The notes below the pieces were generated by a model. The model saw nothing but the letters and a program-made list of their open reading frames with translations, ran no database searches and was not told the DNA's origin. Positions 1 through 64,000 of a stretch of 64,000 nt of DNA are shown here, piece by piece. How positions within the stretch are numbered: position 1 is the stretch's first letter; the number at the start of each line of letters is the position of its first letter. A program made the position numbers and the translations under genes. The stretch comes from a virus, in IMG/VR virus record IMGVR_UViG_3300028569_000023, positions 22,036-86,035 of that record. The stretch is one strand, 5' to 3'.

Positions 1-2
1 AA

Positions 3-149
3 AGCATCGAGCGTACATTCGGTTGGATATTAGGAATCAGCGTTACTAGTATTGTAGTATTTGCTGCAATATTATTTGCGTCATTCGTAATTGAAGAAGT
101 TACAGGATACAAAGTTAAAAGCTATTTTGTTTCTAAGGAGAACCAATGA
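3..149 (+). CDS. C-terminal end of a membrane protein (cut by window edge)
   Basis: This reading frame is open from the left edge and stops with TGA at 147-149, so only the last 48 residues are visible. They contain one hydrophobic stretch (about residues 8-31, rich in I, V, A and F) followed by a charged tail, so this is probably the C-terminal end of a small membrane protein. The stop overlaps the ATG of the next gene (ATGA), which indicates translational coupling. Function unknown. Confidence 0.6.
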   Translation, partial: SIERTFGWILGISVTSIVVFAAILFASFVIEEVTGYKVKSYFVSKENQ

Positions 150-241
150 TCGGTTTATTTCTTTGTATCTTTCTAACTCTTTTCGTGCTAGTGTTAGGAA
201 CAATGGGCGGCGGAAATAACAAGGGAGGACCGAACTGGTGA
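146..241 (+). CDS. 31-residue single-span membrane peptide
   Basis: A start codon at 146 preceded by AAGGAG (8 nt away) opens a 31-residue frame. The first 19 residues are almost all hydrophobic (MIGLFLCIFLTLFVLVLG), followed by a glycine/asparagine tail. The ATG overlaps the stop of the preceding gene and its own stop overlaps the GTG of the exonuclease gene. The strong ribosome site and tight packing argue that it is translated. Function unknown; tiny membrane peptides of this kind recur in this arm. Confidence 0.6.
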   Translation: MIGLFLCIFLTLFVLVLGTMGGGNNKGGPNW

Positions 242-852
242 CACCTACTTATTTAGCACTAGACGTTGAATCCGGAGGATTGGACCATAACGTTACCAGC
301 GTTTTGGAATACTATTTCATTGTTCTAGACGAGAACTTTAATGAATTAGCAAATCTGCATCTTCTAACAAAACCCGACGATGGTATTTATGCGTTAAACG
401 CTAAAGCTATGGAGGTTAATCGTATTAACCTTATAGAACACGATAAAGTGGCGGTCTTCGAAAGAGAAGCGAAAACTAAGCTATACCAGTTTCTAGATTC
501 CAATACTAACCACGGCGAGCATAAACTCGTATGGGTTGGACATAACGTTGGATTCGATAGAGATGCCGTATACGCAAAGCTCTGTTCAAGAACTACTCTT
601 GATAAGTTCTGTAAATACTATACGCTCGATACCGGGACTGTTTCTCAGTTCCTGAGATTCGCTAATCTTTTACCATTAGATGTAACAAGTTCGCTAGGAG
701 CATTGATTGAACACTTCGGAGTTCAGGGTGTTAACAGTCACAAAGCTGAAGATGATATTAGGGTAACAATTGAAGTGCTAAAAGCTATGTCAGACCGCGT
801 TAAAATGGCAGGACTTTATAGAGCACTACACGATGAGCAAGCTTATGGATGA
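238..852 (+). CDS. DEDDh-family 3'-5' exonuclease (DnaQ/RNase T-like)
   Basis: A 204-residue protein with the DEDD exonuclease pattern. An ExoI-like motif ALDVESGGL lies at residues 7-15, an ExoII-like GHNVGFDRDAV around 102, and an ExoIII-like SHKAEDDIRVT near 167, where the H and D fit the DEDDh subtype. It would remove nucleotides from 3' ends using two metal ions. The start is GTG at 238, overlapping the stop of the upstream peptide and sitting behind GGGAGG. Its neighbours point to replication or host-DNA processing. Because the phage DNA polymerase has its own exonuclease domain, this is probably a separate trimming or repair enzyme. Substrate (DNA or RNA) cannot be told from sequence. 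Confidence 0.8.
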   Translation: MTPTYLALDVESGGLDHNVTSVLEYYFIVLDENFNELANLHLLTKPDDGIYALNAKAMEVNRINLIEHDKVAVFEREAKTKLYQFLDSNTNHGEHKLVWVGHNVGFDRDAVYAKLCSRTTLDKFCKYYTLDTGTVSQFLRFANLLPLDVTSSLGALIEHFGVQGVNSHKAEDDIRVTIEVLKAMSDRVKMAGLYRALHDEQAYG

Positions 853-1633
853 TAAAATCATAGTAATAGCGGATATTCACGGGGACTATAAGAAACTAAT
901 GCAGGTAATGCGTCGTCTTTACAAAAAAGGACTTCGCTTTAAAGGAACGAATAACGTACTGATCCAACTCGGAGATCGCGTCGATAGGGGACCGGATAGT
1001 TACCGAGTTAACGGATTCTTTCTAAGACTACAAAAACGATATCCTTCACAAATCCAACTGATTTACGGCAATCATGAGGACATGATGAAACAAGCAGCGT
1101 CGAGTGGTATTAACGATCATAATCACATCTTCTATTATAACGGCGGAGATAAGACTCTAAAGAGTTACGCTAGAGCTACTAAAGAGTACGGAAAGAATCG
1201 CTTGTATCATTCAATCGTTAAAGCTGGACATTGGGATTTACTGGCAGATCCGGTTTTGTATATCGAGACGAATGACTATTTCTTTTGCCATGCTCCGATT
1301 CCGAAAATGGAATACCGTCAAGGATTAGCAGCATTAGCGCCCGATGCATTCCTTCGCGATAAAGATACTCTTATTTGGAGTTATGTTCATAACGATACTT
1401 CGGTTTGGGTAGATCCTGATCTTTTCAACGGAAAGATTTGTGTGTACGGACATGTTCACGGTTTACATCGTAATCCTATTACGGATGAGTATCAAACATC
1501 TGTTCGTAAATACGGAAATGCTATTCTATTAGATACAGGCTGTGGATGCCACTCGGATGCCGTTTTGACTTCTCTAATTCTTCCCGATTTAACCACGCTC
1601 GATAACGAAGGAAAAGAAGAACAATTAGTTTGA
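845..1633 (+). CDS. PPP-family metallophosphatase (lambda phosphatase/ApaH-like)
   Basis: All signature blocks of the PPP phosphoesterase family are visible: ADIHG near the N-terminus, GDRVDRG about 40 residues later, GNHE, and a C-terminal GHVHG. These residues bind two metal ions. Family members remove phosphate from Ser/Thr/Tyr proteins (lambda phosphatase) or cleave Ap4A, or act on RNA ends in repair operons. The start is uncertain: ATG 845 overlaps the upstream stop and puts ADIHG at the usual distance, while ATG 833 is possible. The thyX promoter begins at the stop codon, so this gene closes a transcription unit. The phage also has a polynucleotide kinase-like protein and an RNA ligase, so a role in RNA-end repair is possible but not shown. 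Confidence 0.82.
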   Translation: MDDKIIVIADIHGDYKKLMQVMRRLYKKGLRFKGTNNVLIQLGDRVDRGPDSYRVNGFFLRLQKRYPSQIQLIYGNHEDMMKQAASSGINDHNHIFYYNGGDKTLKSYARATKEYGKNRLYHSIVKAGHWDLLADPVLYIETNDYFFCHAPIPKMEYRQGLAALAPDAFLRDKDTLIWSYVHNDTSVWVDPDLFNGKICVYGHVHGLHRNPITDEYQTSVRKYGNAILLDTGCGCHSDAVLTSLILPDLTTLDNEGKEEQLV

Positions 1634-1658
1634 CTTTTTCTATATCCTATTGTATAAT
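1630..1658 (+). promoter_or_regulatory. Sigma70-type promoter of thyX, predicted leaderless
   Basis: TTGACT (1630-1635), a 17-nt spacer and TATAAT (1653-1658). The ATG of thyX starts 6 nt after the -10 box, where transcription would normally begin. No ribosome-binding site lies between them. Confidence 0.8.
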
Positions 1659-1664
1659 AGCGGT

Positions 1665-2360
1665 ATGGACCAAATCAAATTAGAACTTCAAGGTGTTTTC
1701 GGTAACGATAAGCAGATCGCAGAAGCGGCTTGGACATCAAGTACTACCTACGAAGGTAAAGAACTGAAAAACGAATCAGACGTTTCGCGAGTAGTGAATA
1801 TGCTCGCTGATTCGAAACACTCCGTACCATTCGAGAGTGTCGTATTTCGTTTCTGGATGAAAATTCCAATCACCACCGATAGACAAGTAGTAACGCATAG
1901 AATTGCTTCGCATTCCGGAATGAGTGGTCGGTATCGCACAATGCCAGATGAGTTCCTGGAAATGCCTATGGACGTTTTGGATATTCTATATAAGGGACTA
2001 GGAACCGTTCAGTCTCTTTTTTTCGAACAGTCTTATCAGAAACTGGCACAAGAAGCTAATTGGATGTACCGTGAACTACTAACGGAACTTAAAGAAGTAG
2101 AACAAAAGGGAATTCTTACGAATACTGAGTATAAGCGTGCTCGTGAATTCTATCGTGGTATTCTGCCACAAAATAACATGACAGAACGAGTAACCGTTAT
2201 TAATCTTCGAAGCTTTGCTAATTTCGTTAAGCTTCGTGATAAGCCTGAAGCGCAGCCTGAAATCCGGTACTTAGCTCAGTTAATGCTGGACGCTGTAAAA
2301 GCATCTAATACTTGCCCGATTGCGCTCGCCGCGCTCGAACGAAATAACTGGAGCATCTAA
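1665..2360 (+). CDS. thyX: Flavin-dependent thymidylate synthase ThyX
   Basis: ThyX makes dTMP from dUMP with FAD, NADPH and methylene-tetrahydrofolate, supplying thymidylate for phage DNA synthesis. The family signature RHRX7S is recognisable as THRIASHSGMSGRY (about 80-93 residues in), with Thr replacing the first Arg. The C-terminal region NNMTERVTVINLRSFANFVKLR matches the ThyX block that binds dUMP and FAD. The length (231 aa) is typical. I chose ATG 1665 (MDQIKLEL) because the -10 box TATAAT lies just upstream and would exclude the earlier in-frame codon from the mRNA. The start codon would be about the first transcribed base. The dNMP kinase and MazG-like genes downstream belong to the same nucleotide-supply programme. 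Confidence 0.93.
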   Translation: MDQIKLELQGVFGNDKQIAEAAWTSSTTYEGKELKNESDVSRVVNMLADSKHSVPFESVVFRFWMKIPITTDRQVVTHRIASHSGMSGRYRTMPDEFLEMPMDVLDILYKGLGTVQSLFFEQSYQKLAQEANWMYRELLTELKEVEQKGILTNTEYKRAREFYRGILPQNNMTERVTVINLRSFANFVKLRDKPEAQPEIRYLAQLMLDAVKASNTCPIALAALERNNWSI

Positions 2361-2863
2361 TGTATAAAGTTTGGAAAACATCATCAATCGATAATCGTTA
2401 TGAAGTTTCTAATTACGGAGAAGTTCGTAATATTAAAACTCAACGTAAACTAACCCCTTATGGCGCGTCGCGTTATAGCAAATACGTATATATTGGAAAC
2501 AAAGCTCGTAATATCGAATACGTTATTTCTTTGGAATTCAACCTTCACGAAAGACACCAAGATTCAGCGGTTAACGTTAATAACGAATCTAAACTAGCTA
2601 AGAACTTGACTCCTTGTACTCGTTCTGAAAGAACTTCGGTTAACATGAAAAAAGTATGGGCTAAACGGAATGCTCGAAAAGGACGTACTTTAGTCGGAGC
2701 TTATAAGAACCTAATCAAAGGGTCTAAAAAACCGTACAGGGCGATGATTAAACATCTTAATAAACTTACGACTATTGGATATTACAATACAAAAAAAGAA
2801 GCACATCTTGCTTTTAAAGCTAAGCACTTAGAACTATTCGGATTCGAACACGGAAGTATCTAA
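2360..2863 (+). CDS. Degenerate NUMOD4/HNH/AP2-type homing endonuclease relic
   Basis: The N-terminus (EVSNYGEVRNIKTQRKL) is a NUMOD4 DNA-recognition module, and the C-terminus (IGYYNTKKEAHLAFKAKH) is an AP2-like DNA-binding module. In intact relatives an HNH nuclease with an NHIDG-type motif sits between them. Here the matching stretch reads SAVNVNNESKLAKNL, so the catalytic histidines are gone. The frame is otherwise intact, so it may still bind DNA or be decaying. Both ends overlap neighbours by 1 nt (TAATG), meaning it sits cleanly inside the operon between thyX and the recombination nuclease. Loss of catalysis is inferred from reading the motif, not from an alignment. Confidence 0.7.
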   Translation: MYKVWKTSSIDNRYEVSNYGEVRNIKTQRKLTPYGASRYSKYVYIGNKARNIEYVISLEFNLHERHQDSAVNVNNESKLAKNLTPCTRSERTSVNMKKVWAKRNARKGRTLVGAYKNLIKGSKKPYRAMIKHLNKLTTIGYYNTKKEAHLAFKAKHLELFGFEHGSI

Positions 2864-3879
2864 TGAGCATCCGTTTATCAAAAACCGCCGTTGAGATGTA
2901 TCAACAGTGCGGGATGAAATACAAGCTTCACTATATCGACAAGTGGCGCTCAAAGCTTTTAGACAGTCCGTTGTTCTTCGGATCGGCTATTGACGAAGCG
3001 TTGAATTGTTTGCTCATTACAAAGAAAAAGACACTAATCGGAGACGAGGTTAAATTCTTAGGTAAAGATCCACGTATTCTATTTTACGAATCGTTTAAGT
3101 TCGTTAAGGTACTAGACGATAGAGTAGACATTCGGTTTAGTGAGTTAGCTCGTTATTCAGCGGCTGATATCGATCTGGACATTCTATTAGACGAGGACTT
3201 GGATTATATCCTGAAACATAACCCATCTAAAGAAATTGAGCTTGTAAAAGAGAACGTCGTCGGTTTTATCGAAGAATGTCAAGCTGTTCGTAAAGAGAAG
3301 GGAATGCTGGAACTTCCGGAGTTTAAGCTTTACAACCTCTGTGCGTGGACTAGTCTTTACCGAAAAGGACTTATGCTTATCGAAGCGTATGAAAAGAACA
3401 TCATGCCTGAAATCGTTGAAGTTCATGACATCCAAAAACTAGTACATCTTCCTAACGAACAAGGCGATCATATTACCGGATTTATTGACTTTACCGCTAC
3501 ATTTAAAGACGGCGTTAAAAGGGTCATGGATAACAAAACGAGCAGTCAGCGATATACTCAGCAAGATATTCTTGACTCGCAGCAGCTTTCTATTTATACT
3601 GAATATGAAAGCAACAAACAGTGCGGGTTCGCTGTTCTGGAAAAGAAGATTAGAAAGAAAGAACCAAGGGTTAGAACTGAGTTAGTTTTTGGAGAAGTAT
3701 CAGATGCTCAAGTCGAGAAACACTTCGAAGCTATCGATTCGGTTTTGACGAACGTTAAGAATGGCGTGTTTGAGAAGAACGAGAAGTCATGTTTTCTATA
3801 TGGAAAACCTTGCCCGTTCTACGATGCGTGCATGAAGAACGATTTTAGTCATTTAGTAAATACTAAGGAGAAGAAATGA
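2863..3879 (+). CDS. Cas4/RecB-like PD-(D/E)XK nuclease, probable Fe-S protein
   Basis: A 338-residue nuclease of the PD-(D/E)XK fold. The core is visible as GFIDFTATF (Asp) followed by VMDNKTS (D-x-K) around residues 204-224, and QLSIYTEY fits the QxxxY helix. One Cys near the N-terminus (YQQCGMKYKLHY) and a C-terminal cluster (CFLYGKPCPFYDAC) match the four-cysteine iron-sulphur arrangement of Cas4 and AddB-type nucleases. It would resect double-strand ends to give single strands. The ERF annealing protein 1 kb downstream is the usual partner, together forming a phage recombination system. Confidence 0.82.
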   Translation: MSIRLSKTAVEMYQQCGMKYKLHYIDKWRSKLLDSPLFFGSAIDEALNCLLITKKKTLIGDEVKFLGKDPRILFYESFKFVKVLDDRVDIRFSELARYSAADIDLDILLDEDLDYILKHNPSKEIELVKENVVGFIEECQAVRKEKGMLELPEFKLYNLCAWTSLYRKGLMLIEAYEKNIMPEIVEVHDIQKLVHLPNEQGDHITGFIDFTATFKDGVKRVMDNKTSSQRYTQQDILDSQQLSIYTEYESNKQCGFAVLEKKIRKKEPRVRTELVFGEVSDAQVEKHFEAIDSVLTNVKNGVFEKNEKSCFLYGKPCPFYDACMKNDFSHLVNTKEKK

Positions 3880-4013
3880 AACGACTTTTTGTACTAATGA
3901 GTCCTAGCGGTGAACTGAGTCTTTGGGTTCAACAAAACGGAGAATATGTCCCTGTCGAAGGAAACAGCGAAGAAGACGGTCGTTACGAAATGCTAGGATC
4001 TTGGGAGGAATAA
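3876..4013 (+). CDS. 45-residue hypothetical protein
   Basis: ATG at 3876 overlaps the stop of the nuclease gene (ATGA) and has AAGGAG 7 nt upstream. The product is small and acidic, beginning MKRLFVLMSPSGELSLWVQ and ending in Glu-rich sequence. Its TAA shares an A with the next ATG (TAATG). Strong initiation signal and coupling on both sides make translation likely. No family recognised. Confidence 0.6.
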   Translation: MKRLFVLMSPSGELSLWVQQNGEYVPVEGNSEEDGRYEMLGSWEE

Positions 4014-4300
4014 TGATTACAGCTAAAGAAGCAAAAGCTAATTCACAATTGGCGTCACAACCTGCACCTATTCCTGTTATTCTAGAAGCAATTGAATACA
4101 GAATACGAGATGCTGCTCAAAAAGGTAGAACTGAGGTAGAAGTAACGCCTAGTACTACTCCTGCTATCAATAATTATTTTATATTAGAAAATCTTCAATA
4201 TCTCAATAAACTAGTAGAAGAATTACAATCTTTAGGATATAGCGTAACTTTAAATTCAGTCGCTATTATCACATATGGTATTGTGGTGAGTTGGAAATGA
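4013..4300 (+). CDS. 95-residue hypothetical protein
   Basis: Starts at ATG 4013, behind GGGAGGA; a longer in-frame extension upstream would overlap the preceding small gene and lacks a ribosome site. The product is predicted to be mixed alpha/beta, with a basic, Arg-containing helix (IEYRIRDAAQKGRTEVEV) and a hydrophobic C-terminus. Its stop overlaps the ATG of the kinase gene (ATGA), so the two are probably co-translated. No family recognised. Confidence 0.6.
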   Translation: MITAKEAKANSQLASQPAPIPVILEAIEYRIRDAAQKGRTEVEVTPSTTPAINNYFILENLQYLNKLVEELQSLGYSVTLNSVAIITYGIVVSWK

Positions 4301-4728
4301 AACAATCAGTCGTTATTCTAGTAGGAACTCCGGGATCGGGAAAATCAACGCTCGCTAAAGAGTTCACCGATCATGTTCGTATTTCGCAGGATGTTCTAGG
4401 ATCTCGCCAGAATTGCATTAACGAGTGTCATAAGCATCTATCTTCGGGAAAGTCCGTGATTATCGATAGAACTAATATCAATCGTCAGCAGCGAGGATAC
4501 TGGACAAATATCGCTAATTACTATGGAATTACGAATGTTCATTGTATTGTCTTGGAATTAGATCCAGAAGAATGCATTCACCGTATTTCGCATAGAGTAG
4601 GACATGAAACTATCTCGGAACATTTAAGCATTGACGAGAAGAGAAAGATCGTGTATAATTTTCATAAATCGTTCGAGATGCCAAGTCTCAACGAAGGATT
4701 TAAAACAATCACGATTACAAAAGGATGA
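4297..4728 (+). CDS. P-loop kinase resembling polynucleotide 5'-kinase
   Basis: A 143-residue P-loop protein: Walker A GTPGSGKST lies at residues 10-18, and DRTNINRQQR near residue 60 matches the block in polynucleotide kinase and related RNA/DNA 5'-end kinases. A lid-type Arg segment (HRISHRVGHE) follows. It would transfer the ATP gamma-phosphate to a 5'-hydroxyl end. There is no phosphatase domain as in T4 Pnkp. An Rnl5-type RNA ligase lies 7 kb downstream, so the two could repair RNAs cut by host anticodon nucleases. ATG 4297 is preferred over a codon 6 nt earlier because it overlaps the upstream stop. Confidence 0.75.
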   Translation: MKQSVVILVGTPGSGKSTLAKEFTDHVRISQDVLGSRQNCINECHKHLSSGKSVIIDRTNINRQQRGYWTNIANYYGITNVHCIVLELDPEECIHRISHRVGHETISEHLSIDEKRKIVYNFHKSFEMPSLNEGFKTITITKG

Positions 4729-4732
4729 ACAA

Positions 4733-5014
4733 ATGAGTAAGAAACAAAAATCAATTGAAGATCTAATTTTGGAGGCAGCGACTCCGAAACAGGAGGAAAA
4801 AGAGCCACAAGTAGTACTTCCTGTTAATTTAACAGAAACAGCACTAGGAATCGCAAAAGATCCCTTGACAGGGAAGTGGAATGTGGTTACAATCAAATTC
4901 GACCCTGAAACACGGACAGCGGGTCCTGTCGAAATGAAGGAAGAAGAAGATCGTCAGATCGCAGTTGAACGTTTTAAGATTTACGCAGCTAACGATATTT
5001 TAACGCTTAAATAA
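4733..5014 (+). CDS. Acidic 93-residue hypothetical protein
   Basis: ATG 4733 follows AAGGATG and lies 4 nt after the kinase stop; upstream in-frame codons would run inside the kinase gene. The product is Glu/Lys-rich at the N-terminus and then has a beta-rich segment (LGIAKDPLTGKWNVVTIKF). It sits directly before the ERF annealing gene, which suggests an accessory recombination or single-strand-DNA role, but no family is recognised. Confidence 0.6.
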   Translation: MSKKQKSIEDLILEAATPKQEEKEPQVVLPVNLTETALGIAKDPLTGKWNVVTIKFDPETRTAGPVEMKEEEDRQIAVERFKIYAANDILTLK

Positions 5015-5022
5015 GGAGATAC

Positions 5023-5601
5023 ATGAAAAACGTCCTAAAGAAACTACTTAAAGTTAAATCCGAGATGGGATCTGTAGCTAAAAGCTCAGATAATCCTTTC
5101 TTTAAATCCAAATACGCAGACCTTAATGCGCATTTGCAACTAGTAGAACCTCTCTTGGAAAAGAATGGTCTACTTCTTCTTCAACCTGTCGAGTCAGATG
5201 AACGAGGTGATAAAGTTGTAACTCGTATTCTCGATTCGGAATCAGGTGAGGAAGTTCGCTCTGAAATGCATCTAGTTCTTGTAAAAGAAGATATGCAACA
5301 AAAAGGGGCAGCGGTTACATACGCTCGTCGATTCACGCTAGGATCGCTTCTTGCGCTTCAAGCCGAAGATGACGACGGTGAGACAGCATCCGGTCGCGGT
5401 AAATCAGCACCTAGAGCATCGTTTAGTCCTGGGCCGAACGTGGCTAGTACACAGAAGATGGTAGCGGATAAACCAGTGGAAGCTCCTGCTGCTAAAACAT
5501 CATTATTCCGTAAAACAGTAAAACCTAGCGCTCCTGTTTCGGTTCAACCTGCTAAAGTATCAGCACCTGCCGAATCATCTGAAGAAGAAAGTTGGGAATA
5601 A
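5023..5601 (+). CDS. erf: ERF-family single-strand annealing protein
   Basis: Residues 1-120 carry the ERF superfamily blocks: NPFFKSKYADLNAHL, then LLEKNGLLLLQP, then KGAAVTYARRFTLGSLLAL, ending in an acidic AEDDDGE. ERF proteins form rings that anneal complementary single strands during phage recombination and genome circularisation or concatemer formation. The remaining 70 residues are a low-complexity Ala/Pro/Val linker ending in EEESWE, typical of the flexible tail in such proteins. AAGGAG is placed 7 nt before the ATG. It pairs functionally with the Cas4/RecB-like nuclease at 2863-3879. Confidence 0.9.
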   Translation: MKNVLKKLLKVKSEMGSVAKSSDNPFFKSKYADLNAHLQLVEPLLEKNGLLLLQPVESDERGDKVVTRILDSESGEEVRSEMHLVLVKEDMQQKGAAVTYARRFTLGSLLALQAEDDDGETASGRGKSAPRASFSPGPNVASTQKMVADKPVEAPAAKTSLFRKTVKPSAPVSVQPAKVSAPAESSEEESWE

Positions 5602-5603
5602 AT

Positions 5604-6026
5604 ATGACAAGCGTACTACCTCCTGAAGCTCTCGAAGCGTTGCAACAAATGCAAGCTCGCGATGCTGAAGTTACAGAAACAGTTAACGTAGAAGAAGCTA
5701 AACAAGTACTAGATGAAGCAACGAGTGCCGAACAACGAGCTACTCCTGAAGAAATCGCAGCGCAGCTTCTACATTTCTATACTCCGGTTTATAATAACCT
5801 AGTGGCGCAATTAAGCTCTAAAGCGATGCGTAGGCTCTTAAATAAGCTTATCGAGTATCCGCTTAATACTAAGAAGTACGATTCAACTAGTCCTGCTGAG
5901 GGACAAGCGTTCGCTGTAGGTCTACGACTTCTAGAAGCTAAACACGTTCTAATCATGAGCACATACGCTCAAAACATTGACAATCTAACCCAGGAACAGA
6001 AAGAACAAGGAGAATCAAATGGCTAA
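5604..6026 (+). CDS. 140-residue hypothetical protein after erf
   Basis: Starts at ATG 5604, 2 nt after the erf stop. The N-terminal half is Glu/Gln-rich and helical (ALQQMQARDAEVTETV); the second half (LSSKAMRRLLNKLIEYPL) looks like an amphipathic helical bundle. It overlaps the next gene by 8 nt. Position between erf and the primase suggests a replication or recombination accessory function. No family recognised. Confidence 0.6.
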   Translation: MTSVLPPEALEALQQMQARDAEVTETVNVEEAKQVLDEATSAEQRATPEEIAAQLLHFYTPVYNNLVAQLSSKAMRRLLNKLIEYPLNTKKYDSTSPAEGQAFAVGLRLLEAKHVLIMSTYAQNIDNLTQEQKEQGESNG

Positions 6027-6285
6027 AAAGAAACGTAACGTTGTCGGAGAAGTACTTAAGAGTAAAGAACAAGGTAAAGCTCCGTATATTAAAATCAAGA
6101 AAGATGTAACTCTTTCAGCAGGACAGAGCATTTCGCTTGAGAGCAAAAAGAAGCAGCTAGAAAGTCTAGCGCAAGCTGTCGCTGACGGTAAACTTGGCGG
6201 AGATATGGCAGCCGAGATCCAGGAACGTCTAGAGAAGATTCCTAATTTCGTTATGTACCAAATGATCGTTCTCGAAGACGTCTAA
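6019..6285 (+). CDS. 88-residue basic hypothetical protein
   Basis: ATG 6019 with AAGGAG 8 nt upstream, overlapping the previous gene by 8 nt. The first half is very Lys-rich (MAKKKRNVVGEVLKSKEQG) and is followed by a coiled helix; binding to nucleic acid is possible. It is the last gene before the 6301-6334 hairpin. No family recognised. Confidence 0.6.
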   Translation: MAKKKRNVVGEVLKSKEQGKAPYIKIKKDVTLSAGQSISLESKKKQLESLAQAVADGKLGGDMAAEIQERLEKIPNFVMYQMIVLEDV

Positions 6286-6300
6286 ACAATAACCTACTAC

Positions 6301-6334
6301 CCTGTTACATTATGTTAGAGCGTAGTGTAACAGG
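6301..6334 (+). promoter_or_regulatory. Stem-loop in the leader of the primase-helicase gene
   Basis: A perfect 9-bp inverted repeat, CCTGTTACA (6301-6309) and TGTAACAGG (6326-6334), encloses a 16-nt loop in the 69-nt gap before the primase-helicase gene. No run of T follows, so it is unlikely to be an intrinsic terminator. It could be an mRNA processing or stability element, or a protein-binding palindrome. Confidence 0.55.
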
Positions 6335-6354
6335 TATCTCCTAAAAGGGTTACA

Positions 6355-8295
6355 ATGAGTAAGTATGTCCGTTTAACAAAGGGTCTAGCATCCAAGGGTC
6401 AACTCGTAAAAGAAGAAGAAGTATACGATGTAATCGGTAGTCAAATCGATTCAGACTGGTATCAATCTGCTTTCTATTACAATCAAGAACAATATGAGAA
6501 GTTCACAAAGATAGGTTCAGTAAAAGGTCTAAAAGACGTTACCACTAATAAGATCTTCTTTGACTTAGATTCCAAAAAAAGCGTACACGATTCTAGGAAT
6601 TCAACGCTTAGAGTTATTGAACGTTTGAAATCACAAAACGGAGTAGATCCTAGTCATTTAGAGATCACGTTTAGCGGTAATAAAGGATTCGGAGTCGTAC
6701 TGACCGTTGATAAAGATCTAAATCCTCCTCAAGTTGCTGAAATTGCAACAAGAATCGCTGGAGATCTTGATGGTTTCGACCTTTCGATGTATGATCCTAA
6801 TCAGATTATACGCGTACCGTTCACTAAGCACCAGAAATCTGGCAAATACAAAATCCCGCTTACTTATTCAGATCTAAAAGATCTTTCTATCGATGCTATT
6901 TTCGATAAAGCTAAGGATCTATCGAATGTAAACAGCGAGATTACAGTTTCGGAAGTTCATCTTCCGGATAGTTTCTATACTTCCGATAAAAAGGAAGAAA
7001 AAATCAACAACATCCCGAAAGGGGCTAGAGAAATCCTAGCAAGGAAACCTAAACAGTGGCGCGATTCCAAATGGCTCATCCATGAAGGATTCTTCGAATC
7101 CGGAGAAAGACATCACGCTTTAATGGTTTTAGCGGCGACTCTAAAGGGCATGGGATATGATTCGGTATCGACCGGACATATGTGTAAAGCCGCCATTGAG
7201 AAACAAGCTATCCGTACAAAGAGCGATAAGTTCCCTAAAGAAGAACTTTGGGAAAACGTCATTGCTTCAGTATTCGATGAAGGATGGGAAGGTGGTCAAT
7301 ATTCTGTCGATAATGACCCTTGGCTTAAAAACTATGCTATCAATATGGGTGTTTTCGAGAACGACTCAAAGGAAGACGCTCCTAAACAGATCCGCGATAT
7401 TGAAGGTGAATTCACCGATTTTGTAATGAATATCGATGAGAACACAATTAAGACAGGTATTGAATGGTTAGATAAAGAAATGCCTTTAATTACAGGAGGT
7501 AATCTTGGAATTATAGGGGCAGCGAGTTCAGGAAAAACAGCCTTAGCTCTTGAAATCCTTAAGAATACATCGCAAGCCGGGGTGGTTTCAGTATTCGCAT
7601 CACTGGATATGCACCGTAAACGTCTTTATCAAAAGCTATTACATAAAGTATCAGGCGGTATGAGCAGGGATGAAATTTACGAGCTATATCGAGCAGGTAG
7701 AGGTCACGAGGTTTCGGATGCTATCGCTAGAGATTACGGTAACGTATGGTTTTTCGATAGAAGCGCTCCGACTGTTTCTGATATTAGAGAATATGTTCTA
7801 AACGTAGAGAAGAAAACAGGCAAGAAAGTAAAGCTATTGATGGTCGATTACTTCGAACGTGTCAATTCCAATAAGTCAGAAGATACAGCGGCTAGTAAAG
7901 AAGTAGCTGGTCAATTGCAAGACATCGTTAATGATTTGGACATCTGTTTAATTACGTTGGTTCAACCTAACAAGTTCTCACTTAATGGAGGCCCGGATAG
8001 TCCTATTCTCTCATATACAGCGATTAAAGGTTCATCGTTCATGTACCAAGCGTTCCGTAGTATCGTATCGATCTGGCGTCCTTTTTTCAATCCTGAAACA
8101 GCAGATCGTGATAACTACATGGAAATGGCAATCTTAAAAAACGACCTAGGTGAGGTAGGGAAGAACACGTTTGGTTGGACTGGGAAAACAGGCGATATCT
8201 ATAACTTAACAGCTTCCGAAAAAGAAACGTTTAAAGCATTACTGAAGGAACGCCAAGATGAGAAAAAAGAAAACAAGTCCGAAGAATGGTCATGA
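6355..8295 (+). CDS. Fused AEP-type primase and RecA-fold (DnaB-like) helicase
   Basis: A 646-residue two-part replication protein. The N-terminal part has features of an archaeo-eukaryotic primase: FFDLDSKKS (about residues 63-71, the DxD metal site), FSGNKGFGVVL (sGxxGfh motif) near 103, and RVPFTKHQKSGKYKIPL near 158. The C-terminal part is a RecA-fold ATPase with Walker A GAASSGKTA (about 384-392) and a Walker B-like LLMVDYFERV near 499, as in DnaB/gp4-type helicases. It would lay primers and unwind the fork. A weak AAGGGT precedes the ATG; the gene overlaps the next one by 38 nt. Confidence 0.82.
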   Translation: MSKYVRLTKGLASKGQLVKEEEVYDVIGSQIDSDWYQSAFYYNQEQYEKFTKIGSVKGLKDVTTNKIFFDLDSKKSVHDSRNSTLRVIERLKSQNGVDPSHLEITFSGNKGFGVVLTVDKDLNPPQVAEIATRIAGDLDGFDLSMYDPNQIIRVPFTKHQKSGKYKIPLTYSDLKDLSIDAIFDKAKDLSNVNSEITVSEVHLPDSFYTSDKKEEKINNIPKGAREILARKPKQWRDSKWLIHEGFFESGERHHALMVLAATLKGMGYDSVSTGHMCKAAIEKQAIRTKSDKFPKEELWENVIASVFDEGWEGGQYSVDNDPWLKNYAINMGVFENDSKEDAPKQIRDIEGEFTDFVMNIDENTIKTGIEWLDKEMPLITGGNLGIIGAASSGKTALALEILKNTSQAGVVSVFASLDMHRKRLYQKLLHKVSGGMSRDEIYELYRAGRGHEVSDAIARDYGNVWFFDRSAPTVSDIREYVLNVEKKTGKKVKLLMVDYFERVNSNKSEDTAASKEVAGQLQDIVNDLDICLITLVQPNKFSLNGGPDSPILSYTAIKGSSFMYQAFRSIVSIWRPFFNPETADRDNYMEMAILKNDLGEVGKNTFGWTGKTGDIYNLTASEKETFKALLKERQDEKKENKSEEWS

Positions 8296-8590
8296 TCTAT
8301 TCTTTGATATATTTATCGGAGAGTTTGTAGATATCATAACTAAAAGACGTTCTTCTAGGATTTCAGTAAACCCTGATACAGGAGAAACCGATCAAATAGA
8401 AATGCCTATGGTTATCTCAGGGTATTTACTAGACGAAGACGAGGTTTACTATTTCATAGGTGTTACTCCTAAAGAAGTATCAAATGCTGTTAAAAAAAGT
8501 ATAGTTGACCATGTAGGATTATCTAGTCCAGACGGGTTAAACATGGAAGAATTAGAATATCCTAAAACCCCAGTGGGCGAATTAAATTGA
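8258..8590 (+). CDS. 110-residue hypothetical protein overlapping the helicase end
   Basis: Starts inside the last 38 nt of the primase-helicase gene in another frame. The sequence is basic at the N-terminus, then acidic with a beta-rich core (MVISGYLLDEDEVYYFIGV), a pattern seen in small phage proteins of unknown role. Coupled translation with the helicase is likely. No family recognised. Confidence 0.6.
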   Translation: MRKKKTSPKNGHDLFFDIFIGEFVDIITKRRSSRISVNPDTGETDQIEMPMVISGYLLDEDEVYYFIGVTPKEVSNAVKKSIVDHVGLSSPDGLNMEELEYPKTPVGELN

Positions 8591-8603
8591 CGTGGAGTTT
8601 AAC

Positions 8604-8663
8604 ATGTGGTATGCTACCTTTGTAGTCCTAGTTATTGTATTAATTTTACACGAGGGGTCCTAG
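8604..8663 (+). CDS. 19-residue putative membrane peptide
   Basis: GGAG 7 nt before ATG 8604 opens a 19-codon frame, MWYATFVVLVIVLILHEGS, which is nearly all transmembrane. It fills the gap exactly: its TAG is followed directly by the ATG of the next gene. The length makes it uncertain, but it matches the other tiny membrane peptides at 146, 16723 and 18292. Confidence 0.45.
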   Translation: MWYATFVVLVIVLILHEGS

Positions 8664-8906
8664 ATGACAAACATAATTCCTGTAGAGTACTTTAAATTCC
8701 GTTCAGAGTTCAACACTATGAGTTATACCGAGCTTATGGCAGTATGGGCTGAGCAGTTCGAAAGTGGTTATTCTTGGAAATCTAAGCCTATCCAACAGTA
8801 TAAGCTTAAAGCGATGTTTGAGACGATCAAAAGTCGCAGCACTAATCCTGCCGTAAAGGATTTCATCAATAACCAATCTAAAGCACTGAACTTCGGAGAT
8901 ATTTAA
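8664..8906 (+). CDS. 80-residue hypothetical protein upstream of DNA polymerase
   Basis: Begins directly after the TAG of the tiny peptide, with GAGGGG upstream. Predicted all-helical (SYTELMAVWAEQFESGYSW). The TAATG overlap with the DNA polymerase gene implies coupled translation. No family recognised. Confidence 0.6.
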   Translation: MTNIIPVEYFKFRSEFNTMSYTELMAVWAEQFESGYSWKSKPIQQYKLKAMFETIKSRSTNPAVKDFINNQSKALNFGDI

Positions 8907-10444
8907 TGTCTACTGACATCCAGCGCATTATTCACGGTAAAGCCGGAATTAAGCACGTTGTCGGCATGAAAGTCGAAGAAGACGTTGCTAATATCTGGAC
9001 CGAGAAAGATGGAGTTGTAGAACATTTACAACTGAAGAATAAGTTCTGGCTTTTATCGAATAAACGAATCGCTCCGAATTGGACCAAACTAGAGGGTAAT
9101 TTGTATTACCAGTACGGCGCTCAGTTTTCAAAACGTTTAGATTTCACTAGAGCGAAATACCAGCTATCAAAATACGACTGCTATTCGATTATGAACCCGG
9201 AAGAGTCTTTCATGGTCAAAGACGGAGTTCGCTATTTTCTAGATTTAAAACCTAAAGAAGTTTCTATTCTATCTTTCGATATCGAGACGACGGGACTTTC
9301 TGTAAATGAAAACTCCAAGCTTTTACTGATCTCAAACACCTATCGCTGTGGAGATCGTATTGTCAAGAAGATGTTCGATTATACGGATTATGAATCATGT
9401 GGAGCAATGACAGAAGCATGGTGCGATTGGGTTAGAGAAATGAACCCTGCTATTATTTGTGGTCATAACATCATTCAGTTCGACTTGAAGTATCTACTCG
9501 ATTGTGCTAATAGAGACGGTACGCGTTTTGCCATTGGACGTGACGACAGGGAAACGACGCTAGATAGTTACACTACTAAGTTCCGCGTAGACGGATCTCG
9601 TAGTCAAGAAATCAATAGGTACGTGATCTTCGGACGTGAACTTTGTGATACAATGCTTTTAGCATTACGTTACGATATTGCCACTAAGAAATACGATAGC
9701 TATGGACTAAAGCAAATCATTAAAACCGAGAAGTTAGAAAAGGTCGATAGGCAATTCTATGACGCTTCACTTATTCGAGTGAACTATAAGAATCCTACCG
9801 AATGGGCTAAAATCAGAGAGTATTGTAAAGATGATGCAGATGATGCTCTGGCTCTTTTCGATCTTATGATTCCTTCGGCTTTTTATTGTGCTCAATCTAT
9901 TCCTAAAACATTTGGTAATACCCTAACATCGGCAACCGGGGGACAGATCAATTCCATGCTTGTCGGTGCGTATTTACAGGATAAGCATTCAATTCCTAAA
10001 ACTACTGAAACAAACGGATACGAGGGTGCTTTATCGGGAGGTAATCCTGGAATATACAGTCACGCAATCAAGGCCGACGTGCAGAGTTTGTATCCGTCCA
10101 TCATGCGTAACTATAAGATAGGATTAGGAAATAAAGACCCTAAGGGTGTTTTTATACAACTGACCGAGTATTTTACAGTAGAGAGATTGAAGAATAAAAA
10201 ACTAGCAAAAGAGACTGGAGATAAGTACTACGATGATCTTCAAAGCTCACAAAAAGTGTTTGCGAATTCTTTATACGGGTTCTGTGCCGCGCCTGGGCTT
10301 TCGTTTAATGCGCCCCAGTCTGCGTCTTTTATTACTAAAACAGGTAGAGATATTCTACTTAAAGCTATACAATTTACTTGCGGTCTAACTTCTGAACAGT
10401 TACAATCGGATGTAGAGGAAGAAGAACCAGTAGATGCGTGCTAA
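8906..10444 (+). CDS. Family B DNA polymerase, N-terminal part (exonuclease and palm motifs A, B)
   Basis: A 512-residue protein carrying most of a family B replicative polymerase. The proofreading exonuclease motifs are FDIETTGL (ExoI, about 125), GHNIIQFDLKYL (ExoII, about 192) and YCKDDADDAL (ExoIII, about 310). The polymerase motif A is ADVQSLYPSIM (about 391) and motif B is KVFANSLYG (about 451). It stops shortly after TKTGRDILLKA, before motif C. That missing DTDS motif is in the separate gene at 10978. The two halves must associate, or be joined in some other way, to make an active enzyme. The last dozen residues (DVEEEEPVDAC) look like read-out of foreign DNA. Confidence 0.9.
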   Translation: MSTDIQRIIHGKAGIKHVVGMKVEEDVANIWTEKDGVVEHLQLKNKFWLLSNKRIAPNWTKLEGNLYYQYGAQFSKRLDFTRAKYQLSKYDCYSIMNPEESFMVKDGVRYFLDLKPKEVSILSFDIETTGLSVNENSKLLLISNTYRCGDRIVKKMFDYTDYESCGAMTEAWCDWVREMNPAIICGHNIIQFDLKYLLDCANRDGTRFAIGRDDRETTLDSYTTKFRVDGSRSQEINRYVIFGRELCDTMLLALRYDIATKKYDSYGLKQIIKTEKLEKVDRQFYDASLIRVNYKNPTEWAKIREYCKDDADDALALFDLMIPSAFYCAQSIPKTFGNTLTSATGGQINSMLVGAYLQDKHSIPKTTETNGYEGALSGGNPGIYSHAIKADVQSLYPSIMRNYKIGLGNKDPKGVFIQLTEYFTVERLKNKKLAKETGDKYYDDLQSSQKVFANSLYGFCAAPGLSFNAPQSASFITKTGRDILLKAIQFTCGLTSEQLQSDVEEEEPVDAC

Positions 10445-10445
10445 A

Positions 10446-10985
10446 ATGAAAGACTGGACAGGGTATAGATTCGGGAGATTAGTAGTCACTCGATTCGAAA
10501 AACATACAAAAGTTAATAGACGGTCGGTGTATAAATGGGAATGTATATGTGAATGCGGAGTCGTTAAACTATACGACATTAACGATCTAAAAAAAGGTTC
10601 AACTAATTCGTGTGGTTGTTTTAGGAGACAGAACCAGTCGCTAGTTAAAAGGGCACCGGAAGGTATAGCTGCTTTAAATTCGTTATACAAATCTTATAAA
10701 TTTAAATGCGCTAAAGATAGAAATTACGATTTCGAATTGACAATGGATGAATTTAAGATCCTAACAAAAAATAATTGTTATTACTGCGGAAAGATCCCTT
10801 CTCAAGTTAAAAAGAGTAAATGTTCTCAATATGTGTATAATGGGATAGATAGGGTTGATAACAGTTTAGGATATACTACCAGCAATACGGTAGCATGTTG
10901 TAAAGATTGTAATTCTAAAAAATCAGGAGTTACTCGTGATATAGTATTTAAACTATACGAGTATTTTATTAAACTAGATGGCTAA
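10446..10985 (+). CDS. HNH homing endonuclease inserted in the DNA polymerase gene
   Basis: Residues 1-65 form an N-terminal module common in phage HNH proteins (DWTGYRFGRLVV, then paired cysteines WECICECG and SCGCF). The C-terminal nuclease has YYCGKIPS and CCKDCNSKKSG zinc-binding pairs around NGIDRVDNSLGYT, where the D-N-x-x-GY block matches an HNH active site. It is a free-standing mobile gene lying exactly at the break of the polymerase. ATG 10446 follows the polymerase stop by one base; ATG 10434 is an alternative that overlaps it. The stop overlaps the ATG of the polymerase C-terminal gene (ATGGCTAA). No room remains for a self-splicing intron core. Confidence 0.85.
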   Translation: MKDWTGYRFGRLVVTRFEKHTKVNRRSVYKWECICECGVVKLYDINDLKKGSTNSCGCFRRQNQSLVKRAPEGIAALNSLYKSYKFKCAKDRNYDFELTMDEFKILTKNNCYYCGKIPSQVKKSKCSQYVYNGIDRVDNSLGYTTSNTVACCKDCNSKKSGVTRDIVFKLYEYFIKLDG

Positions 10986-11649
10986 TTTAAAACTCATAAA
11001 TTGGGACACAGATTCTATCACTGTATGTAAACCGGACGAAACTCCATTTTCTGAAGAAGAAATTTCTAAATTCTTTAACGATCTAAATTCTCAATTTCCA
11101 GATTTGATTTTATGGGACGATGACGGGTATTTCGAAACCGTCATTGTTCTTAAAGCTAAAAACTATGTACTATGGGATGGTAAAAAGAAGAAGATCAAAG
11201 GTTCTGCGCTTAAATCGTCTACTCGCGAACCTGCCGTTAGAGATTTTCTTAATGAGATCATTGATACAATGCTATATCGTAAATTCGATTACGAGAATAT
11301 CTACCATAAATACGTCAAAGAAGCTCTTGCTATCAAAGATCCTAAAAGATGGGCATCTAAAAAGACTATTGGTGATAAAATTCTTAATCCTCAACGTACT
11401 AATGAGCAAAAAATCCTTGACGCACTGCAAGGAACTGAGTATACTGAAGGGGATAAGGTTTACTTTTTCTACAAGAAAGATGGCAGTCTTTGTACCGTTC
11501 AAAACTTCGATGGCGAATACGACGAAGTTCTCCTTGTTAAGAAGTTATATAACGCGGTTAAGGTATTTAGTACAGTGTTACCAGTTAAAGATATATTTAT
11601 TAACTACTCGTTAAAGAAGAACCAGAAGCTATTGGATACATTTAAATGA
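10978..11649 (+). CDS. Family B DNA polymerase, C-terminal part (motif C and thumb)
   Basis: Residues 7-16 (INWDTDSITV) are polymerase motif C, with the second catalytic aspartate pair that the upstream half lacks. KAKNYVLWDGKKKKIKG near residue 58 matches the conserved KKRY-like region after motif C. The remaining 140 residues are a thumb-like helical region. Together with 8906-10444 the total is about 735 residues, a normal phage family B size. The start overlaps the HNH stop by 8 nt, so this half has gained its own initiation site. Without this piece the upstream half cannot catalyse. Confidence 0.9.
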   Translation: MANLKLINWDTDSITVCKPDETPFSEEEISKFFNDLNSQFPDLILWDDDGYFETVIVLKAKNYVLWDGKKKKIKGSALKSSTREPAVRDFLNEIIDTMLYRKFDYENIYHKYVKEALAIKDPKRWASKKTIGDKILNPQRTNEQKILDALQGTEYTEGDKVYFFYKKDGSLCTVQNFDGEYDEVLLVKKLYNAVKVFSTVLPVKDIFINYSLKKNQKLLDTFK

Positions 11650-11924
11650 AAGCATATTTAATCGATACAAAAGGTAATATCTTCAGAACTTTAGATGTTC
11701 AATATCCTCCTCTTTCTTCGTTTTATATGGCGGTTTACAACCCTATTTCGGAAGCGAGATTCTGGGATGAGCAAGAAATACCTGACTCTATTTCCACTAT
11801 TAAAACGTTAGAGTTCGATTTAGTGACAGACGTAGATGATTTTATCACATGGGACGATTACGAAGATTCGCAATTGACAGATTTCGACGAACATGTTATT
11901 TATAAACTAAGGAGTACAAAATGA
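11646..11924 (+). CDS. Acidic 92-residue hypothetical protein
   Basis: ATGA overlap with the polymerase C-terminal gene and a 4-nt overlap with the RNA ligase gene place it inside one operon. The product is strongly acidic, especially in the second half (DLVTDVDDFITWDDYEDSQ). No family recognised; a nucleic-acid mimic is possible from charge but not supported by any motif. Confidence 0.6.
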   Translation: MKAYLIDTKGNIFRTLDVQYPPLSSFYMAVYNPISEARFWDEQEIPDSISTIKTLEFDLVTDVDDFITWDDYEDSQLTDFDEHVIYKLRSTK

Positions 11925-13054
11925 GCGAAGAGTCAGGTTCAGTATTTATGGTTCCAGTCGTTGAGATCGTAAATGTTAGACCTCATCCTAATGCCGATAG
12001 ACTAGACATCGTAAAGATCCTCGGCTTTGAAACAGTCGCTACTCGCGATATGTACAAGATCGGCGATTCTGTTTTATATATTCCCGTAGACTCAATTCTA
12101 CCAGCGGATATCGAGAAGGTGCTATTTGCTAATTCCAAGATGAAACTAACAAACTCCCGAGTTCGCGCTGCGAAGATCAGGGGATTCGTTTCTGAAGGAA
12201 TGATTACTAAGCCTGAACAATTTGGCATTACGAATTACAAACATAAGCAAGATTTTAAGGTTCGTTTAGGAATCACAAAGTATCAACCGCCTGAACGGAA
12301 TATCCAAGGAATGAAAGCTAAAACTAATCGAGTGAAGCTTAAAGATCATCCGTTGTTCCATTCGTACAATGGTCTTAATCGCATTCAGTGGCAAGAAGAT
12401 CTATTTCAAGAAGGTGAACTCGTCGTGGTGCAGTGTAAAATTCACGGAACGAATGCTCGCTATTCGATTTTACCATACACCGTCGATACTCTTTGGAGAA
12501 AAGTTCTTCATTTCTTAAAACTAACTCCTAAGTTTGAAAAGAACTACGGAAGTAATAATGTTCAGATCTCTAGGAAGTTTGGATATAAGGGATTTTATGG
12601 AAGCGATATATACGGGGACACTGGAAAGAAAGAAAAGATCTTCGAAAAGTTGAAACAGAACGAGATTGTATATGGAGAGATCGCTGGACCTGGGATTCAA
12701 AAAGGTTATTCATACGGATTGAAAGGTCATGAGTTTTTCCTATTCGATGTTAAGATTTACGATCCTGTCAAGAACGAAATGAAATGGCTAAATCCTGAAG
12801 AAGTCGAAGCGTTCGCTACAGAACGAGGATTCAAGCTAGTTCCTATTGTATTTAAAGGTGCGTTTAATAGGAAGAAAATGGAAGAACTCGCGACGGGTCC
12901 TAGTCTTTTAGATCCAAATGAGAAAGTACGAGAAGGCGTTGTAGTTAAAGCTGTTCTCGATTACAATAGTCCGTTAGCTAAAAGTGACAGAAAAGCATTG
13001 AAGATTATTAATCCTGAATATCTATTAAACCCGGAGAATACAGATGAGCACTGA
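11921..13054 (+). CDS. RNA ligase of the Rnl5 (DRB0094-like) family
   Basis: A 377-residue RNA ligase. The N-terminal 100 residues resemble the OB-type domain of the Deinococcus enzyme (VVEIVNVRPHPNADRLDIVKI). The nucleotidyltransferase motif I is CKIHGTNAR near residue 175, with Lys as the AMP acceptor. Further motifs include YGEIAGPGIQKGY (motif IIIa-like, about 246) and REGVVVKAV (motif IV, about 342), and the late KSDRKALKIINPEY resembles motif V. It would seal nicks with 3'-OH/5'-phosphate RNA ends. With the polynucleotide kinase-like protein it can form an RNA repair pathway against host tRNA-cleaving defences. Confidence 0.88.
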   Translation: MSEESGSVFMVPVVEIVNVRPHPNADRLDIVKILGFETVATRDMYKIGDSVLYIPVDSILPADIEKVLFANSKMKLTNSRVRAAKIRGFVSEGMITKPEQFGITNYKHKQDFKVRLGITKYQPPERNIQGMKAKTNRVKLKDHPLFHSYNGLNRIQWQEDLFQEGELVVVQCKIHGTNARYSILPYTVDTLWRKVLHFLKLTPKFEKNYGSNNVQISRKFGYKGFYGSDIYGDTGKKEKIFEKLKQNEIVYGEIAGPGIQKGYSYGLKGHEFFLFDVKIYDPVKNEMKWLNPEEVEAFATERGFKLVPIVFKGAFNRKKMEELATGPSLLDPNEKVREGVVVKAVLDYNSPLAKSDRKALKIINPEYLLNPENTDEH

Positions 13055-13286
13055 TGCGTTCACTAGAGTAATTTATAGAATTATTACAAATGGACAAGAG
13101 TCAATTTGCACATACGATTATAGTTCGGTAAAACCATGGAACACGGATGATTTTCTTTCAGATTTATGTAGTCTAAGATGGCATAAGCCGTCAGCGAATG
13201 TCAGAATTTCCTCTAGCACGGTTTCATCTATTGAACTAATTCTAGTCGAAAGATCTATTCAACATTCTATTCAGTTTAAAACCTAA
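13044..13286 (+). CDS. 80-residue hypothetical protein
   Basis: Overlaps the end of the RNA ligase gene by 11 nt, with GGAG 12 nt before the ATG. Beta-rich and hydrophilic (FTRVIYRIITNGQESICTY). No family recognised. Confidence 0.55.
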   Translation: MSTDAFTRVIYRIITNGQESICTYDYSSVKPWNTDDFLSDLCSLRWHKPSANVRISSSTVSSIELILVERSIQHSIQFKT

Positions 13287-13327
13287 CTAATTGTAATTAC
13301 TAAGAAACTATGAGGAATATTCTATTC

Positions 13328-13702
13328 ATGAAATATACAAAACAAGAAGCAGCTAAAGAACTAGACCGTGTTGTTACCGAGGTTCTATCGAAAACCGATC
13401 CTGTAGACTGGCTAGAACTTATGGAAGAGATGACCGATTTAGTTAGAACTCACGCTCCGAAGAAACACCCACCTATACCTGTTTACGGAACGCCTGTAAC
13501 TAATCACGCGAAAGAACTTAAAGAGAAACTAGCAGAACTCCAAGCTAAAATGAAGACAGATCCATATGGAACCTTAGGTATTCTAGGCGGTAATACATCT
13601 GGTGCAGATATTTATTCCGATGCTATGGCGTATGGAACAGGGGTAAGGTTAATTCCTAGAAAAGGAACTTCCGGAGTTGGATCAGACGATATTCCTTTTT
13701 AA
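13328..13702 (+). CDS. Hypothetical protein with an SSB-like C-terminal tip
   Basis: The first 85 residues are helical and charged, then a Gly-rich linker leads to the last residues GVGSDDIPF. This matches the conserved C-terminal tip of bacterial single-strand binding proteins (DDDIPF), which recruits host repair and replication enzymes. No OB-fold core is apparent: the body is mainly helix (ELKEKLAELQAKMK). It may therefore mimic the tip or be a divergent ssDNA-binding protein. ATG 13328 (MKYTKQEAAK) is chosen; ATG 13310 is an alternative start that lacks a clear ribosome site. Confidence 0.6.
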   Translation: MKYTKQEAAKELDRVVTEVLSKTDPVDWLELMEEMTDLVRTHAPKKHPPIPVYGTPVTNHAKELKEKLAELQAKMKTDPYGTLGILGGNTSGADIYSDAMAYGTGVRLIPRKGTSGVGSDDIPF

Positions 13703-13703
13703 C

Positions 13704-13732
13704 TGTACTTTCCATTCATATTGTGGTATACT
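13704..13732 (+). promoter_or_regulatory. Sigma70-type promoter of the AAA+ gene
   Basis: TGTACT (13704-13709), 17-nt spacer, TATACT (13727-13732) with a TGG just upstream resembling an extended -10. The ATG starts 9 nt after the -10 box, so the mRNA leader would be at most a few bases. Confidence 0.6.
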
Positions 13733-13741
13733 AGAGGTCTA

Positions 13742-14716
13742 ATGGAAAATAATCACTTTAAAGTTAAGAAAATATGGATGATTGATTCTCTTCAAGAAGG
13801 AGACGAACTCGACACTAGCGATTATCTAGTAACTACCGATAAAAAGCTAATTCAATTTGAGTTCATTGAAACTGAAAAACCGACACGCACTAAGACTGAA
13901 ATTAACCCAGGTGTGTACACCGCTAAATACAGTCAAGGGGGTTTGAAACTAATAGAAACTGAACTATCTAGCGATAGCTTGCTCGAATCACATGGTCCTA
14001 CTCAAGAAATCGTCGCAAAGATTGACTGTTTCTTCAGGAACCTCGATAAATACCGTCAATATGGTATTGAAACCCCTCGTCGTTCTATGCTATTGTATGG
14101 ACCTGCCGGAAGCGGGAAGTCTTCCACTATTTCGTCTGCCGTTAAGAAGTACACCGCTAATAATAGAACTGCTGTTCTCATTTGGAAAACAGACGTGGTT
14201 GAACCTGACGACATTAAATTCCTTATTCAGGATTTAGAATATATCAACGTTGATTGTTTATTCTTTATCGCTGAAGATATCGGCGGAGTGGAAGCAGAAG
14301 ATGCTCGTATTAATTCCAAAAGCTCACTTCTTAGTCTTTTGGATAATCAAGAGAAAACATTCAAGATTCCGACAATGATGATTTCAACTACAAACTTTCC
14401 TGAAATGTTCCTTGCGAATATCGCCAATCGTCCTCAACGTTTCGATGATAAGATTAAAGTTGGATATCCAGATTCTGCATTCAGACAAGCACTTTTAAAG
14501 CATATGGTAGGAGAGCAAACTACCGAAGATGATCTCCAGGAGATAGGTAATAAACGTTACGATTCGTTCACCCCGGCGCATATCCGGGAAGCAGTTATTC
14601 GTTCTGCTATTTACGAGAAGACGTTTAAAGATGTACTCACTGAGATGCTTAAAGAAATCGAACATTACAATAAAGCTTTTAGTGATAAAAAAGATATAGG
14701 AATAGGATTCCCATAA
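13742..14716 (+). CDS. AAA+ ATPase
   Basis: A 324-residue protein with one AAA+ module: Walker A YGPAGSGKSS about 125 residues in, Walker B-like CLFFIAEDIGG about 50 residues later, sensor-1-like MMISTTNF, and an Arg-finger region ANRPQRFDDK. The N-terminal 110 residues are a beta-rich domain of unknown type. AAA+ proteins of this shape remodel protein or DNA complexes; in phages they include clamp-loader-like, chaperone-like and proteasome-ATPase-like members. The start (MENNHFK) lies just downstream of the -10 box, which rules out the longer in-frame reading. Confidence 0.78.
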   Translation: MENNHFKVKKIWMIDSLQEGDELDTSDYLVTTDKKLIQFEFIETEKPTRTKTEINPGVYTAKYSQGGLKLIETELSSDSLLESHGPTQEIVAKIDCFFRNLDKYRQYGIETPRRSMLLYGPAGSGKSSTISSAVKKYTANNRTAVLIWKTDVVEPDDIKFLIQDLEYINVDCLFFIAEDIGGVEAEDARINSKSSLLSLLDNQEKTFKIPTMMISTTNFPEMFLANIANRPQRFDDKIKVGYPDSAFRQALLKHMVGEQTTEDDLQEIGNKRYDSFTPAHIREAVIRSAIYEKTFKDVLTEMLKEIEHYNKAFSDKKDIGIGFP

Positions 14717-14964
14717 TGAGACATCGTAGAATTAAGAACTTATTTTCAGACTTTAAAAAAGGTAAAGGGTTCAGTATCTCAATTGATGCTAAAGAAGGAC
14801 TAGCTGATAATTCGTATTATTTCTTTAAGTTACCACAAGATTTACATTCTTCAATAGTAGAGCATGATGAATTAACTCCGTTTAGAAATAAGTTATATAG
14901 TAAATCCGGAAGGGGATGGTTAAGTGGGGGACTTAAACGATTTAAAATCACTAAAGACAGCTAG
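14716..14964 (+). CDS. 82-residue basic hypothetical protein
   Basis: TAATG overlap with the AAA+ gene. The product is rich in Lys/Arg/Ser with an N-terminal basic stretch (MRHRRIKNLFSDFKKGKGF). No family recognised. Confidence 0.55.
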   Translation: MRHRRIKNLFSDFKKGKGFSISIDAKEGLADNSYYFFKLPQDLHSSIVEHDELTPFRNKLYSKSGRGWLSGGLKRFKITKDS

Positions 14965-15151
14965 AGCTATGGCTAAAGATATAGAAGAGTCTTTGGTTAT
15001 TTTAGAAGTAGCATATACCGGACTTTTACGGTTTAAGAAGTATAAGAATATCTACGCATTAACTCTTGAGATGAAATCCTATAGAGAAATTCTAAAGAAT
15101 AATCTTGACAGATGTAACAAGATCATAGATAATAAAGGTAAAGATGTCTAA
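14924..15151 (+). CDS. 75-residue helical hypothetical protein
   Basis: Probably starts at GTG 14924 behind AAGGGG, overlapping the preceding gene by 41 nt; ATG 14969 (MAKDIEESL) just after that gene's stop is an alternative. The product is a helical, Lys/Leu-rich chain (YALTLEMKSYREILKNNLD). Its end overlaps the next ATG. No family recognised. Confidence 0.5.
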   Translation: MGDLNDLKSLKTARAMAKDIEESLVILEVAYTGLLRFKKYKNIYALTLEMKSYREILKNNLDRCNKIIDNKGKDV

Positions 15152-15467
15152 AATAATCGATTGGGACGATTTGTTTAACAGAATCCCTTCTGTTGTTCAA
15201 ATTAAAAAAGCCAAATATCATGTATTATGGGTAGACGCATTCCCTAATGACCCTACTCAATTAGGTGGAACTGATCCTAATAAGTTCCAGATTACTGTGA
15301 AGAACGGCCAGACTTCTAAAGAATCAGTTTGTACTTTTTTACACGAAGTAGCTCATGCTTTTAATTTTGAATACGAAATGAAATTAACAGAAGCACAGGT
15401 TGTTAAGTTCGAAAAATCGTTACATTGGGTTCTGAAACCAGGAAACATATTTAAGGATAAAAAATGA
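15144..15467 (+). CDS. HExxH putative zinc metallopeptidase-like protein
   Basis: A 107-residue protein containing FLHEVAHAFNFEYEMKL (residues about 74-90): the HEVAH is an HExxH zinc motif, with a Glu a few residues on that could be the third ligand. Such short single-domain proteins occur in phages beside replication genes. Substrate and activity are unknown. It overlaps the preceding gene by 8 nt and the next gene by 4 nt, so it is co-transcribed with the phosphoesterase. Confidence 0.6.
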   Translation: MSKIIDWDDLFNRIPSVVQIKKAKYHVLWVDAFPNDPTQLGGTDPNKFQITVKNGQTSKESVCTFLHEVAHAFNFEYEMKLTEAQVVKFEKSLHWVLKPGNIFKDKK

Positions 15468-16726
15468 CAAAAGAACAATTACTAGAGAAATATATTGAAC
15501 TTGCTCGTAAGATCAACAAGATGCCAAGTGTCGCAGATTGCGTGGCGCTTCTAGACGTTAAAGAATCAACCATTCGAACAAACTTCGGTAATCTAGCTAA
15601 TCTAAAAGAATTAGCACTACAAGTCTATCCCGATCTCGGGGATTCAGTAGTCCCAGCGGTTCTCGGAGTCCCCGACATTAGGAATCATCGCGAGAAGCTT
15701 CTGGATAATAAAACTAAGAAACAAAACCTTGATCTTGTTAAGAGCGTTAATACTCTGGATTTCATTGAGAAATTCGCAGAGAATACCTTTAGAGATAAAG
15801 TTAAGCCTGTAAATGTTAAGAAGAAGTCTAAGAAACCCATTAAGAGAGTCTTGAATCTCATTCTATCCGATCATCACTACGGATCTGATCTCCACCGGGA
15901 AGAAACTGGAAATGACACATATACCGCTATCGAGGAATCTCGTCGTTTGGCACACGTTGTCAAAGAGACAATCGAATATAAGCCTCAATATCGAGAACAA
16001 ACTAAGCTTTTAATCCATCTTGACGGCGATATGATCGAGAATAAGATGCACGATCCTCAAGATGCTGCCCCAATGGCCGAACAAGTATGTCGCGCTATTC
16101 ACGTTTTAACACAAGCTATTGCTCAACTTGCTGAAGCGTTTCCAGAAGTCGAAGTGGTATGTGCCACGGGAAACCACGGGAGATCGCTCACACGGCATCC
16201 TAAACGTGCAACAACTGGTAAATGGGATAGCTATGAGACGATCATCTATTACTCAATTAAGACTAGTTTAAGCCTTTATTCGAATCTAAAGATCTCCATT
16301 CCGAAAACTCCTTATTGTGTTACAAACGTATTAGGACATAGCATCTTTACGACACATGGCGATAACGTCATTAATCCTGGAAATCCTGGTAAATCAATTA
16401 ACACTAAAGCACTTGAGGGTCAAATTAACGCCATTAACGCAGCACTAAGCGATCATCAAGAGCATAAGGTCTTTATCGTCGGACACGTCCATACTGCCAG
16501 TATTACGCTTTTAAACAACGGAGCGACGATGATCACTAACGGAGCGTTGTGTCCTGGTAACGGATTTACAACAAGTATCGGTATCATGGAGTCTAATAAC
16601 TCCCAGACGCTATTCGAAACGGTCGAAGCTCATGCGGTTGGTGATATCCGATTTATTAAAGTTGGACCTGAACAAGATAAAGATGCTAGTTTGGATAAGA
16701 TCATTAAGCCGTGGAGGTCACTATGA
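15464..16726 (+). CDS. Calcineurin-like metallophosphoesterase with N-terminal HTH-like region
   Basis: The first 50 residues resemble a helix-turn-helix (PSVADCVALLDVKESTIRTNF). The main domain has the metallophosphoesterase pattern: LSDHHYGSD (about 139), LDGDMIEN (about 186), CATGNHGR (about 231), and GHVHTAS (about 339). It probably cleaves phosphodiesters in nucleic acids or nucleotides; relatives in phages are annotated as nucleases or phosphoesterases. It is distinct from the PPP-type enzyme at 845-1633. An HTH next to the catalytic part suggests DNA binding, but this is inferred. Confidence 0.78.
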   Translation: MTKEQLLEKYIELARKINKMPSVADCVALLDVKESTIRTNFGNLANLKELALQVYPDLGDSVVPAVLGVPDIRNHREKLLDNKTKKQNLDLVKSVNTLDFIEKFAENTFRDKVKPVNVKKKSKKPIKRVLNLILSDHHYGSDLHREETGNDTYTAIEESRRLAHVVKETIEYKPQYREQTKLLIHLDGDMIENKMHDPQDAAPMAEQVCRAIHVLTQAIAQLAEAFPEVEVVCATGNHGRSLTRHPKRATTGKWDSYETIIYYSIKTSLSLYSNLKISIPKTPYCVTNVLGHSIFTTHGDNVINPGNPGKSINTKALEGQINAINAALSDHQEHKVFIVGHVHTASITLLNNGATMITNGALCPGNGFTTSIGIMESNNSQTLFETVEAHAVGDIRFIKVGPEQDKDASLDKIIKPWRSL

Positions 16727-16833
16727 TCTCTTTCGGTGCGTTCTACATTACCGGATTCGTATTAGGATACGTAATGGGAAGAAATGACGAAAAGCAACTC
16801 GCCGTAAAAGCTTCAAAAAGACCTCGTAAGTAG
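16723..16833 (+). CDS. 36-residue membrane peptide
   Basis: GGAGG 7 nt before ATG 16723, which overlaps the phosphoesterase stop (ATGA). The first 17 residues are hydrophobic with small residues (MISFGAFYITGFVLGYVMG) and the tail is basic (KASKRPRK), giving a one-span topology with the tail in the cytoplasm. Function unknown. Confidence 0.6.
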   Translation: MISFGAFYITGFVLGYVMGRNDEKQLAVKASKRPRK

Positions 16834-16848
16834 TAAATTCCTGATATT

Positions 16849-16877
16849 TAGACTCGAATAAAGGTATTAACTATTAC
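16849..16877 (+). promoter_or_regulatory. Probable sigma70-type promoter of the 16882 gene
   Basis: TAGACT (16849-16854), a 17-nt spacer, TATTAC (16872-16877). Only 4 nt separate the -10 box from the ATG and no ribosome site is present, so the transcript would be leaderless. Box matches are imperfect. Confidence 0.45.
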
Positions 16878-16881
16878 AAAT

Positions 16882-17262
16882 ATGACATATCATGAATGGT
16901 CCGACGATTGGGGATATTGGAAGCTTCTAAACGAAGGTATTTGTTATATCGATAATGAACTTCGAAAAGCTCGAATTGGAGTCCACTCTAAAGAAAAGTT
17001 CGGAAGTGCGCGTTTTTCTTTGTACTTCTTCAACGGTCATCTTCACGATTTAACACATCCTGGTTATGTTTATTCTCAATATCCAAAATGGCTATGGAAA
17101 TTTGACGTAACGAAAAGTCCTTACATTTTTAAGTATTTAGGATTAACATTTATAATTAGACAATTACAATACATGTGGTTGAAAAGAGTTTTAACAAACG
17201 CGGAAGCTCTGTATCCTGAAATTAAAAAAGAATTACTTAGAGATTTAGTTGACTTTCTGTAA
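16882..17262 (+). CDS. Aromatic-rich hypothetical protein
   Basis: A 126-residue protein rich in Trp, Tyr and Phe (WSDDWGYWKLL; LYFFNGHLHDLTHPGYVY; YPKWLWKFD). The C-terminus is helical. No transmembrane span or known motif is clear. It stands between its own promoter and the promoter of the structured RNA, so it is a single-gene unit. Family not recognised. Confidence 0.6.
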   Translation: MTYHEWSDDWGYWKLLNEGICYIDNELRKARIGVHSKEKFGSARFSLYFFNGHLHDLTHPGYVYSQYPKWLWKFDVTKSPYIFKYLGLTFIIRQLQYMWLKRVLTNAEALYPEIKKELLRDLVDFL

Positions 17263-17276
17263 ATTTCTGATATAAT
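17249..17276 (+). promoter_or_regulatory. Sigma70-type promoter of the structured RNA
   Basis: TTGACT (17249-17254), 16-nt spacer, perfect TATAAT (17271-17276), partly overlapping the end of the upstream gene. The expected start of transcription, about 7 nt on, falls at A17283, the first base of the closing helix of the structured RNA. Confidence 0.75.
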
Positions 17277-17282
17277 AATGTA

Positions 17283-17450
17283 AGTACAGCGGCGTGAAAA
17301 GCTGAGAGCCCGGACATAGCTAAAAAACAGCGCTGGTCGTTGATGCTAATCTTGAGAGGGCTTTCTGGAGACACGCACCCTGATCGGGTGAGGAATTAGA
17401 TCAGTGAAGCCTCATAGTCTCGGTAGCGCGGGACCTGTACTACTTTTTTT
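17283..17450 (+). ncRNA. Structured non-coding RNA or long leader upstream of dNMP kinase
   Basis: About 160 nt without a plausible reading frame. AGTACAG (17283-17289) and CTGTACT (17435-17441) are exact complements and close the whole region; a run of seven T follows at 17444-17450. Internal helices readable by eye include GAGAGCCC with GGGCTTTC, CAGCG with CGTTG, CACCC with GGGTG, GAGAC with GTCTC and GAGG with CCTC. GCGTG near the 5' end could also pair with CACGC, possibly as a pseudoknot. The promoter places the transcription start at the first base of the outer helix. It could be a stand-alone RNA ending at the T-run, or a riboswitch-like leader controlling the kinase. It does not match tRNA, tmRNA, RNase P, 6S, SRP or a riboswitch I know. 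Confidence 0.72.
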
Positions 17451-17459
17451 AGGAGTTAT

Positions 17460-18152
17460 ATGACAATCTTGCTACTTTCTGGATATAAACAATCAGGCAA
17501 AGATACAGCGGCTAACTATTTAGTTCAAGACCGTGGGTTTAAACGAGCAGCATTTGCTGATTCGTTAAAGAATGATGTTTCTACGTTTTTCAATTTATCA
17601 CGTAAAGACATGGACGATCAATCGACAAAAGAAAGTCCGATTCTAGATCGCCCGGTTCAATCTTACGATCCGTTCTCAAAGCTAGTTAACGAGTTTTTGT
17701 TTAAGGAATTCAGAACACGAGACGGTAAACAGCCGTTGCATTTTAACTGGTTCGACGGTGAAATGGTTTCTGTCGAAACAGACGGTCAGAGTATTGAAAT
17801 TAAAGAGCTTTTCTGGACGCCGCGTGCTGCTTGTATTTTCGTAGGCTCAGTAGGTCGTAGCTTTAACGCAGACCATTGGGTCGATAGGGCATTAACCAAC
17901 GTTGGGGATATCAATAAACCAATCGGATTACAAAACGTTGTTGTATCTGATTTCCGCTACAAATCCGAATACAATCGAGTCATTGAATTGTTCGGTAAAG
18001 ACATTGTTAAGACGGTTCGTATTGATCGTTTTGATACTGTCAATTCCACAGATCCATCTGAACGTAATCTAGATGATTTCGAGTTCGATGTTCGAATTGA
18101 AAACAAAGGTACTCTACAAGAATTCATCGCTAAAATTAACGAGGTTGTATGA
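17460..18152 (+). CDS. Deoxynucleoside monophosphate kinase (T4 gp1-like)
   Basis: A 230-residue P-loop kinase: Walker A SGYKQSGKDTAA (residues 7-18), followed by AFADSLK, then TPRAACIFVGSVGR, and a VVVSDFRYKSEY strand-helix, as in T4 gp1-type dNMP kinases. These convert dNMPs to dNDPs for phage DNA synthesis and so complement ThyX. AGGAG lies 4 nt before the ATG, downstream of the T-run ending the structured RNA. This arrangement would let the RNA control the gene by termination or by masking the ribosome site. Confidence 0.85.
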   Translation: MTILLLSGYKQSGKDTAANYLVQDRGFKRAAFADSLKNDVSTFFNLSRKDMDDQSTKESPILDRPVQSYDPFSKLVNEFLFKEFRTRDGKQPLHFNWFDGEMVSVETDGQSIEIKELFWTPRAACIFVGSVGRSFNADHWVDRALTNVGDINKPIGLQNVVVSDFRYKSEYNRVIELFGKDIVKTVRIDRFDTVNSTDPSERNLDDFEFDVRIENKGTLQEFIAKINEVV

Positions 18153-18295
18153 CAAAAGCCGAAATGAGATTCAGGGCAGCGTTGGAGATTCTTGTGCATA
18201 CAATTAGTTCTTCTATGCGAGATGACGCTAAAGTTGAAGAAGCTGTTAAGCTTGCAGATAAACTTCTGGCTGAATTAGAAAAGGTGAAAGAATGA
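18149..18295 (+). CDS. 48-residue helical hypothetical protein
   Basis: ATGA overlap with the kinase stop and ATGA overlap with the following gene. The product is entirely helical (AEMRFRAALEILVHTI; VEEAVKLADKLLAELEKV), typical of a small dimerising protein. GAGG upstream gives a ribosome site. No family recognised. Confidence 0.6.
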   Translation: MTKAEMRFRAALEILVHTISSSMRDDAKVEEAVKLADKLLAELEKVKE

Positions 18296-18387
18296 ACGTT
18301 GTTCATATAGGAGTTCGGTATAAAACCGTTTGGTTGAAATACCTTGCTTATTTTCTGTTAGGATTATTAGTAGGAGTTGTATTATGA
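18292..18387 (+). CDS. 31-residue membrane peptide
   Basis: Coupled at both ends by ATGA overlaps. The last 18 residues are hydrophobic (YLAYFLLGLLVGVVL), with a basic, polar N-terminal part. One-span membrane peptide of unknown function, similar in style to those at 146 and 16723. Confidence 0.55.
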   Translation: MNVVHIGVRYKTVWLKYLAYFLLGLLVGVVL

Positions 18388-18758
18388 AAAGTAGTCACGT
18401 ATTTGCACTAAACGAACTGTCCAAAGAAATCCACGAGGATAACGTTAAAGCGGGATGGTGGACAGATCTCGCGACAGGGCAGAAGAAAGATCGTAACGTC
18501 GGAGAGCTATTATGTTTGGTTCATTCTGAAATTAGTGAAGCAATGGAAGGATTCCGAAAGAATCTGAAAGACGATAAGCTTCCGAATCGTTCGATGTTTG
18601 AAGTCGAACTAGCCGATACTCTTATTCGTATTTTCGATATCGCAGGTGCTCATAATTTAGATCTAGGCGGTGCTGTATTCGAGAAACGAGCGTTCAACAA
18701 GAAACGTGAAGATCACCAACTAGAGAACCGTAAACAAGAGAACGGGAAGAAGTTCTAA
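18384..18758 (+). CDS. MazG-like nucleotide pyrophosphohydrolase
   Basis: A 124-residue all-alpha protein with MazG/dUTPase-superfamily features: HSEISEAMEGFRK (acidic metal-binding helix, about residues 48-60) and FEVELADTLIRIFDIAG (second acidic helix, about 74-90). Enzymes of this group cleave NTPs or dNTPs to monophosphates and pyrophosphate, cleaning pools or lowering alarmone signals. GGAG precedes ATG 18384 and the ATG overlaps the upstream stop, so a longer N-terminal reading is not needed. Works with ThyX and the dNMP kinase. Confidence 0.8.
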   Translation: MKSSHVFALNELSKEIHEDNVKAGWWTDLATGQKKDRNVGELLCLVHSEISEAMEGFRKNLKDDKLPNRSMFEVELADTLIRIFDIAGAHNLDLGGAVFEKRAFNKKREDHQLENRKQENGKKF

Positions 18759-18928
18759 TGGACTGGTTGGGAGTTTTTAAAGTTTACTTCGAAGTTAAAG
18801 GTCATCATTGTCAATTTATCGTTTTAGCTAGAAGTGTTAATGAAGCTTTAGCAAAAGCACAGACACAAAATGACAATTGGGCCGATACTATTAGAATCGA
18901 ATTCATGGGAGCAGTTGATATTAAATAA
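18758..18928 (+). CDS. 56-residue hypothetical protein
   Basis: TAATG overlap with the MazG-like gene. A beta-strand pair then an amphipathic helix are visible (GVFKVYFEVKGHHCQFIVL; VNEALAKAQTQ). This strand-strand-helix pattern occurs in small phage proteins of unknown function. No family recognised. Confidence 0.55.
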   Translation: MDWLGVFKVYFEVKGHHCQFIVLARSVNEALAKAQTQNDNWADTIRIEFMGAVDIK

Positions 18929-18935
18929 GGAAGTA

Positions 18936-19229
18936 ATGGCAAGAAATAAAGATTCTGAGCTAGAAAGACTTGAACAAGAAGTACGTGAGTTAAAGAAACT
19001 GAACCGTCAGTTGATGAAGCAAGTTAAGAAAGCTTCAAAAGGTCGTAAAGATCGAATTAAAGATACAGAAGACGAACAAGAAGAGTTCGTAGAAGAACCC
19101 CAAGAAAGGGAAACCTGTCCGGTTTGTTATGAAAAGTCCATTTCCGAATTAAAGCTAAACCTTATAAACGGGAAAGAAAAGATCATCAAAACGTGTACAA
19201 GTTGTGGACATAGAATTGGCAAAACCTAA
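18936..19229 (+). CDS. Coiled-coil protein with C-terminal zinc ribbon
   Basis: ATG 18936 follows AAGGAAG. The N-terminal 40 residues are a basic coiled coil (ERLEQEVRELKKLNRQLMKQ), then an acidic linker, then a zinc-ribbon with CPVC and CTSCG pairs about 25 residues apart. Such proteins usually bind nucleic acid or partner proteins. It overlaps the start of the HNH gene by 26 nt. Confidence 0.65.
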   Translation: MARNKDSELERLEQEVRELKKLNRQLMKQVKKASKGRKDRIKDTEDEQEEFVEEPQERETCPVCYEKSISELKLNLINGKEKIIKTCTSCGHRIGKT

Positions 19230-19641
19230 GAACCTGAAAACGTTTATTATCCAGATACTACGTAGAGCGTCGTTAAAATGGCCCGCTCGTCAAGAGATTC
19301 TTGCGGCAAGTCGCGTAGAGCGCGGAGTTTACAAATGCGCAATGTGTAATAGCTTGTTCAAGAAAGAACAAGTACACGTTGATCATATTCATCCTGTAAT
19401 TCCTATTAATGGAACGTTCACTACGTTCGATGATTATATCGAAAGACTGTTCTGTGAATCCAGTGAACTCCAAGTGATATGTGGTACATGCCACAACTTG
19501 AAGAGTAAAATCGAAATAGAGATGCGTAAAACAGTTCGTAATACCAAAAAAGAAGAAGATAAAGCTAATGAAGTTGTTGAAGAATTCCAAGACTTTAGAA
19601 GTGCTAAAAGAAAAAAGATTGACAAAGAGAAGAAAGGCTAG
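19204..19641 (+). CDS. HNH endonuclease-like protein
   Basis: The core is YKCAMCN (about residue 43), VHVDHIHPV (the DH of the HNH motif), and LQVICGTCHNLKS with the second Cys pair and the N/H residues, which fits a zinc-stabilised HNH nuclease. Phage proteins like this serve either as homing endonucleases or as nicking partners of terminase. It begins at GTG 19204 inside the preceding gene, or at TTG 19216. The last third is a Lys/Glu-rich helix. The holin-like gene promoter lies across its end. Confidence 0.78.
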   Translation: MDIELAKPKNLKTFIIQILRRASLKWPARQEILAASRVERGVYKCAMCNSLFKKEQVHVDHIHPVIPINGTFTTFDDYIERLFCESSELQVICGTCHNLKSKIEIEMRKTVRNTKKEEDKANEVVEEFQDFRSAKRKKIDKEKKG

Positions 19642-19647
19642 TATAAT
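19619..19647 (+). promoter_or_regulatory. Consensus sigma70 promoter of the lysis cassette, predicted leaderless
   Basis: Perfect TTGACA (19619-19624), 17-nt spacer, perfect TATAAT (19642-19647), with the ATG starting 6 nt later. No Shine-Dalgarno sequence can fit. It is embedded in the last codons of the HNH gene. Confidence 0.85.
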
Positions 19648-19653
19648 AACCAC

Positions 19654-19881
19654 ATGAGATACTTGAGAGACCCTAAAACTAAACAACCGTCCGTAACGCT
19701 AACAGCGTTTGTTACAGGATTCGGAGTGGCAGCTTTGAAACTACTATTCTCCGGAGTTCAATTGACTGCTACTTATAAACTTCCAGAGTTTAACGGCGTA
19801 GACTTTGCTGCGGTCGTCGGAGCTTTGGGTGCAATCTACGCTATGAGACGTACACCTGGCGATACCGAGGAGAAACTATGA
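19654..19881 (+). CDS. Holin-like two-span membrane protein
   Basis: A 75-residue protein with two hydrophobic segments (VTLTAFVTGFGVAALKLLF and VDFAAVVGALGAIYAMR), a basic N-terminus and a charged C-terminus. Size and topology fit a class II holin or a small phage membrane protein. It is first gene of a unit led by a consensus promoter, and the next two genes look like a spanin set. The endolysin is far away at 59.3 kb. Holin function is inferred from topology and position only. Confidence 0.55.
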   Translation: MRYLRDPKTKQPSVTLTAFVTGFGVAALKLLFSGVQLTATYKLPEFNGVDFAAVVGALGAIYAMRRTPGDTEEKL

Positions 19882-20153
19882 AAAAGCTTTGGGGTTATAT
19901 CGCTGGAGCATTCGCTCTAATTGTCGGATTGTTCTTTATGGAAAGAACTAAGCGTAAAAGCGCAGAAGCGTTAAACGAGAATAACGAAGCACTTAAGAAA
20001 GTAGACGAACTTGAAGCGAAGGTGAAAGTTAATCACGAACGTCTTCAAGTCGAAGAAATTAATCGTAAAGAACAAGTGGCAGCACTTGAGAAAGCTAAAG
20101 ATGAAGAACTGTCTGCTAAAGCTCTTGTCGATTTCTTTAATCGCAGGAAGTAA
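19878..20153 (+). CDS. Inner-membrane coiled-coil protein, possible i-spanin
   Basis: One N-terminal transmembrane helix (WGYIAGAFALIVGLFFM) followed by a 65-residue coiled coil rich in Glu/Lys. This is the layout of Rz-like i-spanins, which link inner and outer membranes in lysis. ATGA overlap with the holin-like gene. A second gene starts inside it in another frame, echoing the Rz/Rz1 nested arrangement, though the partner lacks a lipobox. Confidence 0.5.
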   Translation: MKKLWGYIAGAFALIVGLFFMERTKRKSAEALNENNEALKKVDELEAKVKVNHERLQVEEINRKEQVAALEKAKDEELSAKALVDFFNRRK

Positions 20154-20499
20154 CGCATCTTTTGCGTATGACTCTGTGCTCCTTCAAAAGGGAACTCCTT
20201 CCCCTTTTGAGGGTGTTTTGTTTTCTACGGAAGACGCCGGAAAACTCCGCGTTGAACTTCTTGAAAAAGAAACATACCAGTTACTAAATGAATCATACCA
20301 GAAAAGCTTTAATCTTGTAGAAGCTAGTAATAAGCTTAAAGACGAACAGTTCGATCTTGTGATGAAGCGTAATCTCGAACTCACGAAGTCTCTAAACTCC
20401 CAGAAAGATATGAACGATTGGGAGAAATTCATGTGGTTTGGACTAGGAATTCTAACCTCAACATTAACCGTATATGGCATTAAAAACGCAACTAAGTGA
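20101..20499 (+). CDS. Secreted protein with C-terminal membrane anchor, nested start
   Basis: ATG 20101 lies within the preceding gene (53-nt overlap). The first 22 residues form a signal peptide (LLKLLSISLIAGSNASFA, cleavage likely after A). The mature part begins YDSVLLQKGTPSPFEGVLF, a block I recognise from phage proteins of unknown function, continues as a coiled region, and ends with a transmembrane helix (FGLGILTSTLTVYGI). The protein would sit in the periplasm, anchored at the inner membrane. A lysis role is suggested by position. An in-frame TTG at 20086 is a less likely start. Confidence 0.6.
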   Translation: MKNCLLKLLSISLIAGSNASFAYDSVLLQKGTPSPFEGVLFSTEDAGKLRVELLEKETYQLLNESYQKSFNLVEASNKLKDEQFDLVMKRNLELTKSLNSQKDMNDWEKFMWFGLGILTSTLTVYGIKNATK

Positions 20500-21127
20500 T
20501 CAGGACCTTTTAAAGCTTTTACAAGACACTTCACATTTAGAAGCAGCTCGTCCTGTTTCAAAAGATCACTACGCTGATTTTGTAGAGTTTTACGGACTTA
20601 TTCCCGGAGATAACAATGTCTCTAAAAAACTCGTATATCAGATCTTCAAGAATTACACACTATCCGAAGATTCCTATAGAACATTCGGTTCTCAAATCTC
20701 TCTTTATATTCCAGAAGTTGACGATAAATTCATTAAGATTAACCTTGAAACTTCAAAACTCGGTCAAATCCTTAAACAGCTAAAAGCATTACACGAATCG
20801 TCTAATATCTCGTATTCCCAGAATATCGCCCCTATTTTCGACTTTTTAACCGAAAACGAGGTAGAGGCAGGGAATGATGTTAAAGTCTCGCTAAAGGCGT
20901 TTTATTCGCTTTTAAAGAAGAGATCTAAAGGTATTAAAATGTCAGTTCTAAAGACGGAACTAGACAAGTTATTAACTCCAAAAGTCACATCTAAAGGGGT
21001 TATGTACTCGGTATCTAACAGTATTTTAAATAATATATCATTGGATGATATAAAGAAAGCAACGGATGGCAAAAAAACAAACAAAAAGAAGTCGCGAAAA
21101 GTACCCAAATCTAAAACCAGAACTTAA
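20474..21127 (+). CDS. 217-residue hypothetical protein
   Basis: Starts 26 nt inside the end of the previous gene. The body is mostly helical and polar; the C-terminus is a dense basic tail (KKTNKKKSRKVPKSKTRT), suggesting nucleic-acid binding. No family recognised. It overlaps the next gene by 62 nt, a large overlap for this genome. Confidence 0.55.
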   Translation: MALKTQLSDQDLLKLLQDTSHLEAARPVSKDHYADFVEFYGLIPGDNNVSKKLVYQIFKNYTLSEDSYRTFGSQISLYIPEVDDKFIKINLETSKLGQILKQLKALHESSNISYSQNIAPIFDFLTENEVEAGNDVKVSLKAFYSLLKKRSKGIKMSVLKTELDKLLTPKVTSKGVMYSVSNSILNNISLDDIKKATDGKKTNKKKSRKVPKSKTRT

Positions 21128-21482
21128 TCTTAAAACAAGGTTCGAGCAGTTATCGATTGATTACTTGGATAAGTTAAACGATTCTGAGAAAGAATGGCTT
21201 AACAAGTTTAACGGTGAATACGTCGGGGCTTCTTTTAATAAAGACAATAGGAAGAATATCCAAAAGTCTAAAGCTCATCGAAAAGATAGTTACGATAGGA
21301 ATAATGCAAGAAATCGTTGCGTTTTAACTAGAGCTAAAGCTACAGGAATTGTTGACTATATCGAAGAAATTAAACCTGAACGGTTCATTACTGAACAAGA
21401 AGATGAGCTAATCTACAATATCGATACTCAAAGGTTCTTAGATGAGCTTGGAGACAGTGAAGATGGCAGTAGCGACGAGTGA
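21066..21482 (+). CDS. 138-residue basic-to-acidic hypothetical protein
   Basis: The N-terminus is basic (MAKKQTKRSREKYPN), the centre Arg/Asn-rich (SYDRNNARNRCVL), and the C-terminus strongly acidic (DELGDSEDGSSDE). Last gene of the plus-strand arm. Its final 45 nt overlap, tail to tail, the end of the minus-strand gene 21438-21716. No family recognised. Confidence 0.55.
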   Translation: MAKKQTKRSREKYPNLKPELNLKTRFEQLSIDYLDKLNDSEKEWLNKFNGEYVGASFNKDNRKNIQKSKAHRKDSYDRNNARNRCVLTRAKATGIVDYIEEIKPERFITEQEDELIYNIDTQRFLDELGDSEDGSSDE

Positions 21483-21716
21483 TATTACTCCAATTACCTG
21501 AAGACCTACTTTAACGAAAGTAGTGATATTTCTGGCAGGAGCTAATTCTTTACGAAGACCTTCTAGGGATTCTTCTAAAAGATTAGTACGTTTAATATGA
21601 GTTTCGATATCTTTAGCTTGAACACCGAGTGTAACTTTAATGTCGTTAGTATCGCGTTCAATACGATCTAACTTCTGGTATACCTGTTCAAAAAATACAT
21701 CATCCTTGATTTCCAT
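21438..21716 (-). CDS. Coiled-coil protein with C-terminal membrane anchor (XhlA-like)
   Basis: A 92-residue protein: a 60-residue coiled coil (EQVYQKLDRIERDTNDIKV, then HIKRTNLLEESLEGL) followed by one C-terminal transmembrane helix (VGLQVIGVISLVATAIF). This layout resembles XhlA-type phage proteins placed near lysis or tail genes. It is the last gene of the minus-strand virion operon. Its end overlaps the plus-strand gene by 45 nt in antisense. Confidence 0.6.
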   Translation of the reverse strand: MEIKDDVFFEQVYQKLDRIERDTNDIKVTLGVQAKDIETHIKRTNLLEESLEGLRKELAPARNITTFVKVGLQVIGVISLVATAIFTVSKLI

Positions 21717-21725
21717 ATTACACCC

Positions 21726-23639
21726 TTATTCGTTATCTTCGTCGTTTTCGTCAAGTCCGAAATCGAAATCACGCATAGCGTTTCTCGTTTCAGGATTTTG
21801 CATCATTGAGAACAGAACGGCATTACGACCGACTGATCCTTTGTTTTCCATTGCGTTAATTAAGTTATCACCAAAACGTTTAAGTCTTGGATCTTGTTGC
21901 ATTCTAATAGCAGCAGATTTAAGCTGATCGTCAGACATAGAAAATACCTTTTGGGTGAATTTAGGAATGTCTTTAATTACAGCCGGAGTTGCTTCGGAAA
22001 TGGCTTTAGTAGCGCGACCCGCAACGTTACCGAATGCATTTAAACGACCTCTCCATGTAGGAGCTGCTCCTTTTGTTATAGCAGAAGTAGCAAGTCCTGA
22101 TACTGAAGTAGGAACACCTGTCCCTGCCGATTCGTTTACTGCTCCAACTATCGATTTTCTAATTGCCATTTTATCAGCATCGTTTCTGATCGAATTAGTT
22201 AAATCTGATATATCTTTGTATCCTAGTTTTTTAATAAAACCAGGTTCAAGTTGTTCCATTTTTTGAACATTTTCTATCAATCCTGAGAAAGTAGTAGCGC
22301 CTTCAAAGCGGTGTCCTCCGGGACCTCCGATTTGCTCCATAGTACCTTTTACGTATTTATAAAGATCACTATATTTATTATTTAAGTCCTTAAATTGAGG
22401 TTTATCTGTTATAAATTCAGCAGGAACATCACCTACTGACTTATTAATCGCAACAGGATCGAATACTGTTTTACGTAATTCCCTAAAACTATCATTAGCT
22501 TGTTTAAATCCTGGAACTTGATCTTCCAATGCGCCGCGTAATGATTTACTGAATTCTTTAGCTACAGTGCGAAGATCTGGATTCTGTAAACGATTAGATA
22601 GAGCTATAACTTCTTCTCTAAATTGATCAGCAGCTAATGGTGACATATTAGAACTAGACAAATCTAAAATCTGCTTATTAAGTTTTTCTAATTCCATTTT
22701 ACCGAGTAAATTAGGATTTAGTTCAATGATAGCACTTACTCTTTTAACAACATCATCGAGTTGGGGATCGATATTGATTTTTAAATTAGATGCCGATGTC
22801 TTCTCTAAAATCTCGCCCAGCGCCGCGCCGCGAGACATATCTATTTCTTGCAATCGACCAGCTAATGCTGTAGCAGGAGCGTTAACTTCTCCAGCCATAC
22901 GAGTAACTGCTGTATCTCCAGCATTTAATACGACACCTTCAGTTCCTTCTTTAAACGATCCTATGAATTGTCTAAGAGCAACGTTATCTAATCGTTGGTT
23001 ATCGGCAGCTTTAGCTGCGACATTACTGCCTTTAGTGAAGAACTCGCCAGCTAATCCTAGAGGAGCACCGTATGCAACGGACGATTTAGCAGTTTCGTAT
23101 GCTTGTTCTGGAGCATCGGCTAGCGTTTCGGATTGTCCTACGCCTTGAACCGCGCCTTGAAGCGCTAATTCTCCGAGTTTAGCCCCGCCGACTTTTGCTA
23201 ATTGTTTAACTCCGCCTTGTTTAACTGCTTCTCTGAGTCCAGTTTGAGCCAGTTTACGAGCACCGCCCGTTAAAAGACTACCGCCGCCAGAAAGCAAGGA
23301 AGGAGCAATAGCTCCGCCAAATTCGGCGACAGATGATAATACAGGACTACGTTCTTGTGCTTGTTCATAGCGTTTACGTTCGATGTCACGATATTGAGCG
23401 TATAAATCAGAAAGATCTTTTTCGCTTCCGGCGACTTTTGCTGCAACTCCACGACCTGCTCCTGCTAGTTCATCTGAGAATCCCATAGTTAGACCTTGAG
23501 CCCCGGCGGAAGCTACGTCTTCTAGGGTATCGGAAACTGCGGAACTTTCTTGCGTAGCAGGTAGATCTTTTCCGTATTGCTTTTCTAGAGCATCCAATTC
23601 TTCTAATTCTTGGAGTTCTTTTAGTTCTTCAGGAGTCAT
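21726..23639 (-). CDS. Internal virion-type protein (637 aa)
   Basis: A long Ala/Gly-rich, helical protein. The N-terminus is acidic and coiled (LKELQELEELDALEKQYG), then a small-residue, weakly hydrophobic region (SAGAQGLTMGFSDELAG; SLLSGGGSLLTGGARKL) of the kind seen in ejection proteins that cross membranes. It overlaps the next upstream gene by 1 nt and ends the run of four internal-type proteins. No enzymatic domain seen. Function inferred from composition and position. Confidence 0.6.
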   Translation of the reverse strand: MTPEELKELQELEELDALEKQYGKDLPATQESSAVSDTLEDVASAGAQGLTMGFSDELAGAGRGVAAKVAGSEKDLSDLYAQYRDIERKRYEQAQERSPVLSSVAEFGGAIAPSLLSGGGSLLTGGARKLAQTGLREAVKQGGVKQLAKVGGAKLGELALQGAVQGVGQSETLADAPEQAYETAKSSVAYGAPLGLAGEFFTKGSNVAAKAADNQRLDNVALRQFIGSFKEGTEGVVLNAGDTAVTRMAGEVNAPATALAGRLQEIDMSRGAALGEILEKTSASNLKINIDPQLDDVVKRVSAIIELNPNLLGKMELEKLNKQILDLSSSNMSPLAADQFREEVIALSNRLQNPDLRTVAKEFSKSLRGALEDQVPGFKQANDSFRELRKTVFDPVAINKSVGDVPAEFITDKPQFKDLNNKYSDLYKYVKGTMEQIGGPGGHRFEGATTFSGLIENVQKMEQLEPGFIKKLGYKDISDLTNSIRNDADKMAIRKSIVGAVNESAGTGVPTSVSGLATSAITKGAAPTWRGRLNAFGNVAGRATKAISEATPAVIKDIPKFTQKVFSMSDDQLKSAAIRMQQDPRLKRFGDNLINAMENKGSVGRNAVLFSMMQNPETRNAMRDFDFGLDENDEDNE

Positions 23640-25198
23640 TATTGTTTCCTCGGTTTAGCTCTAAGTTCTAGCAGTCGCTTTTTATTATCTTCATCGGAAC
23701 GAGATTGAATTAATTCATTCACTTGTGTAGATACTGAACTATTAGATGTTTTAGGAGTTAATTCATTTTGCATCGATTCTTCAAGTAGTAAAGGATCGAA
23801 TTCTCCAAAACGTTCTTCTGGAATACCTCTTTGTTTCGCTATTGCTTTTAAAGGAGTAGTTCTTGTTTTATACTGCTGTTTAGCACTAGATTCTGTCTGT
23901 TTTGCTATATCTAGCACTCCTTGACGGAACGATGGGCTTAATAGAGCACTCGATCCAATTTTCTTCAATCTAATACCTGCTGATTCCAAAATAGACATTC
24001 CTTTTTGTGTCAATTCGATTTCGCTGTCCCGGACAGCAGATTCAGGATCTAATAGCTTAATGAATTCATAGAGAATACTGACATCACGAGGTCCAGGATT
24101 GGCACCATTTCGAATAGCATCGAAGTTTTGTTCTATCGATTGTTTAGCTCTATTAACTTTTTGGTAAGGAGCGAATTCTTCAGCGGATCGTTTCTCTGCT
24201 ACCGTAACAAATTTATCATGTCTATCTTTTACTTTTTGTTCAGCTTTATCTTCTCTAGCATCTCGACGATCTTCGCGATTACCTATCATTTGTTCTAGTT
24301 GAAGTTGACGATTAAGTTCAGCATTTCGCTGTGCTTCGAATTGAGGTAAAAGTTCTTTTAAAACTTTACCGGAAACATCGCCTTTGATGTTATATCCTTT
24401 AGAGATAGCTATTTGTTTATACAATCTAGAAGCAGGACTTGTAGGATCATTGTCTTGCATTTCGATATCAGCTTTAGCTCGTTGTTCTAAACGAACAGCA
24501 TTTTCATCCATTAGTTTAGCAGCGGAGTCATCGATTTCGTATGTTCCACCAGCAATAGCTTTACCTAATTGACTACCCATACGAGTTAGAAGCGCATAAT
24601 TACGTTGTTTATCTGCCTCGGATCGAGCAGTATCGGTTAGTTCTTGTTCGCTAGGACCTTCGCGAGTTCCGATGTCGATATCGATTGGATCGAATTTAAG
24701 TTCAGGCATTTCGAAATTACGTTCTAATGCTTTTTCTTCTACTTTTTGAGAAGAAGGAACTAGTGAGGTATCGTCAATTGTTTCAGGTTGTTTCTGTTCC
24801 GGAGCTTTATTCTCATCTGAACCCGCAGGTTTAGAAGCTTCACTGACATTTGGTTTATCGTCACGGAGCGCCGCGTATAGAGCTGCACCCGCTCCCGCTG
24901 CTAAACCTAATTTACCGCCGTGTTTGCCGAGAAAAGACATAAGTCCTGACTTAGGAATAGATTTACCGCCGACGATCATAGCGTCGTCAATGACGCCGGG
25001 TGCACGTTTAGCAACAGGGACATCAGGTTTTGGATCGGGAACACGTTTAGAAGCGAGTACTTCTTCTAGAAGATTAGGATCTTCAGTTAAAAACGCACCA
25101 GCAGATTGACGAGCGGATTTAGGATCGAGCCCCAATCCTGTATTCTCGCTAATAGCTTGCACATATGGGAATTTAGAGGGTTTTTTCGGTTTAGCCAT
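23639..25198 (-). CDS. Internal virion-type protein (519 aa)
   Basis: Begins with a low-complexity Lys/Pro/Ser segment and a short hydrophobic Gly/Ala patch (FLGKHGGKLGLAAGAGAAL), followed by a long charged region rich in Glu/Lys/Arg (EQMIGNREDRRDAREDKAE). Such proteins are typically carried in the capsid and injected. Overlaps both neighbours by 1 nt. No known domain recognised. Confidence 0.6.
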   Translation of the reverse strand: MAKPKKPSKFPYVQAISENTGLGLDPKSARQSAGAFLTEDPNLLEEVLASKRVPDPKPDVPVAKRAPGVIDDAMIVGGKSIPKSGLMSFLGKHGGKLGLAAGAGAALYAALRDDKPNVSEASKPAGSDENKAPEQKQPETIDDTSLVPSSQKVEEKALERNFEMPELKFDPIDIDIGTREGPSEQELTDTARSEADKQRNYALLTRMGSQLGKAIAGGTYEIDDSAAKLMDENAVRLEQRAKADIEMQDNDPTSPASRLYKQIAISKGYNIKGDVSGKVLKELLPQFEAQRNAELNRQLQLEQMIGNREDRRDAREDKAEQKVKDRHDKFVTVAEKRSAEEFAPYQKVNRAKQSIEQNFDAIRNGANPGPRDVSILYEFIKLLDPESAVRDSEIELTQKGMSILESAGIRLKKIGSSALLSPSFRQGVLDIAKQTESSAKQQYKTRTTPLKAIAKQRGIPEERFGEFDPLLLEESMQNELTPKTSNSSVSTQVNELIQSRSDEDNKKRLLELRAKPRKQ

Positions 25199-26334
25199 TA
25201 CGCTTGTCCTAATCCTGCAATCGCTTTCTTGCGTTGTTCATCAGCGTCTTTAACTTCGAGATCTGCTGCTTTATTTACGAAATCTTCAGTTTTACGAGCG
25301 TCGGATTTAAAAAGACCAGCGTCGGACGCGAGACCTAATCCTTTACCCGCAATATCTCCTAACATTCCCCACTTATTAGCGGAAGATTGTCCGGAAGCAG
25401 TAGCACGAGCAGCTGCGCCTGTTTTAAGATCAGCGAGGCGGCCTAATTGACCTGCTTTATTTTCGTACATAGTTTGTTCGGCTTGACGTTGACGTTCTTT
25501 TTCAGCATTAGACTGAACAACGTTACGATTAGAAGTTTGTTGAGCGTTCACTAAATTAGCACGCTCTGCTGCGTTTTTAGCATCGATGTTACGAGTTTGC
25601 ATAGTTACGCTGTTTTGATATAACATTTGATTTCTAAGATCTTCTGCGTCAGCTTTCGCTTTATTAATATCGAATTCCTGACCCCTGATATTACCAGAAA
25701 GACTACCCATTTGTCCAGCGGCTTCTAGAGCACGTCTAGAAGCCTGTGCTGCGATATCCAGACCTGCGCTTCTTGAACGATTAGCTGATTGTTGACCAGC
25801 GTTTAAACGAGCAATAAGTTCTGCACCAGATCCGCCTTGGCCGCGTTGTTGCATATCCTGGATGATCGATTGTTCTTGACCGCGAGTTTGTGCAGCTTGT
25901 TCATCTTGTAATTGAGCAAGTTCAGCGCGTTCTTCGGGACCTAAACCGCTCTGCGCTGCGCCTGAAAGGATTTCAAGAGCTTTACGTTGAGAAGAACCAA
26001 GGGAAGGGTCTTCTTGGATCTGAGCAGCTTTAGACATTTCAAGGTCTAGTTTTTGTTCTAGCTCTGGGGTATAAATACCTTCGACTTTAAATTGATCCAG
26101 CATAATCTCGCGGGCCAGATCTGGCCCTGCGCCTACTTCTTTAATAAGACGTTCGGCTTCCGCGTATGCTGCTTCTGCTTTCTTTTTAGCGGAATTACCG
26201 CTAAATAGACCTACTATACCACCTAATAGGCCGCCTGCTACTGAACCTATAGCAGTCCCTACTCCAGGAACGATAGATCCTATTGCCGCACCTGCTTGTG
26301 CTCCGGTTGTACCGCCGCTGATTGCATCTGCCAT
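25198..26334 (-). CDS. Glycine-zipper internal virion-type protein (378 aa)
   Basis: The first 50 residues are an unusually regular Gly/Ala zipper (GAQAGAAIGSIVPGVGTAIG then SVAGGLLGGIVGLFSGNSA), the signature of membrane-inserting ejection or pilot proteins. The rest is Gln/Ala-rich helix (AELAQLQDEQAAQTRGQ). In podoviruses such proteins form the channel that carries DNA across the periplasm. The next gene upstream overlaps by 1 nt. Confidence 0.65.
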   Translation of the reverse strand: MADAISGGTTGAQAGAAIGSIVPGVGTAIGSVAGGLLGGIVGLFSGNSAKKKAEAAYAEAERLIKEVGAGPDLAREIMLDQFKVEGIYTPELEQKLDLEMSKAAQIQEDPSLGSSQRKALEILSGAAQSGLGPEERAELAQLQDEQAAQTRGQEQSIIQDMQQRGQGGSGAELIARLNAGQQSANRSRSAGLDIAAQASRRALEAAGQMGSLSGNIRGQEFDINKAKADAEDLRNQMLYQNSVTMQTRNIDAKNAAERANLVNAQQTSNRNVVQSNAEKERQRQAEQTMYENKAGQLGRLADLKTGAAARATASGQSSANKWGMLGDIAGKGLGLASDAGLFKSDARKTEDFVNKAADLEVKDADEQRKKAIAGLGQA

Positions 26335-27824
26335 TAGAATGTACCTACTTTTCCTAGATTATTTAAATACTGTTTATACGCATCGACTGAATTGAGATTA
26401 CCGTAGTTTGATGCTTTCTGACGCGTTTCATTGACTTTAGATCCAGCTAGGTCTAATGCTTCCTTTTGTAGCTTATTAGCCTGTACTATTAGACGGTCAC
26501 GTTCCTTTTTATCACCGGGATATCTCTTATCTAATTTAGCGTAGATATCTCTGAGTTCAGGTTTTTGACTAGCAAAGAACTCTCGGTCTCCTGGGTTTTT
26601 ATTATGTATTGCACTATTTTGTGCGGCTTTAGAATTGGTAATATAATGTTGTAAACGTTCTGCTTCTTTATTCAAGTTATTTTGTTCATTACGAGTACGG
26701 GATAAACCTTCGATACTTGATTTATCTTTTAGATCGGCAGTACTTTCTTTATATTGTCCAGCTTTATCATAAGCACCGACTTCTTTACCGGATAGTTTCT
26801 GAAGCGCTTTAAGTTGAGCGGCTTTTTCTGGACTCATGAAAGACGAAACGTCAGAAAGAACGTCTTGTCCTTGTTGTTGTAAGTTCATAATCTTAGCAAT
26901 TTGAGCACCTGCTTCAGGACCTGAAAGACCCGAATTCACTAGAGCGTCATACTGAGATGACATATAGTCAGTATCTTCTTTACTAAGACCTAATTGTGAT
27001 CCTATTTGTGAAATCTGTTCTTTACGACGATTATTATTGTTCAATCCTTTTTCATCAGGAGCAGAAAGAGCGCTTGCTGCTCCGGTCATTGCATTAGATT
27101 TAGCTAATTCGCGTTCTTGTGCTATTTTTTGAACACCTTCAGCTTCGGAGCTAATTCCAGTAATCCCTGTGTCTAAAGTATTCTTAGTTTGAGTACCGAA
27201 TGTTTGATTTTCTGCGGCAGCTTGTTTAGCGGCACCTTCAGCTTGACCGATTTGTTGTTCAACTCCGCGAGATAGACCGCGTAATGCTCCAGATGCGGCT
27301 TGGATACGTTTAGCGTCTTGACCAAGAAGGAGAGCATCGGTGCGTTGAGTACCTTGTGTGTATTTAGAAGTAGGATTGAATTGCTGAAGAAGACCATATC
27401 GGCCTTGTTCAGTATTAGAACCACGAGCTAGTGTGTTAGCACGTTCTGCTTCATTTTTAAGTTCATCTTGATTTCGTAGGGTCTTAGGACCTTGATATGT
27501 GCCCGAACTAAAGCGGCTGATAGCAGCTACGTCCTGATCATCGACATTACCAGTCGCTGCCTTACCGATGATAGCATCACGTTGAGCGGCTTGTTCTTGT
27601 CCGAAAGCGTTTTGTTTTAAGTCTTGATTGAAACGATCAGCAGCATTAGCTGTTGCTTGTTGGATATTTTGTCCAGTTTGTTGAAGACTACCAGCGACAG
27701 CGGAACCTAATTGATTACCTTTATTGGCATCAATTACTTTATTTAAATTAGTAAACCCTGAACCTTTTTGCTTTTGTTTACGAGGATCTGAAGAACCTGG
27801 GTTTTGAGGAGGCATAATAGGCAT
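26334..27824 (-). CDS. Gln/Asn-rich internal virion-type protein (496 aa)
   Basis: First gene downstream of the 27846-27857 late promoter. Rich in Gln, Ala and Asn and predicted helical (GQNIQQATANAADRFNQDL). A ribosome site AAGGA lies 12 nt before the chosen ATG; a second ATG is available three codons in. No enzymatic motif. Function inferred from context. Confidence 0.6.
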   Translation of the reverse strand: MPIMPPQNPGSSDPRKQKQKGSGFTNLNKVIDANKGNQLGSAVAGSLQQTGQNIQQATANAADRFNQDLKQNAFGQEQAAQRDAIIGKAATGNVDDQDVAAISRFSSGTYQGPKTLRNQDELKNEAERANTLARGSNTEQGRYGLLQQFNPTSKYTQGTQRTDALLLGQDAKRIQAASGALRGLSRGVEQQIGQAEGAAKQAAAENQTFGTQTKNTLDTGITGISSEAEGVQKIAQERELAKSNAMTGAASALSAPDEKGLNNNNRRKEQISQIGSQLGLSKEDTDYMSSQYDALVNSGLSGPEAGAQIAKIMNLQQQGQDVLSDVSSFMSPEKAAQLKALQKLSGKEVGAYDKAGQYKESTADLKDKSSIEGLSRTRNEQNNLNKEAERLQHYITNSKAAQNSAIHNKNPGDREFFASQKPELRDIYAKLDKRYPGDKKERDRLIVQANKLQKEALDLAGSKVNETRQKASNYGNLNSVDAYKQYLNNLGKVGTF

Positions 27825-27845
27825 TGTTCAATAATATCCTTATCT

Positions 27846-27857
27846 TATAGTTGTTAA
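27846..27857 (-). promoter_or_regulatory. Late-promoter element TTAACAACTATA
   Basis: Exact match to the recurring element, in the 39-nt gap between two virion genes, ending 21 nt before the ATG at 27824. The leader contains AAGGA. It would drive the internal virion protein genes. Confidence 0.75.
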
Positions 27858-27863
27858 CTCGCG

Positions 27864-28289
27864 TTAGTTCCAAATCACTAGTTTTAAACGGTATTTTTGA
27901 TTTGCTTGTAAACCGCTGATATTATTAAGCTGGAATTTACCTTGACTGTTTAGAGTCCAGGTTACAAACGGTTGGGCCGTAGGATAAATGCTTGAATTAT
28001 CAAGGTTTGTGGCATTTATTACCGAACAACCGATAATAGGAAGCTGAGTATCAGGCGTTACTGTAATAGTCGTGGTAGGCTTACCGTTCGAATCCACAAT
28101 AACATCCACGTCTTTAACAGTTGATGCCAGATTATCGGCAAGAGTGATCTTTTTCTTTAGAGCTTCATATAGAATCTCAAAGTTGATGTTTACAGTACTA
28201 GCAAGAGCATCAGCGAAATCCTGATACTCTTTTTGAAAGTCTGTTTTGTAGAGGCGACGAAATCCAGGGATTAAAATTTGACTACCCAT
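27864..28289 (-). CDS. Small tail-associated protein (141 aa)
   Basis: Follows the 1706-residue tail protein by 19 nt. Helical N-terminus (YKTDFQKEYQDFADALAST) and a beta-rich C-terminal half (TTTITVTPDTQLPIIGCSV). Probably a virion component; no family recognised. Confidence 0.55.
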   Translation of the reverse strand: MGSQILIPGFRRLYKTDFQKEYQDFADALASTVNINFEILYEALKKKITLADNLASTVKDVDVIVDSNGKPTTTITVTPDTQLPIIGCSVINATNLDNSSIYPTAQPFVTWTLNSQGKFQLNNISGLQANQKYRLKLVIWN

Positions 28290-28308
28290 CCTTTACTGAT
28301 AAACACAA

Positions 28309-31300
28309 TTAGCTCCTATAAGCTCTTTCAGATTGACCAATTGAACCAGTTAGCGTGATCCCGTTAATCTTATAAACTTCACGAGCAACTGAGTGTTCAT
28401 AACGTAATCTCATGAAACGACAACGTTGACATTGACGAGGTACATAAGTTCTAAATGGAGCAGCATGTGAATTACCGCCGAAGAAACCGGAACCGAAATC
28501 TCCGTATCCAAATGCTCCGTTACCATCGCTATCGAATTGTACAGGGATAAACTCTGGAAGTAGATCTGTGGCAAACGATAGAGTAGCACGAGTAAAAGCT
28601 CTATTCTCAAACATTACAGTTGACTCTCTAAGGTGCTTCCATCCAAGTGGATCTTGCATAGTGATTGGAGAGTACTCAACAGTCGTATCGATAGATTCAA
28701 AAATAGTAATAGGTCCTTCGATAAAATCTAAGGCATAATTCAAGGTCAAGGTTTTAGTGACGCGATTAACGTTTAATATCACTGCCTCTAGAGTCGTAAC
28801 ATTGTTTAGATATTGATAATTACTAAACGAAACCCCTGAATCGGAATTAAGTTTATTAATAATAGCATTGTAACATGTAGAGATATCGTTAAAGTTATTA
28901 TCTAGAGTGATCCATGATAACGACCCGCTGATACCTACTGTCAAAACCTCTACGGGAATAGTGAACGTATTAGCATCCAGTACTGTTACAGTGTGGATAC
29001 CGTTTAGGCTAGGTGATGAATTACTACCTGAAATATCAATAACGCGTCCTGTTAATAGACCGTGAGAAGGAGCGGTAATAACAACGGGACTTGATTCTGT
29101 TATACCTGTAGTATTAGAAACTGTTCCTGATTTTGTAGAAATAACACTTTCGTAATCAGTAGCCACCACGTTAGAATCTAGGTCTAGTTTTTGAGCAAGA
29201 GCTAATAGTTTAATACGCATATTGTTGTTAGCGATAGCCTTTAAACTTGAGAAATAATCATTTCCGCTAGGTCCTGTATCTAGATCTAACTTTTTCAAAA
29301 GCTGATTATATGAATATACAGTAACAATAGGTGTCTGAACTACTACGTCGCCTTCGTTGAAATCAGTAACTGAATTTAGGCGTAAGGTTTTATTAGCTTT
29401 AGTGTAACTAGCCGTTGCAATAGTTGCTGAATATTCACGATCCGCGTAATCAGTTCTATCGTAATCTTTACGTTCTTGACGTATATAGTTCTCCACGGCT
29501 GAACCTAGATACATCAAATCGTCAACAGGGTTTATAATACCGCAAGTACTAGCTAGGTCAAGAGTGGTCCATGTTTGAGTTAATGTATGATAACGGTACG
29601 CTATAGCGGCGTAGGTATCTGATTTATTCTTAACTGTCCAAACTGTATAACTTTGATCAGAATCGTAAGCAACGCCAAATGTCGATGTCTTAAATCCAGG
29701 ATATACGTTAGACGCAGTAGGAAGGATGAGATTATCGATAGCTCGACTAATAGGAGATACACCTGATTCGGTAATTTGAACAATACCGCCGCGTTCCCAT
29801 CCGAAAATAGAGTTCTCTAGAATAGCTAAAGAGTCAGGAGCGAGCAGTGTTGCAGACCCGTCGAATAGAGTGACGTTAAACGGCGATACTTCTCCGGATA
29901 AACGGTAAATACCATCCCCTTTGAAGACGAATAGACTATCACGGAGTGCGAAGATTCGACTAATAGCTTGGTCTTTTGCTCCGATATCGATATAGTTAGC
30001 AATCGGCACCGCTTCAGGTTGCTGATACTTGGAATAGTAAAGGCGATTGCCACGATTTTCGTTATCTGAGAATTCACTGTTTGTAGCAAGAGTTAGATAT
30101 CCAACGGTTCCCGCTTCTGAAACTTGAGTATCGATAGTAAAAGTATTAGTTGTTGTGTTCTTTACAACCCAAGGACCATCAATAGATGGAACAGAATTAG
30201 ATCCAGTAATAAGAACAGTTTGACCGTTCTTAAATCCATGAGAAGTTGCTGTAATTTGAGCACTAGATGCAGTAGAGATAGCAGTAATTCCTAATTCTGC
30301 TGAAATATCAGGGCTAAATGTCGAACCAGTCGAAGCATCTCCGGCATTGACATAGAATGGAGTTTCATTGATATTCAAAGTACGAGACTCGAATAACATT
30401 TTACCTGCAACATCCTCCGCGCCTGATAGATAGTATCCATAAACAGTTTCGAGTTTGTTATTGTTTATAGCGTTAATTAAATTACGAGCCGTTTCATCGG
30501 TGGAGATAGAAGGAGATATTTCTGCTGATTTTTCAACAGTTAGAACTCCTAGTTGATCGACAACGTAGCTGAATGCAGGAGAAGATCCTGTTAAATTTGC
30601 ACAAAATTTAGCATTCCCGATGCCGATATTCGTAATAGTAACATCATCTCCAGAATTAACGGCGATGAATTCTTCGGAGATCTCAGAGTTCACTGCATTT
30701 TTAACGGCAGTCGCGATAGTAGCAGCGGTATCGTTTGTTAGGATATCGACTTGAATGCCAGTTAGACCTGCGGGTGTTGGATTTGAACCAATTCCGCTTA
30801 CTTTAAACCAAAGATAGTACGCTTTGCGATTAAAAGGAGAGTATAGAGTGAAAGCTTTACCTGCTAGACTTCCGGCAACATCTGCGACACATGTGATAGT
30901 CTGGATTTGTTCTGAGAGTTCTTGACCGATCCCGCGAGTTAGCACTGTGGCTGATAGAATATTGACAGTTTGTACAATAGTTACAGGATCTGAATAACCG
31001 GATTCCGAGTTAGTAATAGTAACAGATCCAGAATAGTCCACACAGTTAAAATCGTTGATATACGGAGCTAGCCCTTGTGCGATTTTGGCACTAATTTCAG
31101 CAGTAGTGGTTACTGTGGAGATGTCAATACGAACACCGATATAACCAGCGGGAGTAGGATCTGTAGTACTTCCGGTATCATCGAACCATACTGCATATCT
31201 ACGTAAGTTACCAGTTGAACTTAGTACGAAATAAGACGCATCTTCAATAAACATACTTAAACCAATTGTCGTTGAACGAGCTTCGGCAAGGATAAAAGGA

Positions 31301-33429
31301 TATAGATTGAATCCGCCATCCGTATTAGTTATACTAAATACAGACTTAGACCATGTTCCTAAAGTACTACTGACTGCTCCTGTAGCTTCAATTGTGAAAG
31401 CATTAGCATTTAAAACCGTAACTTCATGATACCCATTTGCTGTATCATTTACGATACATCCTTGAATGTAAACAACATCTCCGGTAGCAAGACCGTGATT
31501 TGTAGTAGCGACAGTGATCGTATCGAAACCTGACATCGCGCAACCTCTTCCGGATAAACGGACGGTTCCTAATAGATCTAGAAGTTTACGATGACGTGTT
31601 TTAGTATTTGAGAAAAAGGTGTACCCCTTGAATAGTGAAAGATCAGTAGCGAGAGGCGGTTGATCGTTTGCTTGTAAAATACCCTCTCCGCTATTAGCGT
31701 TAGTGTAAAGATTAGCGCCTCTAAATTCAGAAGGAGTGATGTCTTCAAATGCAACAACGCCTGCGTCGATTTCTGATTGCGCAACGAATCCTTCAAAAAC
31801 AAGCTGAAGTTCATCCGATGGAACGAGATCCGTAAGAACATCCGTTCCGATAGCAGTTACTGTTTCAGAACGATAAACTTGATAGAAATAGCTAGTATTT
31901 ACTTCTTCAGGAACTGTAATATACAAGATAACGTTAGCTGAAGTAGTAAGTGTAATAGGGTCAATATGTTCGGCACGTAATGTCGAATTAATAATAGCGC
32001 CGGGTTCTAGTTTTAGTAGGTTTAGGATTTCATCAACATATATTTGAATAGATTCTAGTTCTTGATGATTAGGGATAACTCCTAATGCGATAGGTTGAGT
32101 AATGCCACGATAGTTAGCACTATCGATAGTTCCGAATGTGCTGGTAGAACTTGTTCCAGTTCCAGTCACGATAAAGGAAATAGTGGTAGAAGTGACGCCT
32201 GTTAAAGTACGAACTCCGTTGATTGATACAGAGTTTACAGTTCCGAACCCTTCTAGATTGATTTTATTACCAGATACAAAATAATCAGAGAGAGTATAGT
32301 CATTGTTAAGCGTGATTGTCACTAGATCTGAACTCGAAGCTACAGAGGAAACATTAAAACGGACAATGCTAGTATTACGTGTTGTGTTTTGGATATAACC
32401 AAAATCCGTAGTACTTCCGTTTGTTCCAACGTTTGCGAATGTGATACTATTAGCACCTACTCCGGTTAAAACAACACTTCCGTTGATAGAAGTTCCGGCG
32501 ATTGTTCCGAATCCTGTTAGTACAACAGTTTCACCGATGGATGCAAAGTTTGTAGCAATACCATTAGCGAAAGTAATAGTAACATCGTTTGTTGTACGAG
32601 TAGCGGCTGAAACGTTTAAATTTACGTATTGAAGATCTTCATCGATCTTTGTAGCAAGAGCGATAGAAGCGGTTCTTAAAGTATCGGCGCTAGTATTAGA
32701 AAGAACACCTAAAGTGTTGTAGTAGTTACTGTCGTTTAATAAATATGTGTTACTATTGCCAGCTTTATCCAGCGCCACTAAAAGTCTGTTAAAATCTGTT
32801 AGAATAAGAGATAGAATAGGATTATAGATTTCATCACGTTCAGATGGCGATCCGAGAAGAAGATTCTCGTTTAAATCCTTATACCCCCAAACGACACGAT
32901 ATGCTACTGCGCTGTCTTGTGGGAGAAATCCTGATGAACTCCCGAGTTCGATATCAAGAGTCGGTTCGATGTCTAGGGCTTTAACTGCTCCGGAATTTAC
33001 GATATAACCGGAATCAGAAGTTAGATCACTAGCTGTTTTTGCTGAGATCTTTTTGATACCATCGGCAGTTGTAAAATAGAAATTAGAGTTAGCCTCAATT
33101 CCTTTAATACGAAGACCATCTTCGACTTCGGAATATGAACCATTGAAAGCTGTGAAATTAGCAGCGCCGCTATTTGTTGTACCATCTTGGAATTCAAGAG
33201 TATTATTGAAATGTCTAAGAATTCTCTCTTTATAGACGAATAATTGCGTAGCCCTATCCGAAGATGTACCAATTGGTGTTCCAAATAGTTTATGACCGCG
33301 CCGAGGTTCAATGACGTTATCACGACGGATAATGACGTTATTAGCCTGTTTTAGTGAACCATCTTGTTGGTTAATCTCGTTTGGTGATGTCTGAAGCCCT
33401 AATGCTGTAAGATAAACGGAACTTGACAT
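28309..33429 (-). CDS. Very large tail protein (1706 aa) with FCCH-like repeats
   Basis: Largest protein in the window. The N-terminal 200 residues (RDNVIEPRRGHKLFG...) match the start of podovirus tail hub/stabiliser proteins. Three repeats share the pattern HGL-x-G-x-V-x-I-x-G, then N-G-x-x-x-V and NTFTI: near residues 650, 1085 and 1460. This is the FCCH-type module common in phage tail proteins. Two other related units (NDVTITFANGIATNFASIG and DLVTITLNNDYTLSDYF) sit near residues 285 and 370. No enzyme signature. It probably forms the tail tube or hub. Confidence 0.7.
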   Translation of the reverse strand: MSSSVYLTALGLQTSPNEINQQDGSLKQANNVIIRRDNVIEPRRGHKLFGTPIGTSSDRATQLFVYKERILRHFNNTLEFQDGTTNSGAANFTAFNGSYSEVEDGLRIKGIEANSNFYFTTADGIKKISAKTASDLTSDSGYIVNSGAVKALDIEPTLDIELGSSSGFLPQDSAVAYRVVWGYKDLNENLLLGSPSERDEIYNPILSLILTDFNRLLVALDKAGNSNTYLLNDSNYYNTLGVLSNTSADTLRTASIALATKIDEDLQYVNLNVSAATRTTNDVTITFANGIATNFASIGETVVLTGFGTIAGTSINGSVVLTGVGANSITFANVGTNGSTTDFGYIQNTTRNTSIVRFNVSSVASSSDLVTITLNNDYTLSDYFVSGNKINLEGFGTVNSVSINGVRTLTGVTSTTISFIVTGTGTSSTSTFGTIDSANYRGITQPIALGVIPNHQELESIQIYVDEILNLLKLEPGAIINSTLRAEHIDPITLTTSANVILYITVPEEVNTSYFYQVYRSETVTAIGTDVLTDLVPSDELQLVFEGFVAQSEIDAGVVAFEDITPSEFRGANLYTNANSGEGILQANDQPPLATDLSLFKGYTFFSNTKTRHRKLLDLLGTVRLSGRGCAMSGFDTITVATTNHGLATGDVVYIQGCIVNDTANGYHEVTVLNANAFTIEATGAVSSTLGTWSKSVFSITNTDGGFNLYPFILAEARSTTIGLSMFIEDASYFVLSSTGNLRRYAVWFDDTGSTTDPTPAGYIGVRIDISTVTTTAEISAKIAQGLAPYINDFNCVDYSGSVTITNSESGYSDPVTIVQTVNILSATVLTRGIGQELSEQIQTITCVADVAGSLAGKAFTLYSPFNRKAYYLWFKVSGIGSNPTPAGLTGIQVDILTNDTAATIATAVKNAVNSEISEEFIAVNSGDDVTITNIGIGNAKFCANLTGSSPAFSYVVDQLGVLTVEKSAEISPSISTDETARNLINAINNNKLETVYGYYLSGAEDVAGKMLFESRTLNINETPFYVNAGDASTGSTFSPDISAELGITAISTASSAQITATSHGFKNGQTVLITGSNSVPSIDGPWVVKNTTTNTFTIDTQVSEAGTVGYLTLATNSEFSDNENRGNRLYYSKYQQPEAVPIANYIDIGAKDQAISRIFALRDSLFVFKGDGIYRLSGEVSPFNVTLFDGSATLLAPDSLAILENSIFGWERGGIVQITESGVSPISRAIDNLILPTASNVYPGFKTSTFGVAYDSDQSYTVWTVKNKSDTYAAIAYRYHTLTQTWTTLDLASTCGIINPVDDLMYLGSAVENYIRQERKDYDRTDYADREYSATIATASYTKANKTLRLNSVTDFNEGDVVVQTPIVTVYSYNQLLKKLDLDTGPSGNDYFSSLKAIANNNMRIKLLALAQKLDLDSNVVATDYESVISTKSGTVSNTTGITESSPVVITAPSHGLLTGRVIDISGSNSSPSLNGIHTVTVLDANTFTIPVEVLTVGISGSLSWITLDNNFNDISTCYNAIINKLNSDSGVSFSNYQYLNNVTTLEAVILNVNRVTKTLTLNYALDFIEGPITIFESIDTTVEYSPITMQDPLGWKHLRESTVMFENRAFTRATLSFATDLLPEFIPVQFDSDGNGAFGYGDFGSGFFGGNSHAAPFRTYVPRQCQRCRFMRLRYEHSVAREVYKINGITLTGSIGQSERAYRS

Positions 33430-33439
33430 TTAACACTCC

Positions 33440-34702
33440 TTAAAAACGACGACTACGTGTGTATCTTAACATTGAATGACGGCCTGATAATTTCTTAGGA
33501 GAACCTTCGCTTCGATTATCCAATAATGAGATTTGCGATTGTTCATTCGCTCCGATTTTAGCTTTAAGTTCAGCAGCACCTTCGCGGTCCCCGATAGAAG
33601 CGAGCATTCGTTCAGCGGTTCTTTCGCAAAGAGTACTGTGTAGATCAGATGGTAATTGAGGAATGATACACTCGTATGCATTACAAACGTAATCTCCTTT
33701 AACTACCGTATAAGGGATATGTTCCCAATTGAAAGTCATTTCGGTACCTTGAATATTAAGACACTCATTATCGTAACTTTTAGTTTTATGTCCACCTGAC
33801 GTTTCAAGAATATCCATTAGTGAATTATTAGAAAATACTTCAGTATCGACACCTGCTGTGAAATTAAAGATAATATTATCCGAAACAGCAAATCCTGCTG
33901 TATTAGCGGAGCTTATGTTTTTCATTGTCATATCTGCGAAGTTCGAGGATTTAGGGACGATGAAATTACCAATAAGCGTTGATGTTAATGTAATAACAGC
34001 GGAAGTACTCGCAGCAGTTAGTCCCGTAATCGAAGCCGCTGAAATAGCAGTGGATAGATTTGAAGCAGTTTGAGTATCTGATACTCCAATTGCGAAATCT
34101 ACACCAGCCGTAAAGGTATTAGACCCAATATTGAATCTATCACCAGAAGCAATAGCAGAATCGTCAATCGAAACGGTTTGTTTAAAATTAGAAATAATAG
34201 CAGCACGAGAATCAGGAACTAATCCGTTAGGACGGAGATAAAAGCTCATTTGTAGATATCCAGTAGTCGTAAATTGACCTCCGGAATAAAGAACTACGTT
34301 GTTATTCTCGAAATAGAAAGACTTAGCCGAACTTGCAGTGTTACTATCGTAACTTTGGAAGAACATTTTATCGTCAGGTGAAATACGAGTCATCTCATAG
34401 ATATTACCTTGTTCATCTACATAGCTAATATCGCGAAGTTTAACGCCGATTGCTCGTTCAGGGATGGGATACTTTGTTACATTGTTAACAAGAGGAATTA
34501 GTTTAGTATATACAAAGTATTCTTCATTGAACATCATGACACTAGGGACTTGTGCCACTTGCATTTCTTCGTCAGCGAATGCGAGAACGTCTGCTTCTGT
34601 GAACGTTGATTGATACAACGGCATTGATATCTTCCGCTTAACGGATTCAATAATTCCGTTCGTACCGCTGGATGTTTTCCAGGGTGTTTTATTTTGGGCC
34701 AT
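33440..34702 (-). CDS. Head-tail adaptor or tail protein (420 aa)
   Basis: Residues 15-130 (GIIESVKRKISMPLYQSTFT, then ADVLAFADEEMQVAQVP, then PIPERAIGVKLRDISYVD) match a conserved podovirus-type structural protein placed next to the tail hub gene. The middle 150 residues are a Ser/Ala/Thr-rich insertion (AASITGLTAASTSAVITL). It starts 10 nt upstream of the large tail gene and overlaps the upstream acidic protein by 1 nt. Confidence 0.65.
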   Translation of the reverse strand: MAQNKTPWKTSSGTNGIIESVKRKISMPLYQSTFTEADVLAFADEEMQVAQVPSVMMFNEEYFVYTKLIPLVNNVTKYPIPERAIGVKLRDISYVDEQGNIYEMTRISPDDKMFFQSYDSNTASSAKSFYFENNNVVLYSGGQFTTTGYLQMSFYLRPNGLVPDSRAAIISNFKQTVSIDDSAIASGDRFNIGSNTFTAGVDFAIGVSDTQTASNLSTAISAASITGLTAASTSAVITLTSTLIGNFIVPKSSNFADMTMKNISSANTAGFAVSDNIIFNFTAGVDTEVFSNNSLMDILETSGGHKTKSYDNECLNIQGTEMTFNWEHIPYTVVKGDYVCNAYECIIPQLPSDLHSTLCERTAERMLASIGDREGAAELKAKIGANEQSQISLLDNRSEGSPKKLSGRHSMLRYTRSRRF

Positions 34703-35118
34703 TACTCACCCTTGAGTTTTTGTTTTTTAAGAAGTAATTCTTGAATCTTAGCGTCGATTTCGTCTTCGGACATGCGATCTGATTCTTCGGACATCTCATC
34801 AGGCATCGCCATAGCATCTGATTCGGATGCTTCTTCGAGCATTTCGTCTTCAGCACCGTCAGAGTATTCTTCGGACTGATCTTGAAGACCATCCATACCT
34901 TCAACGATATCTTCAGCTTTTTCTAAGCCTTTTTTCAGACTTTCAGCATCGGGAGCGGCGACTGAAACTTTCTTCAGACCGCCGAGTTTAGAACCCATTT
35001 TATCGGCCATATCAGCGCGAAGTTCTTGAAGAACGGACTTTTTAGCGCCCATTTCTTCAGGTTTGACTTTCTTGCCTTCTTTTAGTTTTTTAGCAAGAAG
35101 TGACTTAATCTTATCCAT
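34702..35118 (-). CDS. Acidic virion-associated protein (138 aa)
   Basis: N-terminal Lys-rich helix followed by a long acidic region with repeated Asp/Glu/Met/Ser (EEASESDAMAMPDEMSEESD) and a Lys-rich end. Low complexity and highly charged. Transcribed from the late element at 35153-35164, with AAGGGGAA before the ATG. No family recognised. Confidence 0.6.
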   Translation of the reverse strand: MDKIKSLLAKKLKEGKKVKPEEMGAKKSVLQELRADMADKMGSKLGGLKKVSVAAPDAESLKKGLEKAEDIVEGMDGLQDQSEEYSDGAEDEMLEEASESDAMAMPDEMSEESDRMSEDEIDAKIQELLLKKQKLKGE

Positions 35119-35152
35119 TTATTATTCCCCTTGAATTATAATTATTTACGTA

Positions 35153-35164
35153 TATAGTTGTTAA
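35153..35164 (-). promoter_or_regulatory. Late-promoter element TTAACAACTATA
   Basis: Exact copy, overlapping the stop codon of the upstream gene. It ends 34 nt before ATG 35118 and would drive the acidic protein, adaptor and tail hub genes. Confidence 0.75.
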
Positions 35165-35820
35165 AACAGTGTTTTTGAGCCGTTTAAAGCCCATAACGCT
35201 TGATATATCCAAAGAGTTGGACTATTGTAATCAGATAGGTATCTACCCTTATATTTGTCGCCTAGTTCTTTAACGATACGAGGGAGTGCTGAGAATTTCA
35301 CACCTGCTGCATGTAAAAACAATAACTTAACTCGTTTTGTATTAAATACCTTGTTAAAATCAAGACTTAGAACGAGCATTAGCTTTTCTAGAACGTTAAT
35401 TTTACGACCCGCTGCGATCTTAACGAGTGAACGATATTCAGGACGGAGAAGAGAAAACCATTCAGAATCAATAAGATGACCGTGTTCGTTTTTACCAGTA
35501 ATCCAAAGACCGTATTCCGTATTTGCAAGGATTTCTCTAGCGATTTCGCCATTATCAAATAGATAAGATAATACAGCTAGACCTATTAGATTGTCGTGTG
35601 AATTGGCTATAGGGTCATTGGGAGATCTTCTGAAATGACCCGGCTTAGTTCTAGTAGAATTAATCAGAAGCTCGTAGTAAGGCTTAATAGGGCTAATATC
35701 GAGCCCTGCAAATTTAGCTTCTAGACATAAGGACGCGAGTTCTAATTGGGAGTTTTGGTGATCCCATCCACCCCAATCGTTTAGACTATTGATTATCGCT
35801 TGGATTATTGGATGAGTCAT
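35161..35820 (-). CDS. Hypothetical late protein (219 aa)
   Basis: A mainly helical protein containing RRSPNDPIANSHDNLIGLAV around residue 65, a block I associate with phage virion proteins of unknown function. No ribosome site precedes the ATG; the late element ends 4 nt upstream, so a near-leaderless message is likely. It overlaps the upstream gene by 35 nt. Function unknown. Confidence 0.6.
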   Translation of the reverse strand: MTHPIIQAIINSLNDWGGWDHQNSQLELASLCLEAKFAGLDISPIKPYYELLINSTRTKPGHFRRSPNDPIANSHDNLIGLAVLSYLFDNGEIAREILANTEYGLWITGKNEHGHLIDSEWFSLLRPEYRSLVKIAAGRKINVLEKLMLVLSLDFNKVFNTKRVKLLFLHAAGVKFSALPRIVKELGDKYKGRYLSDYNSPTLWIYQALWALNGSKTLF

Positions 35821-36079
35821 TACTGATAGTTGTTACAGTATCGTCCCATTTGCTCATTGGACATTTCATTCCATTTAGTCGAGCTTTCGCGTTGAGAAAA
35901 CAGCCACATTCTCCACAAACTGACATATCTGGCTGGAATTTAGGACAACCTTTACAAATTGACATGCGACGTTCAAACTCGTCATTACTAACCGTTATAT
36001 CCGCTCCAGTTACTGCGTTTTTTGCAACGTTTCTGGCCGATTCAACCGCGAGCTTGAGTTTTGTCTTAAAATCAGACAC
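35786..36079 (-). CDS. Zinc-cluster hypothetical protein (97 aa)
   Basis: Contains CKGCPKF, CGECGCF and KCPMSKW, giving a six-cysteine cluster that fits a small zinc-binding domain seen in phage proteins of unknown function. The N-terminus is a helix (KTKLKLAVESARNVAKNAV). It follows the thioredoxin-like gene directly (stop to start adjacent). Confidence 0.65.
   Translation of the reverse strand: MSDFKTKLKLAVESARNVAKNAVTGADITVSNDEFERRMSICKGCPKFQPDMSVCGECGCFLNAKARLNGMKCPMSKWDDTVTTISNDSSNNPSDNQ
35825..35835 (-). promoter_or_regulatory. Late-promoter element TAACAACTATC
   Basis: Variant with C at the last position, located inside the coding end of the zinc-cluster gene and 4 nt before ATG 35820. 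Transcription starting at its 3' edge would give an almost leaderless message. Confidence 0.6.
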
Positions 36080-36544
36080 TTAACCGCCTAGTGCTTTTAG
36101 TTGGAGGGATTCTAGAACGACTTGAAGTTCTCCGGGTGCTGCCCCGTCGAAGCCGCCGACAAATCCGAACTCGTCATCGTCGGAGATTGCTTCTTTCGCA
36201 AAGACGTAGAAGTTAGGAATGACGTATTTAGGGACCATTTGCGGAGTACCATCTGGATTTAAGAGTTTAGTACCGATGAAATTACCACTAGCGTCCTGTT
36301 TCGGAGTGCCGTCATCATTTGTTTCATATCCAAATGCTTCCTGAGTTTCGGCGAATTGCTCGTATAGCGATTTAACTGTGTTGATTTCGGCGCTAAAGAA
36401 CTGAATTTCTTCGCCGTAATCCTGTTCTAACTGTTCAAAAACGGGTTTAATCGTTTGGCAATGATGACAGTTATTAGCGTAAATAAGAAGAATAGAGAAT
36501 TCGTGCTGTTTTAATTCGGAAGGATCTAAGAGGATTTTAACCAT
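36080..36544 (-). CDS. Thioredoxin-like protein
   Basis: A 154-residue thioredoxin-fold protein. LIYANNCHHCQTIKPVFEQL (about residues 19-38) carries a CxxC redox site as CHHC in the standard place at the start of helix 1. The next segment IQFFSAEINTVKSLYEQF matches the second strand and helix. An Asp/Asn-rich insertion with repeated 'DGTP' follows, before YVIPNFYVF, where the cis-proline loop is expected. It may keep a virion or polymerase factor reduced, or fold tail proteins. It has its own consensus promoter, with a terminator just upstream, so it is an insulated unit. Confidence 0.82.
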   Translation of the reverse strand: MVKILLDPSELKQHEFSILLIYANNCHHCQTIKPVFEQLEQDYGEEIQFFSAEINTVKSLYEQFAETQEAFGYETNDDGTPKQDASGNFIGTKLLNPDGTPQMVPKYVIPNFYVFAKEAISDDDEFGFVGGFDGAAPGELQVVLESLQLKALGG

Positions 36545-36550
36545 AGACGT

Positions 36551-36579
36551 AGTATATACGGTCTGAATGGTATTGTCAA
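36551..36579 (-). promoter_or_regulatory. Consensus sigma70 promoter of the thioredoxin-like gene
   Basis: On the minus strand TTGACA (36579-36574), 17-nt spacer, TATACT (36556-36551). The ATG begins 6 nt after the -10 box, so the mRNA would start at or beside the start codon. Confidence 0.82.
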
Positions 36580-36581
36580 GA

Positions 36582-36618
36582 ATAAAAGCGAAGGTCCGAA
36601 CGTTTTACCGTCCGGACC
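36582..36618 (-). terminator. Rho-independent terminator after the fibre gene
   Basis: GGTCCGGACG and CGTTCGGACC pair over 10 bp around a 6-nt loop (36593-36618), then a T-rich stretch (TTCGCTTTTATTCTT) on the minus strand. It separates the fibre gene from the promoter of the thioredoxin-like gene. Confidence 0.85.
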
Positions 36619-36682
36619 TGTATTTAACTCAGCGAGACGAACGAAGTGTCGCAGCTAGCTAGGAATGCGGAGAGGAGGGAGA

Positions 36683-38416
36683 TCATCTGGGGCCCATGCA
36701 GATGAGGTTAAAGTTGCCAGTACTGTCAGCCACGGTTGATGCGCCTGAGTTATAGATTCCCGTGATCTTGACCGACGTGCTTGATAGCACTTGGGCTTGG
36801 GCTCCATATGTGATTCCGGTATTTGTATTATTGAGAGACGCAACACATGATGGGTTGTCAGAGAAGGTTCCTGTCGCAAGCGTTAGCGTACAAGAACTTG
36901 ACGAGATATTCCCAATAGAAGAGATCCAAGATCCGCTTTGACGGGTGATAGACGCCGAAGTCGAGCAAACTACAGTCGCTCGCTCAACTCTCTCCACCCC
37001 TGGACTGCTCGAATACACACTCCCAGGAATGAGCACTTGGGGAGACTTGGGACAGGGGGAGGAGGCGGTGACGTCTATAATAGCATCAAAAGCAATTGCA
37101 GGGTTTGATCCAAAAAGCGAATCTGCGTTTTGAGCAGCAAACGGATTGGCGGTTGATGTCTTGTCGTTATACCGAATGGCAACACTTGTCCCACCCGATA
37201 GCTGCCATATGGTGCCAGTCTTTACCGCCGTGTTTGAAGTCGAGCTTAAGTCCCAATCTCCAGCCTTAGTGTCACCTTGTGTGAATGTCGGGATTGTAAA
37301 GCCCGCCGGAAGCGGAATGATTGCAGGTGTTGCTGTTGGAGTGCCGCCTTGGAATCTGCCCCGCATCATAATCTTTTGAGGCGCAATACACTGATAGCGA
37401 ATATCGACGTTCGTTACCGTTCCAAGCCCCGCAATGGCCGGAGTGTAACTCGTAGGTAACACCCCCGGAGCATCAAGACGAGCTACGGTCTCGGAGGACG
37501 TGGGGAAGCGGGTCACAGACATTGCTGGCCCTGCCTGTATTGTGTAGGAAGAATCAGTTACTCCGCTGACAAAAAACTCAAAGTAATCATTTGCTGCTGC
37601 CTGAATAACGCACGGCTGAGTCGTTAAGGTGGTGAACCCTCCCGCGACGAGACTTGCGGTGCAAGCTGTAACCTCAGAGCCATTTTTGCGAATGGTAGAG
37701 AAAAAATCCCCTGCTCCAGTATTGTCGAGATAAGCGTTGGCGCTTACTAAAAAGTTACCCGAAGAACGAACGACGTAACGATTGTTAGTTGTGTCAAAAG
37801 AACCCAAGACATCAAGTGTTTTTGAGTTAAGTTGAACCTTTTGAAAACCTGTAGAGCCAATGGCTTGTGTGGTTGATCTTGTTGCAATAGCTAGAGTCTG
37901 AGCCTGAGCCACGGTGCCGATGCTTTTAGCTGCGCCGAGATAAACGTTTGCTACGTTAATAGTGCTTGTTGTAGCAGCAACGGTTTGAGCGAAACGTACA
38001 GTAGTTGCTGTAGAAAGATCACCACATGGGTAAACGAGTGATACTTTATTCACAGTAGTCGTTGCTGTAAGAGGTGTCGAATTCGCAATAACGCCGTTGA
38101 TGAGAACCTGAGCTTGCACTGTCGCGCCAGATCCAAGTGTAAGTTTGTAATCAGCGGTCATTTCGCACGCTTGACCGGACAGCGAGCGGTCTAATGAGTT
38201 CGTTGTGAATTCGGCATAATCCGTAGCGGCATCGAGAACGATCTGAACATCGGAGATAGCAGTTAAAGGAGTAGTTGTGTTGCGAGTAATGACTGCACCA
38301 GATGCCGTAATACCACGCGTAGAGTTCTTTAAACCGCTAGGATTCTTGATGAAGTTTCTACCGAAAGTACCTTGACCTTCGAGGTAATCGATTAATTGTA
38401 AACGGTTGGATGACAT
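36683..38416 (-). CDS. Putative tail-fibre/receptor-binding protein with C1q-like module
   Basis: A 577-residue Ser/Thr/Ala-rich protein. The N-terminus (RLQLIDYLEGQGTFGRNFI) is a likely virion-attachment part. Residues about 195-305 resemble a C1q/TNF-like jelly roll (LDVLGSFDTTNNRYVVRSSG, then FLVSANAYLDN, then YFEFFVSG). The C-terminal 300 residues have regularly spaced cysteines (VVCSTSASITR; SSCTLTLATGTF; PSCVASLNNT; LICMGPR). Its coding DNA from about 36700 to 37550 looks much richer in G+C than the flanks, so the C-terminal domain may have been gained recently. A terminator follows. Function inferred from position among fibre genes. Confidence 0.65.
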   Translation of the reverse strand: MSSNRLQLIDYLEGQGTFGRNFIKNPSGLKNSTRGITASGAVITRNTTTPLTAISDVQIVLDAATDYAEFTTNSLDRSLSGQACEMTADYKLTLGSGATVQAQVLINGVIANSTPLTATTTVNKVSLVYPCGDLSTATTVRFAQTVAATTSTINVANVYLGAAKSIGTVAQAQTLAIATRSTTQAIGSTGFQKVQLNSKTLDVLGSFDTTNNRYVVRSSGNFLVSANAYLDNTGAGDFFSTIRKNGSEVTACTASLVAGGFTTLTTQPCVIQAAANDYFEFFVSGVTDSSYTIQAGPAMSVTRFPTSSETVARLDAPGVLPTSYTPAIAGLGTVTNVDIRYQCIAPQKIMMRGRFQGGTPTATPAIIPLPAGFTIPTFTQGDTKAGDWDLSSTSNTAVKTGTIWQLSGGTSVAIRYNDKTSTANPFAAQNADSLFGSNPAIAFDAIIDVTASSPCPKSPQVLIPGSVYSSSPGVERVERATVVCSTSASITRQSGSWISSIGNISSSSCTLTLATGTFSDNPSCVASLNNTNTGITYGAQAQVLSSTSVKITGIYNSGASTVADSTGNFNLICMGPR

Positions 38417-38434
38417 GTTTTATAATTCCTTTTC

Positions 38435-40087
38435 TTATAGTTCAGAACGAGATACTTCGCGCCATAAGGACGATCCGTTATCCCAGCGGAGGGTTAGAAT
38501 TGATTCAGAATAGGATAACCATTCTCCGTTTAGAGAAAGACCTGTTCCGTTTTCTAAAATGATGTAATTGGTATTAGAAGTACCGATAAGACGTAAAGTT
38601 TGTCCGTCGATAACCCCTAGTGAAATCTGAGGATTAGAAGTAATGTTTACTTCTCCGGAATTACTAACAATGTAAATATCTTGATCAGTACCTGCGGTAG
38701 TTGGAATACCACCAGCGGCTGTGATAATAAACGGCGAAGCGAATGATCCGGACACTATACGGCCTGAACCGCCTGATCCTCCGATAACCCTATATTTATT
38801 TGTATCATTATCGTAGTATAGATAAAGAGATGCGTTATTAGATAAGATTAGATCGAATCCTGTTCCTGTTAAAATACTCTCAGTTACTGTTCCTGAATCA
38901 TTTTTTATAGTAATAGAATTACCAGTACCGTTAGTTAAAATCAGATATTCAGGAACACCCGTTGCCGTAATACCTCTAACTGAAATAAGACCTGAATTTG
39001 TAACTTTTAGTACTGTTGAATTAGGAAAAGTTAAAGTTTTAAGACTTCCAGTTGTAGTGGAATCAATTACAATACCCGCGCCGTAAATAGCATCTAGATG
39101 TTCGAGAACTCCGCTAACTTTTAAACCGCTTGACGATTTGACAAGGGTAGAACCGTCGAGTTCGAGAGATAACTGATTTCCAGAAATCTCAATTCCTTGA
39201 CCGTCAGTAGTGATTGTTCCGACTCCAGAGAATTGAACAAACGTTACAGCGGTACTACCAAGAGTTCCACCTGAATTGATGGTACAGACCCATCCGGTAT
39301 CAGATCCGGTAGTTCCTTCTTCAACGAATACGAACGCTGAAGTTAGTTTATACCAGGAGTTAGCATCGGATGAACGAACTGGAGCACCTGAAGCTTGTAC
39401 GATATAAATACCGTTATCTGCTTGTGTCGTTTGGTTCTTGATGAGAATACGATCATTGGTAACAAGAACGATACCGTCGATTGTTGCGCCGTTTTGAAAT
39501 GCAGTAGCAAGCGTACCGTTTGCGGTAGTCGCGACACGTACTGAATCTTTAACGTCTAGACCTTGAGCTACTGAATCTACGTATGCTTTATTTGCGAGAT
39601 CGTTAGCGCCGAGAGGAGCGAAACTGGAAGTGATAGCATTAGCGCCCATATCCAGAACACCGGACATTGTATCCCCGGCTTTATTTACTTTATCGTTAAG
39701 TTGAGTCTGAATGCTCGATGTAACACCAGCAACGTGACCTAATTCTGTACTAGTTACGGCACTAGGAGAAAGAACTCCCGAACCGTCCGATTGGACAGCC
39801 CGGTTAGCGGTTAGAGTAGCGAGCTTCGAAACTGCGATATTTGCGCCAGATTTGATATTCCCGTCGTCAATATTGGAAATGACGTTACCTGTACCATCGG
39901 CATCGATGGTCTTATTGGTAAGAGTATCGGTACTAGCGTCGGTTACAACTTTTTCTAAGTTAGAACCATCGTGGAATTTCAACCGTCCAGTTGAATCATC
40001 TACTTCCATTTCGCCTTTTTCGTCGGCGGTGGAAGTAGACTTAGGAACGATTCGAAGTCCTAGAAAGAACTTTTTGAATAAATTCAT
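38435..40087 (-). CDS. Tail-fibre-like protein (550 aa)
   Basis: The N-terminus (LGLRIVPKSTSTADEKGEM, then DDSTGRLKFHDGSNLEKVV) and the TDTLTNKTIDADGTGN block are typical of phage fibre or baseplate-appendage proteins. The centre (NKAGDTMSGVLDMGANAI) matches a common fibre repeat. The C-terminus is beta-rich (SGSFASPFIITAAGGIPTT). The late element 40106-40117 precedes it. It shares the TNKT and GDTM blocks with the next fibre gene. Confidence 0.7.
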   Translation of the reverse strand: MNLFKKFFLGLRIVPKSTSTADEKGEMEVDDSTGRLKFHDGSNLEKVVTDASTDTLTNKTIDADGTGNVISNIDDGNIKSGANIAVSKLATLTANRAVQSDGSGVLSPSAVTSTELGHVAGVTSSIQTQLNDKVNKAGDTMSGVLDMGANAITSSFAPLGANDLANKAYVDSVAQGLDVKDSVRVATTANGTLATAFQNGATIDGIVLVTNDRILIKNQTTQADNGIYIVQASGAPVRSSDANSWYKLTSAFVFVEEGTTGSDTGWVCTINSGGTLGSTAVTFVQFSGVGTITTDGQGIEISGNQLSLELDGSTLVKSSSGLKVSGVLEHLDAIYGAGIVIDSTTTGSLKTLTFPNSTVLKVTNSGLISVRGITATGVPEYLILTNGTGNSITIKNDSGTVTESILTGTGFDLILSNNASLYLYYDNDTNKYRVIGGSGGSGRIVSGSFASPFIITAAGGIPTTAGTDQDIYIVSNSGEVNITSNPQISLGVIDGQTLRLIGTSNTNYIILENGTGLSLNGEWLSYSESILTLRWDNGSSLWREVSRSEL

Positions 40088-40105
40088 TTACTTGATTCCT
40101 TACTT

Positions 40106-40117
40106 AATAGTTGTTAA
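40106..40117 (-). promoter_or_regulatory. Late-promoter element TTAACAACTATT
   Basis: One mismatch from consensus at the last base. Ends 18 nt before ATG 40087, with AAGGA in the leader. It lies in the gap between the two fibre genes. Confidence 0.65.
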
Positions 40118-40119
40118 CG

Positions 40120-42147
40120 TTATACGCTTGTCGTCACTGCCCTAAATTTGATCTCTAAACTAGCGAATCCTGCGTAGTTTCCGCTTGTATATTGAACTTG
40201 TCCACCGGAGGTGATTTCGAAGTTAACAAGACTAGCGTCGCCTGTCGATTCGATAGACATAACGAAGTCAGATCCGCGTTGAATACCTAAAAGCTTAAAG
40301 GATTCAAATAGATCGGCTGCCGCATCGACTTTAACGCTGATAAGGGCGTCAAATGAACGGACTACAGCAGGGTTGAACGATAGACCAGTGACGTTCGCGG
40401 GTGAAGCTTGGTTATTAGAACCAGCGAATGAGGTTTCAGAGATGTCGCCAGGAGAACCGCCAGAACTCGCGAGATCTACGATAGTTTGAACTGTTACTTT
40501 CTTTAGAGCACCCGAATCGCTAGCATCTGCTACAAGGATTTCATCGCCTAAAGCAGCGGTAACTAGAGTAGCGTCTGAAGGATCTACTGTGAAAGTACGG
40601 TTAGCTGAAATATCGCCACCGCCAGAAAGACCGCCTCCTGCTGTTAAAGTAACAGAGGTATGGTCGATATGCTGATCCGCTACGTAATTTAATAACGAAT
40701 CGTGGTCGACTCCTGCTGGAAGTACTGTTGCCGAAATGCTATCAGCGGCATCATTATAAACTAAACTGACAGAAGTAGTATTGGTTAAAGTCGCACCTAC
40801 TGCATCATGTACCGCTTCGTCAAAATCGGAAATTTGACCACTAGCGATGACAATTGGAGTAGCGGAAACAGCGCTCACTCGTCCTTGAGCATCAGTAGTA
40901 ATACTCAACGTTTCACTGGCGCTACCCTCACTTCCGGGAGTACCAACGTTAGGCATGGAGATACTAACGTTACCGTCGATAGTTCCGCCGCCGCTTAATC
41001 CTGCTCCAGCACTGACTGAAATAGCAGAGTGGTCGATATGTTCGTTAGCTACATAGTTTTGTAATGCATCGTGATCGACGCCAGCAGGAAGAACCGTCGC
41101 TTCTATAGTTCCAGCGCCGTCGTTATATACGAGATCAACGGAAGAGGTATCGGTTAGAATAGCACCGACTGCATCCTGGGCACGTTCGTCGGTGAAATAA
41201 AGAGCAGTACCTTCTGCGATATCATCTGTATCTAGAACGACAACACCTTGCTGTCCGTTTACTGAAACAACAGAGTTAGAGTTTACTGATTTTTCCCAAA
41301 TAGCTCCGCTATAAAGAACCCAGTCACCGACTGCAAATGTAATGTTACCTGCTCCAAAGTCTTGAGTACCAGCTACACTTACTAGATATACGTCTCCAGA
41401 ATTACCTGTACCATTTACAAGAGTAGGAGTGTTGGTACTAGCATCGTATGTGCCTTTGAACTCCATAACAGTGTTCGGAAGTTGTGATGCAGGGATTTTA
41501 CCGCCAGCATCAAGAGTCGCGACACCGTTGTTTGCTCCCTTTTCGGAGTCATCGATTTTATCGTTTAATTGAGTTTGAATATCACTTGTAACACCGCCTA
41601 GATATTGGAATTCAGCATTACTGACTGATCCATCTGCTAGTTTAGAAGCATCGATAGCTGCTCCTGATTTGATATCAGCGTTTTCGATGTTAGTGATAGT
41701 GTTAGCATCAGCATCGATTGTTTTGTTAGTAAGGGTTACAGATGCTGAGTTCTTAGTGGCATCGCTTGTATTATCTACGTTACCTAATCCCACATCTGCT
41801 TTAACTAATCCTGTCGGAGAGTTAATCACAGGGGCAGTTAATGTTTTGTTAGTAAGAGTAGCAACCGCTGCATCTTTCGTAGCATCGCTTGTGTTATCTA
41901 CGTTACTTAACCCGACATCAGCTTTGACCAGTCCAGTAGGCGAACTGATAGCAGGTGCAGTTAGCGTTTTATTCGTAAGCGTTTGAGCAGAATCGGTGTT
42001 TACTACCTCGCGAGTTGCTGCTCCATCACGATATACAACTTTATCGCTCGTTGAGTTAAATCCAATGTCACCCTGTTCAGTTAGCGAGGGTGATGCTTTC
42101 GGTTCGATTTGAATCGAGTTCTTAAATTTCTTTGAATTGATTGCCAT
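40120..42147 (-). CDS. Tail-fibre-like protein with tandem TNKT repeats (675 aa)
   Basis: The N-terminal 60 residues (QIEPKASPSLTEQGDIGFN) are an attachment module of the same type as in the gene downstream. Residues about 55-150 hold near-perfect tandem units beginning with LTNKTLTAP and running through GLVKADVGLSNVDNTSDATK. Two further related blocks (DDIAEGTALYFTDERAQDAV; FDEAVHDAVGATLTNTTSV) each precede a PAGVDHDxLxNYV segment. The organisation is a trimeric fibre shaft of repeated units. It overlaps no gene; the next upstream starts 1 nt away. Confidence 0.7.
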   Translation of the reverse strand: MAINSKKFKNSIQIEPKASPSLTEQGDIGFNSTSDKVVYRDGAATREVVNTDSAQTLTNKTLTAPAISSPTGLVKADVGLSNVDNTSDATKDAAVATLTNKTLTAPVINSPTGLVKADVGLGNVDNTSDATKNSASVTLTNKTIDADANTITNIENADIKSGAAIDASKLADGSVSNAEFQYLGGVTSDIQTQLNDKIDDSEKGANNGVATLDAGGKIPASQLPNTVMEFKGTYDASTNTPTLVNGTGNSGDVYLVSVAGTQDFGAGNITFAVGDWVLYSGAIWEKSVNSNSVVSVNGQQGVVVLDTDDIAEGTALYFTDERAQDAVGAILTDTSSVDLVYNDGAGTIEATVLPAGVDHDALQNYVANEHIDHSAISVSAGAGLSGGGTIDGNVSISMPNVGTPGSEGSASETLSITTDAQGRVSAVSATPIVIASGQISDFDEAVHDAVGATLTNTTSVSLVYNDAADSISATVLPAGVDHDSLLNYVADQHIDHTSVTLTAGGGLSGGGDISANRTFTVDPSDATLVTAALGDEILVADASDSGALKKVTVQTIVDLASSGGSPGDISETSFAGSNNQASPANVTGLSFNPAVVRSFDALISVKVDAAADLFESFKLLGIQRGSDFVMSIESTGDASLVNFEITSGGQVQYTSGNYAGFASLEIKFRAVTTSV
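41690..41990 (-). repeat. Tandem TNKT repeats within a fibre gene
   Basis: Two near-identical units of about 40 codons (LTNKTLTAP...DNTSDATK) and a partial third lie in tandem inside the fibre gene. The DNA sequences differ at scattered, often synonymous sites, so the units are not fresh duplications. The boundaries are approximate. Confidence 0.65.
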
Positions 42148-42675
42148 TTAGTTTAAATTCCATTTCTTTATTTTATATTTGAAAGTACCTGATACGCCTA
42201 ATGCACTGCTAGAATATAATAGTCTTAAATTAGAACCGCTGATATCAGTAGAAAATGTGATACCAGTAGATCCTGTTGAACTATAATCTCCACCTAGGGC
42301 AGATGTTGTACCGTTTGTATTAATTTGAAGCTCTCCGTTTTCAGAAATACCGTTACGGAGAATTGAATATTCCAAAAAGACAGAGCTTTCTGAAACTTTA
42401 TTGAGAATAACTAGAGGCTGATCCGTTACCGAATCGCTAAGTGAAACTGAAGTCAGAGGAGCTTCACCTGACGATTGGTTAATCCAAGCCGAACCGCTCC
42501 ATGTAAAAATATTACCAGTATCTTGAGCTACGCGAGCATCGCCTACTGTATTACCGGATGCAGGGAGAGACGATTCGTTAGAGACAGATGATTTCCAAGA
42601 AACAGAACCGCCCGAACCTCCGGAATTACCCGTGAAGTCGAAATTACCCGTAAAGGGGTTAAAGATTAAACCCAT
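42148..42675 (-). CDS. Tail or fibre accessory protein (175 aa)
   Basis: Begins GLIFNPFTGNFDFTGNSGGS, a frequent opening of phage fibre-assembly or appendage proteins; the middle has NTVGDARVAQDTGNIFTW, another common fibre block. The C-terminus is beta-rich. Placed between two structural genes with 1-nt spacing to each. Function inferred from these blocks and context. Confidence 0.65.
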   Translation of the reverse strand: MGLIFNPFTGNFDFTGNSGGSGGSVSWKSSVSNESSLPASGNTVGDARVAQDTGNIFTWSGSAWINQSSGEAPLTSVSLSDSVTDQPLVILNKVSESSVFLEYSILRNGISENGELQINTNGTTSALGGDYSSTGSTGITFSTDISGSNLRLLYSSSALGVSGTFKYKIKKWNLN

Positions 42676-42944
42676 TATTCAATACGCTCCGTTGATAGGA
42701 AATCAGTACGATCTCCGTCTGTGTAGATGACTCTAAGTTTGTAGATTAGAATCTCTTCATCAAAGTATGAATAGTCTTCTGTGTCGTTTGCCACGTTTGT
42801 AGTAGTAATAGCTTTCTCGATTTTATGACCGACTTTAACGGTAATAAAAGATGAAGAAGTGAATGAGTTATCTTCTTCGTTGAAAGAAGCTTGTAAAGTC
42901 TGACCGAAGTCACGAGGTGATAGAATCTTTTTAGAATTAGCCAT
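42675..42944 (-). CDS. Small virion-region protein (89 aa)
   Basis: 89 residues, beta-rich and charged (FITVKVGHKIEKAITTTNV). Starts 3 nt after the stop of the upstream gene and ends 1 nt into the next. No family recognised. Confidence 0.55.
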   Translation of the reverse strand: MANSKKILSPRDFGQTLQASFNEEDNSFTSSSFITVKVGHKIEKAITTTNVANDTEDYSYFDEEILIYKLRVIYTDGDRTDFLSTERIE

Positions 42945-42947
42945 CGT

Positions 42948-43427
42948 TTAACTCTTTTGTAGCGCTTCCGCTGAATACGAAATAACGCCTTGGTAATTAG
43001 TTCCAACTAAAGACGTAGTACTGATTTGTACTTGTCCTTGATTAGTGACGTTAAAAGTTACTTCGGATGTAATATTACCTACATCATCTTCTCGTTGTAG
43101 TAACCAATTATTAGAATCGTCGTCAAATAGCATATTCAAACGACCTTTAGCTTCGGTAATATTAGAATCAGTAGAACGGAACACTGCGAATTCAATAGTA
43201 ACCGAGCGGACTTCTGTGGTAGAGAAACTAAGATTAGGTAAATCTAGGTTAGTATTTACATTATTGGGTAAAGTGAATACTTGAGGAGGGACATCAAATT
43301 CACCGATTGCGCTTTGTAATGCGAGTTCTACTGCTTCTGCGAACTGAATAACTGATTCTGACCAATCAGGGGAAGTGGCTGTATTCGGGAATTCTATAGG
43401 AGTACCGGAAATGGTAATTGTGGGCAT
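42948..43427 (-). CDS. Virion-region protein (159 aa)
   Basis: Starts 4 nt downstream of a late element (TAACAACTATC), with no ribosome site, so probably expressed from a near-leaderless message. Predicted beta-rich (TISGTPIEFPNTATSPDW; SVTIEFAVFRSTDSNITEA). Family not recognised; a tail appendage component by context. Confidence 0.55.
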   Translation of the reverse strand: MPTITISGTPIEFPNTATSPDWSESVIQFAEAVELALQSAIGEFDVPPQVFTLPNNVNTNLDLPNLSFSTTEVRSVTIEFAVFRSTDSNITEAKGRLNMLFDDDSNNWLLQREDDVGNITSEVTFNVTNQGQVQISTTSLVGTNYQGVISYSAEALQKS

Positions 43428-43430
43428 GAT

Positions 43431-43442
43431 GATAGTTGTTAA
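43431..43442 (-). promoter_or_regulatory. Late-promoter element TTAACAACTATC
   Basis: Last base C instead of A. Only 3 nt (ATC) separate its end from ATG 43427, the same geometry as at the endolysin. Confidence 0.65.
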
Positions 43443-43505
43443 AACTATAGGAATTATCAGTAGTTAGGTCGTAGTTTATAGACTAAAACGTATAAGTTCT
43501 TGAAA

Positions 43506-44357
43506 TTAGGCAAATTTCCAATAATACCCCTTGTATAGCGTTTTGTATTTAATAGCTTGTCCGATATTGGAGTTCTGGAACCCTTTCTCTTTCGCGTTAA
43601 GTGCCGAATCGAACTTTAGAACTTCTCCTGTTTCTGGATTATGAGCTTCGATAGGTTTTGAACGTTTTTCAGCTAAATGTTTCTTAGCATCAGGATTACT
43701 ATCGAAATACGCTTTAGCTCCTCGGCTCATCGCTTTTTTTCGAGTTTCGTAAGTTTGTTGGAACTCTTCAGGGCTTAGTTTTTTAAGCTGCGCTCTTTTT
43801 TTGAGGCGGATATTGCCGCACTCTTTACACATGCTATCGTAACCATTCCAACGTTTTCTATTCTTATAGAACGATGTTTCTAGAGGCTTATCGGATTTAC
43901 AATCTGAACAGTTTTGATATTGAATACCGTCAATAAGGAATGGTTTTTTCCGACAACTATCGGCTATTCTTTCAGTAAGACCCGGATTGCTCTGTAAAAG
44001 TAATAAGCGAGTTTCAGACATTTTACGCTTAGATTCTTTACTGAATCGGTATCCAGGAGATCCTTCGCCACCGTTCGTTAAATTAGTTAGATTAGAACCT
44101 TGTGCTCTATAATGAGCTATCCAGAACTGCTCGCGTTCTGATAAACCCTCGGGAGTTTGTAGAACTTCCAATACTGAAATCTCATAGATTAGACCTTTAG
44201 CTAATAACGTTTTAATCCAATTCACTTTATGACTTTTTGTTTTTAAGTTCTTAGCCTTAATATGTTCTTTAGGTCGAACTAGGCCGCATGATGACATTCC
44301 GATGTAGCGTATTTCTTTGGTTTCAGGATCGGTTAGTGCGTAGATAATGTATTTCAT
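43506..44357 (-). CDS. GIY-YIG homing endonuclease
   Basis: A 283-residue GIY-YIG nuclease. The N-terminal domain carries KYIIYALTDPETKEIRYIGM (the GIY and YIG strands), the catalytic Arg region VRPKEHIKA, and EREQFWIAHY with the metal-binding Glu, then NLTNGGEGSPGY. The C-terminal part has a Cys cluster (CSDCKSDKPLE; MCKECGN) and a NUMOD1-like module (DSALNAKEKGFQNSNIGQAI). It is a free-standing mobile gene inserted between the major capsid gene and the appendage genes, with its own late element upstream. Intact motifs suggest it is active. Confidence 0.88.
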   Translation of the reverse strand: MKYIIYALTDPETKEIRYIGMSSCGLVRPKEHIKAKNLKTKSHKVNWIKTLLAKGLIYEISVLEVLQTPEGLSEREQFWIAHYRAQGSNLTNLTNGGEGSPGYRFSKESKRKMSETRLLLLQSNPGLTERIADSCRKKPFLIDGIQYQNCSDCKSDKPLETSFYKNRKRWNGYDSMCKECGNIRLKKRAQLKKLSPEEFQQTYETRKKAMSRGAKAYFDSNPDAKKHLAEKRSKPIEAHNPETGEVLKFDSALNAKEKGFQNSNIGQAIKYKTLYKGYYWKFA

Positions 44358-44365
44358 AGATATAG

Positions 44366-44377
44366 TATAGTTGTTAA
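44366..44377 (-). promoter_or_regulatory. Late-promoter element TTAACAACTATA of the homing endonuclease
   Basis: Exact copy, 8 nt before ATG 44357, downstream of the capsid terminator. The 5' leader would be very short and has no ribosome site. Confidence 0.72.
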
Positions 44378-44413
44378 ATGCGGTAAAGTCAATCTTTATT
44401 TTGTTCGGAGATC

Positions 44414-44455
44414 AAAAAGAAACCCCCGAGAGTTTTTAACTCCCGAGGGTTTTTC
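44414..44455 (-). terminator. Bidirectional terminator after the major capsid gene
   Basis: CCCTCGGGAG and CTCTCGGGGG form a 10-bp stem with a 7-nt loop (44423-44449). A T-rich stretch lies on each side, so it can stop transcripts from both strands. On the minus strand it ends the scaffold-decoration-capsid unit. Confidence 0.85.
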
Positions 44456-44471
44456 TTAGTAAATACGGGTA

Positions 44472-45722
44472 TTAAGCGGCATTCACAATCGCATTGATCA
44501 AGGTATTTCTACCGGGAGCATTACAGAAGAGAGCCTGGTCGGACCACAGTCTGAGTTCATATCCAGCAGAGTTTTCTTGTTCACGGAAGAACTCACCGTC
44601 GAATCCAGGACGTTTGAAAGATACGTCTGAACTACCGACGCGCATGAAAGTTTCCATATCGAGGAGATAAGCATAACCTTCTTTAACGTAGATAGACTGT
44701 TCGATTTGCATTTCGCCGTTCTGAGAGTGGAAGATAAGCGATTTAGCGCCGTTTTCCATCTTAACAGGGGTGTATGAAGAATCATACTTACGAAGTGCAG
44801 CTTGATCGCTTAGAAGATCTGCCCAACCGCGAGGGTTAACAAGAACTAGAAGCTTAGAATCAAGACCTTTTTCAACAGAACGGGTTACTGCTTTTTGGAG
44901 TTTAGCGAAGCTAAGAGCGCCAGATGAAGCAGAGTAGGTGTTACCCTTCCAGAGTTCGTATTGAGCAGCATCGATGTTGAAGAGAGTGCTCGTGTTGGTG
45001 ATGATCTTGTGGATACCAGGGAACTCGTTGCCGTGAGCGCCACGGTGCCAGATGATATCAGTACTAACGACGCCAGCAGCCTGAGCGTCTGCATCAACAG
45101 TTACTACGCGGGTTTCCATGTTAACGCTGACAACTTTACATTGTAAACGAACAGTAGCGCCTGTAACGTCACGGATTTCAAGAGGCATGTCTTTTGAACC
45201 TGCCCAGATTCCGGGTGCCCATTCAGCAGTTTGGATGGTTATAGCAGTAGTGCTAGCAGAGCTAACAGCAGCGTAACCGACTTGGCCGTAGAGCATTTCG
45301 ATTTCTAGTTTCTTAGTGATAGAACGAAGCATGTTACCAACGAGGAACTTAGTAGCGTCCATGAATGCTTGTTTTCCACCTTGTGCAGCGCGTGAAGCGG
45401 CGGTGTAACCAAGAACTGAGCGCAAGAGAACGGGGTTTCCGCGAACTTGAGCATCTTTGATACTACCAGCGACAGGGGGTTGTAGGTTGAACGCGTCGTC
45501 ATCGCTAGAAGCGAAAGTAACGCCATGTTCCATACCTAGAACTACGGGTTGATGGAAGAGGTTTCCGGGTTGTTTGTCTTTGGAAAGGAACTTGATATCC
45601 TTCATGAGTTTAACGCCATCAGGAATTAGCTCTTTGAGTTTATCTGCGTATCCTTCTTTGAAGAAACCGTTAAGGGTTCCTACTGTGTTGTTCGGTGTTC
45701 CGAATGTATTTGGTCCAGCCAT
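44472..45722 (-). CDS. Major capsid protein
   Basis: A 416-residue protein at the position expected for the major capsid protein, right after scaffold and decoration genes and with a strong ribosome site (AAAGGAG). Characteristic elements include an N-terminal helix, KFLVGNMLRSITKKLEIEML (E-loop/spine region) and a C-terminal region FRVGSSDVSFKRPGFDGEFF-like, consistent with an HK97-type fold of the P22/N4-like branch. A terminator follows. No protease cleavage signal is obvious. Confidence 0.8.
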   Translation of the reverse strand: MAGPNTFGTPNNTVGTLNGFFKEGYADKLKELIPDGVKLMKDIKFLSKDKQPGNLFHQPVVLGMEHGVTFASSDDDAFNLQPPVAGSIKDAQVRGNPVLLRSVLGYTAASRAAQGGKQAFMDATKFLVGNMLRSITKKLEIEMLYGQVGYAAVSSASTTAITIQTAEWAPGIWAGSKDMPLEIRDVTGATVRLQCKVVSVNMETRVVTVDADAQAAGVVSTDIIWHRGAHGNEFPGIHKIITNTSTLFNIDAAQYELWKGNTYSASSGALSFAKLQKAVTRSVEKGLDSKLLVLVNPRGWADLLSDQAALRKYDSSYTPVKMENGAKSLIFHSQNGEMQIEQSIYVKEGYAYLLDMETFMRVGSSDVSFKRPGFDGEFFREQENSAGYELRLWSDQALFCNAPGRNTLINAIVNAA

Positions 45723-45745
45723 ATAATTTATTTATTCTCCTTTAA

Positions 45746-46042
45746 TTATTCTGCAATTACGTATTTGAGGATGATGCAATCAGCAGCGGTGAGTGCAGCA
45801 GCGAGAGTGAGAGCTACAGAGTTACCAGAAACAGCACGATCAGCAGCAGCGACGGGCGCAACGGTTCCCGCTGAGTCGTCGATGTGTAGAGCGGCGCGAA
45901 CTTCACTGATAGCTTCACCCAGGTTAACGGTAGCAACGAGGCCTGACACGGAAACGAGTTGAGCGTCGCCAAGTTTTACGCATACTTCTTGAACTTTTAG
46001 TTGAACTCCAAGAACTGCGTCATTTTTTGATTCGTATGACAT
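45746..46042 (-). CDS. Capsid decoration/stabilising-type protein (98 aa)
   Basis: A 98-residue, Ala/Val-rich beta protein (KVQEVCVKLGDAQLVSVSG; ALTLAAALTAADCIILKYV). Its place, between scaffold and major capsid, is typical of head decoration proteins. AAGGAA lies upstream of the ATG. Function inferred from context. Confidence 0.6.
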   Translation of the reverse strand: MSYESKNDAVLGVQLKVQEVCVKLGDAQLVSVSGLVATVNLGEAISEVRAALHIDDSAGTVAPVAAADRAVSGNSVALTLAAALTAADCIILKYVIAE

Positions 46043-46182
46043 ATTGTTTTATTCCTTTTTTATTTATTTACTAGTCTTTTAGTTCTTCGTTGTTTTCTTT
46101 TAGTTTGGTATTAGCGCCTACTTAAAGTAACGTTAAATCGCATTAAAGTACTCAGACGAATACATAAATGATTTTTGATACT

Positions 46183-46194
46183 TAGAGTTGTTAA
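46183..46194 (-). promoter_or_regulatory. Variant late-promoter element TTAACAACTCTA
   Basis: One mismatch (C for A) in the 182-nt gap between scaffold and decoration genes. It would give a leader of about 140 nt for the decoration-capsid unit. The rest of the gap shows no reading frame. Confidence 0.55.
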
Positions 46195-46224
46195 TTATCA
46201 TCTTGATAACTCCTTGTAATTATG

Positions 46225-47163
46225 TTAGAATCCGAAAAACTTCTTATAATCTAATGACTTATCTTCGGTTTTAGGAGACGACTCTTCACCGGATTTAGGC
46301 ATAACCTTGGGTTTTACTTGAGCTTTTGCTTTCTGGAGGTTCTTTTTACGGACGCGATCAAATGTATCACGTCCTACGTATTGCTCGATAAGTTCTTCGG
46401 GCATAACCGCAAACATCTGTTGAAGATCTGATTTCATCTCTTCGACTACAAGAGGTAGAACGTCTTCGGGAGTGATATCGATAGACTTACCGATTTTCTC
46501 GGCTTGATCTAGAGCTAGAAGCATATAATCTGCCATCTTCTTAACGACATAGGGGCTTTTAGGAAGTTGAGCACCTTCTAAAGCTTTAGTGAACAGCATA
46601 TCGTAACGTTCTACTTCTTGTTCGTGTAGTCGCTCCATATTACGAGCACGTTCTTCTTCTCTGTCCTGTTCCTGTTTAGCCTTAATGTCGGCTAGTTCTT
46701 TTTGAAGGGCTTCTTTTTCTAACTGTTCTGGTGATTTCTGAGCACGTTCGATCTCTTCTTCGATGATAGAAGCGGCTAGTTGTTTCATATCTAGACCGAA
46801 AAGATCACTTTCCAAGACAGCACGAGGGTTAGATTTAAGTTCTTGCATCAAGGACTTAATCTCTTTTTCTAACTGCGAATAAGATTGGCCGCGTTTTTGG
46901 GCCATTTTAGCTAGTTGAAGCTGACGGGTTAGATATTCGTCGTCGTCGAGATTAAACTCTTCTTCGATTTCTTCACCATCGACTTTAAGCTTAAGTTTCT
47001 TAAGACGCTTTTCGACGGCTTTTGTTTCAGCAGGAGCGGTTTCTTCCGAACCTTCTTCGCCTTGTGATTCTAATACTTCTGACTCTTGGGATTGCAACTC
47101 GGGGGCAGGACTTGCGTCTGGTGCTGACTGAGGCGCAGCATTACCTTGAACTGGATCTGACAT
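46225..47163 (-). CDS. Capsid scaffolding-type protein (312 aa)
   Basis: Acidic and coiled: an N-terminal Ser/Ala/Pro/Glu stretch, a central helix (EKEALQKELADIKAKQEQ) and a basic C-terminus (KKNLQKAKAQVKPKVMPKS). Lying just before the decoration and capsid genes, it has the composition of an internal scaffold. The start at 47163 (MSDPVQGN) has AAAGGAG and is preferred to an upstream in-frame start. Confidence 0.72.
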   Translation of the reverse strand: MSDPVQGNAAPQSAPDASPAPELQSQESEVLESQGEEGSEETAPAETKAVEKRLKKLKLKVDGEEIEEEFNLDDDEYLTRQLQLAKMAQKRGQSYSQLEKEIKSLMQELKSNPRAVLESDLFGLDMKQLAASIIEEEIERAQKSPEQLEKEALQKELADIKAKQEQDREEERARNMERLHEQEVERYDMLFTKALEGAQLPKSPYVVKKMADYMLLALDQAEKIGKSIDITPEDVLPLVVEEMKSDLQQMFAVMPEELIEQYVGRDTFDRVRKKNLQKAKAQVKPKVMPKSGEESSPKTEDKSLDYKKFFGF

Positions 47164-47230
47164 ATATTCTCCTTTTACCATCCTATACGGGTAGGTATTA
47201 TGTAAACGGTCCTGTTAAGGATACGTTATA

Positions 47231-47241
47231 TATAGTTGTTA
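47231..47241 (-). promoter_or_regulatory. Late-promoter element TAACAACTATA of the scaffold gene
   Basis: Exact core, overlapping the end of the upstream gene, about 68 nt before the scaffold ATG. It would drive scaffold expression. Confidence 0.7.
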
Positions 47242-48552
47242 TTTCATTAACTTACGTATCATCTGGAGACGAGCATCCTGCGATGATACTGGTTCTTTAT
47301 CTAGTCCCATGGTCGAGAGAAATGGCTCATCAGGTTTGGGTTTTAAAACAGGAGTACGTTTCGGTCGAGACATGACATTACCTTCAACGATAGCCTCGGC
47401 TGATGGAGGTAAACTTTTACCTTGAGACAATTCTTCCATGAAGATCTCTTTTAATTTAGAAGTAGGTTCAGGTGGATTATTCATGAACGCATCAACGGTT
47501 TGAGCTTGTGCTTTCTTTCTAGCGAATTCTTCTGCTAATTGGTTTTTAACAGTAGATTGTTCGTTTAGAATTTCTTTCTGAAAAGGGCTCAATAGCCTAT
47601 CGGCAGCATTACTTACTGCACGTTCTTGATTGATCTGCGCTTTAGACGGGGGTAGTTCTGTAGGTGTCGGTGAAATACCAGGGTTGGTGACTTCTTCTGT
47701 TAGCTTACCGAAATCGCCGATATCGTCAGCTTTAGCCGCAGCATCGTCTACGAATTGAGGATTATCCCATTGATCTCTTAATGCTTTAATGAAAGGAGTT
47801 TCAACCGTTAATCCTTTCTGTGCTATATTTTTAATACTACCCTGGAATCCCATAGGATCGATCTGAATAGGGGATCTCATTTTTCCACCAGATAGATGAT
47901 ACCAAGGGTCAGATGCGTCATTGATTTCACGAGAAGCGTCTTCGTAGTTTTGTAATCCTGTTTCTAACAATTCTCCACCTTTACCGATAGCATCAGTTGC
48001 GAACTTTTCGAGTAGTCCAGGAGTCGGCATGTTACCAGATGTATTAGCAAAAGAAGGAAGTGGAGCATCGACTTTACTGGCTAATTTTATATCAGATACA
48101 GTATCCGGTTGTTCGTTTATAGAGTTTAGGGTTTGAAACTTTTGTACATAAGGACTCGATTTATAGTCGCGAGATTGGATCTGTTCGGGAGATAAGTTAT
48201 GTCCCATATTCCAAGCATATGCTGCTTTTTCTTCATCTCCACCTGTTTTACCGAGTACCCGAGTGGCTAACGATTTAGCTAACTGTGTTTCTAATTCAGG
48301 GGACTGTTCAATAAAATCTTTAAGCTCATTAGGATCGAGTTCTTCTAGAAGATCGTAGATAGGTTGGTTTTTACCAGCAATTCTTTCTCTATTGATAATC
48401 TCTTTAATGGTGTTAGGCATTAGTCCGTATCTACCGATAGCAGAATGTCCGGTATGGATACCAGATTCGATTTCAGGATGATTGGTGTTTTCCCCCCCGG
48501 AAGACTCGATCTGTTCAATATTTTTTAAAAAAGAACTAATTTTTTCGTCCAT
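47239..48552 (-). CDS. Virion protein with N-terminal lytic-transglycosylase-like domain
   Basis: Residues 8-125 resemble a soluble lytic transglycosylase: IEQIESSGGENTNHPEI holds the catalytic-type Glu followed by SSG, and GRYGLMPNTIKEI the second block, then KAAYAWNMGHN. Such domains on virion proteins open peptidoglycan during DNA entry. The remaining 300 residues are charged, low-complexity helix with no domain recognised. Sits between structural genes on the late strand. Catalysis is inferred from these motifs. Confidence 0.7.
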   Translation of the reverse strand: MDEKISSFLKNIEQIESSGGENTNHPEIESGIHTGHSAIGRYGLMPNTIKEIINRERIAGKNQPIYDLLEELDPNELKDFIEQSPELETQLAKSLATRVLGKTGGDEEKAAYAWNMGHNLSPEQIQSRDYKSSPYVQKFQTLNSINEQPDTVSDIKLASKVDAPLPSFANTSGNMPTPGLLEKFATDAIGKGGELLETGLQNYEDASREINDASDPWYHLSGGKMRSPIQIDPMGFQGSIKNIAQKGLTVETPFIKALRDQWDNPQFVDDAAAKADDIGDFGKLTEEVTNPGISPTPTELPPSKAQINQERAVSNAADRLLSPFQKEILNEQSTVKNQLAEEFARKKAQAQTVDAFMNNPPEPTSKLKEIFMEELSQGKSLPPSAEAIVEGNVMSRPKRTPVLKPKPDEPFLSTMGLDKEPVSSQDARLQMIRKLMK

Positions 48553-48554
48553 TA

Positions 48555-48725
48555 TTAACCGCCTAGTAGAGTTTTAAGATTTTTAAATCTATCTTTTTTC
48601 TTTTTCTCTTCAGAATCTTCATTACGAAAGCCCTTTTCGAACGCTACTTGAGTATTAGCCCCGTATCCGGACTCTTCCGCGAACTTCTTTTTCTTTTTTT
48701 TATAGTCTGCCCATTTGTCTTCCAT
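48555..48725 (-). CDS. Small Lys-rich protein (56 aa)
   Basis: GAGG 6 nt before the ATG; the stop is 2 nt before the ATG of the transglycosylase-like gene. The product is dominated by Lys, Glu and Asn (DKWADYKKKKKFAEESGYG). It fills the space between two late genes. Function unknown. Confidence 0.6.
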   Translation of the reverse strand: MEDKWADYKKKKKKFAEESGYGANTQVAFEKGFRNEDSEEKKKKDRFKNLKTLLGG

Positions 48726-48727
48726 AA

Positions 48728-48907
48728 TTACCTCATTTGTATAATCAAATTGTCAATAAACTGTTTAAATTCAAGGTTGTAAATATAAGTTGTTAATCCT
48801 ATGTTTAACACAACTGATGTTGTTAATAAGATGTAAAATCCGTAGTGAGGTTTTTTAAACTGAACAATGCCTTTATTTCTAGACGGGGGGATTCGTAATT
48901 TTGCCAT
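48728..48907 (-). CDS. Small membrane protein (59 aa)
   Basis: A basic N-terminus (MAKLRIPPSRNKGIVQFKK) followed by a hydrophobic segment (YGFYILLTTSVVLNIGL) and a polar tail. It starts inside the end of the permuted peptidase gene (29-nt overlap) and ends 2 nt before the next start. Two late-element look-alikes lie within its coding sequence. Function unknown. Confidence 0.55.
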   Translation of the reverse strand: MAKLRIPPSRNKGIVQFKKPHYGFYILLTTSVVLNIGLTTYIYNLEFKQFIDNLIIQMR

Positions 48908-49427
48908 ATTGTCTTTCCATATGAATATAAATGTCTTTAGGGGTTATATTATTCAGATCCAATTTCAGATCTTTTTCGATGAAATTATTAAGAATAGCAC
49001 CGACTAGTTCACAACATACATAAGTTCTGTCGTTATCGGAGAATGGACTTTTAACTTTCTTACCGAGTAATTCCATTATACGAACATATGTAAGTCCTAA
49101 TATATTCTTGAATCCGTATGGTTTTCCGCAATTATCAATAGCGAATTTCAACATAGATACGAACTGATCGGGAGTCATCTGGACAGGGAATTCTTTAACT
49201 ACTGCGTTATTCTTTTCGAAAATAGGAACACTACAGAAGTTAACAGTAGTATGGCTGGCTTGATAAATTAGGAACCTATCGAACTTAGAGGAATAGAACT
49301 TTACGTATACGTGACTATAAGGAATTCCTAGACCTTTCATGATAGCAAAAGCGAATAGTTTAAACTTATTAGGTTTAGAAAATCCAATTGTAACAGTTTC
49401 CACGTTATAAACCGTTCTCGCTTTCAA
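48879..49427 (-). CDS. Permuted NlpC/P60-like (YiiX-type) papain-fold protein
   Basis: The motif order is inverted from normal papain-like peptidases: a His block IPYSHVYVKF lies near residue 36 and a Cys block TYVCCELVGAIL near 138. This permuted layout is that of the YiiX/YaeF group, which act on amide or ester bonds of cell-wall peptides or lipids. It is inserted among tail genes, so it may be a virion-associated enzyme. The start may be TTG 49427 or GTG 49403, just after the upstream stop. Confidence 0.65.
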   Translation of the reverse strand: MKARTVYNVETVTIGFSKPNKFKLFAFAIMKGLGIPYSHVYVKFYSSKFDRFLIYQASHTTVNFCSVPIFEKNNAVVKEFPVQMTPDQFVSMLKFAIDNCGKPYGFKNILGLTYVRIMELLGKKVKSPFSDNDRTYVCCELVGAILNNFIEKDLKLDLNNITPKDIYIHMERQYGKITNPPV

Positions 49428-49884
49428 AGCGGTTAACTTTAGTGATTACATATGTAAACACATCGGCGTATTCAGGGAAAGCGCTTACTAGTTGACTGCA
49501 CGCACTACGGGCTGTTCCCAATGCTCCTGTTTCTAATAGAAATTTAACAGACAATAGTTGAGTTAAAATAGCACTAACTTGCGCTCCTGATTTATTTAGT
49601 ATCTTGTTACGAGCGCCTATTCGGTTAACACAGTCTTTAACTAGCTGGACTCCAAATGTACTCTTGCGATCATTTAGATCTATTTCAAATAACTCTAAGT
49701 TAACAGAGTCTGTTGGTAATTTTAAAGAATTACCTTCTAAAATCCATCCAACGGCAGGTCTAGGTGATATATCCTCGATATCTATAACGCAACTGCGACT
49801 AGATGCAACCGATGCTATATCTTCATCTGATATCTCCTGAATCTCCACTACTCTATTATTTTCAATAATTGCGTAAGTTCTCAT
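49405..49884 (-). CDS. Tail-region protein (159 aa)
   Basis: Opens with MRTYAIIENNRVVEIQEI, a beta-hairpin style that is common in small phage tail or tail-assembly proteins. The C-terminal half is helical. No domain can be named with confidence. Context is late tail operon. Confidence 0.6.
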   Translation of the reverse strand: MRTYAIIENNRVVEIQEISDEDIASVASSRSCVIDIEDISPRPAVGWILEGNSLKLPTDSVNLELFEIDLNDRKSTFGVQLVKDCVNRIGARNKILNKSGAQVSAILTQLLSVKFLLETGALGTARSACSQLVSAFPEYADVFTYVITKVNRFESENGL

Positions 49885-49887
49885 ATT

Positions 49888-50430
49888 TTATTCATCCAAT
49901 TTTGTGGCGTCTAAGAATTCCACTTCTTGTTTTAATCTAAATAAGCTATCGTAAATACCAAGATGATTGATATAAATACGATCACGATATGTATCAGAGA
50001 GACGAGTCAGTACGGCTTCTACCATTATCGTAGAAGACCCATCTAAATCAGCAGGAACTAGACTATTCAACGATGCTGTAGTAAAGAAGTACGAATTACT
50101 TTGTAACGTACCGGGAATAGCTGTTATGAATTGATCTTGCCAATTAGGAGTCACTACTGTATAGATATTAAACGTGCAAGTAGCCGCTGAGTCCACGCTA
50201 CCGTTAGCTGGATTATATAGATATGCAGTGAATCTAATATCGTCAAAAGATCCATAGTCGAATTCTGCTGCAATTTTTACAACTTGAGCACTAGGTGTGG
50301 GTTCGGAATTAGGACCGAATAAGAACTGCCAAGCTGATTCGACATTGACAATATAACGAGTAGCCGAATCCATTTTAAGGATTTGAGCTTCTTCCTGGTC
50401 CTGTGCTACGAATTTACGAGTAATAGGCAT
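49888..50430 (-). CDS. Tail-region protein (180 aa)
   Basis: Beta-rich throughout (DDIRFTAYLYNPANGSVDSA; TIMVEAVLTRLSDTYRDRI), compatible with a tail appendage or adhesin component. Directly follows the repeat protein (start adjacent to its stop). No family recognised. Confidence 0.55.
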   Translation of the reverse strand: MPITRKFVAQDQEEAQILKMDSATRYIVNVESAWQFLFGPNSEPTPSAQVVKIAAEFDYGSFDDIRFTAYLYNPANGSVDSAATCTFNIYTVVTPNWQDQFITAIPGTLQSNSYFFTTASLNSLVPADLDGSSTIMVEAVLTRLSDTYRDRIYINHLGIYDSLFRLKQEVEFLDATKLDE

Positions 50431-51783
50431 TTATGTTCCTAGAAGAGTAAAGCCTTTTACTGCTACTCGATCTTGCCCTGCTACGTTAATTGTAATTTTA
50501 GCAGTATAATGGGTTAAATCTGTTAGTAATAGAGCACTAACGGGTGTTATATGGAATAATCCCTGACCGTCTGGAGTGATTCCTGTTTGAGATAACCCGA
50601 CAACAGCAACGCCTGATTTATCATAAATCTGATAACTAGCAGTAGTCACTAGAGCGGCATCTGCGAGTTCATCGTTTACTGTAGACCAGAATGTAGCCTC
50701 AAGTTGATTTGTCGCATTGATAGAGAACGTAGCCTTACATGTGTAAGTAGTCGGACTTGCGTCTACTACAATGTTATGAGTTTTAACAGTACCATGAACA
50801 GTGAGAGTTACTCTTACGATATAGGATATAGTGGTATCTAAACTCGGAGATAAAGGAATAGGAATCGCAATGAAAAATCCGTTCGCATCAGCGGTAATGC
50901 CAGTTTCAGATAGACCGGGTACTGATACTCCATCTGCGGTGAATACTTCAAATGATCCAGTTCCTAGACCTGTGGTGATAACGTTTTGATTTTCAGTGAC
51001 CCAGAAGCTACCAATTAGATTGCTATCGTTATCAACAGAAGAAAGACCATCAATTGCATAGATTTCGGTGCCACTTTCGATTTTCACAAAGTTGACGCGA
51101 TCTTCACCATCTACACTGATAGTTACTTTAATTTCATAATGATCAGATGCATCATCTAGTAATGAAGATACGGCAGAAGCAACATATAAACCTTGGCTAT
51201 TTGCAGTAATACCGCTTCCGCTCATTCCTACGATAGCTGCGCCTAGTTTATCGTACACTTGATAACTAGCAGTTCCTAGGACGGCATCGGGAGTGATTGC
51301 TAAACTTGAGTTCTTGTTCGCCCACATTGTTATTCTAAATTGATTAGAATCATCTACTGAGAATGACGCTTTTGTTTCATACGTATCAATGGCAGTCAAT
51401 ACTCCTGTTGAAATTACGCTTTGTGAAACAAGGTTAGAATCGCGATTATTTACACCATCTATCGCTCGGACTCCAACGAAATACGTAGTTCCGTTTACGA
51501 GAAATGAACCATCAGGCATTGTGAAAATGTCATACTGAAGATTAGGAGTTACAGCGATGATATTAGTAGTATTGAATAAACCAGTAGCAGTGCTAGCTTG
51601 GATGTATACCTCGTATCGAATAGGAGGAGTAGGGTCAGTAGCTACCGACCATCCTGCTCGAATTTGTCCACGCGATTCTACATCTAGAAAATTAACACCT
51701 GCGAAAGTCGGAGGTGTTAAATCCACAATACAAGCATCACTTGTACCTTGATAGAAGTTATTATTAACCAGGAAGTTAGCCAT
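50431..51783 (-). CDS. Tail appendage protein with FN3-like and three repeated Ig-type domains
   Basis: Residues about 25-125 form an FN3-like module (GRIRAGWSVA-type strand, YEVYIQAST, TYFVGVRAIDG). It is followed by three related units of about 100 residues near 135, 240 and 345. Each opens with a strand ending in F or I plus N-N-x-x, contains TASYQVYDK-like and GLSxTGITxDxxG segments (GLSETGITADANG; GLSQTGITPDGQG), and ends VTISVDGEDRV-like. It is a chain of Ig-like domains of the sort that decorate tails and bind host surfaces. Confidence 0.7.
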   Translation of the reverse strand: MANFLVNNNFYQGTSDACIVDLTPPTFAGVNFLDVESRGQIRAGWSVATDPTPPIRYEVYIQASTATGLFNTTNIIAVTPNLQYDIFTMPDGSFLVNGTTYFVGVRAIDGVNNRDSNLVSQSVISTGVLTAIDTYETKASFSVDDSNQFRITMWANKNSSLAITPDAVLGTASYQVYDKLGAAIVGMSGSGITANSQGLYVASAVSSLLDDASDHYEIKVTISVDGEDRVNFVKIESGTEIYAIDGLSSVDNDSNLIGSFWVTENQNVITTGLGTGSFEVFTADGVSVPGLSETGITADANGFFIAIPIPLSPSLDTTISYIVRVTLTVHGTVKTHNIVVDASPTTYTCKATFSINATNQLEATFWSTVNDELADAALVTTASYQIYDKSGVAVVGLSQTGITPDGQGLFHITPVSALLLTDLTHYTAKITINVAGQDRVAVKGFTLLGT

Positions 51784-51786
51784 CTA

Positions 51787-53856
51787 TTAGCTCTCCCTGA
51801 TCGAAGGTCTTACGTCTACTCCAGGAGGGGATGTGAATGTATATCGAATCATCGTCCCTACGGTGTTAGGAATAGTACCAAGAGGTAGCCATGACATTCC
51901 GCTATCGGTCGAGTATTCGAAGTTCGCAGCATTGGTTACTGTATTGTTAGTAATCAATATCGCGTTAGTTAAATCCTGTGCTCTGTAGTATAAAGTAGGA
52001 ACGCTGCTGTTATACGCTTTTTTCAATCTAAATGCAGTTCTGGATGGAACGTTATTATCTGAGAAATCGTCAGAGAATTCCCAATTGTCAGAAATTTCAT
52101 CTAGAGATTCAAATCCTAAGAAGAATTCGGTGAGTTGAGCCGGAATAGAAGTATCTAATCCTAGCGTATTGAATGCGATTTTAAACTGAACCTGTTCACC
52201 TGCTGCTACTGAAGATAGATCTTCGGCGAAGCCGATAGCAACCCACCCTCCGGAGATAGACCCGAAACCTGATGTTCTATAGTATACTTGTAAAGAACCC
52301 GTTTCATCATATAATTTATCTGTAGTTGTGATAAACTTATACATGGCGTTATCTGAATCCATAACTTTAGTGACGATATAAGAATAATCTAATAGCGAAT
52401 CGGATCTGATATCGGATAGAACAACGCCACGCTGTCCGACGTTAGTGGTAGTTTGTACAACAAGCCATCCGTCCTCAATATCTAGAGCACCTACTGCAAT
52501 CCATTGTAACGAAATAGTATCACTCGTGAAAGTTTCTCTATATACGTTATTAGCTCCACCGAAAATCTTATCGATAGAATTGTTTACAATTTGTTTGGTA
52601 ACGAGTACGTTAGTGTTTGTAAGATATACTGCTCTATCTAATACGTTTGACCATGTTGCCAATGTTGCAGTAGGCCCGGTAATTTGGTTTGATGTTCCTA
52701 GTAAGTTAGATGTAACTAATGAGGGCCAGATTACTGCTCCGGATGTAAGTTCAGAAATTCTACCTAAGTATAAGTTAGATGATGTTCCAAAGAAGATACA
52801 TGGAAATCCAGAGTTTGCAGTATGGGAAGGTAATGCGTAATCTTCAGAATCGAGGGTTAATAGAGTTCCAGTTAGAGCGGGTAAGTTACCTGTTTTATGA
52901 ACCCATGCATCTCCAGTAGTTCCATATGCTCTACATACATCTACAGTTCCTGCTGTCGTAATGTTAATAATAGCACCGCCCGATGTTGCTGATACTTGAA
53001 AATCGTTAGCTGTTACGTTTCTTGTAAAATAAACAGTGTTATTGGTCAATCCGGCACCGCCGGATAGGTTAGTTAAGAAAATAGGAGTGTTGTCAACATA
53101 ACCATGTGTAGTGATAGTAATTCGATCAGTACCTGCGTCAATAGGAGCAGCTAGTGATAATGGGCAGTTAAGAGAGGCATTAGATGAATATACATAGAAC
53201 TGATGAGTAGCTGAAACTCCGTTATGAACGTATACTCTGTTATTAGCAGTATCCAGGCTTAACCCGGTTGCTATTGTATTTAACTGACCGACTCCGATAT
53301 TAGAAGGATCTTGTAACATATAAGATGCTTTCTGGTTTGAACCAGTAGCAGATGGAATTAAAGTACCTGGGCCTACTGCAAGGAAGTCTGATAGCGCGAC
53401 ATTGTTTACACAAAATAAACCTCCGCTAATAAGCACTGTTGCAGTCGTTGCGATAAAAATACGCCAGCCTGAAGTACCGGAGTCTATTACTTTTAATCCT
53501 CTCAATGATAGAATCGGGATAGTACCGTTTGCTACTTGCACTCGTATAGTACCAACGAATACAAAAGCCCCTGTTGCTAAATCAACAGTATGTAAACTTA
53601 TTGGTATAATACCTGTTGCTATATTTATAGTTCCAATGGAGAATAATCTACCATTAGGAGATAGATAAGTAAGAACAGGGGTTACTGAGGAAGATCCAGC
53701 AGTATCGGCAACCGTATCAACGAATTTATTTAGAGGAGGACCTAGAGCGTCGTCACCGTCGATAGTCTTAACTTGAACCCGACCTTGTATTGTAGTTTTA
53801 TTCTGATCGTAGGAACTTACGACATCTGCTAACAAATCTGCTTTTACGTATTTCAT
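51787..53856 (-). CDS. Large tail appendage protein (689 aa)
   Basis: Starts with KADLLADVVSSYDQNKTTIQ and is Ser/Thr/Asn/Val-rich, beta-structured throughout. It contains an FCCH-like unit (ITTHGYVDNTPIFLTNLSGG; NTVYFTRNVTANDFQVSAT) in the middle, as in other phage tail proteins. A later NWEFSDDFSDN looks like a carbohydrate-binding style loop, but no clear domain is recognised. Placed in the tail operon. Confidence 0.6.
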   Translation of the reverse strand: MKYVKADLLADVVSSYDQNKTTIQGRVQVKTIDGDDALGPPLNKFVDTVADTAGSSSVTPVLTYLSPNGRLFSIGTINIATGIIPISLHTVDLATGAFVFVGTIRVQVANGTIPILSLRGLKVIDSGTSGWRIFIATTATVLISGGLFCVNNVALSDFLAVGPGTLIPSATGSNQKASYMLQDPSNIGVGQLNTIATGLSLDTANNRVYVHNGVSATHQFYVYSSNASLNCPLSLAAPIDAGTDRITITTHGYVDNTPIFLTNLSGGAGLTNNTVYFTRNVTANDFQVSATSGGAIINITTAGTVDVCRAYGTTGDAWVHKTGNLPALTGTLLTLDSEDYALPSHTANSGFPCIFFGTSSNLYLGRISELTSGAVIWPSLVTSNLLGTSNQITGPTATLATWSNVLDRAVYLTNTNVLVTKQIVNNSIDKIFGGANNVYRETFTSDTISLQWIAVGALDIEDGWLVVQTTTNVGQRGVVLSDIRSDSLLDYSYIVTKVMDSDNAMYKFITTTDKLYDETGSLQVYYRTSGFGSISGGWVAIGFAEDLSSVAAGEQVQFKIAFNTLGLDTSIPAQLTEFFLGFESLDEISDNWEFSDDFSDNNVPSRTAFRLKKAYNSSVPTLYYRAQDLTNAILITNNTVTNAANFEYSTDSGMSWLPLGTIPNTVGTMIRYTFTSPPGVDVRPSIRES

Positions 53857-53871
53857 TTTTATAATCCTTAT

Positions 53872-54807
53872 TTAAGTAATGGTCCAGTCGATAGAATCGC
53901 GACGATAGCGATTACTGACTAATGTGTATGAGAACGTTTTAATAGCTGTATATCCAGGTCCGGTCCCGATGCTAGGAGAGGTATATGTTATTTGAGTAAT
54001 GCGCTGGTTCTTTGTACCAAAATCCGCGTAAGAGATATATTGTTGACGGTCTTTTCCGGCAAGAATCTGAGAACGAATGTTATTAACAAAAGTAAACTCT
54101 GTACCTCCTGGTAGACCGTTTTCTGTACCTGACATTTTAATAGGTTCATCTGCTAATGATACAGAAATAGCAGATGCTCGTAATTGAGCATCTGTTAGCG
54201 AGTCAGAGCTTACAGAAACGGGAGATGCTCTCAATTGCGCATCAGTTAGTCCGTTAGTTGTGACAGAACCAGATACAGCAATAGGGGACGCTCTTAATTC
54301 TACATCTGTTAATCCATTTGTAGTGACAGATCCGGTGACAGTAGCGGAGATCGGCGAAGCTCGTAATTCGGCATCAGTTAAAGGACCTTCGACATTGATA
54401 GATCCGTTAGCATTAACCGTTAGAGTATTAGTTCCATCCCCGATTGCAACGGAATCATCAGCGGCGTCTAAATTGATTTCTAATTCGGTATTTTGAAGAA
54501 GAACATGCAACGCTCCACTTGTTGATTCAAGAGGATCGCCTTGTGAATCTTCGATTTGGACAGCAGTATCTCCTGCTAGTTTTACATCAAGTGCGTTTTT
54601 AGCACCTTCTGTTGAAATAGTTACGTTTTTTACACCGTCACTGATTGCAATATTATCACCGTCAGCGGCGTCAATATCTACTTCTAGGACGCCGATAGTC
54701 GCAGTGACTTCGGCATCGACTCGTAAACGGTCTTGGTCTTGATCAAATGATTGTCTAATTACCTGATCGGCATCTAACCCTGTATATGGTGTATTTGGTC
54801 CTGGCAT
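53872..54807 (-). CDS. Tail-associated protein with LTDAxLRAS repeats (311 aa)
   Basis: Residues about 141-215 hold four repeats beginning LTDAELRASP, separated by VTGSVTTNG-type linkers. This repeat occurs widely in phage structural proteins and usually forms a thin beta-structured shaft. The C-terminal domain (NNIRSQILAGKDRQQYISY) is a distinct globular part. The start has no ribosome site; the late element ends 9 nt upstream. Confidence 0.68.
   Translation of the reverse strand: MPGPNTPYTGLDADQVIRQSFDQDQDRLRVDAEVTATIGVLEVDIDAADGDNIAISDGVKNVTISTEGAKNALDVKLAGDTAVQIEDSQGDPLESTSGALHVLLQNTELEINLDAADDSVAIGDGTNTLTVNANGSINVEGPLTDAELRASPISATVTGSVTTNGLTDVELRASPIAVSGSVTTNGLTDAQLRASPVSVSSDSLTDAQLRASAISVSLADEPIKMSGTENGLPGGTEFTFVNNIRSQILAGKDRQQYISYADFGTKNQRITQITYTSPSIGTGPGYTAIKTFSYTLVSNRYRRDSIDWTIT
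54179..54385 (-). repeat. Four LTDAxLRAS repeats
   Basis: Four copies of a short motif spaced 48-75 nt, each encoding LTDA(E/Q)LRAS or a close variant, within the tail-associated gene. Copies differ by several bases, so this is a diverged array. Boundaries approximate. Confidence 0.65.
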
Positions 54808-54816
54808 AATCTATTA

Positions 54817-54828
54817 TATAGTTGTTAA
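54817..54828 (-). promoter_or_regulatory. Late-promoter element TTAACAACTATA of the tail operon
   Basis: Exact copy in the 72-nt gap between portal and the tail-associated gene, 9 nt before ATG 54807. The rest of the gap shows nothing notable. Confidence 0.75.
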
Positions 54829-54879
54829 TACTAATTATTTCTTAGACTTAGATTAGTTGGCGAGTTCGGATCTTTTCTG

Positions 54880-56934
54880 TTATTCTACTTGATCTCCGGG
54901 CACTACTGGTTCGTTCTCGAACGGAGCGGGAGGTTTAGGAAGACCGGGGACCGACTGGGTAGGATTAGAGACGGGTCCTACTGGTTCGCCCGGTTGAATG
55001 ATTCCGCCTTCAGGCTGAGTCATCTGTTCGATATTACCGGATTCCATGGACTGAGCACTAGGCTGAGGTTGACCTGGAGGTTGACCTGGAGGTTGACCAG
55101 CTTGCGGCATAGGTTGTAGCGGTTGTTCACCGATAAGGGCGAGAAGGTCAGGATCAACAGTTCTAAGCATATCGATATGTTCTTGAATATGTTGATTTAA
55201 TTGCTGCATTAACCCTGCATCAAGACGCACGTCAGGATCGGAAGCTAAGGACTTATGTTCCATAATGTGAATACGATGAGCGTCATAAATACTTGTAATT
55301 ACAGGCTTACCTTCGAGCATGTTCTCGTTCTCGCGTTTAATGAGGAACAATTCAGCCATGTCGCCTTCGAACATTGTTTCAAGTTTACCGCCTTCGATAA
55401 CTTGGAAGTATTGTTGAGGGTTCTTAATGAGTTTCATTTGGAGCATCTGTTCGGCCATTTGGACACGACCTGCGATAGTGCGAGCTAGAGGATTACCTAA
55501 GTCCACGATAACACGGGAGATTTGAGTAATGTCTTCACCTGTGAACTCTTTAAGTAGAGGCTTATTGTTTTTACCAACAAGAGCAACAAGACGGGGAGTA
55601 TGTGCGAAATCCTTAAGAATATCGAGTAGTCCAGTTCCTGTGTCTTCTACTAGCTTAACATAGCTTTGTTGAAATCCAGAGATGAACTGGAGTGCCATAG
55701 ATTGAACTAGAGCCAAGGATGATCCAGAACGAAGAGATGCTTCAGGATTACCACGAGCTACCGAGTTGACACCGGAGATCGTTTCAGCGGCCTGGATGAG
55801 CATATCTAGGAATTTGAAAGATTCTTCAGGGGTTGCTAGAAGTTGGAGTACTTCAGGCTTAGCATCTGCTTCAATGATATTCAATCCGCCATCAAGGTTA
55901 TTAACGTTGAAATTAGCATTACGAGGAACATAGAGGTTATGAACTCCGAATGCGTTCTGGTTTGTCATAATTGAGCTATAGATGGAGTTAATACATTGTT
56001 GTATAGGGAAGATGTCGAACATTGGGGTATAACCGTATGATGTACCCAGGAATGTCCCAGGGGCAATACGGAATACAGGGATGCGGCGATAGGGCATCTT
56101 GGTATCAAGAAGAACACATTCCGTACTAACGAACAGCATATAACGACCATCGGGTAGTGCTTCTGTTGGTTTATGGAAGAACTCGTATACTGCAACATCA
56201 TCGGTATCGTCGTTTGAGAACATTTGAAGACTATACTTGTCGAGTTCACGTTTCGAGGGAATACCACGAATTGTGTCTGCTCTTTCTGGGTACTTAGCCA
56301 TTAGATCGAAACGGTTTTGGAAAGAACGAACCATTACCCATTGGTGATTCCATGATTCTTTAGTTCCGTCAAATATAACATCTAGAGGGGAAGGGTTTGA
56401 GAATTCAATGTCGCCCTGATATGAGAATTCTCCGGTTTCAGGATCTGCATCATAGGCTTCACCTGCTGTAGCATTCCATTCCATTTTAATATAACCAGAA
56501 CCTAATACTACACCATATTCGACTGCCCGTTTAATCGCTTCTTCCATTCCTTTTTCACGCATATAGTAATCAAGGATACCAGTAGCGAGATAAGTTTGAG
56601 CTTGTGATTTATAATCGGTATTAATAGGACGAGCGTCCATTGACGGACGGTTCGATGTGATCATCGTATAGATATGCTGCGCAATGTTACGGAAGTGGTT
56701 AACGGGAAGAACTACCAGTTCTCCTTGTTCACCAGTGAAGTTGATTTGATGATCGGAATATGCATTATCGGTATAAACACCATGATACGCTTTCCACATC
56801 TTATGAAATTTATCGACATATGCGTTTCCTCCCATTACGTTGAAGAACGTGTACGATTTGTGTAAAAGGTTACTGGCGCATTCTTCCGGCGCGGCCCCTG
56901 CAAAATACTCTCTTGATGTTTCTGGAATTTTCAT
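54880..56934 (-). CDS. Portal protein
   Basis: A 684-residue protein directly after the large terminase gene, the normal place for a portal. Features include an N-terminal wing (NHFRNIAQHIYTMITSNRP), a long membrane-free stem region (KVLGSGYIKMEWN-type strand around 145), and the GNPEASLRSGSSLALVQSMA block near 395 typical of portal proteins. The last 70 residues are a Pro/Gln-rich tail (QPPGQPPGQPQPSAQSM). The DNA there has short direct repeats. The ring would form the DNA entry channel of the capsid. Confidence 0.85.
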   Translation of the reverse strand: MKIPETSREYFAGAAPEECASNLLHKSYTFFNVMGGNAYVDKFHKMWKAYHGVYTDNAYSDHQINFTGEQGELVVLPVNHFRNIAQHIYTMITSNRPSMDARPINTDYKSQAQTYLATGILDYYMREKGMEEAIKRAVEYGVVLGSGYIKMEWNATAGEAYDADPETGEFSYQGDIEFSNPSPLDVIFDGTKESWNHQWVMVRSFQNRFDLMAKYPERADTIRGIPSKRELDKYSLQMFSNDDTDDVAVYEFFHKPTEALPDGRYMLFVSTECVLLDTKMPYRRIPVFRIAPGTFLGTSYGYTPMFDIFPIQQCINSIYSSIMTNQNAFGVHNLYVPRNANFNVNNLDGGLNIIEADAKPEVLQLLATPEESFKFLDMLIQAAETISGVNSVARGNPEASLRSGSSLALVQSMALQFISGFQQSYVKLVEDTGTGLLDILKDFAHTPRLVALVGKNNKPLLKEFTGEDITQISRVIVDLGNPLARTIAGRVQMAEQMLQMKLIKNPQQYFQVIEGGKLETMFEGDMAELFLIKRENENMLEGKPVITSIYDAHRIHIMEHKSLASDPDVRLDAGLMQQLNQHIQEHIDMLRTVDPDLLALIGEQPLQPMPQAGQPPGQPPGQPQPSAQSMESGNIEQMTQPEGGIIQPGEPVGPVSNPTQSVPGLPKPPAPFENEPVVPGDQVE

Positions 56935-56936
56935 AA

Positions 56937-58376
56937 TTATCTCCGTTTAGTTTTTACGTTAAATATCTTTTGATATGCTTGAAGTTGACTAGGTTTAAAT
57001 GCATCGGGATTATTTATATACAGATCCCGTTGATCATATCCATATGTAGTAGGGTAAGGATTACGGTTATAATTGACAGCTCTTGTTAAATAAATACAAG
57101 CATCCACAGCATCGTAGTGTCCGTTATCGGGAGAACGCGCGAAAGCGTGAGTATCTTGCTTTTTACGCTTAACATTCTCTAAATGTTGAATAAGAGTTGT
57201 GCATTTAGGGTTAATGATGATCCGTTTTTGGGCCAACATTACTCGAAGATTGTTAATAGCCGCTTCTTTATTATCTTTATCGGCAATAACGAAGTGTAAA
57301 GCTCCGCCTGAGTATTTAGAAAGCTCACTCATCACGATATAATCGATATCGCTGACTCGTTTAACAGGACGTTGAACTTCACCGGAGTATACGTTGGTCC
57401 AAAGGTATTCTTCCATCTTTAATATATCATTAGTTAGAACAGGAAGATGTAAATCTTGACCGGACCTAACAATTTCGGATTCAATAATGAGTTTACTAGA
57501 TCTGAAGTCGTAATAACCAAATAAAACAACAGTTAAGTCTTTAAATCCTACGTCCATTGCTACATATGATTCGAAATGAGGAGGACGAGGCCATTCTTTT
57601 ACGATTTCAGCTTTAAGTGCTTCATCGAACTCTGGAAGTACTGATGTTTTTGAATCTTTAATGAATTCACACATGTACTCGCGACGGAATGCTTCAGTTT
57701 TCTCACCACCGCATTCTTCGATAGCAGATTTAAGCATTTCGGCATCAAGCATCGGATTATCGTAGATAGTTTTCTTAACAAGAGTACCGTTAGCTTGTGC
57801 CATTTCGACAAACATATTGAAATCATGTTCAGCTTCACGAGGAGGAGTAGAAGCGAAGATCATTTTACCTTTTGTCATAAGAGTAGTAGGGCTTAGAATA
57901 GAAGTTACGTTATATTCTAGGTTATCGCAGAATCCAGCCTCGTCGATAATGACTAAATGGGCATCGCCGCCTCGAAGACGTTCACAGTGTCCTTTATCCG
58001 TACCTGCTAATTGAATTTGAGCACCGTTTTTAAACATATACGTATACTTTTTCTTAAAATACGTAGGTTTAATGTCTTCAGGACAGTCATCGAGGATCTT
58101 TTGGAAGATAGGCTCAATGTTCGATTCCATTTGGTCTTTAGTTGGAGCTAAGACCTTAACGATGTGATTAGGATTACGAAGACAATGTTCGATAGCGAGT
58201 GTTACCAGCGCATAAGACTTACCGGAACGACGGGCTAGTACCCAAACGTGACGTTTAATATCGGAATTGTAGAAAAGTTCATACATTAACTGCTGGTTAA
58301 CGTTAAGTTTCCACTTAAGGACACCGCGTCGCCAGAGTTCAGAGATAATCTGTTTCTTATTTATCGTCTTTTCCAT
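56937..58376 (-). CDS. terL: Terminase large subunit
   Basis: A 479-residue packaging motor. ATPase domain: Walker A is WVLARRSGKSYAL (about residue 45), Walker B AHLVIIDEAGF (about 137), and ASTPP the coupling motif. Nuclease domain: YVAMDVGFKDLTVVLFGYYD (about 268) holds the first metal aspartate and YDAVDACIYL (about 430) the last. It pumps DNA into the capsid and cuts concatemers. Start overlaps the small-subunit gene by 20 nt. The portal follows 2 nt after its stop. Confidence 0.93.
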   Translation of the reverse strand: MEKTINKKQIISELWRRGVLKWKLNVNQQLMYELFYNSDIKRHVWVLARRSGKSYALVTLAIEHCLRNPNHIVKVLAPTKDQMESNIEPIFQKILDDCPEDIKPTYFKKKYTYMFKNGAQIQLAGTDKGHCERLRGGDAHLVIIDEAGFCDNLEYNVTSILSPTTLMTKGKMIFASTPPREAEHDFNMFVEMAQANGTLVKKTIYDNPMLDAEMLKSAIEECGGEKTEAFRREYMCEFIKDSKTSVLPEFDEALKAEIVKEWPRPPHFESYVAMDVGFKDLTVVLFGYYDFRSSKLIIESEIVRSGQDLHLPVLTNDILKMEEYLWTNVYSGEVQRPVKRVSDIDYIVMSELSKYSGGALHFVIADKDNKEAAINNLRVMLAQKRIIINPKCTTLIQHLENVKRKKQDTHAFARSPDNGHYDAVDACIYLTRAVNYNRNPYPTTYGYDQRDLYINNPDAFKPSQLQAYQKIFNVKTKRR

Positions 58377-58803
58377 TGCTTAATAGTAGAACTAGATTAT
58401 CACTTGGAATATCTTTGACTTTTTCGGACTCGTCTACTTCTTTAGGCTTAATATTCCCTAAAACCTTAGAGTAGATCTCGATTTTACGAGCTTCTTCAAG
58501 AGTTAATTCACGATTCATCGCATGACTGCGTATAATTGCTAGTTGTGAGCGACAAATCATCTCTTGATCGTTATCTTCTAGTGTTAGAAGATCCTTAACG
58601 TTGATACTAGGCATCGAACTCATTGAAGAAACAACAGCTTTTGCTGAATTTTCGCTAAGTTTTTGTTTAAGTTCGTGTACATGTTCTTTCAACTCTTCGT
58701 TTTCTTTAGAAAGTTCAATAGTTTGACGATATAAAGAGTCAGCGAACTGCTTGAGTTGCTCTGGATCTTTAAATGAATTGATAGTTTTACCTACCGAGTC
58801 CAT
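58357..58803 (-). CDS. Probable small terminase subunit
   Basis: A 148-residue helical protein: a coiled coil (SKENEELKEHVHELKQKLS) then CRSQLAIIRSHAMNRELTLE and EARKIEIYSKVLGNIKP. The combination and the overlap with the large terminase gene fit a small subunit, which recognises DNA ends and loads the motor. Assigned by position and shape; no HTH is clear. Confidence 0.65.
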   Translation of the reverse strand: MDSVGKTINSFKDPEQLKQFADSLYRQTIELSKENEELKEHVHELKQKLSENSAKAVVSSMSSMPSINVKDLLTLEDNDQEMICRSQLAIIRSHAMNRELTLEEARKIEIYSKVLGNIKPKEVDESEKVKDIPSDNLVLLLSNGKDDK

Positions 58804-59110
58804 TAGATCCTCCGTTTCGTTGAAGTTTCATGCTTGAAATGTAAGAACGGTTTTCGTTTATAACTAAATCCTGAGCAGCTAGACGTGTTTCTAATTGAAC
58901 TTCTAGTTTTTTCACGGATTCTTCTGATTTATTTAAGAGTTGACGGATTTCATCTAGTTTTTTATCGTTACTTTTATGTTCATATAGATATGCAATAAGA
59001 CCGACGACAATGCCGAATCCTACTTCTTGCCAATTTACACCTAAAATCAGAGACTTAAGGAAGAAAAGCAAAAAGGCTACTAGTGGCAGATGCTTAAGTT
59101 GAAGTTTCAT
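58787..59110 (-). CDS. Membrane-anchored coiled-coil protein (107 aa)
   Basis: Two adjacent hydrophobic N-terminal segments (LPLVAFLLFFLKSLILG; VGFGIVVGLIAYLYE) followed by a coiled coil (LDEIRQLLNKSEESVKKLE). First gene of the terminase operon, overlapping the small terminase gene by 17 nt. Such proteins can act as lysis or injection accessory factors; function not established. Confidence 0.55.
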   Translation of the reverse strand: MKLQLKHLPLVAFLLFFLKSLILGVNWQEVGFGIVVGLIAYLYEHKSNDKKLDEIRQLLNKSEESVKKLEVQLETRLAAQDLVINENRSYISSMKLQRNGGSNGLGR

Positions 59111-59214
59111 AAATGTCCTAACTATTTAAAATCAAAGATATATTTAGCGTTAACCACTTTTATGTTAATTGTCTTACTAAAGACTGTTGGAATTGCTATT
59201 TCTATCCTTACTTC

Positions 59215-59226
59215 TATAGTTGTTAA
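59215..59226 (-). promoter_or_regulatory. Late-promoter element of the terminase operon
   Basis: Exact TTAACAACTATA followed by GAAGTAAGG, matching the SP6-type ACTATAGAAG sequence at the start site. About 105 nt of leader follow before ATG 59110; the leader holds no ATG-initiated frame. It diverges from the endolysin element 37 nt away. Confidence 0.78.
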
Positions 59227-59262
59227 AGAATTAAAACCTTGTTTTTATTACGTAATATAGAA

Positions 59263-59273
59263 TAACAACTATA
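59263..59273 (+). promoter_or_regulatory. Late-promoter element TAACAACTATA of the endolysin
   Basis: Exact core on the plus strand, diverging from the terminase element. The start codon follows after only 3 nt, so transcription beginning at its 3' edge would produce a leaderless endolysin mRNA. Confidence 0.75.
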
Positions 59274-59276
59274 ATT

Positions 59277-59696
59277 ATGCTCACTTTAAAACGGTATCTA
59301 ACCGCCGATAATAAATACCCAGACCGTGAAACTCATAAAGAACTCAACGATGAGATTAAAAAGAACGCTGAAGATCTCTTGAAGAGAGTGAACGCTCTAC
59401 TCGCTGATCTAGGTATCGATAAAGTAGCAGTTAGTTCCGGGTTTAGACCTTCTGGTGTGAACGCTAACACTCCAGGTTCTGCTAAAAAATCCGCCCACAT
59501 GAGAGGGTCTGCTATCGATCTGTCAGATGATAAGAGTCAAACTATTTGTAAGAAAATATTAGCTAAGCCTGAGCTTTTAAAGAAACATGGACTGTGGATG
59601 GAAGATCCTGCGCGCACTATTGGGAAGAATACAAACTGGACACACTTAGATACAGTGGTTCGTAAAGATCGTCCTATTCAAGTATTCAAACCCTAA
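59277..59696 (+). CDS. Endolysin, peptidase M15-like
   Basis: A 139-residue protein with an M15-type zinc peptidase layout: SSGFRPSGVNA (about residue 58), HMRGSAIDLSD (about 78-88; His and Asp ligands), and NTNWTHLDTV (about 122-131; catalytic and third ligand). This family cuts peptide cross-links of peptidoglycan. There is no signal peptide, so export would depend on a holin. It is the only plus-strand gene in this region, between two divergent minus-strand units, and has a late element immediately upstream but no ribosome site. Confidence 0.85.
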   Translation: MLTLKRYLTADNKYPDRETHKELNDEIKKNAEDLLKRVNALLADLGIDKVAVSSGFRPSGVNANTPGSAKKSAHMRGSAIDLSDDKSQTICKKILAKPELLKKHGLWMEDPARTIGKNTNWTHLDTVVRKDRPIQVFKP

Positions 59697-59965
59697 AAGT
59701 TTTTAATAGCTTTATAGTTAGCACGCATTTGAAGATCAACTTCGAGGTTATGGATTTTCTCCAGTTCGAACCAATTCTCTAGTTCTTTACGTAAAATAGC
59801 GCATGTTCCACGTAAAGCCTGAACTTGTTTTATAAATTCAAAATGGTAATAGTTCTTGGCTTTAATATCAGAAACTTGTTTAATCCCCGTATCGAGCGCT
59901 TTAATATAATTCATAGCATAAATAGCATCTTGCATTTTACCTACAAGTTTAATTTTAGAATGCAT
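59693..59965 (-). CDS. 90-residue helical hypothetical protein
   Basis: ATG 59965 has GGAG 9 nt upstream; ATGs at 59980 and 60010 are alternatives. Helical, basic sequence (KAKNYYHFEFIKQVQALRG). Its end meets the endolysin stop tail to tail with a 4-nt overlap. No family recognised. Confidence 0.55.
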   Translation of the reverse strand: MHSKIKLVGKMQDAIYAMNYIKALDTGIKQVSDIKAKNYYHFEFIKQVQALRGTCAILRKELENWFELEKIHNLEVDLQMRANYKAIKNF

Positions 59966-59981
59966 TAGGCTCAACTCCATA

Positions 59982-60209
59982 CTAACAGTTGTACGATTTA
60001 ATATCGTCATCTTCTAGAATATAAGACTCAAGCGAATAGAAAGATAATCGCATTAGTTCTTCATCGTCGCATATATCCATTATCATGTCTAGACACATTT
60101 GAATGTAGAAATCCTGACTTGCATTTAGAATAGCGAATTCGACAATAGTCTTATCGAATCCTTTTACTATAAGGTATTCTTTAATAAACTTATTAGAATA
60201 TTTAACCAT
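59982..60209 (-). CDS. Acidic 75-residue hypothetical protein
   Basis: Overlaps the end of the lipoprotein gene by 8 nt. Helical and acidic (MCLDMIMDICDDEELMRLS). No family recognised. Part of the accessory cluster read toward the endolysin. Confidence 0.55.
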   Translation of the reverse strand: MVKYSNKFIKEYLIVKGFDKTIVEFAILNASQDFYIQMCLDMIMDICDDEELMRLSFYSLESYILEDDDIKSYNC

Positions 60210-60669
60210 TCTTATTACAACTCTCTTTTACGTATTGATTCACATGGTTCAAAAGAACACTCATTCCTGAAAAATTAGGAAGAGACGAGTTCATAATATG
60301 ACCTCTGAATTTATTTACATGATACGGTTGATTCAAGAAACAATGAATCATCTCATGTGCCATTAGTGTCATGCGGTCCAAGTCGTCAAAATTATTCCAA
60401 AAACTCTTAAGTAATTGTATTTTACGATACGAACTGCCTGGATACGCCCAGCATTGACCGACTATAAAAGGACTTTCAAATTTATCAACTAGTTCTATTT
60501 CAATATTATTAAATTGAGTGTAGCTGCCTTTTTTACAGTTCTCTGTGATTATATTAGCAACCGTTATAAATTCATGATGTACGTCTTGGGGTATAACCAC
60601 TTTTGACGTGGCACATGAAAATAATCCTATTAAAAATAAGATACTACTCAGTAGGTTCACTATCTTCAT
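60202..60669 (-). CDS. Lipoprotein HExxH metalloprotease-like protein
   Basis: The N-terminus is a lipoprotein signal: a hydrophobic run ending in LFSCATS, where Cys is the lipidation site. The catalytic motif is LMAHEMIHCFL (HExxH, about residues 104-114), with a His in RGHIMN about 15 residues on as a possible third ligand. It would be anchored in a membrane and face the periplasm. A roughly similar HEVAH protein is encoded at 15144, without signal. A role in entry blocking, lysis or cell-envelope change is possible; nothing in the sequence decides. Confidence 0.72.
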   Translation of the reverse strand: MKIVNLLSSILFLIGLFSCATSKVVIPQDVHHEFITVANIITENCKKGSYTQFNNIEIELVDKFESPFIVGQCWAYPGSSYRKIQLLKSFWNNFDDLDRMTLMAHEMIHCFLNQPYHVNKFRGHIMNSSLPNFSGMSVLLNHVNQYVKESCNKNG

Positions 60670-60940
60670 TTTTAACTTTCTTAGATTGAGCTTTTTGTTT
60701 CATCTTTTCAGAATGACAATCTGGACACATAAGACCGTTCCATAATCTACCATCAGGGCCGCGCCACCGATAGTCTTTAGCATTAAATCTACCGTCCCTA
60801 ATGCGTGGTTTATGTTCACCACATTTCCGACAAATCTTTAATTCGATTACCACTTCTTCCAGTTTAAGATCCGTGATTTTATCTTCGTTACGGATAACGA
60901 TATCATCGTCGTTAGTCGACCCTTTTACCTTGTTCGTCAT
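60644..60940 (-). CDS. Zinc-ribbon hypothetical protein (98 aa)
   Basis: Two cysteine pairs, CRKCGEHKPR and CPDCHSEK, about 38 residues apart, frame a zinc-ribbon of the type found in many phage proteins. It overlaps both neighbours (26 and 29 nt). Function unknown. Confidence 0.62.
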   Translation of the reverse strand: MTNKVKGSTNDDDIVIRNEDKITDLKLEEVVIELKICRKCGEHKPRIRDGRFNAKDYRWRGPDGRLWNGLMCPDCHSEKMKQKAQSKKVKNEDSEPTE

Positions 60941-61169
60941 AAGTAATCCCTTCTCCGGTCAATGGATTTTGTAATTTAATAAAAAGATGACCGTCTTCGA
61001 TGACACACTTGACAGGAACAAGTGGTCCTAAGAACATCTTAGTTGATTGTTCGCACTGCTTAATTCTAGCGGAACGTTCTGCTGCTTCTATAGCATTTTC
61101 TCGTTCTAGAACGAGAACTCCTGCTAAAATTAAAGCGATGCCTACTTTTAGTAATTTAGATAAGTTCAT
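60912..61169 (-). CDS. Small exported or membrane-anchored protein (85 aa)
   Basis: The N-terminus (LSKLLKVGIALILAGVLVL) is a signal anchor or signal peptide, followed by a charged part with two cysteines (IKQCEQST; PVKCVIEDG). Ends overlap the protease and zinc-ribbon genes. Function unknown; its envelope location fits the neighbouring protease. Confidence 0.58.
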   Translation of the reverse strand: MNLSKLLKVGIALILAGVLVLERENAIEAAERSARIKQCEQSTKMFLGPLVPVKCVIEDGHLFIKLQNPLTGEGITYDEQGKRVD

Positions 61170-61888
61170 TTTAACCCCTTAATGAATTTTTTAACAGCGT
61201 ATGATGGAACTAGAAAACTATAATGTGTGTTATTATCTCCAGCAAATAGCACACCGATAACTCTACCGAGATCGTCCACTACAGGCGATCCGCTATTACC
61301 AGGATGCCCGATAGCATCGATAAATGTTGTGTTATGTTCTTGAATACAGAAAAAGCCAAACATGCCAGGGATGGCATTATTACTACCGCAGTCAAACGGG
61401 TCTCTAACTACTGAAGTCACTAAACTAATGATATAACCTTTTCGAATCACATTACCGCGAGATACAATTAATGGATATAAACTAGGATGACCTACAATAT
61501 TTACAGCATCCCCTATATCAGGCTCGTCTGTTACAGAAAGACCTGACTTTTCAGGAAAAGGCTCTAATGCGCAAAGATCGGCCACTCCATCATTGACTTT
61601 AATAATACGTAGTAATACGGTTTCGTCTTCAGATGAAGCAAGCATCGAGCCTTGATCTAGCGAAGAATCGCAGACATGTCGATTAGTAATCGTGAATTTA
61701 CGATCACCATCATCGACTACCCATCCTGTACCTCCGCCTCCTCGTGAATTAGTAAGCTTTACTACTTGACTTCCTACTTTATACTCTAGAGCCCTGGAAT
61801 GCCAAGACGGTAATTTTAATACCGTCCATCCCGCAACGACAGCTACCGTTGCTACTTTGAGAAGTAACTTTGTTGAACGTTTAATCAT
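61166..61888 (-). CDS. Membrane-anchored trypsin-like serine protease
   Basis: A 240-residue chymotrypsin-fold protease. N-terminal hydrophobic helix (LLKVATVAVVAGWTVLKL) is a signal anchor. The catalytic triad is readable: His in TITNRHVCDSS (about residue 73), Asp in DGVADLCALEP (about 107) and Ser in GHPGNSGSPVVDDLG (about 197). A GTGWVV block precedes the His as usual. It would act in the periplasm. It lies between a coiled-coil membrane gene and small membrane genes. Substrate unknown; a phage carrying two envelope proteases close together is unusual. Confidence 0.82.
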   Translation of the reverse strand: MIKRSTKLLLKVATVAVVAGWTVLKLPSWHSRALEYKVGSQVVKLTNSRGGGGTGWVVDDGDRKFTITNRHVCDSSLDQGSMLASSEDETVLLRIIKVNDGVADLCALEPFPEKSGLSVTDEPDIGDAVNIVGHPSLYPLIVSRGNVIRKGYIISLVTSVVRDPFDCGSNNAIPGMFGFFCIQEHNTTFIDAIGHPGNSGSPVVDDLGRVIGVLFAGDNNTHYSFLVPSYAVKKFIKGLK

Positions 61889-62115
61889 AATATACCCATC
61901 CTTTTGTAAATTTCCGGATAATTCTCACAAGAGTTACGATCAACGTAGATTTCCGTTTTTCCGTTCTCATAAATAACTTCCAGTAAATATTGTAACCTAT
62001 TTAATTTAGTTTCTATAATAAGTTCGCCTGATTCAATGACTTGGTAAATTTCAGAAACAAGACCATCGATAGGTCTGGTGGTTTTCAATGAACTCATCTC
62101 AAGATCACTAAACAT
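61885..62115 (-). CDS. 76-residue hypothetical protein
   Basis: ATG 62115 has AGGAG 4 nt upstream and lies within the end of the previous gene (22-nt overlap). Its stop overlaps the protease start by 4 nt. Beta-alpha sequence (IIETKLNRLQYLLEVIYEN). No family recognised. Confidence 0.58.
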   Translation of the reverse strand: MFSDLEMSSLKTTRPIDGLVSEIYQVIESGELIIETKLNRLQYLLEVIYENGKTEIYVDRNSCENYPEIYKRMGIL

Positions 62116-62612
62116 AGAACTCCTAAAATCCCTAGAACAATTCCGCATCCCGTAGCTCCTGCTAATACTAACAGATATTCATTTGAGAGCTTTTTTTCTA
62201 GATCCTTATCTTTAGTTGTTTCTATACTCGTAAGCCTTTGAATGTGTTGTTCTTTTAACTGAATTACGGAGTGTAGGTAATCCTGGTGTTCACATAACGC
62301 TTTATTCACCTTAAACGATTTAGAGTTTTCATAGGATAATTCAGAGATTCGAAGTTCAGCTTGTTCTAGCTCAATTACTGTCTGTTCATTTCTAGCTAAC
62401 CCTTTAACATTTTCAGTTTCTAAATCAGCTAAAACATCAACTAGCTCTTTTTCGCGGACATTAGCATTGTTTAATCCTTTAAGTAAATTCTTGATATGCC
62501 GACTCTTCCTATTAGATTTAGCGCTGACAGCGGTAATACGCTTTGTTAACCGCCAGTTCTGATCCAATAGAAATTCAATAAGCTCGTCTTGTTCAGTATT
62601 AGTTCTTTTCAT
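62094..62612 (-). CDS. Coiled-coil protein with C-terminal membrane anchor (172 aa)
   Basis: A long helix (LIEFLLDQNWRLTKRITAV and later LEQAELRISELSYENSK) ends in a transmembrane segment (LLVLAGATGCGIVLGILGVL). Starts at ATG 62612 with GGGGTGG upstream, inside the end of the previous gene. It would project into the cytoplasm from the inner membrane. Function unknown. Confidence 0.6.
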   Translation of the reverse strand: MKRTNTEQDELIEFLLDQNWRLTKRITAVSAKSNRKSRHIKNLLKGLNNANVREKELVDVLADLETENVKGLARNEQTVIELEQAELRISELSYENSKSFKVNKALCEHQDYLHSVIQLKEQHIQRLTSIETTKDKDLEKKLSNEYLLVLAGATGCGIVLGILGVLCLVILR

Positions 62613-62757
62613 TTTCCACCCCAAATGCCGCTAATGCGAATAGTACGATATGACAATACGCAACGACCTCCCAGATCGGCTCATTGGTCCACTTAATAAG
62701 AACCACGTCTAGAATAAACAATGCGAAGTTTAAATTACGACTAAATCGATAACTCAT
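62599..62757 (-). CDS. Small two-segment membrane protein (52 aa)
   Basis: 52 residues with two hydrophobic segments (LNFALFILDVVLI and VVAYCHIVLFALAAF). It is the first gene of the accessory unit, 6 nt downstream of a -10 box with no ribosome site, so translation would be leaderless. Function unknown. Confidence 0.6.
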   Translation of the reverse strand: MSYRFSRNLNFALFILDVVLIKWTNEPIWEVVAYCHIVLFALAAFGVENEKN

Positions 62758-62763
62758 TCTTTT

Positions 62764-62792
62764 ATTATACCAGATAGTTTTCTATAATGCAA
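62764..62792 (-). promoter_or_regulatory. Sigma70-type promoter of the accessory cluster, predicted leaderless
   Basis: On the minus strand TTGCAT (62792-62787), 17-nt spacer, perfect TATAAT (62769-62764), then 6 nt to ATG 62757. Same geometry as at thyX, the holin-like gene and the thioredoxin-like gene. Confidence 0.78.
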
Positions 62793-62811
62793 CTACAATA
62801 TCCAAAATATT

Positions 62812-62898
62812 TTACCACATAGCTGCGTCGTCGCTTTGCTCCTCGACTCGCTCTATATACGCGTAGTCATTACGAATTAGGTACATTTCGAAGCTCAT
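62812..62898 (-). CDS. 28-residue acidic peptide
   Basis: GGAGGGG lies about 9 nt before ATG 62898 and the frame MSFEMYLIRNDYAYIERVEE continues to a stop at 62812. Strong ribosome site, but short. A TATACT box about 60 nt upstream (with a weak TTACAG) could be its promoter. The rest of the interval to 63164 shows no convincing gene. Confidence 0.4.
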   Translation of the reverse strand: MSFEMYLIRNDYAYIERVEEQSDDAAMW

Positions 62899-63164
62899 TT
62901 GTACACCCCTCCGTGTTACAGAGAATTTAACAACTTTAGTATATCTAAACTGTTTGTACCTGTAACTTTAAAGTATTAACTAAACGATACGTACTTCTTA
63001 TCTCGTTAATCTATTAACTTCTTCGTTCCCTAAACTACACGGATAGCTGCGTCTTCTAGTCAGACAAGCTACGCCATATCCAAAACTACCCCGCAATGTC
63101 GCTTAGATAGGTAGCCAGACCTGCTCTAGTTCTATTGGAAGCTCATTATAACGCCTAGAATAGT
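62899..63164 (-). other. Intergenic region without a convincing gene
   Basis: About 265 nt. It holds a possible -10 (TATACT) on the minus strand near the 28-residue frame, and a weak plus-strand late-element variant (TTAACAACTTTA, near 62928). I see no reading frame, clear hairpin or tRNA here. Confidence 0.4.
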
Positions 63165-63719
63165 CTATACGTCGTTATCTTCGTTCTTCTTGGCCATCTT
63201 ACGATTCTGCTTAGCTCGTTCAATACGGGTAAGCTCATTGTCGTATATAATGACCTTCTTAACGACCTTCTTATGGTAATAAGCCTTATAGAACTTCTTA
63301 GCTTCTTCTTGATCGCTAAATACCCCTACAATGATCTTAGATTGTCTAGACGTAGTGAGATATACGAAATACTTGAACTGGTAATAGCTAATGCGAGATC
63401 CCGTTACGTTCAATGGTTTTCTATCCGAGAGTAACTTATAACCTGATTTTCTATACTCATCCATATACTGACCTACTTGGATCTTCCTAGTATCTCTATC
63501 ATTTTCTATACCTAGTATCTTAATACTGAAATGAAGATCTAGCTGAGGACGTAACTTTGGATTAGATCTAAGATTCCTGAGATGACGAGCTACCGAGAAT
63601 AGACCAAACTCAGATTCTGCAATAAGAGCTAGCTTTAGCTCATCTGAGTAAATGGCGAAGATACAGTTATCTGGGAATTCAGAAAGTTCTTTTACGGTGT
63701 AGATTTTATAGGATGACAT
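63165..63719 (-). CDS. 184-residue hypothetical protein
   Basis: ATG 63719 (MSSYKIYTV) has GGAGG 5 nt upstream, making it better than the earlier in-frame start at 63731. The sequence is mixed alpha/beta, with a YVYLTTSRQSKIIVGVFSDQ segment followed by EEAKKFYKAYYHKK, and a strongly basic end. No family recognised. The late element at 63782 lies 60 nt upstream. It may belong to an early or middle unit in the rest of the genome. Confidence 0.6.
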   Translation of the reverse strand: MSSYKIYTVKELSEFPDNCIFAIYSDELKLALIAESEFGLFSVARHLRNLRSNPKLRPQLDLHFSIKILGIENDRDTRKIQVGQYMDEYRKSGYKLLSDRKPLNVTGSRISYYQFKYFVYLTTSRQSKIIVGVFSDQEEAKKFYKAYYHKKVVKKVIIYDNELTRIERAKQNRKMAKKNEDNDV

Positions 63720-63778
63720 AATGACCTCCAAAAGTCAAGTATAGAAAGACCTACTGTGTATTACTGAGTAGGAGTATA

Positions 63779-63922
63779 TCATATAGTTGTTAGAATACAA
63801 GCTTTTTCTATATCGAGGTTATTGAATCGGATAGGTCTGGACATAGCCATCGCCCCCTTTACGTCAAACACATACCCCCCCCTAGCAATAACCATGCCAA
63901 GTAATAGAACTCCGAAGCTCAT
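63779..63922 (-). CDS. Possible 47-residue protein
   Basis: An ATG-started frame (MSFGVLLLGMVIARGGYVFD then KGAMAMSRPIRFN) lies in otherwise gene-free DNA. TATAGT sits 6 nt before the ATG, as in the leaderless genes, but the matching -35 is weak and there is no ribosome site. The last codons overlap the late element at 63782-63792. Uncertain. Confidence 0.35.
   Translation of the reverse strand: MSFGVLLLGMVIARGGYVFDVKGAMAMSRPIRFNNLDIEKACILTTI
63782..63792 (-). promoter_or_regulatory. Late-promoter element TAACAACTATA
   Basis: Exact core, followed by TGATATACT, 62 nt before ATG 63719. The 5' leader contains GGAGG before the start. Beyond it, 63923-64000 shows nothing I can name. Confidence 0.68.
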
Positions 63923-64000
63923 GCAATAACTATACTAACCGTACAACTGTATGGTATAACAAAGCGTATGCAAGGATCGTACCTGGTACAGAAGTTGCAG

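What the first reader, a model, noticed from the sequence alone, without database searches (positions are those of the whole stretch)
17249..17462. Promoter-coupled structured RNA upstream of the dNMP kinase
A perfect sigma70 promoter starts transcription at the first base of a 7-bp outer helix that closes a region of about 160 nt. The inside has at least five complementary segments and a possible pseudoknot. A run of seven T follows, then the kinase ribosome site. It fits no RNA family I know. It may be a stand-alone regulatory RNA or a ligand-sensing leader for nucleotide metabolism.
Basis: partly seen in the sequence, partly recalled or inferred. Interest (0 to 1): 0.7.

Follow-up and report, generated by a model that had tools for sequence, protein, structure and literature searches.

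The report
New phage and bacterial RNA family
The spot next to the kinase gene encodes a member of a previously uncatalogued folded RNA, found in dozens of unrelated phages (including isolated Pseudomonas phages) and in the chromosomes of one order of bacteria, so it is a real conserved molecule whose job is still unknown.

Summary
Window 17283-17441 is a 159-nt noncoding RNA with a strong promoter (17249-17276) and U7 after its closing helix. Single-sequence folding was only weakly significant (z -1.75), and nothing in Rfam 15 matches. Comparison then showed that it belongs to an RNA family. A core, [P1]CGGCGUGRAAGCU-P3-YUGGAGACACGC...[P5 hairpin, loop NGUMGCRN][P1'], was found in about 33 IMG/VR contigs by sequence motif. 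The helices covary strongly: 17 of 22 pairs change on both sides, 96.5% of cells pair, 0 of 500 shuffles reach the score. A covariance model found it in six isolated phages (Pseudomonas phi297, D14H, Persinger, PotUPM1, Orimi01; Ochrobactrum POI1126) and in 29 of 76 genomes of one bacterial order, often after the same treY-like gene. Neighbouring genes are not conserved between phages, so a leader regulating the dNMP kinase is not supported; a stand-alone RNA acting in trans fits best. The family's existence is near certain, trans action is likely, and the molecular function is unknown. Ro60/Y RNA, tRNA/tmRNA and Rfam membership were tested and not met.

The parts
17249..17276 (+). sigma70 promoter: TTGACT-16 nt-TATAAT with extended -10 (TG at 17268-17269)
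   Evidence: -10 ends 6 nt before P1
17283..17441 (+). the structured RNA (P1 to P1', 159 nt)
   Evidence: R2 model 91 bits (the window is a training member)
17283..17289 (+). P1, 5' strand AGUACAG
   Evidence: pairs with 17435-17441; covaries in 30 members
17290..17296 (+). conserved core CGGCGUG; GCGUG 17292-17296 is the 5' strand of P2
   Evidence: identical in all 30 members, but the scan pattern demanded it
17297..17303 (+). conserved internal-loop strand AAAAGCU (family RRAAGCU)
   Evidence: not part of the scan pattern
17304..17308 (+). P3, 5' strand GAGAG (helix can extend to 17311)
   Evidence: pairs with CUUUC 17361-17365; changes on both sides at all 5 pairs in the family
17361..17365 (+). 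P3, 3' strand CUUUC
17366..17376 (+). conserved core UGGAGACACGC; CACGC 17372-17376 is the 3' strand of P2
17377..17413 (+). variable P4 region: hairpin ACCC-UGAUC-GGGU and hairpin GAGG...CCUC
   Evidence: MFE fold; region varies in length and sequence in the family
17417..17434 (+). P5 hairpin GUCUC-GGUAGCGC-GGGAC, loop of the conserved type NGUMGCRN
   Evidence: changes on both sides at all 5 stem pairs; loop conserved
17435..17441 (+). P1, 3' strand CUGUACU, directly after P5
17444..17450 (+). U7 tract after P1'; possible terminator/3' end
   Evidence: T runs of 4 or more follow P1' in 15 of 31 members against 5% of random places
17451..17455 (+). AGGAG ribosome site of the dNMP kinase gene (17460-18152); not part of the RNA family

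Best explanation
The region encodes one member of a new, widely distributed family of structured noncoding RNAs (about 150-280 nt) carried by tailed phages and, as a single chromosomal locus, by one order of bacteria. SHOWN by comparison: pairing of the two ends (P1), P3 and the 3' hairpin P5, and a nearly invariant core (CGG, the RRAAGC / UGGAGA loop strands around P2, and the NGUMGCRN hairpin loop). INFERRED: it is made as a discrete RNA from its own promoter, or by processing or termination at the U-tract after P1'. INFERRED: it acts in trans as a stable RNA or RNA-protein particle; the invariant core would be the binding site for a conserved host factor (or another invariant target), and the lineage-specific P3 and P4 arms are adaptors. 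In the window it sits before the dNMP kinase by position only. Estimated likelihoods: real conserved RNA family 0.98; made as a stand-alone RNA 0.75; acts in trans rather than on the adjacent gene 0.65; its partner and role are unknown.
For: Scan of IMG/VR with CGGCGTGN{61,91}TGGAGACACGC gave 60 contigs. About 32 loci that also carry the RRAAGC-type continuation (not in the pattern) nearly all have the NGT[AC]GC[GA] hairpin with its stem, followed directly by P1', with P1 of 6 or more contiguous pairs in 30 of 32; the remaining random-looking hits have neither. Covariation over 30 members: 17 of 22 pairs changed on both sides, 96.5% of cells paired, score 0.666 against 0.173 in shuffles (0/500) and at most 0.123 when slid. 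The model built from them finds kin phages G073, G058, G070 and G068, six isolate phages at 41-66 bits and 29 of 76 genomes of one bacterial order. No conserved gene neighbour among phages. In phage POI1126 it lies between two tRNA genes; many of the 20 examined bacterial loci follow the same treY-like gene family (12-member cluster). Promoters scoring 9 or more of 12 end just before P1 in 7 of 31 members against 3.5% of random places; T runs of 4 or more just after P1' in 15 of 31 against 5%.
Against: No transcript has been seen; expression and 3' end are inferred. In Pseudomonas phages phi297, D14H and PotUPM1 it lies between a regulator gene and an early operon, which would also fit a cis-acting antitermination element. 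About half the members lack an obvious U-tract and most lack a consensus promoter. P2 never varies, partly because the scan pattern required it, so it has no covariation support of its own. Members were found through exact core strings, so the apparent invariance of the core is inflated.
Confidence: 0.65

Rival explanations
1. A cis-acting RNA at the start of an operon that controls transcription of what follows: an attenuator or antiterminator in which P1 plus the U-tract terminates unless the core binds a factor or a ligand, comparable to the put RNAs of phage HK022.
For: Own promoter just upstream and U7 just after P1' in the window; a local hairpin 17422-17444 that excludes P1 and ends at the U-tract; in phi297, D14H and PotUPM1 it precedes early operons; the ribosome site follows directly in many members.
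Against: The alternative hairpin is weak (-6.6 kcal/mol) and 17 of 100 shuffles do as well. The RNA also lies after a treY-like gene in bacteria, between tRNA genes in POI1126 and beside many unrelated genes, with no conserved downstream gene.
Confidence: 0.2
2. A bacterial Y-RNA-like partner of a Ro60/TROVE protein: paired ends with a protein-binding core, and a tRNA-like arm.
For: TROVE proteins are encoded in kin phages G070 and G073, which carry the RNA; 4 of 31 members have a T-loop-like arm in the P3 domain, one of them read as tRNA-Ser by ARAGORN at a relaxed setting.
Against: Only 2 of 34 carrying records have a TROVE protein over the cut-off, and it is not adjacent to the RNA; no Rfam family matches.
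Confidence: 0.07
3. A new self-cleaving or otherwise catalytic RNA: an invariant junction core with variable arms.
For: Strongly conserved unpaired core nucleotides at a multi-helix junction.
Against: No match to known ribozymes in Rfam; no direct evidence either way.
Confidence: 0.06

Closest known systems
ROOL and GOLLD ornate RNAs (PMC12286853)
   Same: structured noncoding RNAs of unknown function; phage carriage and independence from neighbouring genes are from memory for these two families
   Different: several times shorter here (150-280 nt), different conserved core; no Rfam family matched any member tested
Bacterial Y RNAs (Y RNA / YrlA; from memory, Chen et al. 2014)
   Same: ends pair; conserved stem core; tRNA-like arm in a few members; found in phages and bacteria
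   Different: no Ro60 gene over the cut-off in 32 of 34 records; no Rfam match; most members have no recognisable tRNA-like arm
HK022 put antitermination RNAs (from memory)
   Same: structured RNA right after a strong promoter and before early genes in some phages (window, phi297, PotUPM1)
   Different: larger, different core, and also found away from early operons, between tRNA genes and in bacterial chromosomes
phi29 packaging RNA, pRNA (from memory)
   Same: phage RNA of about 160-170 nt with paired ends
   Different: no phi29-type packaging context here (TerL phage); no Rfam match; present in bacterial chromosomes
Riboswitches and T-box leaders
   Same: a structured region upstream of a metabolic gene and a U-tract in the window
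   Different: no conserved downstream gene, no Rfam match; the kinase of kin phage L007 lacks the RNA

Membership tests
Any Rfam 15 family | covariance-model match at the gathering score | tested here: not met
   window, 18 canonical member loci, bacterial locus L339, isolate phages: no hit at the gathering score over the RNA itself; tRNA hits only beside it
Bacterial Y RNA (Ro60 partner) | a Ro60/TROVE gene in or near the carrying locus | tested here: not met
   2 of 34 carrying records over the Pfam cut-off, not adjacent; several records are fragments
Bacterial Y RNA (Ro60 partner) | tRNA-like domain | tested here: inconclusive
   T-loop-like arms in 4 of 31 members; ARAGORN finds none at the default setting and one at a relaxed setting
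tRNA / tmRNA | ARAGORN detection | tested here: not met
   (29 members, default setting: none)
Metabolite riboswitch of nucleotide genes | consistent association with a gene class downstream | tested here: not met
   flanking genes of 28 loci show no recurrent family; dNMP kinase in L007 without the RNA
Metabolite riboswitch of nucleotide genes | ligand binding | not testable with these tools
   needs in-line probing
Put-type antiterminator | suppresses termination in cis | not testable with these tools
   needs a reporter assay; position fits in some phages only
The new family described here | P1-CGG-P2/P3 core-P5 hairpin with NGUMGCRN loop-P1' with covariation | tested here: met

The most novel reading that the evidence does not exclude
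A previously undescribed stand-alone RNA class shared by tailed phages of several lineages and by one bacterial order: phages carry copies of, or gave rise to, a conserved host RNA whose invariant core engages a conserved cellular target.
Probability: 0.6. Interest if true: 0.9.

Novelty: categorically new. Interest (0 to 1): 0.8.

Why it matters
New structured RNA classes with a conserved core are rare and have often turned out to be ribozymes, riboswitches or cores of RNA-protein machines. This one has strong covariation, is absent from Rfam 15, occurs across phage lineages and in chromosomes of a bacterial order, and is present in isolated Pseudomonas aeruginosa phages (phi297, D14H, Persinger), so its function can be tested directly. 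The family boundaries given here let others annotate it; in phi297 and Orimi01 predicted protein genes overlap it and are probably spurious.

Tried and rejected
(1) Ordinary homology: blastn of the region, and a single-sequence covariance model with default filters, found nothing in phages or kin; this was a sensitivity failure, overcome by an unfiltered search and a descriptor scan. (2) Kinase leader: rejected because L007 has the kinase without the RNA and neighbours vary. (3) A shared RURGYURA motif linking other structured gaps of kin phages (G058 13.8 kb, G064): not pursued; these look like different RNAs. (4) Terminator hairpin 17422-17444 as a switch: 17% of shuffles do as well. (5) An exact 17-mer of the P4 region in bacterial genomes: 5 hits, about 30 expected by chance; uninformative, and it spent the only genome-contig scan. 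(6) Pattern TGATC..GAGGAATTAGATCA in IMG/VR: none; it lies in the variable region. (7) Ro60, tRNA and tmRNA hypotheses: tested, not met. (8) A literature search with the core string gave only primer-like chance matches; searches for phage structured RNAs did not find this family, but the library is incomplete and I did not read the large candidate lists. (9) Phylum of a Desulfobacterales genome: 0 of 395 genomes. (10) E. coli genomes: no match to the P1-P2 segment of the PotUPM1 member. (11) blastn with one canonical member found no isolate phage; the isolates were found only with the bacterial member.

Full report
Observation. A near-consensus promoter with an extended -10 (17249-17276, 11 of 12 matches) ends 6 nt before the 7-bp helix 17283-17289/17435-17441. 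This is followed by U7 (17444-17450), AGGAG and the dNMP kinase ATG at 17460. The kinase annotation is right (phrog_139, E 5e-39; Pfam DNMK). The element has 52% G+C in a 40% genome and is among the most stable 164-nt windows (5th of 3192), but against dinucleotide shuffles its z-score is only -1.75. Taken alone it would not be convincing. Rfam 15 has no match.

Origin. The window is part of an 86-kb IMG/VR record of a tailed phage. Among sequenced phages its TerL and capsid are closest to a phage of Silvanigrella aquatica, so a host related to that bacterium is plausible. A portal-based search found a family of kin phages of about 74-88 kb.

Finding homologues. Standard searches failed. An unfiltered search with a single-sequence covariance model gave one hit, E 0.002, in kin phage G058. 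A descriptor taken from the two (P1, then CGG; 5-bp hairpin with an 8-nt GGTAGCGN-like loop directly before P1') was scanned over the held kin sequences. Its top hits were G058, G070 and the window, with G073 fifth. G070 lies at the corresponding place in the gene order, between the AAA ATPase and the HNH gene, and had already stood out as a structured gap with paired ends. G073 shares long strings with the window, CGGCGUGRAAAGCU and CUGGAGACACGCA.

The family. The pattern CGGCGTGN{61,91}TGGAGACACGC in IMG/VR gave 60 contigs. Selecting by sequence only, about 32 loci that continue RRAAGC after CGGCGTG nearly all have the NGT[AC]GC[GA]N loop with its stem; P1 has 6 or more contiguous pairs in 30 of 32. 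The other hits have no such hairpin. The P1 sequences differ almost everywhere. In the 30-member alignment A7, P1, P3 and P5 show changes on both sides at all 17 of their pairs, 96.5% of cells pair, and the covariation score is 0.666 against 0.173 +/- 0.015 in shuffles (0/500) and at most 0.123 when slid. P2 does not vary, in part because the scan demanded it. Mild caution: A7 rows were chosen with a preference for loops giving at least 4 of 7 P1 pairs where more than one loop match was possible; one search is the test free of that choice. Lengths range from 152 to 278 nt.

Distribution. Model R2 scores G073 101 bits, window 91, G058 4529-4720 39.8, G070 32.3 and G068 28.8 (the first two are training members). 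It also scores the isolate phages phi297 66, POI1126 62, PotUPM1 58, D14H 52, Orimi01 51 and Persinger 41; in several of them P3 is reduced to a short loop such as GCGUG-GAAAGCAGA-CACGC. Among bacterial genomes it rang in 1 of 399 of one phylum, 0 of 395 of another, 4 of 385 of the class of the first hit and 29 of 76 of its order. In the 20 bacterial loci examined the gene just upstream most often belongs to one cluster of 12, which I read as treY-like (malto-oligosyltrehalose synthase) from its sequence; no Pfam hit was obtained for the fragment tested. The RNAs are closely similar to each other.

Context and function. The genes beside the RNA are not conserved between phages. It occurs upstream of a dNMP kinase (window), next to a kinase-like and an RNA-ligase-like gene (L320, read from sequence), between tRNA genes (POI1126), near an integrase (Persinger), between a regulator and an early operon (phi297, D14H, PotUPM1) and in chromosomes. 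Consensus-like promoters end just upstream in 7 of 31 members (3.5% expected) and T runs of 4 or more follow P1' in 15 of 31 (5% expected). I conclude that it is most likely a stand-alone RNA acting in trans. The invariant unpaired core suggests one conserved binding partner. That partner, and the biological role, are not known. The loop strands GAA / AGA flanking P2 could form tandem sheared G-A pairs (inference from sequence).

Known families. No Rfam family matches any member tested at its gathering score. Y RNAs are the nearest idea by general design, because some members carry tRNA-like arms and two kin phages encode a TROVE protein; the association fails in 32 of 34 records. ROOL and GOLLD (PMC12286853) are the nearest in kind (ornate noncoding RNAs), not in sequence. 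The literature available here gave no earlier description, but most subscription papers and supplementary lists were not searchable, so prior description elsewhere cannot be excluded; 'categorically new' means new relative to Rfam 15 and the held literature.

Verdict. Observation confirmed; interpretation partly supported (structured, stand-alone, not a known family: yes; nucleotide-metabolism leader: no). New RNA family, function open, directly testable in isolated Pseudomonas phages.

Noticed in passing
window 8906-11649 (+): Family B DNA polymerase is split: exonuclease/N part 8906-10444, C part 10978-11649 (starts near the DTDS motif), with an HNH-like ORF 10434-10985 between them; kin L010 has the same split without the HNH ORF.
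   Followed up: no
L215:19408-19476 (-), G052 59037-59476: Type II hammerhead ribozyme (Rfam Hammerhead_II, 42.5 bits) at the 5' end of a 440-nt structured noncoding stretch in a kin phage.
   Followed up: partly
G072 27590-28003; G030 9621-9872; G058 13826-14000; G064 19246-19410; L010 7537-7661: Other GC-rich, strongly folded noncoding gaps in kin phages with no sequence similarity to each other or to this RNA; G058 13.8 kb also ends in T7 plus AGGAG plus ATG.
   Followed up: partly
L217:4420-4515 and 4529-4720: Two adjacent copies in G058: a short 96-nt one lacking the P2/P3 core strings, and a full-length one with an AG insertion after P1.
   Followed up: partly
L288, L292, L296, L332 (P3 domain): T-loop-like tRNA arms inside the RNA in four members; L288 is read as tRNA-Ser by ARAGORN at a relaxed threshold.
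   Followed up: partly
G070:3225-4229, G073:10618-11481: TROVE (Ro60) proteins encoded by two kin phages that carry the RNA.
   Followed up: no
L364 1793-2266; L366 905-1162: Annotated hypothetical CDSs in phages Orimi01 and phi297 overlap the RNA and are probably spurious.
   Followed up: no
window 36545-36682 (-): Strong intrinsic-terminator-like hairpin (GGUCCGGACGG...UUCGGACC) followed by a near-consensus promoter TTGACA-17-TATACT in the late gene region.
   Followed up: no
window 19619-19654 (+): Perfect TTGACA-17-TATAAT promoter with an ATG 7 nt downstream, so that gene would have an almost leaderless transcript.
   Followed up: no
window 59080-59307: Intergenic region conserved at about 67% with kin phages G035, G031 and G026.
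   Followed up: no
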